NCBI RefSeq assembly: GCF_019649055.1
Contig: NW_026570234.1
Location: 1,302,001 to 1,366,000, forward strand
Length of the DNA: 64,000 nucleotides
Direction of reading: 5' to 3'
Origin: Paramacrobiotus metropolitanus
Lineage: Eukaryota; Tardigrada; Eutardigrada; Parachela; Macrobiotidae
Shown: one piece after another, positions 1 through 64,000 of the stretch
How the letters are laid out: each line of letters starts with the position of its first letter
Numbering within the stretch: the first letter of the stretch is position 1
Notes under the pieces: generated by a model
Told to the model about the DNA's origin: nothing
Databases searched by the model: none
Seen by the model: only the letters and a program-made list of their open reading frames with translations
Position numbers and translations under genes: made by a program

Positions 1-475
1 ATAAGTTGTCAGTCCTGTTAGCGCTGCAATGCTAACACACCTTGCATGAAGTTGAAAACTGTGCATGAGGTAACGAATAGATTTTGAACACAAATTTGTA
101 AGTTCCAGCTTTACAGTTGTTACAAGTGCTTTATGCGTTTATGTATTTAGCAAATCCGTTTTTGCTAAATGTCAACAGTCAGTCAGTATGCCAAATCACC
201 ACAACACCACAAGAGCATCTGAGGCGAAGTCGAAGATAACTCTTGTACAGTAAATTTTATCAACTGAATTAAATTATAATTACTGGGGAATTTATAACTG
301 CATCAATTTTTGAACAAACCCTATAAGCATACGTACTGCCAAAACACTCATCCGTGCGCAAGTTTCTGATGTTTCCTTTATGGATTCTTCGAAATAATGT
401 GCAGTAACAGCTCATGAATTATGCAAATAAAATTTATACAAGGTACAACAACTAATTATCTGCCCATGCCACCGT
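1..475. other. 3' flank of the Slo-like gene
   Basis: AT-rich sequence with no reading frame that looks coding. It lies just beyond the Slo-like stop codon on the minus strand and probably holds its 3' UTR. I see nothing else in it. Confidence 0.5.
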
Positions 476-3400
476 TTACCAGGACGGGATGTAACTTAGT
501 CGTTCTATCACAAAAACTTTATCATCAGACTGCAACAAGAAATCTTTTGGTGGCGTTGTGATCACGTATCTCCTCAGCGATCTAGACTCTTTGCCTTGTT
601 GCTGGATTTTCCTGTATAATCCAAAGCATAGAATGTTGTACCTTCGAATGGCATCCAGAAATAACTGTCCGAATGTCGATCTCTGCAAAATATATTGCGA
701 ATTCCCAATGTCAAAATTTATTTATTTATACGCGCTGTGTTTTTAAAGAAACAACACTTTACGAAATAAAAGCATGTGTCGTAAAATAAGGGCACTGAAA
801 AATTCTAGCCAGGAATAATATAGGAATACTGTAATTTGCAGTATTTACCGAATGCCTAGCGAATCTCACATCCCCGATGTCGATCTGAATCAGACGGCAG
901 CGCTCCGGATGTGGATGTTTTTGTGATAGATTCGGACCACCGATCAACCCGGCACCCTCAGCGAGAATCTGCTCGAATTCCGGCGTTATTCCTCCGAAGA
1001 TCAGTGCACGCAAAACGGATAGTGTGAACGGATTAAAGTATGACTAGAAAAACAGCACAAATTTTCAACGATGCTATACATCCGTGCGCATGAAGCATGT
1101 TTTTGATTTTTGCAGCAAGAACCATGATTTCTAGTCTTTATCGTGGAAACATTAAGTGCTAAGTTGCGACTTACCGAAACCAGTAACGCCTGCAACACGC
1201 TCTGTGCAAAAGCATTGCCGCATGCAAATGGTTCCGCCATAAAGAATTCGTTAATATCGAAATCATCTTGCTCCACAAAATTAACATTGGAGTCGTTTAC
1301 TACAAAACAAATAAAACTGTTAATTAGCAGATATTTTGACAATGATTATACGAGTAGTATCCGAATTCAACCCGAATTCAACCCGATTCAAAATTTGAAA
1401 ATACTTCTTACCTAACTCGGTCAGGAGAGGAATGGCGTAACCTTTAACAACGCTTGTGCGCACAATCTCATTATCCACAGGAATACTTTCCGTGAGCGAC
1501 TGCTTTTGCAACATTGCTATAAAATAAAAAAAACTGGTCTACAGAGAATGTCAGTATCAGTGTTACAGTAACCCTCTTACAGATACCGGACACTTACGAT
1601 TAGCATTTCTAAGGTTGACGGATGCGGAATTCCGCCAGCTTCGAGTAACGGGAACGGAATCGCTAAAAAAATTATTTTCCTGGTTTCCAAAGTTCATGGC
1701 CTTTATGGTTAATGATGTCAGGATAGCGTCCTTGTCCGCCAGAAGTACACTGTCGACGCCATTATCGGAGGTTGCGGTAAGCAGAGCGCACAGTTTACAT
1801 GTGTGGATATTCACAGCACGCAGATCGGCTCGACTCAGTCCAAAAATCTGCAAATTCCAAATAATTTGCAACCGCGGCAGTTTAAATTTGATGCTCGTAC
1901 TTAGTTCATGACCATTTACACCCCAAATCTAATTTAAGGAATACGTACACCCAAGCGCATGACAGATGTGTGCTAACTGGGCAATGGAATTGTGCAAAGG
2001 AACATAGCATGGATTATTTTCAAAAACGTCTACGATTAATTTTTTTGAAAACATACACCATTTTAATGACGATAGGAGCCGCAAATATTTATAGCCTGCG
2101 ATTATGTCGAATGCCTCTGCGCACATACCTTGACCATGGTAATTTTTGGAAAATTGCAAACAGATGGCCATTCCATACTTAAAAACTGGGGATCACCCAA
2201 AATCACAATGTCCTTCAGGTCTTCATAGGCTGTAATGCTGGATCGTAGGGGCATGACGAAATTGTTCAGTCCAATACCAGATGACGAATCGTTAGCAAAT
2301 ATGACGAGAACGACGTGGTTTTTAAAATTCATCTTGGCCGCTTCATATCGATCCTGTAGCAGAAACACCATGATATATTCTCAAAGGTCATCAGTTTAAC
2401 TGCAACATACCGCTTCTGGAACCATCTAGCGTGCAGTTATCGAATAAAAAAGCGAACAGAAAACCTGAACGGTTAAACTAAGCACAACTTACAACGAGAA
2501 CTTCTTCGTAAACTTTCGGTGGGCACCACCAGAACAGACCAGTTGAGTCATATCTCGGACCGCCAGACAGATCGAGGATATTGCCGGCGTCGTCCCGAAT
2601 CGGCTCGGCTAGTGAGCTGCGATTCCAGTTAGCGCTAAAAAAACATAAATCAGTAAAACACAGTTAAAAAAAATCTTTCCAGCGGGTACGTACGGACTGC
2701 CGTAATATCGCATGAAGTACACCATCTTTTTCTGGAAGGATGTAAACGTCACCGGTCTATCCCCCAGACGGGTGAGTGCGCTGTCAGGGTCGTCATCGGC
2801 ATCGAACCCATTATTCACGGTGCCCGGTCCGGTTCCGTAGCCGGTGCTGGATGTGTTCTCCAACAGGAAAGCATCGGATCGCGTCGAATGCAAACTGTTA
2901 CCGGCTAAGGATACCATACGATCCAAAATGGACGGAGAATGCGGAGTGGGCTTGGGTGTCATGGGGCGTACAGATCCATTTGACCCCGATCGATTAAACC
3001 GGCGGTTTTCTGACCAAAAAATATTACAAACAGGGTTATCCACTGCACTTGCATTAAGTAATTAAATGAGCAGTCATTAAAGCGGCATAGTTAATCCTAC
3101 ATAAAAATCTTAACGGTGTTTCTCACGCCTTACAAAAATAAATTTTCGATAACAACAGAAAAATAGGTATTTATCATATCTTTTAATATATTTCATAAAA
3201 ATATATGTATTTTCTGATTAAAGAGACAGACTACGAAAATTCAAAACGAAGCATTACATTTACCGGTAACTAACAAAACGCACGCACTCGGTAAATAAAT
3301 AATTTCTACCTGAAGTGCTACAATTGCACATTTTGATCGCCTCCGGCTCTGTAATGTCATCGTGACATTGTCGACAATATATTGACATTCTGGAAAAAAG

Positions 3401-6400
3401 GGTTACACCCATTTCAAATTAAGCCAGTTCAATATAATTTGTTTGTGAAGGTGCGGTTCCAGAGTTGTACAAAGTGTTCCTACCGTTGAACATCTTTGGC
3501 AGAATCCGCGAAAAAGCATCCATACGATCCGCGCTTAACCACGTAGTTTAACGCTGGATTTAATATCAGGGCATGAGAAAATAAACTCTCATCGTCAGCA
3601 TTTTGTTGCTCCGTAATTGCAAAGAGAATCAAGTTTAATTTAACGTAACAGGTCCTGAAAATTTAGAAACGCCTTAAATAATTAAGTCGTGAATATGTTA
3701 AAGATAGTGAAATAGCGTACGGAGACATTGTACACTTACTCCAAAATGTCAATATATGTCTGATTAGTAAAGGCATCGCTGATTCGTTCAGTGTACATCT
3801 CAATTCCAGTTCTGCAAAAATAAAGATAGTCGTTAGTTGTAAGCGTACGTAAAATGTAGTCAGCCAAGCTTTTCCGTACCCTTGGGTGTAACTTTTTAAC
3901 CAATCCGGCTACAAAGACAATAATTTAAAATAGTTCTGAAAAACGCAATTAGTGCTTCAAAAAATGGTTTAAACTTACCCAGTCCATTTCCACATCATTG
4001 GAACGGGAAGCAAAAAGATTAGCCATCAGAGTGGTAAAACCAGGTGCAGCGCAACTCTGAGCAAACAGTCCAAGTTTAATTTCCGGTAAGCAGATGATGT
4101 CGTCACCGATATGTGGATTCCAGTTTGGTATGCTTGTAAGATAAGTCTACAAATATGCAGGCTAGCCATCAGCAACGATGCATAAAATACGGTGTATTTT
4201 GTCCTGATTCAATACGCTGTATTATACACAAATTATTTTACATGCTGCAGAAAAAATCAGATTGTATACCTTGCTCCGATATTGTAAAAGCTGCACAATT
4301 ATGCGTAGTTGAGGGTTGAAATTTTTCAACGACACCACACACATGATGTTGTTGTTGTCTTCGATGTCGGCGTTAGCATTGGCTTTATTGGCCATGACTA
4401 TGGCAGCGTCGGCTTCGTGAAGGCGTACGCGGTACAGATCATGGGCCACAAGATACGATCCTTGGAAATATGAGATGTTCAGGGAGTTGGTTTTCAGAAA
4501 CTGTGCATAATGCAAATCAGGCTCCGCTCTGGAAGAAAAAAATGGTTTTTCAGTTACTACTTACCAGTGCTGATAGTCATTTAGACACAATACTCACACT
4601 CCAAGACAAACAATCTTCAAATTTCGAACGTTCCGATCCGGATGGAATAATTCGTCAAACAGGCTGACTATTGATGCAAATGTCACATCCCCGCAAACAA
4701 CAATGTGCCTGTATGATTACAAATTACAATCACAGCTATTATACTGCAACCGCAATTAATAAGCTCAATATCCATAATTATTGCAGACTTAATGTACTAG
4801 CGGGGCTTCTCATTATTGTGTTACAATAATTTTAAAAGAACGCGTTGTTGCAATAATTTAGGCCATAAACAACTACAGTGGATCGCGAAGTTTTCGTACA
4901 AAGGAGTCTGACCTTTGGTTCAGTTTGTTACGGTGGTCCCCGTTATATTTTCTGGGTGTTTCCATAAGATCGACAATGTCCGGTAAAGCGATACCGATGA
5001 CTGCCTAAAATAAAAATAAAACTAATTTACGTGTGAGTTTAAGATTTGCGACCTAAACTCGAAATCTGTTTAGTCATAATGCATCGTCAGCAAAAAATTA
5101 AAAAAATGTGTACATCGAGGTTTATCTGGACGTATTATTTTAGAAAAAGATTCTTGCTTCCGTCACACAGGGTTATTGTACCCATGATACGTACGAGAAC
5201 GGTTAACACGAGGAGCACGTTGCTCAATTTGCCCAGGACGGTCTTCACGTTAATATCCGGCGACCCAATAGTGGCCATCGTACCAAAAGCGAAGTAGGCA
5301 AAATTCCAGTAATTGAACCGTTGACCGTCATAGTCATCCGTCCATGGATCACCAGAATTTTCCAGCTAATAAAACAAAAACAAACACATTTTATCATAAT
5401 TATTATATTTCCGGAACACAAACGTGCGAATTCATACCAAATGAAAAAATCCACCGGCAGCCAAAAGAACGAGAAGCCATGTCAGAGCCAGTTGTAGCAG
5501 CTTTATCTTCACGGTTGACGTAATCAAATCCAGAGAAGCCAAGATGGTAGCGATTTTGCGAAGATAAACCACACGCAAAAATTTTAAGCCTGAAAATACA
5601 ATTTAAAAAAGGTTTATTTTAAGCCTGCAGTTTGATAAGTTTTATATCGAATAACTAACCAATCCAATCGCGGTCCAGGGCCAAGCCAACAAATGCCGGT
5701 GGCACAGTAAAATAGTCTACAATACTGTAGAGATTCCAGATAGCTGACATCTTGTCTTGAGCAGCCAAGAACTGTAATGTGCAGGAATAATCTGGGCATC
5801 CGCATACTACAGATACTGGAACTACAGGTGCGACAAATAAAAACTTAGACGTACTCGGAGGATGAAATAGACCAAGAAGAAACAATTAAAAGCGAAATCC
5901 ACTTGTTGGGGAATATTATAAACCCACGGCTGGCATTGCTCCACATCGTTCATGTAACTACAGATAATTCACTTAAACATAACGAAACATTTTCTTTTTA
6001 CGGGAAAAAATGTAACTCCGCAAGCAAAAATATCGTCACGAAGTCTTTTCTACTCTGTATATTCACTTACTAAGAAACGAGGTTGTAGTAGATGAACAGC
6101 GATGCCATGCTGAGGCAAAATGCTAAAATGGTCTGCAAGAAAAGATTACTTGATTACTTATTAGCGCAATGCATTAATTAAACAAATGCACAACATCATA
6201 AACACAATATCTCATAAATGTTTCCTTCTCTGCACAAAAGCCAAGAGTAAGTAACTGTACACTTTCGTAATTTTTTGTTCACCTACCAAGGTCTGTCCCA
6301 GCCTGTATCGCATAGATACCAGGTTATCGGCGGCATCCCGTATGACATTAAAAAGCGGTACTTGTACTTCGTTTTCATACTGCTGAAACCATCGTTTGAA

Positions 6401-6893
6401 TGTAATAGGATTTTCTGGATACGTGCTTAAATGTTTCCGATAGGCATTAATCCACACCAGTACACGCACGATCAGAACCAGAATGGACAAAACGAACGGC
6501 GTTATTACACTGGACAGCAGGAATATATACCATAACCGATCCAATCCCAGTACAACGCAGGGAGCATGATAACTGTAAAGTAGAAAAGCTATATCGTACG
6601 TTCATTTCTTATAACAGTTTATCAGATGTCTTTGCAAGCACATTAACAGATTTCATGAAGTTACTCAAATTTGTTCGACAAAATATCAGGACACCAACTA
6701 AATAACAGGACTTTCAGTGACCTTACTTAGCAAGTTTTTCTCCGTCAATAGCCATGTCGCAATTAAAGAGCAGACTGCGAGATCAGACAGGGACTTCAGC
6801 ATCCGGAAGATTTACGACTTTTGTGACTTACAAATCATTCTGAAAACACGTTACAGATCGAAAGTACGTACCGGAGGACCACATCTTGATCAT
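476..6893 (-). CDS. slo-like: Slo/BK-family potassium channel homologue with altered selectivity filter
   Basis: Family role: a membrane tetramer gated by voltage and Ca2+. Twenty-three exons join in phase to about 1152 aa: 6893..6868 (tentative start), 6572..6287, 6132..6071, 5957..5855, 5771..5660, 5589..5438, 5365..5195, 5004..4913, 4708..4598, 4528..4270, 4146..3979, 3908..3880, 3811..3740, 3654..3484, 3389..3310, 3009..2694, 2634..2493, 2353..2129, 1847..1598, 1516..1412, 1299..1175, 1043..849, 682..476. Order: S0 ([13 protein letters not shown]), S1-S4 (S4 [13 protein letters not shown]), S5, pore, S6, RCK1 ([17 protein letters not shown]), a linker with CHDDIT and a Ser/Pro stretch, RCK2 ([12 protein letters not shown]), a reduced calcium bowl (QDDFDINEF) and PFACG. 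The filter is TIGSPD (residues 279-284) instead of TVGYGD. The protein stops soon after RCK2, without a long tail. The homology is clear. Whether it conducts K+ is doubtful. Confidence 0.93.
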
Positions 6894-7613
6894 GCCCAAC
6901 TATGCACCGTGCCAAACCATCCTGTGAATGTAATTCACGCGTTAGATATTTCCTGCCTGAGGGAATATAACATCACGAAAATTTTTTCCTGCGACTGCTA
7001 GCGGGCACGTGAAATAAGCATACTTATTGTCAGTAAACTAGAGATCGTTTCTTTCCAAAATTATGGCAGATATGACTTTTTCATATTGTGCCATATAATG
7101 CACGTACAGTATCTGTACCTGTACAAAACAAGTGTTTGTTGAGCTGGTATTGTTCGTGCGGCTACGAAGTCCATGTGAAAATTAACGTGAACAATTACGC
7201 TGGGAAAGGTGTGAATGAATTATTATTACGTACATGCTACGTACGTAGCAAGGTGAAGTGGACAAATTTTGTGCTTTTTGCTTACAATCAAACCCCTCAT
7301 CTGAAAACACTTCCATATTTTGGCAACTTTCAGCGCGGCATCAAAAAATACATATCTGTATCTACCCGTAGTAATAATATGAGATAAACAATCCATCCTA
7401 CTGGACGCTGATCGGGTATAGTAGTTAGTAAGTACTGTAGCGCACGCTTTGACCTATGTCAAAATTTGCATACCTAGTTTGGTTTCCAGTTTTATGTCTT
7501 TGAACTTCAATCAGTATTCACAAATGAAGCCGATAACCAACAAAACATGTACCAGGCATGCATACAAATTACAAACGACGAACATATCAAACGTAACAAT
7601 ATTCAACGCGTGG

Positions 7614-8726
7614 TTAAGCCGGTGCAGGGGTTGATTGTTGAGATTTCTGTAGAAGATACTTTTCATAGTAGGTCTGATACATGGGAATACCCCTATAGTA
7701 CGAAAAACCATCATTCAACGGATCCTGTGTGGTTGTCCCGCTGGTGTCGGTGCTGCCGTATGCTGTGCCTCCCGAGTAGCTATCCGTCAGAGTGCCATTT
7801 GTATTGTATGTGTAGCCGGCACCGTATGTTTGCGTGCTACCGCCACCATGTGGGAATCGGTTCATAATAGGGATTACGTATCGTGGACCACCGTCGAACC
7901 ACTCAGTCCATGGGTAGCTAAAAAACCCTTTATGTCATATATGAGGTGTGAACTGGACGATATTCACTGGACCGAATGCAGAGTAAAACATTCACAGCTT
8001 ATCAGGTAGTTTCTAAATACTTAATAACCGAAAACGCAACAGTGTTTCCAATGCCAGTAAATTTAGTAAAAATACTAGTATTCAGTAGTACACTAATAGT
8101 ATTTAGTAAACAGTAATTTAGTCAATTTAGTATCTGGAATGTTTGTTTGATTTAAAGGCACATAAGAGTTTCGATAAGACAAAATAAAACAAAATACCGT
8201 GAAAAATATTTTATTCGGTTTCGCGAGACGTAATAATTATCTCAATCTTAAAGATGTAAAGGTTGTAAACAATTATCAATGTAAAAGGATAATATTAACC
8301 ACCACTCGGTTGGACATTCGGACTTACCCATAATGACCGTAGTACATATTCGGCAACCAATAAGGTGTTCGGAAAAAGATCGGCTTTTCATCGATCGGGA
8401 CCGGTTTCTTAAAATACACTCCCGTTCCCTGATTATACCCATAGTTACTGCCGCCCCCGCCTCCGTAACCTCCCCCACCGCCCCCGTAACCCGACCCTCC
8501 TCCGTAGGAAGCCTGTGGTGCAGCACCACCACCGTAACCACTCGGCATACCTCCAGCATATGGGGACTGGGAGTACACACCTACGGAACAATCACTGTGT
8601 CACGTCGCATATTAAGGTCACATTACACGTTTCCGAGCTACACCGCCAAATCAGTCAAATCGAGATCTTTGTAAATTTACCGATAATGAACACTCCAAAA
8701 CAAGCGATTGTCAGGTTAACATCCAT
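7614..8726 (-). CDS. Secreted glycine/tyrosine-rich protein (cuticle- or matrix-like)
   Basis: Three exons (8726..8681, 8580..8328, 7917..7614) join in phase to 200 aa. Residues 1 to about 19 form a signal peptide (MDVNLTIACFGVFIIG). A Gly/Tyr-rich tract follows, with GYGGG and YGGGG repeats. Next comes an aromatic segment (KPIFFRTPYWLPNMYYGHYG, then YPWTEWFDGGP), and the tail is rich in Gly, Ser and Thr and ends in APA. No Cys follows the signal region. I do not recognise a family. Low-complexity Gly/Tyr proteins of this form are often structural components of cuticle, shell or adhesive, but that is inference. It lies tail to head with the Slo-like gene on the same strand, with about 0.7 kb between them. 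Confidence 0.82.
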
Positions 8727-9974
8727 TTTGAGGACGATACTCCAGCGATCAGAAAACGGTATCTCCCCGCGTTGGGGATAGACGGTTGTCGGACCTCTTT
8801 CTACTGTAAATTATTTCGAGACCCGAACGAGAATTAAGACCTGCCTACGTGAAAAGTGCACTGGTGGCACAGATTGTGAATACTACCCACTCATCGCACG
8901 AAGAACAGCAATTGACATTGACCATGAGGTTTTCAGTCGGCACTTCTTCTTTGCCACTTCCGCATCTTTACCGGTCAAACCGCTATAAGATGGTAGTTTT
9001 TGTACTGGTGACAAATGTCGAATCATTTGAGCCGGTACTACCGTACTTTCAAGTCCGAAGAGACAATTACGTACGACGCTCTATGTTATTTGAGCAATTA
9101 ACAGAAATCGCATTATACTGCCGTTTTTGGAGGCAATGCACTATCACCTATAATAAATCAGCTTTTGGTTTCTTTCCACCTACACAGCTTCTTACCACGT
9201 AATTATTTCAGAAAATATTCCAGAGGGCACCAATATTCTCGCCACGGATCGTGCGCTCGTTTGTTCGCGTGCGGCAGCAAGAGATATATTCAACTCATCA
9301 CTTGTCAAAAGCAAAAAATTTCTATAACTCTTCTTCTCAATATTACTCAACAGTTTCAAAATCAGTTTACAATTATGATTCACAAATTTTTCACATAATA
9401 GTTAGTATGAGTGCACGAAAAGGGAGAGTATTTTCCTCAAAGAGGAAGTATTACAGTAACTTTAATACACTTCCACTTTTTCACATTATAATTACTTAAT
9501 TGATCTGAATTATGTACGGAATTTCAAAATGTCCAGCCATTTATACATATCCGCATTCGTATGATTGTACGTGTAATATATTAATCTTATTACTGTTTAC
9601 CCATGGTCAGTTTATGGTCAGTCAGTTCACTAAAATCTAACTAGAATGGACTACGTATCTTCTTGAGATTCCGGCCATTGACTACGTTAAACCGCTGGAC
9701 GTCATGCGCGATTATCAGAAATTCGGAACCTACTAGCATTGTGTGAATTTTCAGCAACTTGAGCTAGTGTACAAAACAAAATAACAATATATAACAAAAT
9801 TCTAATTACAAAAGACTAAAATGCAAAATCTATAAATCAGCTTTTTACAAGTTGGGTCTTTACAGTTTACACGAAAGAAAAATTACAGTCAAAAGTGATA
9901 CCGAACTTCGCTTACCGATTAACAACTCGCTAGTCGCTAATTTCATGGCCATCCCTGGCTCCTCGTAAACTGAA
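8727..9974. other. Intergenic region
   Basis: It lies between the start of the glycine-rich gene and the end of the 9975-10598 gene. Several short open frames exist, but none has coding character or splice signals that link into a gene. The 5' part should hold the promoter of the glycine-rich gene. Confidence 0.5.
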
Positions 9975-10598
9975 TCAATCCAGCTTTTCTATGAATGATC
10001 CAAGGGGTTTTGGCCACTGTCCATGTTGAGCAAATCTCCTGACATCTTCCAGTGAAATACGCCGGAAATCCATTTCAGTATCATCTGCATGCTGATTTTT
10101 AACATCTTCCAGATTGGTCTTATCACATTTCACAGTGCTTTCCCATTTACGACATAAAACGCAGTCCAACAAATTCTTGATGATTCCCTCCATGCCACAT
10201 ATTAACAGCAGCAAGCTGTTCGGATCTATACGGTCTAAGCGCTGCTCCGAAGAGGTTTCTTCGCGATTAGCCCGACCAGCTTTCAGGAATGCCAGAAGCG
10301 CACGCTTCAACAACGCGAGCATTTCAACCGAGGTTTCGCCGGATTGTTCGAAGCGAAGCATAGCCACAACCAGTTGCTTATGGGAATTCAGTTGTTCACC
10401 GGAGACCTGTCTGCGAGCGTGGACGTCGAAGATGGTAGACGGCACTTTACCACACAGCCATCCCTGGAAATATCTAGCATAGGAAAATCTTGCGTCCTCG
10501 TTCAATGCGGACAGAGAATCGGAGATTTTGGAGTATAAATTTCCTATTTCGACAATCGACGTTAGAGCTCCTTGATTTAGGGAAAGCCGCTCTTCCAT
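9975..10598 (-). CDS. Uncharacterised single-exon protein
   Basis: An open frame of about 207 aa from an ATG at 10598. The frame stays open a little upstream to 10625, but the pyrimidine tract and TAG just before the ATG could be a splice acceptor, so a 5' non-coding exon is possible. Composition is soluble and mostly helical, with Leu-rich segments (LLALLKRALLAFLKAG near residues 95-111, then SLLLLICGMEGIIKNLLDCVL) and a CVLC pair. There is no signal peptide and no membrane span. I do not recognise the family and assign no function. The nearest neighbour is UBE2E, divergently placed about 0.8 kb away, so the two may share a promoter region. Confidence 0.6.
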   Translation of the reverse strand: MEERLSLNQGALTSIVEIGNLYSKISDSLSALNEDARFSYARYFQGWLCGKVPSTIFDVHARRQVSGEQLNSHKQLVVAMLRFEQSGETSVEMLALLKRALLAFLKAGRANREETSSEQRLDRIDPNSLLLLICGMEGIIKNLLDCVLCRKWESTVKCDKTNLEDVKNQHADDTEMDFRRISLEDVRRFAQHGQWPKPLGSFIEKLD

Positions 10599-11401
10599 TC
10601 TAAAATAAAAAAATTTCAAGTACAATAAAGGATCTTACAGGATAAAGATAAAGGATAAACAGCACTCGCGGAGTTTCCTCTGGGCTTGTCCGCTTGTCAC
10701 GGCGTGTGCTAGTTTATTGTTAAAACAAAATCAGAGCAAAGCCAAACAGAGCTGCGTACGCGGTACGAACACGGCATCGCCGCATCGGAAGTGTTCAGTT
10801 TTACTGGTACAATACGCCATTCAGTTTGTTCGGTGTTTTTGCATAGATTTTACGTTTACTTTTTAAAAAATGTACGGTACATTTCTATTTTTTGTGTAAA
10901 TATAGTAAAATAAGGAATTAGTTTTCATTTATATTCATAGCATCTTTCCAGCACGATTCCAGTTTGGTTGCGACGCACCGGCTGTACGCGCAGTGTACGC
11001 TGAAGTACAGACTATACGTATAAAACACCGTAGTTTACACTTTACTCTACCCTAGTCAATACAGATACGCAAAGGCAAAAGTTGTTGGGTGACTGCACTG
11101 CACATGGGCTTTGATCTGCGATTGCTGATTGCATCCTGAAAACTGAAAAGCAATAAAATCCTCGCATCACGGCTGCGACGGCACCAATAGAGTTTGTGAC
11201 TGTTTGTCCCAGCCGTATCGATTATTGCTGCTATCGCTAGCTTTGTGTGAATGTGCTTCTCATGTTGACAAGGCGTGGATTTCTTTGTTGTTAACGACCA
11301 CCGACCACGCACGTAATCCATTTTTCAGGATGAGATTATAAACAGATTAGGAATCTTGGGTGATCCCTTGACAGGAACTGCTGGTTTTCGACGTGGTAAT
11401 C
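10599..11401. other. Divergent promoter region between the unknown gene and UBE2E
   Basis: No convincing coding sequence. The two flanking genes point away from each other, so this stretch should hold both promoters and the UBE2E 5' UTR. I could not identify a TATA box or other element with confidence. Confidence 0.5.
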
Positions 11402-13208
<1,807 letters not shown>

Positions 13209-13861
13209 AGCGAAATTTGCATCTTCTTGCAGCTAAACAGTCGGTGGAAACTTCTCAGAAATCTGACCTTTGGGTTTTGTGGATTTGTTTAATCAGTGCT
13301 TTATTCGCGGCAGCGTATTTATTTGTTTTGAACTGCTTTTATTCATCTTCCACAAGGTCGGTGTCGCATGTCTATTGACTGCGCATCAATCTGGATGGTG
13401 TCTTAATTTTTCAAATTTGTTTTCTTTAAAACGGCCATTTGCTGTGTTTTCTCTGCTTTAGAAAGTCTTTCTTCTAAGCGGCTTGGCAATTTTTTATAGC
13501 AGCTTCGAAATCTTGGTCTTCTAGTGATCTGGGTGCGTAATTTTTTTTTGTTTTATTGCCTGAATTCGCAGTCTTCGAATATTTAACCTTTTATCATTTA
13601 TGATCGATTTTAATATTGTACAATTTTTCAACGGAACACGAAGTCGAGAAGCGGCTTCTGTTTACGACCTTTCATCGATAAAGAATAAAGATCAATAACT
13701 CATAACATCTGAACCATGGCTTTATGTTTTTCCAAATGCAAGCTGCAAAACAGCATGTCAAAAAATCCGTTTTTCCCAGTGTCAGGATTCAAGAACAGGT
13801 AAAACGGTACAAAAATGTAAAAAACTACCAGTAAATTTCACAAAAGCTGAATTAGAAAATC
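13209..13861. other. Convergent 3' region between UBE2E and Nup155
   Basis: No credible coding sequence. The region should hold both 3' UTRs. An AATAAA is present on the plus strand at about 13684, a possible UBE2E polyadenylation signal. Confidence 0.5.
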
Positions 13862-16800
13862 TCAATTCATCCAATCGCTTACAGCCTTGCAAGTCTGCTG
13901 AAGTTCTATGAGGATATTCTCATCCGCCAGTTGCAGGCGCATCGCGACTTTCAGATAACTATCCAAACATCGTGAATAATGTCCCAGAATCACCTTCCTA
14001 CAAGCACACATAAGGTCATTCATTTTCCATTTTTTTCCACAAGGCAAATTGTTTCTCTGAAATAAAACGTAATTCGTACCTTTTATCTTTTGGAAGAGAT
14101 CTACTGAGTGTGTTTCCCATCACGTTATTCACAATGAAAATATGCACCCGAAGCAAATGCGGCGACATAACGATCTGGAAGATACCACGATGAAATTCAG
14201 ACTTCTGGTACCATAATGCCGTTTTTTTCCGCAACATCTTGAATACTCACATCGGCTGTGTATCTCCCAAACAGCTTGTGGTAGACGTCAATAATATCCA
14301 TAATGCTCTGACCGAGACCTTGATGAATGCAGTCAAATACGAAAACCGGATCCTCAAGAGATCTTCTCGTTGAAGCATATTTTTTCTCGAAGCCTTCCAG
14401 CACACTCTCTGTAAGTCACGACACATGATTTAGGTTTTAATAAAATTAAACAGAAAAAATTATTCATGAGTTCACGAGTTCATGAATTCAACCACAATAA
14501 ACGACATCCAAAACACTTACCCAAAGTACAATACTGATCTGAGTTCGACAAATGAGATCTGACTCTAATTATTTCCTCTGTGATAAGAGCAATCAATGCA
14601 TCGCGAGATATTTGCCGTCGTTCGCCGAACTCGATAGCTGAGAACAAAATATTCATACCACATTTTAAATTCAATTCAAATTAAAACAAAAGCAGCAAAA
14701 TTCCAGCCATACCATTTTGGAAAAATTTGCCCCACGTATGAACAATCAATCTGGAGTTAGGAGGTTCACCACAAATACCCAGAATGACCAGCGTCCATTG
14801 TGGCATGTTGATTTCGGTTACCAATTGGAATAACTAAAAACAGTATCTATTAGCTGTTATTACGGAGCAAAGGAAGGAGTAGCAGCATCGTGCTATACCT
14901 TATTCACATCCAATAATTCATACATCACCCGATTCATCGCGTCCGGCGTGACGGCAACATCAAAGTCCTTTCCATCCACGTGGAGATAGATGTCCTTCTG
15001 AACGCTCGCCAACTGGAACGTAAAACTGAGTATGGGAAATGCACATAAAAATAGCTAATTAAGTATTTAAATAAAGTAAAAAAGTATTTAAATAAAGTAT
15101 TTAAATAGCTAATTAAGTATTTAGCTAATTAAGTTCAGAACTATGGAAGCTGTTTAACAGTGTAATAACTTTCTAAGTTTACCGTGCGATGCGTTCGAAC
15201 AGTGATGAGAAATTCCGATAAATCTGGTAAGGAATTCTGAATTTCCATCGGCTGGCAGAGAAAATCAATTTTCAACAAGTAATCAACACGTTCAGTTATT
15301 GGAATGCGTGCAGTTTCATGAACAGCCAGCTGGAACAACGCCTTCGCAGCCGTCCATTTATCACCGGATCTCTCGCAACAATCGGCTACTAGTTTTAAGA
15401 ATCGCACTATACCCTCCACATCAGCTGGCGGGAAGGATGCCAGTTTTCGGAAGAGATAATCCTTCAAGTACGGCGAACCACTAGCCATGGCGTACTGATC
15501 TAACTGCATACTGAAGCACCACTCAAACACCGAGAAATGCAACAGTACATCATTGGATTGCGTGTAAATCCAGTCAAGAATGTATTCCAGTTTCCTGCGC
15601 ATCTCCGCCGGCTTGCGCTGCTGAGTACCCGAACTGGACCCCGACGAGCCGGACGCCAGAACATCCAAATCAGACAACACTTTGGCAATAATAAAATAAT
15701 ACTTTTGTCGACGTTCCATAGCGATTTTCCCCAGTGTATCGGACTGCGACTCATTATTTACAATAAACCGAATGGCGTAGTTCTGGGGATCAGACTGCAG
15801 AGCTGCCAGACAGCACAATTCGACCATGGCTTCGTAGAATTCGCACTCCCTCAACCGATCCAGAATTTCTTGCAGTCCCATAATTGTCGCACTACCGCGA
15901 ATGGAATTCAGGGCACTGTCCAAAATACTCAACGCTTCCGTGTTGTCACCGCTGGCCTTAGCCTGGTTGATCAGAGTCAGCACTTTCATGGTCACCGCGT
16001 CGTCGGCATCAAATAATTTGGGACATAATTCTTGAATTGTTGAGCTTATTCGCAGTATGCTTTCGGTGTCCGTACCTTCGTCGATGTAGCGTTGGTGAAT
16101 GGCTTTGATAATTCCCTGGAGGATGCTGCTTCCGGTGGGTGAATTCAAAAGGTCAGGGAACGTGACCTGCATCAGTGTTTCCTTTGAAAACGCTCGGCTC
16201 ACATAATCCAGAATCTGCGATAACCCTTCTTGTAAAAGAAATTCCCAGAGCTTCAGTATCTGTATGGTCCTTTCTAGAATTGCGGCTAATGACTTGATGG
16301 ACGTCATCTCGACCTTGGTTGCGTTTATGGCAGTAATGGCATCTTCGGATGGCATTCCGTGACGAGTGGAAGCACGACCTGGGTAGAATAATTCATTCCA
16401 GTTGGTTTCGAGGTAACGTTTAACCAGCGACAACTGTTCGATGAACAATGGAATGTCAGAAGCTGGAATGCCTGTAATCCATGCAACGGAGCCTGCAACC
16501 AACCATTTCTAACCACACAGCAAATCAAGAGAAAACATAATTTTTGGCTCATAAGTGGGTTACCTATATGTCAGCACAAATTTCAGCTGAAGTTACCCTT
16601 TTGAGATAAAGCTAAACAATTCAGGCTATTACGCGAATTTACAAACCTTTGTACTCGGCTCCGAACACAAATGGATTAATTCCCCATAAGGGTCCCAAGA
16701 TGCGACCCACGAGATAGAAAAAGGCGTCATGTTTGGCAGAAAAAATAATCGGACTCGTTGCAGTTTGAGAAGGTTGTTGCACCATTCTACCGTTCAATGG

Positions 16801-19129
16801 CAGCTGATTCTCAAATACTGGCTCACCACCATAAACCCGAAGAATTTTTGTGGCCAAACGCTGCACTTCCGTTGAGTTGGTCGTACAAGCGAGGTGCAGA
16901 GCTAGGAAACAACTATGAAATGGCGGCATGGATTCGATGAATTCTCTCATCGGGGCTGACATGGGGCTGTGGGTTCGGAGCATCTTTTCCATGATATCCA
17001 CGGGGTAAGACTTCTCCAGAATGTAGCACTTCTTCGCCGTGAGGGCAATAATGTGCTTTCTACTAGAAGTCAGTTGGTTTAGCGCAAGAGATCGTAACCG
17101 TAATATCAGTGAATCATCGGCATGCTGCGGTAATTCCGATAAGTGTTCAATATGATAAGGTACTTCCATTACGCTAACACTCTCTCGATATTTCTCCTCA
17201 TAAATATGCAGATCATTACTGCATGAGATGATATTGTCCTGATCTTCTCGATCATCGGGAGCGATCATGAGAACTGTACCGTCCAGGCTGTACGAATTAC
17301 TCAGATTCAAATGCGTGGTGATTTGCGAAACAGGAGTCGATGGGTTGTGTCCCGGTGGAAATCGGATGTGACCCAAAAGAAATTCTCGTGGCCGATCGCC
17401 CAGACCACTGGCACTGACGGCAAAGTACAATCGCAAACCAGCGGAAGTCAGAAGAAAGAAGGCGTAGCGAGCACTTTCCCATGTGTCCACGGGGTGAATG
17501 GAAATTATTTGTTTTATCTGCAACCGATCCACATTTCTCAACAGAGGCAAGGCTTGATTAACAATATTCTGGAAACTGAGATGAATGTGACGAACTCCCG
17601 ATGTGCCATCGATTCCCAAATCGTATAGGTCCACGTTATTATCTTTTCGAAGCGTATATAAAATCTGGAAAAGAACATTCTCAATAAATACAACTAAATA
17701 CATTAGCTGACAATATAACATACTTTACGAGTATCGTCCAGAATCATCTGAACCACAGGCTCTTTCCTAAACAAGAGATGGAATCCGGGAACGGCGCAGG
17801 CAATGCGCTCATACACAGCCAGCGTACAATTGGCCAGTCTCGGCCCAAACCACAGCCATTTCGTAAACATGGTCTGCTTGATGTTCTGCAATTCCGACAC
17901 ATGGCCCTCCACATTGCCGAAAAAGACTCGCCCTTGTTTTGTGCACTGAATTTTACACAGCCGTTGATCGTTCGTCGAAGCTCGCAACACAAATCGTCTG
18001 GTCTCGATGACGTGCTGCACTCCAGTCAACGTCACTTTGGAGAATAAAATTTCCGTTAGCGTCGCCGCGACGATACAGTATTGAGCTCCCAGATACATTA
18101 AATCAGGAGACCAAGTCGGCAATAATCCCACAGCCGTGACAAATTCCGGATACTCAATGCAGGTTGTCTTCGCCGGATCTTTCCACGGCCAAACATACAA
18201 TTTCGTGTCCAATGCTACCCAGGCCATCTGTAATTCGGGAAACGTTCCCAACGATGAAAAGCCGCTCGTATTGGCGTTGATTTCGGCCGTTATCACATCA
18301 TGCACGGGAAATTCCTGGGATACTCGAAAATGAGGAACATCGCTGGCGACATAATCATCTGGGTGAGAACCACTGGCGCTGGGTACTTGTGGGAGACCTA
18401 CAAGTTAAGCGACACAACGATAAAAAATACACCATTAATTATTAATACAACTGTAATACAAAGTACTTTACTTATTATTTTGCTTCTTAATATGATTCTA
18501 AAGCAGCAGCGTCTGGTTGTAGCCATGAGAATAATGAATCTAAATCAATTCCTTAGTATGTATACAAAACACAATTAAAATACATAAGATTCGAAACTGG
18601 CAAAAAAATAATTCTCTGAGTTTCTCTTACCTGCATTGGTGGCTACCAGTTGATCGGCAATATCCGCCTTGGCCAAATCTTTCTTGATGCATTCTTCCAA
18701 ATGGAGACTGGCTTGCTGGAGATCGACGCGGTCCTTGTTGGAAAACGATGGGAACTCCAAGGAGTCATTATCCATGTGCATGGGAAACCCGTGATCCATA
18801 TCGTCATCCGAACGTGGAGCCAGTAAAGATACAGGAGAACGTGCCGTGACATAGTGTCCCGAGATGGTTTGATTGAGCTGGTTGGCGCCAACCTGAGCGG
18901 CTAAGGAACTACCGTGAGGGGAACTACCGAAACTGCGCAGCGGAGAACTTGAGCTGGACTGCAGCAGTAGCGAAGTGCCCGGTTCCGTTTTAATGGGGGA
19001 GAATGTTCGACGATCCGGAGATCCACTGATCGCTGACAGATCGGAAACACGCGGCAGATTCCCGATACTACCGGTTCGTAACGGTCGATCCAAGGGAGTC
19101 GAGTGAGAAGCAGGATTCCAACCGTACAT
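13862..19129 (-). CDS. NUP155: Nuclear pore complex protein Nup155 (Nup154)
   Basis: A scaffold nucleoporin of the inner ring, linking the pore to the nuclear membrane. Ten exons join in phase to about 1423 aa (human Nup155 is about 1390): 19129..18631, 18397..17724, 17664..16647, 16492..15183, 15012..14899, 14833..14713, 14637..14521, 14408..14251, 14204..14080, 13997..13862. After a Ser/Pro-rich start comes the Nucleoporin_N region (LEECIKKDL, PVHDVITAEIN, MAWVALDTKLYVW). A long alpha-helical Nucleoporin_C region follows, with the motifs DIYLHVDG, FVFDCIHQGLGQS and VYHKLFGRY. The extension at the N-terminus (PDRRTFSPIKTEP) is richer in Ser/Pro than the core. The intron between exons 8 and 9 is only about 46 nt. 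The last junction was chosen because the earlier candidate acceptor runs into a stop. Confidence 0.94.
15048..15135. repeat. AT-rich tandem repeat in a Nup155 intron
   Basis: Imperfect direct repeats of AAGTATTTAAATAAAGT and GCTAATTAAGTATTT, inside the 15013-15182 intron. Confidence 0.7.
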
Positions 19130-19584
19130 TTTTGTATGACAATGCTCTTCGGGGCTGCCACTGCCACCGTTGGCGATGTGTTTGCCTCTTCTGTCTTCAC
19201 AATAGAAGTATGGAACTACGAGTTATGCAGTCATCAGAAAACCCTGCTAACAGAAATCCCAGGGTTATTAGTCAGTAGTCCTCGTCTCCTGCAAAGTTTA
19301 GTGATTTGCCGATGATTTGCGACTGCGAAGAGAAACGACCAAGTCACGAACACTCCTAGTTGCAACAACAAACCGAGCCGGTTATCCGTTAACGCAACAG
19401 TAATTTTCAGCCCGAATCAGGATCAAAAGAATGCTGCATTGACTCACTCACCATAAAATAGAAATGTCACATGTATCACAAAGATTGCTGCTTACTTGAT
19501 ACTTCTTAGTGCTTACTCATCGAGAATCAGAAATTTTAAGGAATATCGAGATGCACGCAGAAAATGGATAAAATCCAAATCATG

Positions 19585-19675
19585 TTACAGTACTTACTTC
19601 CAAAATTCAAAATTACTTACTTACTTCCAAATTACTTACTTACTTACAGTACTTACTTCCAAAATTACTAGTGCC
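19585..19675. repeat. ACTT tandem repeat at the 5' edge of the LINE
   Basis: Repeated CTTACTTACTTCC and TTACTTACTTACAGT units. They sit directly before the first recognisable residues of the retrotransposon ORF1 and may mark its truncated 5' junction. Confidence 0.7.
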
Positions 19676-20545
19676 CGTGTTGAAGATACCGGCACCCTTA
19701 CCGATGACCACCACGACAAGCCGCGAAAAACTTATGCCGCCATCACGAAAGAACCTGTGCCGGCAGTCATCCTCCAGCCGAAGAAGACAGAGCCACTACC
19801 TCCTCCCAGATCCCGCACAACAACAAGTGAGCTCACCAAACTATCCAATGCTCTCAACACTGCTCTCCCTGCTGGTGCCGCTGATCTGAACGTGACCGAC
19901 ATCCGTCCCATTGGTGGTAAGCGTGTTCTACTTCGTTTTAAGAATGCCGACAGTGCCGCAAATGGTAAGTCAATCTTGGAAAGCCATTCAGAAGCTTTGG
20001 GTTATGATGTGGTCAGTACTAAACCCAAAACGTCAAGGGTTATTGTTCGCCGAGTCCCAAAAACACTGTCTAATGACGATTTCTTGAAAGAATTACGCGT
20101 TAAAGTAAACATCCCACCCAATTCAGTGCTTAAAATTGTCACCCGGTTGACCAGTCAAAGAGAGGAAGTATCCACGTGTGCAATTTTCGAGGTCAGCCAG
20201 GATGTTCGCAATATCCTGACTGACCAACGGTTCTTAATGATTCAGTGGTCCCGATGTCCTATAGAGGACCATGTTTACGTACCACAATGTACTAGATGTT
20301 GTGCCTACGGTCACACTTCGACAAAGTGTGAAAAATCCCCTCGCTGTGCGTTTTGTGCTAAATCCCATCACACTAACGACTGCACGGAGAATGCTGATTT
20401 TCGATTCATTTGCGCAAATTGTAGTGATAGCGGTGTTTATTCTCCGACAAACTACCATACGGCGTATGACCACTTTTATTGCTCTGTCTTCAAAATTCGC
20501 GATACTTTTACAACCGAAATTTCCCAAAAAACCGGTAAACGCTAA
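19676..20545 (+). pseudogene. LINE ORF1, gag-like zinc-knuckle protein
   Basis: About 290 aa of open frame. An N-terminal Pro/Lys/Thr-rich region (KPRKTYAAITKEPVP) is followed by an RNA-recognition-like middle (RVLLRFKNADSAANGKSILE and VIVRRVPKTLSNDDFLKELR). Two CCHC zinc knuckles follow (CTRCCAYGHTSTKC and CAFCAKSHHTNDC), then a further Cys/His cluster. The frame is open, but no clear original start codon is present because the 5' end runs into simple repeats. Such proteins bind the element's RNA. Confidence 0.82.
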
Positions 20546-20649
20546 CGAAATTTTAATTAACAACCAGGCTGTGCCAAATAATTGTTCGACAATGCTTAAC
20601 GATGAAAATTTGTCCAGTAACGATATTGGCTACCCGACCGTAAATAGTC

Positions 20650-23554
20650 GACAACCGAAACATCCTGTTCTTCTTGAGAACATCCGCATACGATGTTGTA
20701 ATGTCAGAAGCGTCAAGAACAAACGTGAAGAAGTGAAATTAGTTTTGCTCGGACAGTGATGTGACCGTTCTTACTGAAACATATGATAGACCATTTATGA
20801 CAGGTTCTGATTTTGCTGACCTGGATAACTACAATGTCTTTCGAAATGGTAGAGCTGATGGTCGTGGTGGTGTTGCTGTTGTTATCAGAAAATCTCTTTG
20901 TGCTTTTCCCATGCCAGAGCTTAATACTCCTTCCATTGAAATTTTGTGCGTTGAGTCTCGTGCTATTGATCGTATTTTTATTGCTTTCTATGCGCCCCCT
21001 GATAAAAGTATTCATCTTGTGCCTGCCCTGATTAAACACCTGCGTTCTAATTTCTCTTGGTCTATTAGCAAAATGCATAATCATGGGTGATTTCAATCGG
21101 CCTGACATAAATTGGTCTAATAAAACCGCAAGAAAACCAGCCAGTCGTGAGCTGCTGTCCGCTATCAAAGAATTCGAGATGATACAGCTAGTCAACTTTC
21201 CAACCAGGAAGAACAATTGTCTTGACTTGTGTCTCATCAGTGCCAACTCGCTTTTTTCACCAGCAGTTCCCATCAGCCCGCCCTCCTCTACCAACGATCA
21301 TATCGGTTTTGAATTTTCTCTGAAACTAAAGAAATATCGCAGAAAATTTCGTACTGTTAAGCGATGGAAAATCGAAAGCAATAATGTTGGTCAGTTCATC
21401 GACGCGTTAAATGTTGTCAACTGGGAAAGTTTATTTTGCAATTTAAACGTTAATGAAAGAGCAGATAAATTTGAAAATGTTTTTCTCGAAACAGCAAAAG
21501 CATATTTTGAATTTAGTGACGTGAAAATTCGGATTGGTGCAGTGAAATATCCTAGAAATATTAAAAAAGTAATAAATTCAAGAGATCTTGCTTTTCGTAA
21601 ATACCGACAGATAAATCTACCGAATTTGAAAACTAAATGGAAAAAGTTGTCAAAGAAATTAAGTGTGCTGCTAAGAAAATTTGAAAAACACAGACTTTCT
21701 GATATTTCCACTGCACACAGAAACAATCCATCCAAATTTTGGCGGTATATGAAATCGATGAATGACCGCATCGGTATGCCACCTCTCAAAAGGCCGGATG
21801 GCACGACGGCAGCTACAGATAACGAAAAAGCTAATCTACTGAACGCTCTGTACCGCGAGTCTCAGTCGACCTGCAACGCGCACTGTACTGGCTCTGATTT
21901 AAATTTAATTTGCGGCAACGAAGAAAGGTGGGAAATCTCGGAGCTTTTGATTTTTGAACAACTTGCGAAAATTTCTGTAACAACTTCAAGTGGCAAGTAC
22001 GAAATCACTAACAAACTTCTGAAAATTGCTGCTCCAGGCATTCTTGCTCCGCTCAGATTAATTTTTAATGCCGCTATCAATGAAGGTGTGTTTCCGGTGA
22101 AGTGGAAGCATTCGTTTATAACAGCAGTACCGAAAATCTCTGCAGATCACAGATTGCCGGGTAGCTATCGACCAGTTTCAATGTTGAACCCAGTTTCAAA
22201 AATTTTTGAACGTTGTCTTGATCAATTAATTCGTGAACATTTGAACAAAAATTCAATACTTCTGGATCACCAGTTTGCTTACCGGCATAAAAGGTCTACT
22301 GAGCTACAGCTATTTCTTTTTGTCAAGTCTTTGAACGATTTCAACACAAGCGGCATTGCTGTAGATGCAGTATTCTTGGACTGCTCAAAAGCTTTTGATA
22401 AGCTTTCCCACGAATCCATCATAAACGCGCTGATCGAAATGAATCTTCCCAGTCACATCGTACATTTGGTCTCTGATTACTTGAAAGATCGAACACAATG
22501 TGTGACAGTTGGAAATGAGTTTGCTCATTCGTTACCCGTTAACAGTGGTGTACCGCAGGGTTCAGTTTTAGGGCCACTACTGTTCATTTGTGTCTTAAAT
22601 TTCATTCTCCGCGCATTAAAAAACGGTAGCGCCGCTCTCGTTTGTTGCAGATGACGTAGTTATTTTTCGCCCCATTACTGAAACAGGTGACAGTCAGCTG
22701 TTGCAGGAAGATCTTACTTCTCTCAATGAATGGCTTGCTAGCAAAAAGCTCAGTCTAAACGCTGCTAAGTCTGCCCACGTTCACTTCTCAAAACAGAAAT
22801 CCTCGGTCTGCCCATATTATTACAGTATCGATAATGTTACGATTCCAAATTGTGATCATGTCAAACACTTGGGCATATTCGTTGACCGAAAACTAAATTT
22901 TAAATTAAATAGTGAAAATGTAGCAAAAAAATGCAACCGAAAAATCAGCTACATTAATCACATTTTCCGTTATACTGATTGCGGTGCTCGCATACGACTT
23001 TTTGAGTCTCTTGTCCTCTCGGTCATCGATTACTGTTGCTCCATCACGCACCCGTTATTCAAACAGTCCGCTGATCTCTTAGAACGTTGCCAGAGAAGAT
23101 TCACTAAATCCTTGCGACTCGGCAACAATGTTCTAAATTATGGTGCACGGCTAAAAGAGCTTAAATGGGATGATTTAATTACTCGCCGTTTAAAAAAAGC
23201 GCTGTTGTTTTGTATAAATTGGTCTTTCGGGTGATTCCTATGGGTGATCAAATCGTAACTCCTCTTACGTTTTCGGTCTCTGCGTTTGAGTCTGTTGCAG
23301 GAAACACAAGATCATCCGAGCGTCTAATGAAACATCCATGTCCTATAAAACCTGCCGCGACGACCTTTTGTGGGATAACAGTGACTACTGACCACCTGTC
23401 CTATATAAACACCCTCGCCTCCATCTGGAACGAGCTTCCTTTGCAGCCAGTAGCCTATGTCACATTAAAAGCCTTTTCGGAAGCCCTGGAAACCGTGAAA
23501 TTGAATGTGCTGCCGTCGGTTGAAATCTTAAAAGCCAATCTTTACTCTAAATAA
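20650..23554 (+). pseudogene. LINE ORF2 remnant: endonuclease and reverse transcriptase, frameshifted
   Basis: The endonuclease part shows VRSVKNKREE, TETYD, GGVAVVIRKS and GDFNRPDINW. The reverse transcriptase shows YRPVSMLNPVSKIFE, AVFLDCSKAFDKLSH and PQGSVLGPLLF. The catalytic FVADD box is at about 22640-22660, followed by the thumb region (NEWLASKKLSLNAAKS) and a C-terminal domain. The parts lie in different frames: breaks occur near 20757 (stop), 21085, 22640 and 23215. The product would nick target DNA and copy the element RNA, but this copy cannot make a full protein. Confidence 0.85.
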
Positions 23555-24053
23555 ATGCTTATCTGCGCTTTTTCTTTGCTATCCTTGTAGGTAATGGGTA
23601 CTTTATTGAGTGTGTACTGTTACGCATAAACGGCTGCGACTAGTTGAAATAGTACAGTACAGAAAGGCGATTACGTGCGTAAGTGTCCTTGCTTTCCTTT
23701 TTCCCACGATTTCTTTTGGAATACTTTTTGAAAATTTGAATTAATTTAGCTGTACGTGGGTTTTGGTTTTATGCATCGACCCCAGCGCGATCGTCTCCCT
23801 CCCTTTTTTCCACAGTAATATAGCGTCAACTTATCGCAACCGAAAAAATAATGTTTATTTCCATCTCTATGTCTCTTAATGTTACTGCATCTGATCAGTC
23901 GTTTGGTTGATGTTTTTGTGTTTTGCTGAAGAATGCTTTGTGTTTTGTTTTTGCGATCTTCATTGTTGTACTCCAATGTCGTTTCACGACTGTTGTCTGT
24001 AGCCTAGAGGGGGCTAATGCTCCGTGCAAAGGACAATAAACTTCCATTATTAT

Positions 24054-24764
24054 AAATTTGTGGAAATCGCCAAAACGCGGATTGGCGTGGCGAAGCTCAC
24101 TTGATTGAAATCTCTCAGAAATCTAAGAATCTTGTATAAGGGTAAAATCAACTTTCCAAAGCTCGTTACGCTAGTAGCATCGAGTAACACTTCGGGGCTA
24201 ACTTCGCTATCAGCACGGTCTGGGATAGCAAAAAGTTTGTCATGTGATTTTCGTGGTTTGCGGGGTCTCTTATTATTCTTTTAATTCAGATTCGTATTCC
24301 TCTTTCGCTTACGTATTTATCCCGATTTCGGAATATCGCAATTTCCAATCGTGAAGTATTAAAGAAGAATTTTGGATCTTGGCTGCTGGCCATCTGCGAG
24401 AATAACTTGACGAGAGGTATTGCATTTTGAGTTGAATCTGGTACATAGTCAGATAGTCTGCTTCTTTGACTTTGAGCAGCAATATTACAGTAATGTTTAA
24501 TCTTCTGGCGATCTAGCTTATGATATATTTCTATGTCGCTTTGCACGCAATACGGTGTTGCACCGTGTGAAAAATATCTTGCTAGAATCGTAAAATCGTC
24601 ATAGCTACTGCTGAAGCTGAAGGGCTGTGATATAACTTGCTTGCAGCTTACTGTGTTTGCAGGATTCAGAATTGATCTCGTTTGTGACGGTTTGTGTCAG
24701 TGTGGACTGTGGAGTGACAAACTAACCAAAAGAGATCTACCTAGTTATTGTGTAATCATCGATC
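24054..24764. other. 5' flank of V-ATPase subunit F
   Basis: Non-coding as far as I can see. It should hold the promoter and 5' UTR of the next gene. The LINE tail ends about 0.7 kb upstream of that gene's ATG. Confidence 0.5.
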
Positions 24765-25133
24765 ATGACCCAAGCTGCGAAAGGCAAACTGATTGCGATA
24801 ATTGGGGATGAAGACACTAGCGTGGGCTTCCTCCTTGGTGGTATTGGAGAACTGAATAAACAGCGCCAGCCTAATTTCTTCGTTGTCAACAAGAACACAG
24901 CTGTTAGCGAGATTGAAGACGCATTTAAAGCCTTCTGCAAGAGGGACGACATTGGTATCATTTTGATAAGCCAGAATATTGCTGAAATGATCCGCTACGT
25001 TGTGGACAGTTATCATCAGACAATTCCCACGGTTCTGGAAATTCCTTCTAAAGACCATCCTTATGATGCCACCAAGGACTCCATTCTTCGTCGCGCTAAG
25101 GGAATGTTTAGCTCTGAGGACTTCCGGGCCTAG
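24765..25133 (+). CDS. ATP6V1F: V-type proton ATPase subunit F
   Basis: A subunit of the central rotor stalk of the cytosolic V1 sector, coupling ATP hydrolysis to proton pumping in endosomes, lysosomes and other acidic compartments. It is a single uninterrupted 122-aa frame, matching the usual length. Recognisable motifs are [20 protein letters not shown] near the N-terminus, [28 protein letters not shown], and the C-terminal [20 protein letters not shown]. There is no signal peptide or membrane span, as expected. The lack of introns contrasts with its neighbours, but the frame is intact and strongly conserved, so I take it as functional rather than a retrocopy. Confidence 0.97.
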
Positions 25134-26497
25134 TCGTCGGTGCAGGAAACAAGAAAAATCATTCCGATAGAGTATATTATGAATTTAGGAAATTTTAGCA
25201 GCTTAATCCGGTTGCGCCTATGTGGGAGATTTGTGCGTGTATTGGTTGTGTGCCTACTTGCAGTTAGTTAGTGCATGATTATTTCTGTTGACTGTGGGTG
25301 ATGCTCGAGTTTATCGTTTTGCGATTCTCTAACAATTTTACCGTAAATATCAACATGTGGTTCTAAATTCAAACGGTCGTTCCGGGTCTTTCGATTACTT
25401 TGATCTGGTTTCGTTACCTGTAACTTAATCCGCGTAATAAAATCAGTATGTGCAGTGTTTGCTGAACGGATTACGAGAGTAGCATTGCTTTTGGTTTTGG
25501 CCATCTTTGCTGGCGTTGCGCGGTACTTCTGAGTTCCGAGGTGTCCCTAATAAGCATTTTATTCTTCACTACGAGTACTACAAAATACAAATCATTACAA
25601 AAAATCGGTTGTAATGACTCTACTAACGACTCACGAGTCAATAAAGTAAAAAAATATGTGAAGCTTGTACGCTCATGTACGAGTACAGTACAGTATTGTA
25701 GTAATTATTGCTTCCATTACGAAGAATCTACATAGCGTAGAAAAATTCTCGCTAAAGTATCAACCATCGTATAGTAAAGTATAGAAAATTCTCGCTAAAG
25801 TATCAACCAGTTTTAGCGGGACTGTGCGATGCATAATGAACACGCGTCACAACTGCCAATGTTGGTTTCTATGATAAAATTATAAGAATATGTTGATAAA
25901 CTTTATCGGGCGACAGCCATAATAAATTATAAAGGGTTAAATGCAAACGCGGACATACTAAATAAATACATTACAGTTAAATTTTTAAGCAATGGAAAAA
26001 CAACCGTGACCTCTACGTTGGTTACAGTACTTGAAGAACTTACACGGTTACACCAGAAGATGGCGGCAGCTCTACAACGTTAACTGTAGCCTCGTATGAA
26101 TACAAGTATATCGGAAGCGGAGGTGCTGTCATTAAAGAAAAAGTCTGACAGATCTAACCCGATCTACAGGTACTTATTTACTGTTTCACAATATGCATAC
26201 GAGTACGCCGATACGTGTACACTTCAAGAATACTTCCTTTAGCAATAGAAATGTGTATCATAGCATTCTCCAAACTGCCTGCGTCGAACTGCCGGCACTT
26301 CTTGATCATGGTTTCCAGCGGAAATGCCACCAATATGATTACGCATTTAATGTTTAATTGTTATTTGTCAGACTAGCTAAACGCTTCTCGGCACTGTTTG
26401 CTACGCTCGTTCGACACTAATAATATTGTACCCAACGAGAAAATTGCAGTAAATCTGATTACATTAATCGAATTTTTATGCCGCTTAAAACGGGAAA
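25134..26497. other. Intergenic region between V-ATPase F and the GPCR
   Basis: No gene seen. It holds both 3' UTRs, because the genes converge. At 25740-25810 a 27-nt unit, AAATTCTCGCTAAAGTATCA with flanks, occurs twice in tandem. Confidence 0.5.
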
Positions 26498-28543
26498 TCA
26501 TAACACGGAGCGGGCTCGCGGCCTGTGGGAAGTTGCCGTTGGTGGGTGCAGATATCCCGATCCCAAAGCAACCGTTCGCGTGCAGAGCGGCAGATTTTCA
26601 TCATGATGCATGTGCGTCGCGCTGGCCGGCGCTGATGCCGCTCGTAATTGTCCATTCAACAGCGCATTGTGCTGGGAATCGTAATCCAACTGCTTGGGCT
26701 TCTGCTTGCACATCATACTACGCAGACTGTCCATGCTAAGCTGGAATAGTCCGTAGATGATGGGATTGATGCAGCTGGAAAACCATGCACCGCACTGTGC
26801 TGCAATACTGACCGCACGAGGTATGTGCTCCTTCATACGGTAATCGGTCCATACGTTCAGTAAGGTCACCGTGAAATACGGTGACCAACAGATTAAATAT
26901 GACGCCAGCATACATAGTGTTAACTGGATCGTCCGCATTTTGGCATGCGATAAAATATTTGTTTGCATGTAGGTATTACGGCGTAGTACGCCGGATGCCT
27001 GGTCATGCTCTCGGCTCTTCTTCCACACCGCTAACGCTATTTTAAGGCCACAAAATCCCATGAAGCACAAGGGGATTACGAAGACGTAGATGGCAAGCCA
27101 TGTTACATAAAGCTTCCGCTGCCATGCGGCGGTGTAGCCCTGCGAGCGGCATGCCATTCGGCGCGATCCATCCGGAAGTGTCCCGGTGTCCACCTACGCC
27201 GGATATACGACAAATCATGCATGTGTGTTGTTGCAGCTGCATGTGACAAGTTAATCTTCGAAGTTTAAAGACTTCCGGTCATGGAAATGCATCTGTGCAT
27301 CGTACCGGTTTGTGTTTTATAGCCAGCCAATACAGTGCATATACTCCACGACAGAAAGTCAATCAGATGCAAAAAAATGTAAAAACGTTAATCCTGTCAA
27401 TAATTCCAAGCCCACGCCGCAGATTTTCGGAAACAGATCGCAAAATACGTAACTTAATCAACATAGTGCATAATCTTGCGGTGCGTTAATCTTGTCTCTG
27501 TCAAATGAATTTAAACTTTCCGCACAAATATCAGATTTTTAATTTAACACAACCAGCAAGAAATCAAAAATAGTGAGTAATTAAGTACTTAACAGCACCA
27601 TGCTGAAAAATTATTATTAGCAATATTAAAATGCTAAAATTTACTCACGTACGCAGATTTTCGTAGTACGAGTATTTCAAAACATGCAGATTAGATCAGG
27701 ATGCATTTACCGCAAAATAAATTTTAGCCTTATTTAGTAACATACGAGTATTATAATGATTACGACCCAGTTTCTCATGGTATTTTCCTTATTTTTCTCA
27801 TAACATTTTTAAATTTCATAAAAATTTGCAGTACCAGAACAAAAACGAAGATGTGAGGAACCGCAACGACAAACGCCAAAATCCACGAAATGGCGACCAT
27901 TCGGCGGCTGCGCGCAATGGAACGCGACCAGTTCAATGGGTACAAGATCGCTTTATAGCGGTCATAACTCATGCTCATCAGGAGAAATGCGGTGCTGGCA
28001 AATAGCAGACATTGCACATAGGATAAGCCTTTACACGCAGCATTTCCATACGTCCATTGCCCAATTTCCTCCCAAAGTATTTCCGTTGACATACTCACTA
28101 TCGCGATGAAAATATCGCCTGTAATTTATAAAAACTGTATGCAGATAAAAAAAATATATACTTCTAGAACATACTGTACTTATGGTAAACTGTGTATTGT
28201 CGAGCTAGCGCTATAGCACTTCTTTATATATATGACAAAATTTGCATAAATAATATTTCATTCTACATAAATAACATAATTATATATATCTTATAAGCAA
28301 TACCGACATACCCACAGCCAATGATAAAATGAAGATGGACACAGATCTTTTGCATCTACTCGATCGTCCCAAAAGAATCAATATAACGGAATTCCCAATT
28401 ATTGCCATTACCATCAAAATAACCATTAAGACAAAAAATTCCGTGGACTGATGAATCGGATCCAAGATGCCGACTGGTGTGTTCAGCTGTGCGGCAGTTT
28501 GTGAACAGTTTGAACACAGTATCGACATTTCCGGTGGCATCAT
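26498..28543 (-). CDS. Rhodopsin-family (class A) peptide GPCR
   Basis: Three exons (28543..28312, 28118..27835, 27193..26498) join in phase to about 403 aa. The N-terminus has an NCS glycosylation site. TM1 carries GNSVILILL, TM2 LAVGDIFIAI, the extracellular Cys is in ACKG and TM3 ends SYDRYKAI (DRY). TM4 is MVAISWILAFVVAVPHIF, the loop-2 Cys is in MACRSQGY, and TM5 is VTWLAIYVFVIPLCFMGF. TM6 has AKMRTIQLTLCML and ICWSPYF, and TM7 SSCINPIIYGLF (NPxxY). The MRT-before-TM6 and CWSPY pattern resembles the vasopressin, CCAP and GnRH/AKH receptor group. The ligand cannot be named from sequence. It should couple to G proteins at the plasma membrane. The first exon lacks a classical signal peptide, which is normal for this class. 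Confidence 0.9.
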
Positions 28544-31500
28544 AATAAATGCATAAAGCCAGAGTCATCAAAATAATTACTAAAGACAACAAGTACGTTT
28601 GGGCAGTCGTCTAGATATATTCACTGTATTCCAAGCATTAAGCGATCTCTCAAAAATCAGAAGCATATTGAACTGTTTACTGAACATGGCAAACTTATGC
28701 AATAGATGCATCTATATTTCACAGTTTGTAATACAAACTTTGTATCGACTACAATATTTACGAGTAATGTACCGTAGTTCATCGCTGAATTAAACACCCT
28801 TGACAGCTTCAAGTCAGAGGGCAACCACTGACTTTCGCACTGCACGGGCTCCAAAATCTGCCGGTATTATAGCTTTCTGCGAACCCGCTTACCACAGATA
28901 TAATTAATCAAAATTATGTTTTGACTTGAACCAGAGCATAAGCGGCATTTGTCATTGCACGCGAACATAAATTTGCAAATCTGTTGTCGCATCCACAGCA
29001 AGCAGAGATACGAACCTGTGCATGCAGGGAGGGGTCGGGAAATCTGGATGATGTTGAAGATGGTGATATTGTAGTGAACAGTGATGCAGCTGCTAGGGCA
29101 CCCAAGACTAATGACTAATTTGTTGTTATACGGCCTATGACGCAACAATTAAAGAATTAATTGAGGTTACATCTCCACACTGGTGCACTCGTCAAGGTAA
29201 ATCATGGCATAGAGATGCACGTGTTTATGATCATAGTCAAATTCATTTCCGGCAAACAGAGTCATCCGCTTGCTGTTGTCGTGTTATGAGGTTGCCAATG
29301 GTACAAAGAAGTACACGATTAGCTAACGACTCTCCGGACGGGATCGTCGTAACCACTATCCCTGCCTTGCTCAGTGAGTATCGCGACTCTTGTCTCAATT
29401 GTTACAGCGGATCACAGGAAATGTATGGAATCTGGTAGGTTCAGGAACACGAAGATCAGGAATCCCTAAGCGATTGTGCTGAAGAATACTCCTAACTTCC
29501 GGTCGTCACATATGCGGGTCGAACGAAGTACGAGCATACCGTGTTTACCACGCTATAATCCGATATAAATTACGAACGTCGATAATCACAGAAGATGCTT
29601 TACTCCGCTAACACACAATCATATGCACAACACAAGGAAAGTTAAAAGCAAGTAGTCGTCAGATCAGAAATCCAAGACTGAATTCCAATCCCTTCCCGAT
29701 ATTAGTAGAATCTCAGACTTAAATAGACTCAGAAGTAAAAACATCAGATACACCGCTAAGCCATAAATGTAACGAATCACAGAACTGATCGGTGCTGATA
29801 TCCGGTGTTGTACTTGCAGGTGAAGGCGAACAGTCAGTGGATGTACGGTGGAATCCCTCGTACGTACTCCTCCACACGTCACTGTCCAGCGAGCAATCCT
29901 AACTGATATGATCAGACTGCAGCAGGTACAACAGTCAGGTGTAATAATGTGTCAACAGGATGCGCATGCCAGTAGCAGGGCCACATAGAAATTCATTGTG
30001 TGGTCAGTCAAATTACCCACAACTACAATAAAAATTCTACAGCACTGTAAGTATATACAGTATAATACAATATATGTATTTATACGATATGCGTATGCTG
30101 GACTTACTCGTATAGACATGTGTGGGTTTTACCACGAGTAAAGTTCTGCTGTGCAACGATTAAGGGATAAAAATCACTGAAGTTTCCGTAAACGATGGGA
30201 GCTCGGGAGTGCGACCGCGTTAGTAAAAAGGGGCATATCGTTGACCATATGCATTTCTAGGATCGTCGGTGTTCAGGTAGTTTCAGAAGTTATCATGATC
30301 GATGACGGTGTCTTGCAATCTGCCGATTTGTTGGGGTCGTCCCTGCCCTTTGATTCCGCTGTAGCCGCGGAAGCGTAAAAAATTCAAATGAACGCAAATG
30401 AACCGAAACACAATGAATAAGTCGGTCACTTATCCCAGACTCTTCCAGCAATTCATTGTTTGCGAAGGGCTTCAGGGTTACAAGAAGAATACTTGATAGT
30501 GCAGAGCAAAAAAAATGTTGACGAGCGCTAGCTAATTAAAACAAATTAATTTGCGAATGATGCTTCTCTACAGTTGTCAAATCTGAAAATCTTTGTCAAA
30601 TGAAACCTGTCTAGGAAAATCATCCCCGGCATTCGACTCACAACGGTAGTGCGGTGAATAATATAGTATACGAGTACTATATGACAATATTAGTTTTACG
30701 TGTTCTGCTTTGAACTTTTGCTTTCACAATTTAAGCTAAAAACAGACACATAAAAAGCTGAAACGGGGCAAATCTACAAGCACAGTCGGCAAGTGGCAGA
30801 TACGCGAGAATTTTATAAAAATCTTGGTATCCGCCTCTCCAGCCCTCTCCGAATGTACGAGTATAATTTATGTTTTTAGATATAATACTTCTACGTTTGC
30901 TGGAAAAAAATAAAGCAATTATTCGGATAGCGTCGGCGGCTATTGCTCCAGATCTTTATTCGGAACTGAGTTTTCTCAGTGCGTTTTGAGAAAATGAATA
31001 CTTCAAATATCCATATTGACCATTTCATCTCCGCGTTGCCTAGAATGTGTCGGCTAATTCGATGTCTGCTAAGCTTCAAAATTTAGAAGACACCGAATTA
31101 GCCTCCAATCAAGCATGCGTGTATTTACGTGTAGTCATCGTCGTGTCTCTGATTTTAAATAATTTTATACATAGTCTGGATTTTGGAGAGCATAGTTTCT
31201 CCAGGTTACCTACCACAGTAGAAGTTGGAATAACAACAACACACGGTCACTTCCCAACATTTACAGACAGAAGGGATGCACACTCACAGTTACACTATAA
31301 ATATCCTGATCAACCAATAAAACACAGGTTACACAGCACATTGTTTTTCTTGAACTTTTTAATTCATATCGCCCATGTCGATACATCCAGCTTACGAACA
31401 AGCAAATCGTCTTAACTTTATAGCTGTTTTAAAGAATAAAAGAGCAGTGTCGACTACTGCCGAATACTACGGTATCTTACGGACATTACCAACCGCAAAA

Positions 31501-31570
31501 CGCTTCAACGGATTAAACTACCAGCAAATTCATGCCGCTAAAGGAATGCCATCAGTTTGGAGAATGAAAA
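28544..31570. other. Three-kilobase stretch without a supported gene
   Basis: AT-rich, with many short frames of no coding character. A minus-strand mini-frame at 29265..29167 (32 codons, preceded by an AG) looks mildly exon-like but connects to nothing I can identify. The first few hundred bases should hold the GPCR promoter. Confidence 0.5.
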
Positions 31571-33897
31571 TCAAGACAGTTTAAAATTTTTAAACGCAGG
31601 AAGCTGTATATCGGGCAGTTTGATATCCCTTATCTGTGTGAGATCAATATTTTTCACGGCATTCACGGCTCTTCCAGGAGCAGAGGAGAGACCGGCTTCC
31701 TGTTTTTCCAGTTTTGTTTGCTCTTCAATTCTCATGACGATCTCTGACATACTCGTTTCCAGCACCATTCCACCCATGACAATCTCATCAAGAATATGAT
31801 GCACTTTATCCACGTGGAAAATCATGTCTAATTCGCAGACATTCTCAAAGCATTTATCTAGCGTCTCCACAAAAACCTAGAAAGCAGTGCTTCGATTAGG
31901 TTACAGGGTCGTTTTTAACTTATACAATGCCTGAAGACGCTGTAGAAATGCACTGTAGCCCGTACGTCTACAGATACACTTCAAAATTAATAAAGATAAG
32001 TGCGGAATTATTTGTGGCTTGTCTAATCCAACTGTGCGCAAACAACGTACGGTACATAACAAGGTTCACACATGATTTGTTTTCAATCCAGCACACATTC
32101 CTGCAGACACCAGAGTTTACAATTTTCTAAAACGTTTCCAACATAATCAAAGCGAAAAGCCTAATAATAACCAACTGCACCGATCCTCCGAAATTTTAAT
32201 AGTACGTGATACTTACCAAGAGTAAATAATGCGCGTTAACGCACCACATTGAGCATAAACAAATGCAAAGCAACAAACATTTCGTTACGTAACCAGCAGA
32301 ACCGAAACAACTACAAATTAAAATGGAATTATTATAAGTCACTGTAAAACTCGTTCGTACCTGTATGAGATCCAAAATGCCTAGCTCGCTTTCGCACGAA
32401 TCCACACAAAAAACAAAATAAAGAGTGGCATAATGTCGGTATATTAATCGATAATCCGATCCGCCAATCAAACTGAAAGGATACACAATTAAAATAGGGT
32501 GCGACTATTGTCACCCCCTCCCACCCCCTTTTGGCTATTGTCACCCCCTTGCACGCCCTTTTGACTATTGTCACTCCCTTTTTTTAAATAAAACAGACAC
32601 CCCCTTTGGCTATTGCCACTCCTCGGTCATTTTTTTCAACATTGTTGCTGGGTTGACCTTTCAGCCAACTTAGTAGTAGTATTTTACAGTACTTTATAGT
32701 AAGTATACTTGATAGAATAAAATCTGCATAATTATAGTATGTACTTATTATTTTGGTTTCTTAAGTTTCTTAGGTTTTCTTTGGTTTTCTGTGGTTTTCT
32801 TAAGCCACCAACCAGACTTTCGCCATTGATCGATCGAAAAAAGTTGCCAGAAATAAATATAAACTAGCGCAAGACTCTAGTTTATAAATCCGCCACAAAG
32901 CGCACATGGCAAAGACCACGGGCGAACGACCGTTCCAACGAACGCGAAGGGCAGAATACTTAGTACGTACATTCTGACAAAAGCACCATGCGGTATCAGT
33001 GTGACTGTCTCGCGTCATGTACATGCGGGCTAAGGCTTCCATGTCGTCACACGATGGCCTCGAACGTCCACCGGAAGGAACCGCTGTTTCGTGTAAAGGA
33101 CTGCCTCGATCGCTGGTCAAGAACTGCCAACCTAACTGGCAGGAATAAAATTAAAAAAGAGCCGCTGATGGAAAAATTACAAGAATAAATTAAGAGGTGG
33201 TGACAATAGCCATTTCCATTAAAATAAGAGACTATTATGAAAAATGATGTGCAATTTTCACAAAGACAGTTCTGGCTAACCTGCCACCTTCCAAAAAGTT
33301 GCACACATTCTCGTCCCGTTTGGCAACCAGCTGGAATGTCTCTCGCACGATCTGCTGCTGCACATCCTCTTTCTGCAAATGCACGTATTCACCACATTTA
33401 ATACAATCACTATTTATAATATTATTACCGACTGATTATTAAATATTAACCCGTATTCATATAGCAAAAAAAAATTTTGCAGTGCGCAGTAAACTTTTAA
33501 GCAGTTGATTCAAGAGGAACTCTACCGAAGGTAACCAAAATCCCGTTGTTCTCCTCTGACGGCGCTACAACAACTTCCACTACTATGAACGATTTCAAAA
33601 GCTGTTTTATTAAGCTAGAGACGGAAACTTAAAAACTATTCGGCTATTCGTATTTCGTTAACAAAGACATTTTAAGGTAGCAGCAGCAGATCTAGTTGCC
33701 AGCACTTCTATGTTGTTAAACGGGGAATTTAAGAGTTCCAGAACGTCCAGCTCATCTTGGACAATCAAATTCCTAAACGTTCAAACGAAAAATACAGCCA
33801 AATACTTAGTCCATCCTGGAAGACTTACATAATGCTCATAGAACTTGATTAATCTGGGTTTCCCGTGGTTGTTGAAAACAAGGATAGCTCGGATCAT
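31571..33897 (-). CDS. AP3S: AP-3 complex subunit sigma
   Basis: The small subunit of the AP-3 adaptor complex, which sorts cargo from endosomes to lysosomes and related organelles. Four exons (33897..33829, 33372..33281, 32472..32361, 31876..31571) join in phase to 192 aa, the normal length. The start reads MIRAILVFNNHGKPRLIKFY. Further motifs are QQQIVRETFQLVAKRDENVC, IGGSDYRLIYRHYATLYFVF, CVDSCESELGILDLIQ and VFVETLDKCFENVCELD. The AP-3-specific C-terminal extension (GLSSAPGRAVNAVKN) is present. The identification is secure. Intron 2 (32473-33280) carries a foreign insertion described separately. Confidence 0.96.
32502..32625. repeat. CTATTGTCACCCCC tandem repeat in AP3S intron 2
   Basis: Four copies of CTATTGTCACYCCCTT-like units spaced about 30 nt apart (near 32503, 32534, 32563 and 32609). 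An inverted copy, GGTGACAATAGCC, lies at about 33198-33212. The pair could be the ends of an inserted element. Confidence 0.75.
32988..33188 (+). pseudogene. SWIM-type zinc-finger fragment, probably from a MULE-like transposase
   Basis: A 66-codon frame on the strand opposite AP3S, inside its intron 2. It reads CDCLASCTCGLRLPCRHTMA, followed by PLFRVKDCLDRW. The C-x-C-(n)-C-x-H pattern, with LPCRH and a downstream RW, is characteristic of SWIM zinc fingers found in MULE transposases and ZSWIM proteins. No transposase catalytic core is visible beside it. I read it as the remnant of an insertion. Confidence 0.5.
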
Positions 33898-34189
33898 CCT
33901 GGAATCTGACAATTTGGGATTAAGCAGACCCTTAATCGTATTCTAAGTGAATCAGTTACAGTCAGAAACAGGGATTTGTTGTTCTCACACGGACCGTACA
34001 GCCGTACAAACAAACTATAATTGTATTAAGCATTAAAAAAGGGTTCCGATTTATTTTTTACATTATTAATTTTTAAAGTTGGAAAATAAAATCATTGTTG
34101 TTGACTGCCAGCGCTGCCAGCTGAGTGACAAAACCCAGCTGCCAGCCAAAATACAGTGCCCCTTACTAAATAAAAGCAGTAGTCTGCGT
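33898..34189. other. Intergenic, AP3S 5' flank
   Basis: It probably holds the AP3S promoter. Short CTGCCAGC motifs recur around 34105-34145 and again beyond the MITE near 34715. Confidence 0.4.
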
Positions 34190-34702
34190 GCGTTCATCAC
34201 CAGTGCGGGAACATCGCGATGGTTGGCTGTGATTACAACCAATAGAAATTGCGCAACTCAACGTACTGTATTAAAACATTAGTAGCACCTAATTAGTAGC
34301 ACCTAGACATTACCGACTATATGCTGTATTAAAGCATTAGCAGCATAACTTAGCAAAATTCAGCAAACCATGTTTTTGATACAGTATATAGTCAATTATG
34401 TCTAGGTGCTACTAATTAGGTGCCACTAATATTTTAATATAGCATACTCAATAATATCTAGGTGCTACTAATTAGGTGACACTAATGTTTTAATACAGCA
34501 TATAGTCAATTATGTCTAGGTGCTACTAATTAGGTGTCACTAATGTTTTAATAAAGCATATAGTCAATTATGTCTAGGTGCTACTAATTAGGTGTCACTA
34601 ATATGTTAATACTACGGTGAGTTGCGCAATTTCTATTGGTTGTTAGGTTACGCCATAACAACCAATCATCGCAATGTTCCCGCACTTGTGATGAACGCGT
34701 TC
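34190..34702. mobile_element. Non-autonomous fold-back element (MULE-like MITE)
   Basis: The two ends are inverted copies of each other. GCGTTCATCAC, then (A/G)TGCGGGAACAT and CAACCAATAGAAATTGCGCA, starts at 34190. The same sequence reads inward on the other strand from about 34698. Similarity continues through the CACCTAATTAGTAGCACCTA core, giving inverted repeats of more than 100 nt. A 10-bp direct repeat, TAGTCTGCGT, lies at 34180-34189 and 34703-34712. This is a plausible target-site duplication of the size made by Mutator-like elements. There is no coding sequence. Confidence 0.82.
34398..34614. repeat. Four ~57-bp tandem units inside the MITE
   Basis: Units begin with ATRTCTAGGTGCTACTAATT at about 34398, 34454, 34512 and 34570, each followed by a TTTTAATA-AGCATA-type tail. 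A fifth copy, in inverted orientation, lies at about 34250-34330 in the left arm. Confidence 0.85.
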
Positions 34703-35587
34703 TAGTCTGCGTACTGCCAGCCCCTGTAGGGGACGGCTTTACCATTAATAATGTTTATATTTTAAACTCTTGAGCTGCCACTTGCCAGATTTGAAAAACA
34801 TTCGATTTTTATTAAATTTATTCTGTTTAAAGTTGTTTGTTACTCGCAAGTCGCAGCCTACAGGTTTTGTTTAAATTTTACTGTTTTTTCTTAAACCTGG
34901 TGTTGTTTTTTTTTATTTTCAGTTCTCGCATATTGTAAATCACATAGTGGCACCACTGAGTTACGCTGATAGTACTCGCAGCAGCAGGACAGAACGTGCT
35001 TTGTACCAAGCGTTGAGACTGGGATACGACTACGAGAACGAAGAACTGGCGTAAAGCCTAAAGGTACGTTCGCTCTGGAATGAGAGCAAATTATAGATAA
35101 GGCGATATGACACCTATGACTACTCGTTACTTAATTGATCTGATTTACCCGTCTTGGACGTAATCCTAAAACTGCTGATAAAGAATCATTCTGCGCATTG
35201 TGCCTGTTGCTGGTTGCATTATGCGACATCTGCTCTGAATGGTCTCTGATTCTGCGTCTGTGATAGGAAGAAACCGTAAATGGCATGCATTGTAAAGCGT
35301 AAATAATTTGATATTCGTAATGTTTCTGATTTATTTCTAAAGCTGTTTTGTATTTCTGATCGGTGTCTTATCAATTTGGCTGCGCAAACAGTTAAAAGTC
35401 CGCATAGGTTGTGTTACAGTATTTGCTGTCGTATTGTGCAGTGCCAATGATTGGTGATAGCGAATGTGACAATGTCGTGATTAAGTGCATCCATTCTCCA
35501 GATTCGTCCGTAACCAGCACCAGTTATTTTTTTATAGAGCCACGTGCAAGGGAAATTTAGAAATCCTTTCCACATCTCTGGAAAGAA
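34703..35587. other. 5' flank of the 14-3-3 gene
   Basis: No coding sequence seen. It should carry the promoter and 5' UTR of the 14-3-3 gene. Confidence 0.5.
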
Positions 35588-37230
35588 ATGACCGCGGTGA
35601 GCAGAGATGACTTGGCTTTTGGCGCAAAATTAGCGGAGCAAGCAGAAGTGAGTTGTAATCTATTATAATTTTGAACTTGTTCAAGCTCAACTGATTATTT
35701 TTTTCGGTTAGTGTTGGTACATAATATTGTATATTGTATTGAGGTGTTTTTTTGCCCGTTTTTCTGCTCTTATATCCCGGTACACAGCCATATTTCCTTG
35801 ACGTGTAACTTGCAGATTGTTTATAAGTGATGGTTTTATAACTTTTATTACTTTTATATATGACGAATTGTTATACGATGACAAATTATCTGCAGTCTCG
35901 CCTCTCGGTTATGCCTCATGGCTTTGAATTGTTACCGACGTATGCTTCCTTTGCAGCGTTATGACGAAATGGTGAGTTATACCAAGGATCTGGTAACGGC
36001 CGCGCCCATCAACTCCGAACTGGCACCAGAAGAGCGCAATTTATTGTCGGTGGCATATAAAAATGTCACCGGTGCACGCCGCGCATCGTGGAGAATTTTG
36101 CACAGTTTGGAAAGCAAGGAAGAGGCCAAAATCAAAGAGGGTTCACCGACGGCCAGTCCTCTGAAACTGGAGCAGACGAGAAAGGTTCGACCGTTTTATC
36201 GAGTTTCCCATCGAGACTGCGGTGTTTATTAAGACTTTGTATGCCCTGGTGAATCGACAGGGCTAGCCGCAAGCATAGCGTAGACAGACTGTGCGGTGAT
36301 AAGATGTCCTTTGATCTTCAGACTGTGACGCAACTTGATATCGTTAAATGGAGTTTTTTGTTTGACTTATTGCAGCTTCGTCGGGATGTGGAGAACGAAA
36401 CGAAGCGTCTGTGTGACGATATTCTGGCGTTGTTGGACAAGTTTCTTATTCCGCAGGCCGTCGATAAAGAGTCGAAGGTTTTCTACTACAAAATGTACGT
36501 GTTAAGTTATATCTATGGTAACCTTTCCCTGAGGTTTTAAACGTTAAACCAAAGAAGCTCTCGTGGGTAATCTAGGAAAGGGGATTATTACCGATACCTT
36601 GCGGAATTTCTGACATCTGAAAAGAAGGAGGTCTCGGCTGAAAAGAAAGAGGTTTGCGAAAACGCTCTACAGGCTTATAAAGCCGCAAGCGACATTGCAA
36701 TGGGCGAATTGGCGCCCACACATCCGGTGCGGTAAGTGTTTGTGAATGTTGCGCCATTGATTTGTTCTGTTGTTTGTTGAATTACTTTTATGGGAAAACT
36801 GTAGCAGTAAATCGTAGCTCACTTAGGATTTCGTTTAGCAGTTTTGTTTTATAGTAAACTTCTGGAGTGCACTTTGATTTTCGTTCTTTGTCAAGTATCT
36901 TCACAAATCATTGTTTTTTTGTTAGACTTGGGGTGGCTTTGAACTTCTCCGTCTTTTACTACGAAATTTTGGGCAGCCCGCAGCGAGCTTATCGTTTGGC
37001 AAAGGTTTGATGTTTCGTTTGTTCATTCAGCGCTTGCAAATCTTCCATGCGCATTTTTATTAATCTAGACGGCGTTTGATGATGCGATTGGGGAGCTGGA
37101 CAATTTGACGGAAGAGTCATATAAAGATTCTGCGCTGATTATGCAGTTATTGCGTGATAATTTTACCCTCTGGTCTTCCGATATTACCGATGATAAGGAG
37201 TTGAACGGAATGCCGGATACTGATACTTAA
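35588..37230 (+). CDS. 14-3-3-like: 14-3-3 protein, extended form
   Basis: A dimeric cytosolic adaptor that binds phosphoserine/threonine motifs. Six exons (35588..35647, 35957..36184, 36376..36494, 36576..36731, 36926..37004, 37069..37230) join in phase to 267 aa, about 20 longer than usual. The phosphopeptide pocket is kept: the Lys in [15 protein letters not shown] and its first Arg, the Arg-Tyr in GDYYRYLAE, and the Asn residues in [12 protein letters not shown] and LLRDNFTLW. The extra length comes from a Ser/Pro-containing loop between helices ([17 protein letters not shown]) and an internal repeat ([12 protein letters not shown]) after helix 5. It is more divergent than the highly conserved epsilon/zeta proteins, so it may be a lineage-specific paralogue. 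Confidence 0.95.
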
Positions 37231-38390
37231 GTCTTTCTGCGATGTCCATGGTGACGTCCATATATTTCGTTTCAAGAGTTCCTTATATTATCTGCATTGA
37301 TCCAGTCATGGATGTGGTGGATGAGGATAGAAAGCAGTGGACTGTTGGTTGGCACTTGGCCAACAGGAATTGGTGTGAATTGGAGGATTTCACTATGCTT
37401 CTTCTTGATTGTTTAAATTTGTTTACCTGCATTTGTGTTTTCTTTTTCAGGCTGCTGTTATGATTGTGATCTTACTTTTTTTAACGCGGATCTCTTTTAT
37501 TTATGGATTAAGTTAAGCTGTTGAAGGCAATGTAGTCGAATTTCTCGGTTTTAGTTTTTATTGTTTTAATTGCTTAAGAACTATCGGTGAATGATGAACG
37601 ATAAATGATGCGATCGCTTTAACCAAGCAGTTGTGACAGGTTTTTTTTCGAGAGTCCAAACACGTTAAAACCGACAGTCATAAAATTTCGAAGTCCGTTA
37701 TTTGTAGTACATGGTATCATACGCCATCGTTCAGTGCGTAAGTTTTTCCGAACCATGCCAAAAATTTTGGTGATTCATGACTAACGATCGTTTACCTTTT
37801 CTTTCAATAAGGACAACATAAAACAAATCCTTACAGAAAGTTAGAAACTGGCAGTTTGTAATTTCAAGATTCGTCATAATTGTCAAGGAACTAACACGTT
37901 CCGCTTGTCGGTTGTGCGGACCGTACGTAAAGAGTTTTGCGAATGACCTGTGGACTGCCTGAAATAGGATAACCGTTACCGTAAACGATATCATTTAATT
38001 CAAGAAATATGCCTAAACCTCTCTAAAACGCACACAAACGCTGCAGTATATAACGGTGTCATAATCGGCCATCCACCACTTGGTCCGTCACAACCTGCGA
38101 AACCTAATCATACTGAGGAAGGTCATGCATAAAATTTCACTGCGTTACAGCAAGTGAAAAAATAGTCACATATTACATTTTTCTAACGTTTTACCATTTC
38201 AACGCGCGTGACGGACTTCAGCACTCCACGGTGTGAATTTACGATGTAGTGAAACATATTGTCAGAGTGCGGCTTTACTGTATACCGGCTAATGTAGGCG
38301 TTATCATTTCCGCCACGACCTGCATTTATCCTTGGATTTACCATCGATCTCGGGATACGTAACAATAGAAAAAAACCCTGCTACCTGAAA
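37231..38390. other. Intergenic region
   Basis: No supported gene. It contains the 14-3-3 3' UTR and the 5' flank of the PAN-domain gene. Confidence 0.5.
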
Positions 38391-40015
38391 ATGTTTACGT
38401 GGCCGACATTCTATGCCAGTGTGGTCGGATTATCGCTGTTATTTGTGGATCTTACGGATGCCTTTGCCGGATCAGTTACCAATCTCAATGCAACCCGGCA
38501 AAGCAGCAACATCCAAGTGTATCCGCTGCAAGTCCAGATGAAAGAACAGCGCAGCCGGATAAACAACGAACCCAAAGGTCCGTCCAATAGGATGGATAAC
38601 AATATAGAATGTAAATAATATGGAGAACTATATTTCTCTTCTTTAGAGTTACGCACAAAAGTCGCAGCCAGGGTTAACGATATGCCTCATGTTGCAGCCG
38701 TTAATCAACAGGCAGCACAATCGCAAGATGTCTGTGAGACCTACAGCTTTGTTGTCAAGAATGCCGCGGTGGTCAGAGATGATTCCTGTGGAAATAATTC
38801 GGCTCTGATAGAAGAAGTTAATGAGGCTATTAATAAGTTAAAAGCTCAGTCCCAGGTCGATCGAGAAATGAGACATCGGTAAGTGTGACCTTTGATTGCG
38901 TATTTTACACTGTTTACATCGATTTTTTCCCCACACTTATTGAATGTTTTTGAACTTTAAATTTGAAACTTTTAGGGATAAGCACTACTTTTACATCTAA
39001 TTTTATCATATCCCAAGCAGAAATGTGACCTTGTTACTGCTGAGTTTTTAGCATACTATAATGTTTGCGAGTTGCGGTAATACTCTATTCCATGTATAAC
39101 CCTGTACATGTACGACGAGTACGAGTACTGTACATGTATTCTGCGTTGCTTATAATTTTTGCAGTTATATATCTATATCTGATTTTGAATGACCTCAGTA
39201 GTTTGATAATAATTTTTTTGTTGTTTTATGCTTGCATGCAGTTAATATGGTCACATACGAATTTAACGGGTTAAATCAATAATGCTTTTTTCGCACAATT
39301 TTTAAAAATTTCAAAAGATTGTAGATAATGGGTTTTTTAACTGATTTATAGATTGGAACTACAAGTTCTGCATGAAACCGGAGAGAATCAAAAGCTGAAA
39401 AGTGAACTGCTGGCTAATCGTGCTGAAATGGAGAAGCTGAAAAACCAGATCCTCCAGTTAGAGGTGTTAATATGGCGCGAAAAATTTATGTACGAAAACC
39501 AGACTGGCTTGATTATTCGGGAGCTGCAGAGCAAAGTGGACAACATGTCACAGCACGTCAACGAGCAGCTGGAAATCCTGCAGGAATACGTAAACGGCCG
39601 CATTCCTGTGCGCGGTCCGGATGGCACAATACGTACGTAATCAGCAGAACCTTGACTGACTGTGTTTGACCTTTATATGAACTGTTTCATAACCGAATAT
39701 GACACTGATCGGAAACGGTATATTATTGTAATGCTGTTGTTTGTTATTACAGAGTGCCATTTCGAGAAGACACCGAATGCCGGTATTCTGCACTACAATG
39801 ACAAACAACTGCGGGTCAACAACGTAATGGAGTGCTTGAAAGCCTGCCTAACGGAGACGATGTTCAACTGTCGTTCCGTGGATTATCTGCGCACCGGGAC
39901 CAATCATCAGAATACTGGAGAATGTCTTCTCAGTAAAGATAATCACTTTACAGTACCGGAAGAAAATTTTAATTCCTACGTTGGATGGGATTATTACATA
40001 AAGATCTGTAAATAG
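38391..40015 (+). CDS. Secreted coiled-coil protein with C-terminal PAN/Apple domain
   Basis: Four exons (38391..38577, 38647..38878, 39352..39632, 39753..40015) join in phase to 320 aa. Residues 1 to about 26 are a signal peptide (TFYASVVGLSLLFVDLTDAF). A Gln/Asn-rich stretch follows, then about 120 residues of heptad-like helix (QKLKSELLANRAEMEKLKNQ, SKVDNMSQHVNEQLEILQEY). The last 85 residues are a PAN/Apple module with spaced cysteines (CHFEKTPNAG, NNVMECLKACLTE, FNCRSVDYL, GECLLS, YYIKIC). PAN domains bind proteins or sugars outside the cell. The order suggests a secreted oligomer that displays a binding head. I do not know a named family with this exact order. Confidence 0.88.
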
Positions 40016-40595
40016 ATTTTACTAATTGGACACGTACTATTGCTCTTGTACAGAATCGGTTGTAGAAAAACGAACACTGTTTGCCATTTAATTACAAAAC
40101 TTGTTTACGGAAAATTAGTTCAACAGCGGTTTTATACTAATCTATAAAACGTTCTACAAGAGTGTGCCTTTAATATGTAGTACATATACAGTACACTCAT
40201 CATAATTATATGAGCAGTGCAAGGTGTGCGCGCGGTGTATTTACTCGAACCAAATGGCTGCTACATACACACAAAGGTCGGGTAAACTGTACATTTATCC
40301 AAAACATGAAAATAATATTGTGCATATGTTGAATAAGAACTGCGATATTTAACAATTTCCACTGATCATGAAGGACAGTAAGTAAATCAGTCATAGCTCT
40401 AAACCAATTTATCGAGCGATTAAAAATCTTGTTAAATCATCAACAGCAATTAAACCAAGAGACAGCAATCTTTAAACTTGTCGCTTATAACCGTTAGAAC
40501 AGCGTCACGCCATTTCTAACAAAAGCCGACGCAGATCCTTGTCAATCCTGTCTTTTGGGTTAACTGCTTAAAAAATTAAAATCCATTCTAAATAA
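40016..40595. other. Convergent 3' region
   Basis: No coding sequence. It lies between the ends of the PAN gene (+) and the ShKT-receptor gene (-). Confidence 0.5.
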
Positions 40596-43500
40596 CTACA
40601 AGGCAAAAAGTACACAGGTTTGAATCGTAAACATCAGTGCAAAAATTACGAACGCGAGCCGATTAAACACTTTCACAACGTCCACATTACATTCCACTTT
40701 TTCCTTCGAATTCGAGGTAACCGACTCTGAGCGATTTCCATCAGTTTCCGCTATATTTATAATTCCATTAATGTTGCCGGAATCGTGAGCATTTTCAGCA
40801 AACTTGTCTCTGCACTCTCCGCTTTCTTGATCTTCTTCAATATCATCACCGGGTTGCGCTAGTAGCATGTCCACTAAATCCTGTCTAGGTTCTTTTAACC
40901 GGTTATATGTGGAATTCTTTCGTGATAAGGGGACTTTTTTGGGAATTCGGGCTATGAGTACTTTCAGGAAATTCCATTTAATACTGTGTGCCGGCAGTCT
41001 TAGCGACATCTTGCTTTTTAAGGGCGATGATAGATGGTATAATATAACACAGATCAAAAGGATCAGTATGTTTTCCATGATTAGGGCAATAGTTAGTTGA
41101 ACTAAAAGAAAACAAGACGTGTTATGCTGTTATCCGTAGTATATAGTGCTCACTCGTATGTAATTACATATACAGTTTTGCACCCTGCATACGCGCACAT
41201 TCTATTTAAAAATTTAAATAAATCATGCAAAAAATAAATTGTAAAATAAATAACAAATAATTCTACTACTACAAATAAATAAAAAATTAAAAATTTCTTT
41301 CGCCGTTAAAAGCGAAAAAATCACCGTTAAAAAAATCGGAAAATTGCCGTTAAAAGTAGGATGCAGGGGGAAGCAAGCTCAAAAACAAAATTTTGTCGAC
41401 AAAACAACTTACCGATCAAAGGGATTGTTGATGAAGAATTGGGTATGAGACGTGATAGGTGTAGGAGGAAAAATAAAAGTATCCCGCAATCACCACTGGC
41501 AAAGACAAAGCGTAGTAAAGACCGAATGGGTAGAAGAAAAGGCGCTAACAGTGTTATCATGACGTATATCAATACGGTGAACACGGTAACTCGTACTGCT
41601 GGAATGTGCCTCTGGAATACTACAAGAATACAGAAGACACAGTTATAAAAAAGTAAAATTCTAATTTATTGGGCACGTACCAAATTCGGCATGAATAACT
41701 GGCCACGGCTCTGAACAGCACGGGTTAAAGTAGTCTTCTTCGAATTTCAAGTCAGCACTAAGAAGACCCCAGTTTTGATTAGGCAATGACATTGCAGTTA
41801 ATAATCCGTTGTAATCTTCTCCATCATCATCCAGATCCCAGATCGAAATGTTAACGGACGCACTGTCTTGTAGCCTAAATTACGATACAAATTAATGAAA
41901 GTTTAAGGAAGTAATATGCAGCATGGAAGGCCGATCGATTGGTTTATTAAACCTTGCTGTTATTACGCTGTGCAAATATGCAGTTGTAACCATGCGAACG
42001 TGCTCGACCACATAAAGCTTGTCTAAAGCAGCACTACCATGGTCCAAAGATCACCGAGCAGTTGTGGACATCTGCAGGAAAGTCTTTGACGTCCATGTTA
42101 CATAATGCGGTAATCTCCACGCGCGGTGTCCATACGATAGTGCCGGTGTTGCGAATCATAACCGGTGTAGGATTGCCCGGGAGAAGAAATTGCTCACTCG
42201 CGATTGCTCTAAAATTAATAAAAGTTTTCAACAAAACCGCAGGAAATCTGCAGCTAACGGTTTATAATTACAAACATAAACCATGTTAAGTGAATACCAA
42301 ATTTTGCATGTTTTCTAACAACATCTTTCGGTATATTATCGCAAATTAATCCCAAAATGAATATAAACCCACCACAATCGAATAACAATAACATATCATG
42401 TAATTAACCTACGTGTTGACCACTGTGATGCCTGGATGCCAGATCTTGCTGGCTGGCATGGACACCAAGGGGATTTCAGAAAATAATGAGGGATCCCAGG
42501 TTAGTCGAGAATCCCGCCATTTCTACAAGTCAGAAAATCTGTTTTATGTACTTGTTTGGTTCATACATATTTGCTTTCCTGTACAGGAGATGCTTGCAAA
42601 ATATCAGTGCAATCTGGAATATTAATGTTACTTGCACGCACTGAAGTGGCTACTTATTCTGCATGCGCAATATTCTTTGCGTACGCATACATTGTTTTTG
42701 AGAAGTACCGGATATTCTTATTGACCTGAGATTCTTGCTGTATTTTAGGCAACATATGACCTTTATGAGCCAGGTTCCCTTTTGTATGTTTGCTTATACT
42801 CCACTCACCAATTTAAGATGTCCTTGAACGGTGAAAGACTGTTTAATTTCATCCTAAGGAAACGGGTAATAAGCACACGTGACTGTAATTAATAATTCTT
42901 AAAAATGGAAACTTAATTTACCACCGACAGCAGGTGCAGCAAACTGAAAGAAAGGCTGACGTCAATGCTATCCGTGAAATTCTCAATTGGCCTGGACAAC
43001 GGATCATATCCCGATAGCAGTGTGGATTTCAGTCGTTTTTCTTGTGCGAATATTGCTGTTGCCGCTGTTAAGATGCAATATTATCACCTTTGTGCTTAGA
43101 ATTTTCCGAATTGTCGGTATACAGGAAATACTCTACCTTGCTGCGTGCACAGACCGCAGGATTTCCGGCAGTTCACGAACATGAAGACGGAGTTTGCAGT
43201 GCAGTCACCACTGCGCATCCAGGCTGGACACCTAGCATATCTATCCACGCAGGCATCGGAACTATAACCTGTATATTGATTAAAAACGCTCATGTCACTT
43301 ATCAATATAATAATATCAAACCACAGCGTCCATAAAAATCCCTCTCGAAAAATATCGATTCAAATTTTTTTATAACATATATATTATGTGTTTGTGCAAA
43401 TACTTATGTTATAGAGTAGGCAGAAAAACACTTCACCGCTTACGAGTTATTAGGATTTGCAAAGACTACTTAAACACATTGGGCAATGTACAGATATGTG

Positions 43501-43941
43501 CAATGTGCATACAAAAATGTGTACGTGCACGACTTCCCATATTTAATTAAAACATTAATTAAGTCTTCTTGTATAACGGCTTTTTATGTCAGTGAAATAC
43601 CTGCATTTCTACAACATCGGCGCAACGGCTTTCTAATAAGTTGGTGTCAAGTAAACAAAGAAAACAACCATTGTTTTTATTATTTATTAACTGCAAATTA
43701 TTATTTTACACTTGGGTAATTAAAATCATTATGTTACGCAATGGCTTACGATAGTCGAAATAAACAGTTGCGCTGGCATACCTTGAGAATATCTCCTCCG
43801 AAAATTAGCATTACTGCTCCGGCTTATTGAGCTGTAGCCTCCTCTTAAGCGGGCTTCTGATCCTTGTGTAATCAGTAAAATGCCAATTAGCCAAAAAAAA
43901 GGGATGACCGTATTCCAGAATACAGAGTAATGCATTATCAT
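40596..43941 (-). CDS. nAChR-like Cys-loop receptor subunit with N-terminal ShKT domain
   Basis: Nine exons (43941..43782, 43268..43137, 43064..42922, 42853..42809, 42522..42413, 42208..42038, 41874..41681, 41619..41413, 41101..40596) join in phase to 555 aa. A signal peptide is followed by a six-Cys ShKT module (C60, C67, C76, C87, C91, C94). The receptor part starts with QEKRLKSTLLSGYDPLSRP. Ligand-domain landmarks are WRDSRLTWDP, the 15-residue Cys-loop C233-C247 (CNMDVKDFPADVHNC), FGPW with the loop-B Trp, and vicinal cysteines in FNPCCSEPWP, as in alpha subunits. Four membrane spans follow, with a long acidic M3-M4 loop. M2 (SLLRFVFASGDCGILLFFLL) lacks the usual GEK and EIIP charges. The family forms acetylcholine-gated cation channels, but this subunit's conduction is uncertain. 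Confidence 0.9.
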
Positions 43942-44774
43942 TTTAGGGAACAGAATATGGATTCCGGGTCCTGACACTAGCAACCGTAAAACCACGCAGC
44001 AATTAAGCGCGCTGCGCCATATATCTGTACAGCACGATTGCGGTTACGTTACCGCTGCGGTGAGCGGAATCATTTTTCCACAAATAAGTTATCGTCGTTT
44101 ATCGCGCAGTCATCGTACCGCGGTCACTAAATACATGGCCTCCTAAATCAGCAAAATAATTACACGAAAGAGAGCCTTTTTACCATCACCGGAATCTAAA
44201 TACCACAATCGTCGTCGCCGTGATTTGGCAAAACATTCGGCCTGTTGATTGGCATCAGTAAACTTCTTGGATGCAGTCAGGCGTTTGTGTTTGAAAATCA
44301 GCAAAAGATAGATATCGCGATCGTGCAGGCTGCACCTCAGCTCACTTCCGGTGGCAGAAGCACTTTTGAACGGCAGCATAAACAAGACTTTAATCTGCCA
44401 TGTTCCAGGACATTTGCACAGTTGGTATATCTGTTTTACTTGTCAGTAAGCACATTCACTTCTGTCGTTGGGGCTATTTGGCCAGTCTATAGGCCTGTAA
44501 GTGCGAGTCAAAAGCATCTAAATTCAATAAGGTTTTAATTGTGTTTTAATGATTCGCACCAGCCACGCCTCTCCGTATTTCCAATCGATAGTCAATTTGT
44601 TTTCCGTTATACCCAGTATTCAAGCCGGGATTAGAAATAATAATTTAAAATTTTAAATGACAATATTTTGTGCGTCACTTCCGCTAATTACAAGATCTTG
44701 TAATTACAAGACCATCTAGATGGTCTAAAGCGCGCAAACATCAAGCCAGGGACAAGAAAATCAAAAACGGATGT
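43942..44774. other. 5' flank of the ShKT-receptor gene
   Basis: No supported coding sequence. It should contain the promoter of the ShKT-receptor gene. Confidence 0.5.
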
Positions 44775-45197
44775 ATATGTTATAACCGACTTAAGAGATT
44801 TCCAGTTCGATCTGTGAAAGACCAGCGTAAAAAATAAATTAAATTTTTAAAAGATCCGTTCCGCCCTTGTGCTGTTCTATTATACGCTCATGATTCTCTT
44901 TAGTTTCTAGAAAATTATACGAGTGAAAGTTCTTTGAACGACCAAACATATCGATAATACGTAGTTTCTTTAGTGGGCAAAAAGCGTATTCTACAAAATA
45001 AATACCATTCAATTTCAGTCATTAACATTCGCATAAAATTTTGAATTTTGTTGATTATACCGAAAGTGATAAGAGCCCGGCTTCTGACCAAATCTTAAAC
45101 ACAAGACAACGCAAATCCTGGTATTTTTTAATAGCTGCATGGCGTTACGAAAATCTGCGAACTGAATCGGCTGATCAGCCGCCTGAAATGATGCCAC
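44775..45197 (-). pseudogene. Partial duplicate of the alanine aminotransferase 3' end
   Basis: This stretch aligns throughout with 46735-47120: the same 3' UTR words (TTTCCAGTTCGAT, GCTCATGATTCTCTTT), the degenerate last exon, the last intron (ATTATACCGAAAGTG against ATTGTACCGAAAGTG) and the penultimate exon. The exon translation keeps [14 protein letters not shown], but the preceding PGSGFG is damaged (LCLRFG) and the last exon has lost its frame. Because the intron is retained, this is a DNA-level segmental copy, not a retrocopy. Confidence 0.85.
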
Positions 45198-46734
45198 TTG
45201 CAGTGAGAATAAAAGTTTTAAAATATATGTGTTGGAGGACTAAGGTTCAGACAACAGAGTTTAAATAGGCTCTGTTAGCCCAGCCGATGGGACATGCTCG
45301 TCTCCGGGTCACCCCCATTCGACGCAGTTATAGCTGTACGGAAGGCAAGATGCAGGAGCGAAAATTCTCCATGCAGTATGTACTACGGGTTTGTATCAAT
45401 TTTTAATAGATGTACATCATCTTTCAGTGAGAAAGTAATTTTGACACAACTGATTGTCGTGACCTTTGCATAATGCAGCGTCCAACACCAGTTGCAGGTA
45501 CCCGAGCTGCGGCAGTTCTTTTCCATCGCGAATGTGCAGCAGAGTTATTTTTCTTCCCATCAACACATCTACTGTACATGCAATCCAATCCAGACTTATC
45601 CAGTCAACCCTTTGTAATGCAACCGGCAAGCTCGCTAATTGTCCCTTGCATACCGTAAGCGTGGGCGGGCATCCGTGCAGGAAGGACTGGAAGATGCAGT
45701 TGCCATCGGCCGGAAACCGCCACCACATCCAAGCTCTTAATTTAATGCTGGTATTATAAGCTCAGAATGAACGGTATTTCTATCGTAACGTATCACATTA
45801 TACTTACAGCGAAGAATACTTACCATGCTGGCCATGGTGCAATGGGTGTGGCTTATCACGGAGTGACGACAATGCAAAGTCTTCCACTTTGAAATTAAAT
45901 TAAAGGAATGGTAATTAAAACCACATTAATAAACAAATATGTAATTTAATGAAATTACCTGTATACACATATAGATATAAAATTATGTGGCGTTAAACTT
46001 GCAGTTAAAATCCCTTGTGCTGGTACTTAATACAGCAGCGTCTTTGGGTAGGAGCTGTTCAGTGAGGATGAAACTCGTACCCGAACTGTCCTTGTCCTGC
46101 ACATCGGCTACAATTAATCACATGGGAATTGGCATTAATTATTAGTGATTACGTATATACATAAAAAATTCCTGCATAATGATGCACCCTGATCGGTACG
46201 CATGAAAAGGTCGTAATGGATTTCCGCCATGACGAAACAATCGCTTATCTCGAGGGTCAGTGGGAGACATACTTCCGGGCGGAAGTACGTGTCCAACATT
46301 AGAGTGATCAGTGCAATACAACGGTATGTCATGCAGATATTAGGTATATGGCTGTGAACCTGCAGAACCACCGATTGTCCACACCGCCAGCTGGACGTTG
46401 GAGAGGCAATGGATCACGATGTTCATCATTGCATCTTCGTCGACGTTACCCCCAGCGCACTTAAAACTCCTTGGGCGTAACGGTGTCTATCGTTAACGGC
46501 GCTGTCACCGTAGTAGTCTTCTAGTCTTCTACATGGTGCAGGTGGCGGAGGTGCCAAGTTTCTGTTAATGTATGGATTTGTTATAATTATGAGTGTTGCA
46601 ATTTTGTGGTTGTAATTTTAGACCGTATTCGAGGGAAGTGGCCCGGTACATGGGACCAACTGCGTGTGCATGCACGAAAACTTTCGCTTTCGCGCACTCC
46701 CAGACACTTCTTAAATAATGTCATAAACCATTGA
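45198..46734 (-). other. Exon-like islands of an unrecognised gene or gene relic
   Basis: Three minus-strand stretches look more coding than background. 45761..45417 reads CIFQSFLHGCPPTLTVCKGQ onward to a stop, with a long Leu-rich tail. 46110..46005 starts after a good acceptor (DKDSSGTSFILTEQLLPKD). 46400..46135 contains VLQVHSHIPNICMTYRCIAL. I could not join them in one phase, and I recognise no domain. They may be a divergent gene or a decaying one caught between the aminotransferase and its partial copy. Confidence 0.3.
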
Positions 46735-46844
46735 CTGTGTTATAACCGCCTCAACGATTTCCAGTTCGATCATCAAAAGATCAAGATAAAAATAAATTAG
46801 CTTTTTAAGAGATCCACTTTGCCCAGTGCTTTGCGAATATGCGC

Positions 46845-49683
<2,839 letters not shown>

Positions 49684-52600
49684 CGTAAACGTATGGTAGA
49701 ATAGAGCTAGAATAATTACGCTTTTTTGCTGACTTGAAGCAGCACTGTCTGAAAACCTTAAAATTTATTTTAATGGCCACTGGTTTCTGCTAGTTAATTA
49801 CGGCAATGAAAAATTATGCCAAAACTAACCAGCAGCTGACGGCACATTGTTATGCGCCGGCATTACAAGCTTATATTCAAATTGATACAACGATGCTTTA
49901 CGGATCTTCGCTCTTGCGGTGATAAGCCTTTGTGAGTTTCGGTATCAGTGCATAGCCACGAGGTCAACCTTGTGACGTAAAATTATCAAAAACCACTGGT
50001 ACGAAATTACTAAGAAAGTAGTCCAGAATGCACGACGGCTGTGACAGCTGGAAGCTACAACTGGTACGGGTACAGTATGTTTCAAGTTGTGTCTGATAAC
50101 GATGACAAAAACCTCTTGTTACTGTGGCAGATATTAATTGTACCGATCCCCAGTCCACATGTATCGCTTGCGCCATGGCATTAATGATGTTGAGTTACTG
50201 TATAACCGTGTCCAGTCAAACGCCGAAGGTTTCTAAACTTGCATTACGATAGGTATACACATTTAAAACTGAGAACAAAAAGATAAGTAGTAAGACTTCG
50301 AAATCGCTAGTGCGAAGTACAAGACTGAGATTTCAGCGGTTTTCTGTGCGCATACTTACAAATATTAAAATTGCCGAGTCCTTGTGACTAATTCAGTTAC
50401 CTGCATCTACGTACCACAATACTTGTATATTCTGTACATATTGCATAGTCAAAAATGTTTTACAAAATATATGCAACCATGATGCAGACAAGAATTTTAC
50501 GCACAAAAGACACTTGATCATAATTTAATTAAGTGCTAACGCGTGCGCTACCTAAAACTAAAAAAATCCTTCGTATCCTTGGAAAAGGGTCATGCAGCAT
50601 TTGGCAGCCGTTCTACTTGATATTACTACTGTAGCTGCAGTTGTGCCACACTATGCAGCCCACAACGATTTTCCAGTACGAAGTGACTACAAAATGCCGA
50701 AAGGTAATAAAATTCTCAAAAGTTGTGGTCAGACAAACCAAACCTTTTGTCTTGCAACAAATTTCGTTGCACAGGGTTCAGTAAATTTTTGCGGGAAGAA
50801 CCTTATGAGGCTACAGCCGCCAGTTCTCTTACGAAGAACAGTTGCCAGTCATCAGTCACCTACTCGTAGAAAGCGAATAATTGATGGTCCCTGCAGCGTA
50901 CTACAGAGAATTGTAGAACTACGAAAAACATCTTTGAAAGCAGTTAAGTGTTTTTTTTTTCAAGGACACTGCAAGTTAGTAATCATATTTGCCCTTGATA
51001 ACTGGTAACCTTGTAGAGACGTGAGAGTATATTTGTTAAACCCAGATCCAGATGTGTTTTCTCCTAAAAAATCTGAATTAATTGTAAGTACGAACCAGTA
51101 GAAATCCATAAGATTTGCAGTGATGAACGCGTTTGCAGCTTTTAAATGGAAAATTTCAAGTTTCGTCCTTCCTTCTGTCATAACAACCATGAGCACTCAA
51201 ATTTTAATTATCACAATGAATGAGCTAAGCTAAGCATCGTTGCATATTTGCATGGCTGTATCTGTACAAATGGAAGCCGGTGGTCCACATTTCCCACGGT
51301 TATTTCCTCAATCATGGGAAATGCTGTTTATTGAATAGCAGCCCCAGAACAGAACATGTAGTATGGTGCGCATCGGCAACGCTCGTCATTTTTGTGCTCT
51401 TATTGTTCATTATCAATTTGGCACTAATCAATATGAAAACATGCACAAAGGCCAGAAGTACTTTCTGTCCTGTTTTGAACACAATATTTTTAGTTGCGCA
51501 GCTATTTATTGATTTGGCTCTAAGCCATCAGTATTGAGTTCTGACGTCTACGGAAGTGTCGACAGGGAAGAGTTTCTTTTTGTTGCAACATTTTAATCCC
51601 AAGTGATCTGAAAATAGAGTAACTCAAGAATCGCTTGGCTGCTTCTTATTTTCTCAACTTTGTGCTACAGAAATACTGATTGAACTGCTACTTGCTGGCT
51701 ACGTATTATTTCAACAAATTTATTAGGGCGCGTTGCAATTTGTTTGAATTCTGCACACTTTAAAACCGCAGTTCATTTAATTAAAACTTAAGATATTAAA
51801 TAGCTACTCAATAGTATTGCAAAGCTACTTTCCTGCATCACTTAGTACGTATGCTTAATTAACCGTTTTTTTATATATAAAGAATACCATCACATTCATA
51901 ATTTAGGCAGAAATGGATAATAGTTCTTGTTTCTCAAGCAAATAAATGTAAAAAGAATTTTTTAATTTGGCTAAAACTTGTCTTTTGCCGATAAAAAGGT
52001 TTTAGTGTCGTACATCTACTAAAAAAAAATTGACGAAGCCGAATATAGCTACAGATAGTGCGGCTGTCGCTAGTGAATTTTTTGCAATTACTCTTGAGCG
52101 CTGAGACACATTCAATGACACATTGTATACATGGTTTGATAGGTCACGCATGACTGCGAAGACAGGAAATCATCCCGTCCGCTCAGATAGCGAAAACCTT
52201 TTATGATTTGAAGTTCTTAATCGACGGGCTTGTACACCGACCGGTAGCCTTTTACGGTGGTTGCGTCTCTGAGCATAGACTGGCGTTCACAGAACTATAA
52301 GCTCGGATGTATTATGATGTATAGGACATCGCCAAATTAATGTACCGGATATACAAAAAAAATTGTGTTATTTGATTGTATCTTTTGGATGTGTCTCCGT
52401 TATATAATGCTTCTGTGCAATCTTTGAATCATTCAACGCAGTTATGCAGTTTTGAAAACTGCATTGATTCAGTGGATGGTTGCTCCAGTACTCCGGCGAT
52501 AGTTTTCCGCACAAAATAATCGACCCACAATAGAAATGGGTCTAAATAAGATCTCGCATTCCTTTACCCAACACAACCATATTAATTTTTATTTTGGTCA

Positions 52601-54067
52601 AATGACTGCAGACACGTTTTGGCTGGGGGCATATCTACTAGAGAAATGTTTTTTCTATTTGTATAATGGACGTTCACTGCAGTTATCAATTCGAACAATA
52701 AAGGGAGCACAAATCATTTTGGACAATTAAGCATAAAATAATAGCCACTTGAAAAATATTTTAGCAAAAAATTATCTACCGTTATAAGCATAATTTTGTG
52801 AAATAAAACGATAAATTTAATGTTTTACGATATATGCACCAGGTCATAAGTTGATCCGGTAGTAGTCTACAAGGAGTCCTGTGTATTAGCCCGCGCCCCC
52901 GTACAGAATATCCGTTCCATCAGCGCAGCAGGCTGGAAACGAAAGAATTTTAAAAAAAACGAATTACCTTTTGCATCTACAGCGCAGTACAAATATCACT
53001 TTATTGCGAAACCAAAAATATGCGAGCTGTACATTCGACGTTTCAACGTTTTTATGTAGCAACATGCTTAAGGCTGATACCATGTCTAAAGTATCACACA
53101 AATTATCAAAAACTGTTTGGGATAATCAGTAAAACCATGCCATATAATGTACATACAGCGTATTAAAAATTTTTGTGCCGGTCGGTGCACCATCCCATCC
53201 CATCCGATCCGCGGCACGGTCGGCACACACATAACAGACCCGTGTACAACGGAGACTGTGATTCCTTGTTGGAGCCCTGGTAATGGGCCTCTTACTGTCG
53301 AAGCACGCTCCATTGTGTCATCTTCCTATTCCCGATTTGCTTCTTATTCAATTCAAGCGGCTGTAACTCAGTCGACATGTGGCTACAGTAGCCTGTGTGG
53401 CTGTGTTGTCGTGTATATACACTACACTACACACGCATATATGTATAGATAGATAGATGCACACGGCATTCCGCCGACCGACCGGAGCCTTTTGCGCCCT
53501 GTGTTGTTCTCGTTTCCCATCAAGAGATAGTGTTCCTTTAGCTCGTTTTGCACAAAATCAAAGTTTCGCGCATGAAATGCTCCACTGACTTGGCCCCGCT
53601 CCTCGTCAATGCTTCCCTAACCGCTGGGATAAACTGGACGCGGCAACCGAGCTATGCAATTTGCTCTGGCATTTCTGGTTACGCTCTTCTCTCGCCCAGG
53701 CGCTCCACGGGCTGCATGCATGCATGCATCACTTTATTGACATTCATCCATCGTTTTCGGTATATACATATATATACATGGCCATTTTTTTTAATTGTCA
53801 ACGGGATGTTCATAGCGGAACGTCCTTTTTGTCAGATTATATTTGCTACGCCATGGCCTCCGTGCGGCAGTGCGCAGCCGAGTGTTCCTCCAGCGGCTGT
53901 CATTACTCTGCTCCGCTAATCACAATATAAACAATCCCAGAAAATAATGCCGGATTTGTAATATTATAACGCCGCTCACCTGCAGCTGATTTCTGCCGTA
54001 CACATCGGGGATTCTTATATGTATATTGTGTATTTCCCCATCTGCTCAACAGCACCAACACGGACTC
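49684..54067. other. Long AT-rich stretch without a supported gene
   Basis: It holds the aminotransferase 5' flank and the region before the anion-channel gene. A 138-codon plus-strand frame at 50592..51008 starts with a hydrophobic segment and has a Cys-containing part (SCGQTNQTFCLATNF). An exon-like piece at about 51020-51084 sits between good AG and GTAAGT signals. I could not assemble them. Short microsatellites occur at 53450 (GATA) and 53714 (GCAT). Confidence 0.4.
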
Positions 54068-57000
54068 ATGATGCGCTATCTCCTGGAAAAATTATGGATA
54101 CGTGTTGTTTTGTCATTGTTTTTTATATTACAGACCAGGTAAGAGAACCACGCTGTATGTGTTCTAAATATATGTGGACACATATACATGGCCAATCAGA
54201 TTATCACACAAGTAAAGCTGTAAAGACGATCGTTCGAATTTCATTGATATATGCCGACCAGAATCAGTGCCGTCCCTGCGTTTGAACAAATGCTTACCGC
54301 AGTACAAATCGATTTATTGGGAAAAATTTACAATTTTTCCCGCTTCTGCCCGCAGCAGCCATTGCAGCACGGAATGTATACAGAGTGTACTTACTCTACA
54401 TTTTCTTTAATTAAGGCCACGCGCGTCGTCTTATTGCCTTATGACATGCGACTTGGCGTTAACACGACCGGAAATTGCTGATATAAGAGACTTGTAGAGA
54501 AATGCAGCGCAAAGGTCACTTAGCGTGCATACCTTGTGCACACACAATCGGTATACACATGATGTCGTAATATGTGTTGCTGATTCGACGCTGAAGGTAG
54601 GCAGCTAAAGAGGCGCCCGTCTTCCCTGGATGTGCCGTAAAAAACCGAATGATTAGAGATACAGTGCGAGTTGGGCAACGACAAAGGCAAACACACTGTT
54701 TGCCCACGTATCCGCACAACGCACAAGTGGGGCAAATGTGGTCATTAGCTGATAGTCGGACTTAACACATTAACTTAACCGTGGGATGCATGTTAGCATG
54801 GGTATAAGCGATTAGCACGCTCGCCTGCACGGCGGCTCTCTTCCCGCGCGCCGTTATATCCAATAGCTGCAGTACAAAATCGTTGAATGCTGTAGGCATC
54901 TTAAACGTTCTTGATTTTTCCCTAAGTCAACAGCAATTACCTTAAGAGCATGTCTCAGGATTACATGGGATTCAGCGGAGAATACCCATCGATTAGACGG
55001 CAGTTTTCCCTGAATTAATTACAGAGTGGTCATCCGATCAGTGTGATGCATTTGACGTGAATCGTCGTATCACGCTGAAGAAAGAGTAGATCGACTACCC
55101 ACATAAGGGCTGATCGTGTTACCAACAGGTATCGACAAGGCCAGGTTTCTACAGCCTTTGTGCAGGAATATTGTTTATCGTGCAAACCTTCAGTCGCTTG
55201 TTATCATATTTATTTACGCGTGAATGTCAGTTATTAGTTTTCAGAATAACCTCTGAGAACGTTACTTAAAAATATCTTTGGACTTGCATAATAAATCTCT
55301 ATGAGAACAGTTATGCGAAAAAATTTTATAAGAGCGGTCGCAATTTGCTTTTTTTCGATAATACGGTTTTGCTGTAGTATATCTGTATAATAATTAGAGA
55401 CAGAACCGGTCCTATTTGTAAAGCAGTGTGGGCTGGCGTCGGAGTTCTTTCCGGTCTCCGGGGAGTTCGAGAAATTTTGGCAAACATATGTGTTTTTAGA
55501 CTAGCGACCGGTACTCGTATCATTTTCATAACCGTGCCGACTGAATGTGCAGTCTACAATTCAGAAACCTTTAAAATACATTCGAAACGGAAACCCGTTA
55601 CTATGCTAACAGGATTGATAAGATCGAATAGTTAAATATTTCACAAACGGCCGGAATTAGGGAACGTAATGTTTTTACAATAATGTAAACAGTTATTTAC
55701 CTGTGCAGCTAAGAAATAAAAAGTGATGGCGTAAGTGGCTTACACGTTTCATAGTCCTTCGTTCTTTAAATTAGCTTTTTTCGTTAAAAGCATGTTGCAG
55801 TGCAACAGTACGTACTCGATGACTGCACAAAATTTCTGGAAATCTTTTCCAAGCACGACTGCATTTTTTTATTTCTAACGGCCGTAAATCTCCGACTTAC
55901 AGAGGGGAAGGAGCTAGCTATGTGGACAGCCCGCTGTAATTGACTAATCTTTATATTTCGCCCACGGGTACTTTTATATTCTACCCGGCTCGGAGTGACG
56001 GTTGGGCACTCGGCAAGACACACTCATTTTTGCTGAATTATTGAACAGTTGACTCTTGTTGGAATATTAGGTAAATGGAGGGAATAAGAGAGACTTTACA
56101 TCAGGTCCCATTGATTTCTCCCACGTATCCCTTTATGCCCGGGTTGAGGGAACTCCTTAATTATTTCACACGCAAGCACGCATTGTTCTTCTAATGCAAC
56201 CTTTCAGCAGCGCATTAATGTTATAACAGCAACCCGGTAAGATTAAGTACCATCTGCGTTAACAAAATAAACTCTAATTTCCGGCGGCACTTGTGCTATG
56301 TATTTTGTCAATAAAATATTCGAATAAAAACTTAACGTACTTTCGTACTAGTCGGTGGCGAAATCAAAGTCTCCTGTAAAAAACCCGAATATCGCACTAT
56401 TCAGATAGTAGTCCGCAGTACTTTTCTCCACTAGTTTTAGTCGATTAAATGCGTTACAACATCCAGTGACGTAATAATGTTTTCTCTCTTGAGTACCAGA
56501 TCCAAATGTTTCCTCAGCGGATTAATTAGTTATGCGCTGTTTTTATATGCCACAGTAAACAGAGTTTTTGTGATTTTATGGAAGACTAAATGTTGTTTGT
56601 GTTAATATTCCTATATAATTATGTCAAAGTGTTTCGATAGCTTAAGTTTTGTTGATCAGTAAATTACCTAAAATACAACCTAAATACAACCTAAAATACA
56701 ACTTAAATACCTAAAATACAACCTAAATTACAACCTATAACGTGATCGTGGATTTGGCGGAAATTGCGCACCCTGAAAAAACACTACGTACACAAACCCT
56801 GCGGAAAACATATGTCGACAAACACCACACGCCGTCCTTGTAAACAGTTTTTTTCATTAAAGAACCTGAGTAAATACAAATCATGTTAGGAATCTCCAGC
56901 AGCTGTTTTAGTTAGTCGCTGTTAAACAGATGTTACATTAAATAATATTTCCGCATTCCACTTATAGAACATCTTATTATCCGGTCCACTGTATTAATTC

Positions 57001-60000
57001 TGTCCAGGCAAAGATAGTAACAGCGATTGAATTAAATCACCAATACGTGATTTCTCAATAGTCGCGACCTTTCGATTCTGCTCTGTTTGAGTGCACTAAT
57101 GAAGCAGCGGAACTGCACGCATATTGTACGTAGCAGTTGCGGTTCCAGTATAGAGTAATTTGTTTGTTAAATTACAGGGGGAAAAAGGAATTTCCGCACA
57201 AACTGTTTCACAGATTAATGAAAAATTACAACATGGAAGAATGGCCTTCGTATCAAGCAGGTACTGCATCTACAAAATTGATTTAATGTTGCTCGATCAT
57301 GCATTTTGTATGAACGCCAGATAGCGTAAATTCACCTCATTGTTTTGTTCAATATAATGCAAGGCGTGGTATTTTCGTTTCTTGATAAAAATTATACAGC
57401 CCTTTGTTGATTAATTTAATTAAACTTATGGTAAACCGGTGAGCATGCACCTTCATTTGTTTTTTACCTTGATTTTTGCAGGTGTTTTTATATTAAGACA
57501 AATTTTTATGTTTTAAGTGGAACTGTTTTGGCTGTTTTATGCCTACATGGATAGTTTTTGAATGTAGCCTTGCAACTTATGACAGGTCAGGTTTTTTTGC
57601 CGTAAGATGATAAATCAATGAGTATTCTAACCAGTTTGCCCTTTTGAAAACCTAGAATATCCCAAAGAATTTCGAACAGACAGTTGTTTGCTCTCAATGA
57701 TTTTTTTCATGGTCAAAGGGGAAGGGATACCGACAAGAGTCTACATTGAAATTTATATTGTGGCCATCAGCTCAATCGATGCCAGCAGTATGGTGCGTAC
57801 TACCATCTGATAGTGAAACAATAGGCATTTTCGTATAACAGAACTGTATTGTTTTTTATTTTGCGCAGGACTACTCAGTTGATTTTTATCTAACACAACA
57901 CTGGAACGATCCAAGGTTACATTTTGATGCCGACAAAGACGGGACAAAAATACTTGAGCTACATCAACTGCGTCAAATCAAAAAGCTCTGGCTGCCAGAT
58001 CCATATTTAATAAACGCTAAAAAAGGTCAGTGCGAAGTTGCGTGATTTTCTTTTATAATGTTTACTCATTGCGCCTTCGTTGACACCACATCTTTAACTG
58101 CATTTTGCATCATCGTTCATTGCAATATCAGTTACACGTAAAGCAGAAATTACTGATACGCTTTTTTCTTACGATGCAAAAAAGACGAAATAATTATTTA
58201 TGCAAGTTATGCACACCAGTTGTAAAAATAGATTAGCCAAGTACCGTTTCACTTTTATCTAGATTTATGTGAGTGTTTTGATACAATATGACGCACGAGC
58301 AAAATCACTCCTATAAATAAGTAGCATTGTCCTAACAAGCACTTGTGGTTTGTAGCGTACTTCCATGAGGTAACACAACCAAATCGTTTCCTCCGCATAA
58401 CACAGGAAGGAAATGTAACGTATAATTCCCGGTAAGTCCTGACAATATAAACATTGTCCATTTTCTACCCTTGCATATAGATCGCTCAGCACGCGATCAC
58501 AGCATTTTACCCCGTGGCAGCCATTATCCATGTTTGCATGGAAAAATTAATGGTCCACACCTAGTTTTCATTAATTGCATTGGCCATTATTCACACAGAC
58601 TAACAGCAACATTAACGTGCCAAATGGAGCTGAACTATTATCCCATGGATACGCAGGAATGTTCCATTTATTTAGAAACATGTACGTGACAAAACTTCCT
58701 CAAAGGTCATCGGAATATCTGGCCGCACAGTGATGTAGCCGCGTGTATAAAGCTCTTGTTTGACTTCACCTATCACCTATTCACGGATATTTTGTTCGTT
58801 ATTTTGTATGCAAACAACTTACTCTCAAAGAGATCGATTGTCTGTGCATTGGGGCCGTAGAACTGACTGCATATGCATTAGCATCGCCGCTCATTTTACA
58901 CATAACAGTTGATATAGTGCAACCGGCAGTTGTACTCATATGGGAGATTTAACCATAATCTGGCGTTGTTTTTCCAGACGGTTACTCAACAGAAATCCTG
59001 TACTTTCACTGGCACTGGGATAAATCAAAAGCTTTTACAATCAATTCAGGCAAGGAATTTCAAGTTTATACATTAAACATATATATACTTAACTTACTGT
59101 GTAAAAACGGCGAACAACTACGTATACTTTGACACAGTTTTATAAACTGAAGTGATTCTAAATTAGATTAGATTGCACGCAAATATTTATACGCTAATAT
59201 TTGTTGGAAGTTATAATTTTTCATAAAACTGCGTAATTTTTAATTTTATGGGATCGATTAACATTGAATATTTCTTAACGCACTTTTTATTTTATAGAGC
59301 TTAAACTTCCGCAGTTTCTCATTTCGGGATACACATACAAGGAAGGCACTGATGAATATTCAATGGGTAAGTCAACAAACCGCGGCACGCGAAAATTAAT
59401 GATCCCATTCTTCTGCGGATGTGTCACAGGAAATTAATGATATTTTTAGGGCATTTTTCTTATTTGAAAGTCTTCATAAAATTCCAGCGTCAAGTCAGTT
59501 ATCACCTCATTCAGACGTATCTGCCTACTTTCCTGATCGTTTCCATATCATGGGTAAAACTGTGACGTCCGCTGTGTACATTGTATAGTTTCATTCTGCG
59601 CGAACGACAGCGCGTGTACTGTATAAATATCCGTCAGTTATGTTTTTTTCCATTTTGCTAATATAGGTTAGCTTCTGGCTCAGTGTGGAAGCGGTTCCCG
59701 CGAGGTACTGAAGCGCATACACACAATTGTATTCTGTACTTTGAGCGGAAGTCATTTATATGCCAATTCCATTATGTTTAATCAGAGTCTCACTGGGCAT
59801 CACAACTTTGCTCACAATGACCACACTAATTAGCGGCGCCAAGCAAGGACTTCCAGCTGTATCGTATATTAAAGTACGTTTGACGAGTACTTTACTTCCG
59901 GCTCATGCTGCACGTCCGCCCATGCACCATATTCATGGCGCGGTCATTTTAATAATTTAATTCAGTTACAATTAAATCTTTTGAATGTAGACAATTTTGT

Positions 60001-61178
60001 ACCATTGCATCTATGATGCAGTATACTTTGCCTGGGTTGTTAAAGAAAAGCGATACTTAACGAAGAGCAGTACTGGCAGTTGAAAAACCTTTTGCGCCAT
60101 AATGTAAAGTAGAACTTACAATCATTCAGTTCTTCTCTGTCTCAATTTCCAACGCGTAACGTATTGAATTATTGATGCAAAAATACGCTGGAATGACTAG
60201 ATAATTTGAATAAAGTATTGTTACGTGGCAAACGTTTCAAAAGAGCAAACTTTTAGTATTTGTATTCTTTATATTAAAATGGCAGACTTATGCGTCATTG
60301 TGACCTCAAGCGCGAACTGTCTTTTTCTGTAGGCCTTGGATGTATGGATGGGAACATGTACATTTTTTGTATTTGCCACATTACTGGAGTACGTGATAGT
60401 CTCGAAGACCTCCAGGAAGAAAGTGCCCATGTTAGTGCCGCGTCCCCGGCAGAATTCCAACCACATGTCACGCAGCCACACACTGGTACCGGTCAGTCCA
60501 AATGCCACGATGAAATTTGATAACTGCTTCTTGCCTGATATGCCGCCACCAGGCAGATCACCTAGTCAGAATCATCTCAAAGGGTCTCGAAAAATGGTAC
60601 AGCCCAAATGCGTGCCAATTAGATCGTCGATGTTTTCTTAATCTACGAAACGGCGTTGTCCTTTTGATTTTTCCACTTTATTAGAGAACCCGCATAATCC
60701 GCTTATTTTTCTTATTAACATTTGGTTTCTTATTAAAAAATAACTTTCTTACTTTTATTACACAATTAAATTATTTTTGGTTTTTTTATTTGCAGTAATA
60801 ATATTTATTTTGTTAGCGCGCTAATATTATATAAGCATGAAGGTGGCGGTACATTTGGATTATACAGATACCGATGTAATTACAATACACCCATGCACCT
60901 GCGAAAGGTTAACCCTGATTTAGCAGACTAATGTTACTCCACAGAGCGGGAGTTTCGAGTACGAAATGCCCATACCGGAATCGCCGCCGCCCCATGAAAC
61001 CTACATGCCGCCCATGTCGATGCCGGCTGCTCCACCAATATTATCAGCCGCCGAACAAGCCAAACGGATCGATGTTATTGCTCGTATTCTCTTCCCATCC
61101 TTGTTCGGTGCATTCAACTTTGTGTACTGGACATATTATATGCTACAATCCTATGATCGTATGGAAGAAGCTTCTTAA
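54068..61178 (+). CDS. Anion-type Cys-loop receptor subunit (GABA/glycine/glutamate-gated chloride channel family)
   Basis: A subunit of a pentameric ligand-gated chloride channel. Twelve exons (54068..54138, 57178..57260, 57719..57792, 57869..58025, 58481..58681, 58978..59049, 59298..59366, 59450..59553, 59667..59704, 59786..59873, 60333..60596, 60945..61178) join in phase to about 484 aa. Landmarks: a signal peptide, LFHRLMKNYN, DYSVDFYLTQHWNDPRLHF, LWLPDPYLINAKK, Cys-loop C175-C189 (CQMELNYYPMDTQEC), M1 YHLIQTYLPTFLIVSISWVS, then EAVPAR before M2 (VSLGITTLLTMTTLISG). The PAR motif at the start of M2 is the hallmark of anion selectivity. M3, a Pro-rich intracellular loop and M4 (FNFVYWTYYM) follow. 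Loop C lacks the second disulfide of GluCl/glycine receptors, which favours an RDL-like type. Intron 6 uses a GC donor. The ligand is unknown. Confidence 0.93.
56672..56742. repeat. CCTAAAATACAA tandem repeat
   Basis: Five or six imperfect copies of ACCTAAAATACA, inside the 3-kb first intron of the anion-channel gene. Confidence 0.8.
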
Positions 61179-64000
61179 CGATTTATTCTCCAACTGACTT
61201 TTTCCGCGTCGACGGGATTGTACACATATATATACACACACAACACACCATGTGCCGGTTCGTGTTATTTGGGAATGCAACCTTATCTTCCTTGGATTTT
61301 GAGCGACGCCGGGAAAAATGTGAAAGAGCGACAGGGAGAAGAGAGAGAAGAACGAGCACTCAACGGTTAAAGGGAAAAGAGGGGCGGTTCCAGATCGAGC
61401 ACAAATAATTGGATCGTAATACTGACCAAATCTATGGAAATCTATCAACTGACGTTACTTTGCCGGCAATACAAGGCGGCGGCCTTTAACCGAGGCGAGC
61501 GTCAATTATGTTGTGCTGCAACAAAACGACGAGACCGAAGCAAAACGCGCTTGACACACACACTGCTCATACAATTCACCGAAAACGGGCCTTTTTTACG
61601 TTGTGCGACGCCTGCGCTGCGCTGAGAAATGTGTACGCGGACGGTACTATGTAAATTATTTGCGCAATTGTTCTGGTTGGAGACTGAAAGACGGGGAGAG
61701 AAAGAGATTGGGAACGAGAGATGTGTTTCCTTTTTTATTCCTCTGTGCTTGAATGGCGCGGTATTAAGCCGGTCACAGAATGGAGGCGCGGGAATAAGTC
61801 AAAATTAATGCCATTGTGATTTTGCAACATTTGGACGAAAATGTCTTCCGTGTAGAAATCTTTTAATTTGCCATGACTGACAAGATGAATAAAAGCTTTT
61901 TCTATTAGCCGTCGCATAACGACCCATACACACATACAAGCATTCACGTAACGCACTACCGTAGCAGTTAATCTCCACCCCAAAACAGGAAGCGTTAGTG
62001 TGGATTTCCTGTGTGCGCGACGGGTTTATGTGCCCGCTCTTGTATTGTCCCGGGCAGGGCATTTCTAGGACACAAAAAAGACAGAAGTTGAATCAGCATT
62101 GAGAAAACATCCCATATTTGGCAGTCATGCTTTATATCCAAAACCGGCTCATTTGCTTGCAGAGCTACGATCGATTTGTTTTCTTTTCGCCGCCGCTCAA
62201 AATAATGCATACGAAGAGGCAAAAGAATACCCTACAGCCAATTTTTAATCAAAACAGTTTTGGCATTTCCTGCCTTCTTACCTTGGCAAGGTTTTACGTA
62301 GTTCTAATAATCGCATGTGCACGTACGAGTAGATACAAAAAGGAATAATATCCATATGGCGCTTATGTCGCCGATTTCGAGGAATATATGTACACAACGT
62401 TTAATGGTGGCTTCTTTACAAGGAAACGTCAAACGGTACGTAGATTACTACGATTGCTGCTGTTCGCCACCTACCTACTACTTACTACAACGAGCAACAA
62501 ATTTTAAAAAAATTAAAACACTTGTACTGGGGGGATTCCATACAATTTCCTGTACTGCGTCTGGGTCTATTTAAATTTTTTTTCTGGATGTATGTGAAGT
62601 TTTCAAATATTCGAATATTGTATGTAAAGTGGGTTAAATAAAATGGTAATGCTATTTTAGTTAGCATGAATGTTATGGAAATGAAAACTACAAAATAGTT
62701 TAATACTGAATCTGAGGATAACCAACTTTACCAACATACTAGCAACATGACACTGATGACAGGTACGTTTAAAAAAAGTTTGCGCTTCCATAATTCATTA
62801 ACTTTTATGCGCACTCGATGATTTGCAAAAAAAATATGGCTGTACCATCCTTTCTCAGCTGTCCCGCTTAGGCGGCCGAAGAATCTCCGAGAGTGGAGAA
62901 GCCTTTTGTTAAAGGAGACACGACGGGAAAATACCAAGTTGTTTTTTGTGGAGGGATCCATAACGGGAATGTGAGCATAACTCCTTATCGCAGATCTGAC
63001 AATCGTCAGTCATATGATTAGTCGCCAAGCCTCACTAATGCAAATGTATACATACGTACTGGGCTGTGTATATGCACAGAATACAGCAACGCACTACTGT
63101 AAGGTTTTTTTGCGGTCTACATATCTCGGCGAATTGGCCATCTCTGTATACCAAATCAATAAATCTCGTCTCTCCTCAAAACTACAAATTTAAGCTAACA
63201 CTGCGTTGACGTCAGTTTTACCCATATTTTTTCGAACTCGTAGCCGATCTTTTGCACCGCTATACACATTTTGCCGTAGTGGCAAATACTTTGGGAAAGA
63301 ATGAAAGCAGTTTTTCAAAAGACAATTCAAAACTACAAACAGCAACAACACTTTTGCTTGATTATTCATAACTTATAACTGAAAATTAAGGAAGAAATAA
63401 AATAACCAAACTTCGTTATTCGTCTGACTTGCTACAAAATTACTATACTTCGGTCTTCAGGTGAGCTTTGGTCAGCTGTGGCTAAAGGCACTGCATCTGG
63501 TTTAATTAAGTGATCCAAAATGTTCTACTCTACCGTGCTACCGTTAACATAATCGAAAAGAAAAAATATGTTCGTGTACCTCCTCATATTTTTCATATGA
63601 TACAACTTTGACTTTCTGAAGTAATGTGAATATTTTTGGAGATCGCACTTTAATACCAACCAACTTTGGAAAATTATATACAATAACCAGGTTATACAAG
63701 CGTTAGAATTAGGCAATTAATTCCTGTCTTTTTCAGTCAAACTGTACCACTTGAGACCACCATTCTAAAAACCGTCGTTTAGCCTCGGGCTACAATAAGG
63801 AAAATGTAAGTTAATTTGTAGAGCAGCACGTTAGCCTGCGCGCTTATTAACCTCTTGTCGTGCCGTTTTTTATCGTTCTTTTTCGCGGCCCGGACATGCC
63901 GGAGTGCTGACTCATGACCTCCTGGACGACTGTAATAGGGATCACGGCTGCCTTTGAAATCTAAAAGTTAAAATGGTGCATTGTATTAAGTTTTTCTTTT
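61179..64000. other. 3' flank of the anion-channel gene to the window end
   Basis: It holds the 3' UTR of the channel gene (an AC-rich microsatellite lies near 61220-61250). No supported coding sequence follows; the frames are short and unlinked. Confidence 0.5.

Follow-up and report, generated by a model that had tools for sequence, protein, structure and literature searches.

A Slo1-type gene of the water bear Paramacrobiotus metropolitanus whose product probably lacks a K+-selective filter

TVGYG counts as the motif that defines K+ channels; to our knowledge, natural full-length relatives of the voltage- and calcium-gated channels that lack it are rare. Among the described channels with other filters, NaK is a bacterial protein with two transmembrane segments. 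As set out in excerpts of PMC5052707, NaK (TVGDGNFS) and NaKTs (LPMGNGPLSP) combine the K+-channel fold with an altered filter and non-selective conduction, and NaKTs tolerates proline: its proline-rich filter, PMGNGP, gives a calcium-activated non-selective channel in which the site of calcium action is the filter rather than RCK domains. The same excerpts give the filter of CNG channels as TIGETPPP. For Slo1/BK channels, Drosophila Slowpoke (7pxe), Aplysia BK (5tj6) and human BK (6v22) served as our references. According to a passage of PMC5531438, two water bears carry a duplicated calcium-activated potassium channel.

Here we describe a gene of the Slo family found in a 64-kb stretch of the P. 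metropolitanus genome (hereafter the window; C14:1302001-1366000, GC content 40.4%). Limited literature searches returned, among the matches listed, no published description of Slo genes with filters of this kind. Where BK/Slo1 has TVGYGD, the codons ACT ATT GGG TCG CCG GAT specify TIGSPD, which shares Thr, the first Gly and Asp with the canonical motif and has Ile for Val, Ser for Tyr and Pro for the second Gly. Its inner half (Thr-Ile-Gly) is retained, as is an acidic residue at the outer end. Using phmmer, TIGSPD was aligned under TVGYGD of fly Slowpoke and TVGFGD of Aplysia BK, and together with the translation this bore out the original prediction of the motif, both in its position (Table 1) and in its codons. 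The further claim of a residue-for-residue match to Slo1 held against Aplysia, where the turret aligned without gaps, but not fully against fly, where one gap of one residue was introduced. Backbone angles needed at the filter glycines are unattainable for proline. On this structural ground the substitution excludes canonical geometry at the outer filter only, the T-I-G half being retained, which narrows the predicted conflict between proline and the usual carbonyl geometry to that outer part.

The filter resembles that of CNG channels in having T-I-G followed by non-aromatic residues and no GYG. The likeness of TIGETP ends with T-I-G itself, as CNG channels continue with Glu-Thr-Pro, the window gene with Ser-Pro-Asp and its sister gene C3, described below, with Gly-Ser-Glu. 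Unlike CNG channels, the window gene has a filter of K+-channel length and a calcium-type RCK ring, and no cyclic-nucleotide-binding domain was found among the Pfam matches (E up to 0.001) of its 1143-residue product. NaK keeps both filter glycines in its TVGDGN filter, which the window gene does not have. According to the excerpts of PMC5052707, NaKTs is likewise a bacterial protein with two transmembrane segments that keeps both glycines and carries its prolines elsewhere; the window gene has S0-S6 by homology.

We modelled the gene as 22 coding exons running from 6571 down to 476 on the minus strand. The frame is open throughout, and all 21 introns have GT..AG ends and matching phases, with no in-frame stop, in line with the predicted integrity of the splice sites. 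The product of 1143 residues excludes the first coding exon, which lies upstream of S0 and is absent from the model. One donor, at 4913 (GTCAGA), is weak in sequence and was picked by Slo homology. The alternative donor for the same exon (which starts at 5004), at 4877, was rejected, since it adds 12 residues without counterpart in Slo homologues. Residues 12-1136 of the product aligned with residues 47-1141 of Drosophila Slowpoke (phmmer, E 2.8e-238), and Pfam matches above cut-off comprised PF22614 Slo-like_RCK in two stretches, PF03493 BK_channel_a, PF21014 Slowpoke_C, PF00520 Ion_trans and PF07885 Ion_trans_2. Full-length homology and Slo-specific domains agree with the family assignment made earlier, and the two Slo-like_RCK stretches, with their calcium ligands kept, agree with the claim that both RCK domains are intact.

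Table 1. Features of the TIGSPD gene, in positions of the window.
Feature	Position	Strand	Basis and remarks
S0 and S0-S1 linker exon	6287..6571	-	Gene model and phmmer
S1 exon	6071..6132	-	Gene model
S2 exon	5855..5957	-	Gene model
S3 exon (IVDYFTVPP)	5660..5771	-	Gene model
S4-S5 exon	5438..5589	-	Gene model and phmmer; fly S4 counterpart GLRFLRALRL
Pore exon	5195..5365	-	Turret, pore helix, filter and first part of S6; 57 codons, phase 0; acceptor ..attag, donor GTACGT
Selectivity-filter codons	5255..5272	-	T-I-G-S-P-D replacing TVGYGD; translation and phmmer
Late-S6 exon	4913..5004	-	Acidic residues at the BK inner-mouth ring positions; donor by homology
RCK1 / BK_channel_a exons	3310..4708	-	4708-4598, 4528-4270, 4146-3979, 3908-3880, 3811-3740, 3654-3484, 3389-3310; calcium ligands kept
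RCK1-RCK2 linker exon	2694..3009	-	Gene model
RCK2 / Slowpoke_C exons	476..2634	-	2634-2493, 2353-2129, 1847-1598, 1516-1412, 1299-1175, 1043-849, 682-476 (stop in last)
Calcium bowl NFVEQDDFD	1256..1282	-	Coordinates counted by hand from exon 1299-1175; two side-chain aspartates kept

The end-to-end likeness to Slo1/BK extends over S0-S6, two RCK domains, the calcium bowl and the RCK1 calcium site. In the phmmer alignment, NFVEQDDFD of the calcium bowl stands against QFLDQDDDD in Aplysia, and we take its aspartates to be the equivalents of human D895 and D897. The RCK1 calcium ligands are also retained, as the Asp of FHPD and the Glu of IEMYTE, presumably human D367 and E535. At the inner mouth of the pore, the acidic pair is Asp/Asp in both this gene and C3. 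Besides the filter, three positions set the gene apart from Slo1/BK. The three S4 arginine positions, which we assume to correspond to human R207, R210 and R213, are occupied by Lys, Arg and Tyr, so that the series is partly kept, with the middle Arg in place; an RCK1 Met, presumably at position M513, is Ser; and the S6 glycine of fly (LLVGLAIF) is Val (VLTVLAVI). Owing to the Tyr at the third S4 position, the Ser in RCK1 and the loss of the S6 glycine, gating of the product may differ from that of Slo1. These residues were read from the gene models, because an automatic table of key residues errs at exon junctions: it printed Q for the S2 arginine of the window gene, where the model has R, and S in the E535 column of C3, whose model reads EMYTE.

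Several other features were noted in the window. Just upstream of the gene, at 7600-8730 on the minus strand, a Gly/Tyr-rich, repetitive, coding-looking stretch recognised by eye perhaps encodes a secreted protein. Long open frames occupy 15141-18404 (minus strand), where 15141-16508 matches Nucleoporin_C, and an open frame at 21032-22654 (plus strand) carries reverse transcriptase and endonuclease-reverse transcriptase domains of retrotransposon type. Two further open frames on the minus strand match rhodopsin-family receptors (7tm_1; 26498-27193) and aminotransferase class I/II (48355-48798).

The sequence comes from a single assembly, and errors occur in long-read assemblies, so we considered whether the filter arose from faulty assembly or base calling, or whether another pore exon is spliced in instead. 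Both explanations appear extremely unlikely. Going from TAY GGN to TCG CCG takes at least four base changes clustered in two adjacent codons with the frame unchanged, and the paralogue C3 is changed at the same residues. Translation of both introns flanking the pore exon gave nothing pore-like and no second pore exon. A six-frame scan of the 64-kb window for T[VIL]G[YF]G returned one match only, in a stop-flanked stretch at 48805 on the minus strand; an exon with an intron inside the filter, the arrangement seen in the paralogues C45 and C107, would go undetected by this pattern. An alternative pore exon, named in the original prediction as an outcome that would contradict it, was thus seen neither in the flanking introns nor, in unsplit form, anywhere in the window.

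C3 (C3:424500-434400) is a full-length sister gene with the filter TIGGSE and an intact calcium bowl and RCK1 Glu. Its automatic model has imperfect stretches. At the Tyr-Gly pair of the canonical filter it has Gly-Ser where the window gene has Ser-Pro. Synonymous sites between the two genes are saturated (pS 0.79-0.87 in S0, S1-S4, pore and RCK regions, 0.74 in the linker), which makes a dN/dS ratio unusable; the comparison of pore and RCK exons proposed with the original prediction is therefore only indirectly informative against C3, and regional protein identity was used in its place. Identity amounts to 47% in S0, 55% in S1-S4, 57% in S5-P-S6 (53% in the pore exon alone), 48% in RCK1, 49% in RCK2 and 22% in the linker, and to 46% overall. 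With S5-P-S6 at 57% and the RCK domains at 48-49%, the pore shows no faster decay than the remainder of the protein, and within this one gene pair it appears to drift no faster than the RCK sensors. Decay, recent or slow, which would make the gene a pseudogene or one under relaxed constraint, could account for the loss of one of the best-conserved motifs of K+ channels. We consider it very improbable, as had been argued from the start: none of the 22 exons has a stop or a frame change, the pore is not faster than the RCK domains, and at synonymous saturation the protein is still 46% identical overall to that of a second full-length gene with a filter of the same kind.

To place the gene among its relatives, we searched the genome (169.8 Mb in 533 contigs). 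The BK_channel_a family gave 25 exon matches, and combined with pore-exon searches using four queries it revealed at least 31 Slo-like loci including the window gene, some of which may be fragments (C18 and C23 have 49 and 92 aligned residues). The filter could be read in 29 of the 31, the exceptions being C107_101k and C18. It is canonical in 14 of these 29. Thirteen have TVGYGD or TVGFGD (C183, C45, C24, C63, C16, C22, C325, C14_1074k, C14_1231k, C107_129k, C107_122k, C107_86k and C23), and C107_113k has VGFGD, preceded by an uncertain junction. By homology C183 is the orthodox Slo1 of the genome; over S4-RCK1 it is 69% identical to fly Slowpoke, compared with 43% for the window gene. Non-canonical filters were found in the other 15 loci, two of which read TIG (the window gene, TIGSPD, and C3, TIGGSE). 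A region of about 235 kb on C14 holds four Slo loci, at 1074k, 1124k, 1231k and 1307k, among which all three kinds of filter occur. Five loci are also clustered on one strand at C107:83000-130000, of which the one at about 101k has no pore exon in the stretch read.

The third kind of filter has Asp at the first filter glycine and occurs in 13 loci (C120, three on C11, C14:1124k, C295, C46, four on C105, C103 and C283), with Asp present in all 13. Its variants include LIDLSG, LLDLSG, WLDLSG, VFLDVTS and similar sequences, and five genes are of LDLSG type and eight of LDVTS type. When C11_18k was compared separately with BK structures by phmmer, the Asp fell under the first glycine and the filter aligned without gaps. 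A Tyr-Gly pair six residues ahead of the Asp is invariant in all 13 genes, and in S6 a Tyr and a Gln are invariant across the 12 rows that have sequence in that region. For none of these genes was the late-S6 exon with the acidic ring recovered; at the ring positions C283 has K and L and the other rows are gaps. Estimates of dN/dS (NG86) in the pore region were 0.09 for C46/C105_365k and for C105_197k/C105_219k and 0.13 for C103/C283, values that are rough given dS of 1.1 to 2.0. These were the three usable pairs of five tried; C11_18k/C11_551k and C11_18k/C11_466k were saturated in the pore. The invariant Asp possibly forms a carboxylate-ring filter, which may resemble the TLESW filter of bacterial Na+ channels.

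For one of these genes, C14_1124k, a partial model of 620 residues runs from S0 into RCK2. Pfam assigned Slo-like_RCK and BK_channel_a to it and gave no match to Ion_trans or Ion_trans_2; this automatic model has imperfect stretches and one unresolved junction. Its filter is LIDLSG and its calcium bowl, FLDQDDDD, is near-perfect. It is the sole bowl recovered from the Asp-filter genes, as most of the other stretches fetched end short of that region. In the D367 column, Asp is present in four of the five LDLSG-type genes (one unread), and Asn in five of the eight LDVTS-type genes (three unread). Taken together, these observations support predicted calcium sensing for part of the clade only.

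We then built a tree with the nine filter columns masked, comprising 28 of the loci and fly Slowpoke (29 rows) and leaving out C107_101k, C18 and C23 as too short. The window gene and C3 grouped with support of 100/100 and the 13 Asp-filter genes with 100/99, the eight LDVTS-type genes on a long branch (2.07). The Asp-filter genes are like the window gene in having the Slo scaffold, in having lost the canonical filter and, in most of them, in a YNGQ-like turret (YDGQ in the window gene, YNGQ in C3); they differ from it in the Asp, and the node uniting all 15 non-canonical genes, although present in the best trees, is weakly supported at 74/49 (72/72 under LG+G4). Placing the TIG pair beside the Slo1 orthologues was not clearly rejected by an AU test (p 0.051, or 0.076 with C45 added). 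Given these values, the tree suggests a single origin of all non-canonical filters but does not show it, and we do not claim one.

The best reading of these data is that the TIGSPD gene is an intact Slo1-type gene under purifying selection, the product of which would lack a K+-selective filter. It belongs to the Slo family by homology but does not carry the K+ signature, and we therefore do not class it as a BK K+ channel. Loss of the outer filter alongside retention of the calcium ligands, the gating ring, the inner-mouth acids and the pore points to a maintained, calcium-regulated cation pore with poor discrimination between K+ and Na+. Of the two functions suggested with the original prediction, a non-conducting regulatory subunit and a channel of changed selectivity, we lean tentatively towards the second; expression, conduction, non-selectivity and calcium gating of the product are all features that we infer. 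Calcium binding to the RCK ring would open a tetrameric pore in which the inner ion sites remain and the outer ones are lost, and cations would pass with little K+/Na+ discrimination, as through a CNG- or NaK-type filter set on a BK scaffold. The retained Asp/Asp pair at the inner mouth is as expected of a cation pore. In passages of PMC8567085, a change of a filter glycine in human BK, G354S, increases Na+ permeability and lowers conductance, an inexact precedent as that glycine is retained in the TIGSPD gene. Further precedents, also inexact, are other filter-glycine mutants that lose selectivity (PMC11251424) and the NaKTs filter, with its prolines at different positions.

A second account, which we favour less but regard as a serious possibility, is that the product is a non-conducting Slo subunit, which would co-assemble with canonical paralogues through the gating ring and tune or silence them, or serve as a calcium-sensing scaffold without ion flow. 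According to the same passages of PMC8567085, the human substitution G356R, which affects the glycine replaced by Pro in the window gene, 'may destroy' the filter; this agrees with a loss of conduction and counts against a cation pore. The 14 loci with canonical filters offer possible partners, the RCK domains and their calcium ligands are kept, and conserved sensors together with a conserved pore would also be expected of an obligate heteromeric subunit. A pore that does not conduct, on the other hand, need not keep its inner-mouth acids, nor the conservation of S5-P-S6 relative to C3 that equals or exceeds that of the RCK domains.

K+ selectivity could also be retained through an unusual filter geometry, since the T-I-G half is intact, and excerpts of PMC11251424 report wild-type-like K+/Na+ selectivity of KcsA G77A in a flux assay. 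In the same excerpts, however, BK G354S, GIRK2 G156S and Shaker G376A lose selectivity and KcsA G77A is non-selective in simulations, and the window gene has substitutions at the two positions that follow the first Gly, one of them to Pro. We consider retained selectivity unlikely. The weakly selective cation pore remains the account towards which we lean, and the gene offers a testable case of whether a filter without GYG conducts in a BK scaffold.

A broader scenario, which we hold to be doubtful, is that repeated duplication of the BK scaffold produced a branch that gave up K+ selectivity and then diversified into the CNG-like T-I-G pair and a sister set of at least 13 Asp-filter loci, whose four-aspartate ring would make them RCK-gated Na+/Ca2+ rather than K+ channels. 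The genes with LDLSG filters would still sense calcium, and the eight of LDVTS type may have lost the RCK1 calcium site. If this were true, a new class of cation channels built on Slo would have arisen, and the hyperpolarising feedback provided by BK would have been turned into a depolarising one. In the window gene the calcium ligands are kept and the K+ filter is lost, and with 14 further Slo loci likewise without it the genome holds a natural experiment on the conversion of a K+ pore. Speculatively, such channels could bear on how water bears handle ions during drying.
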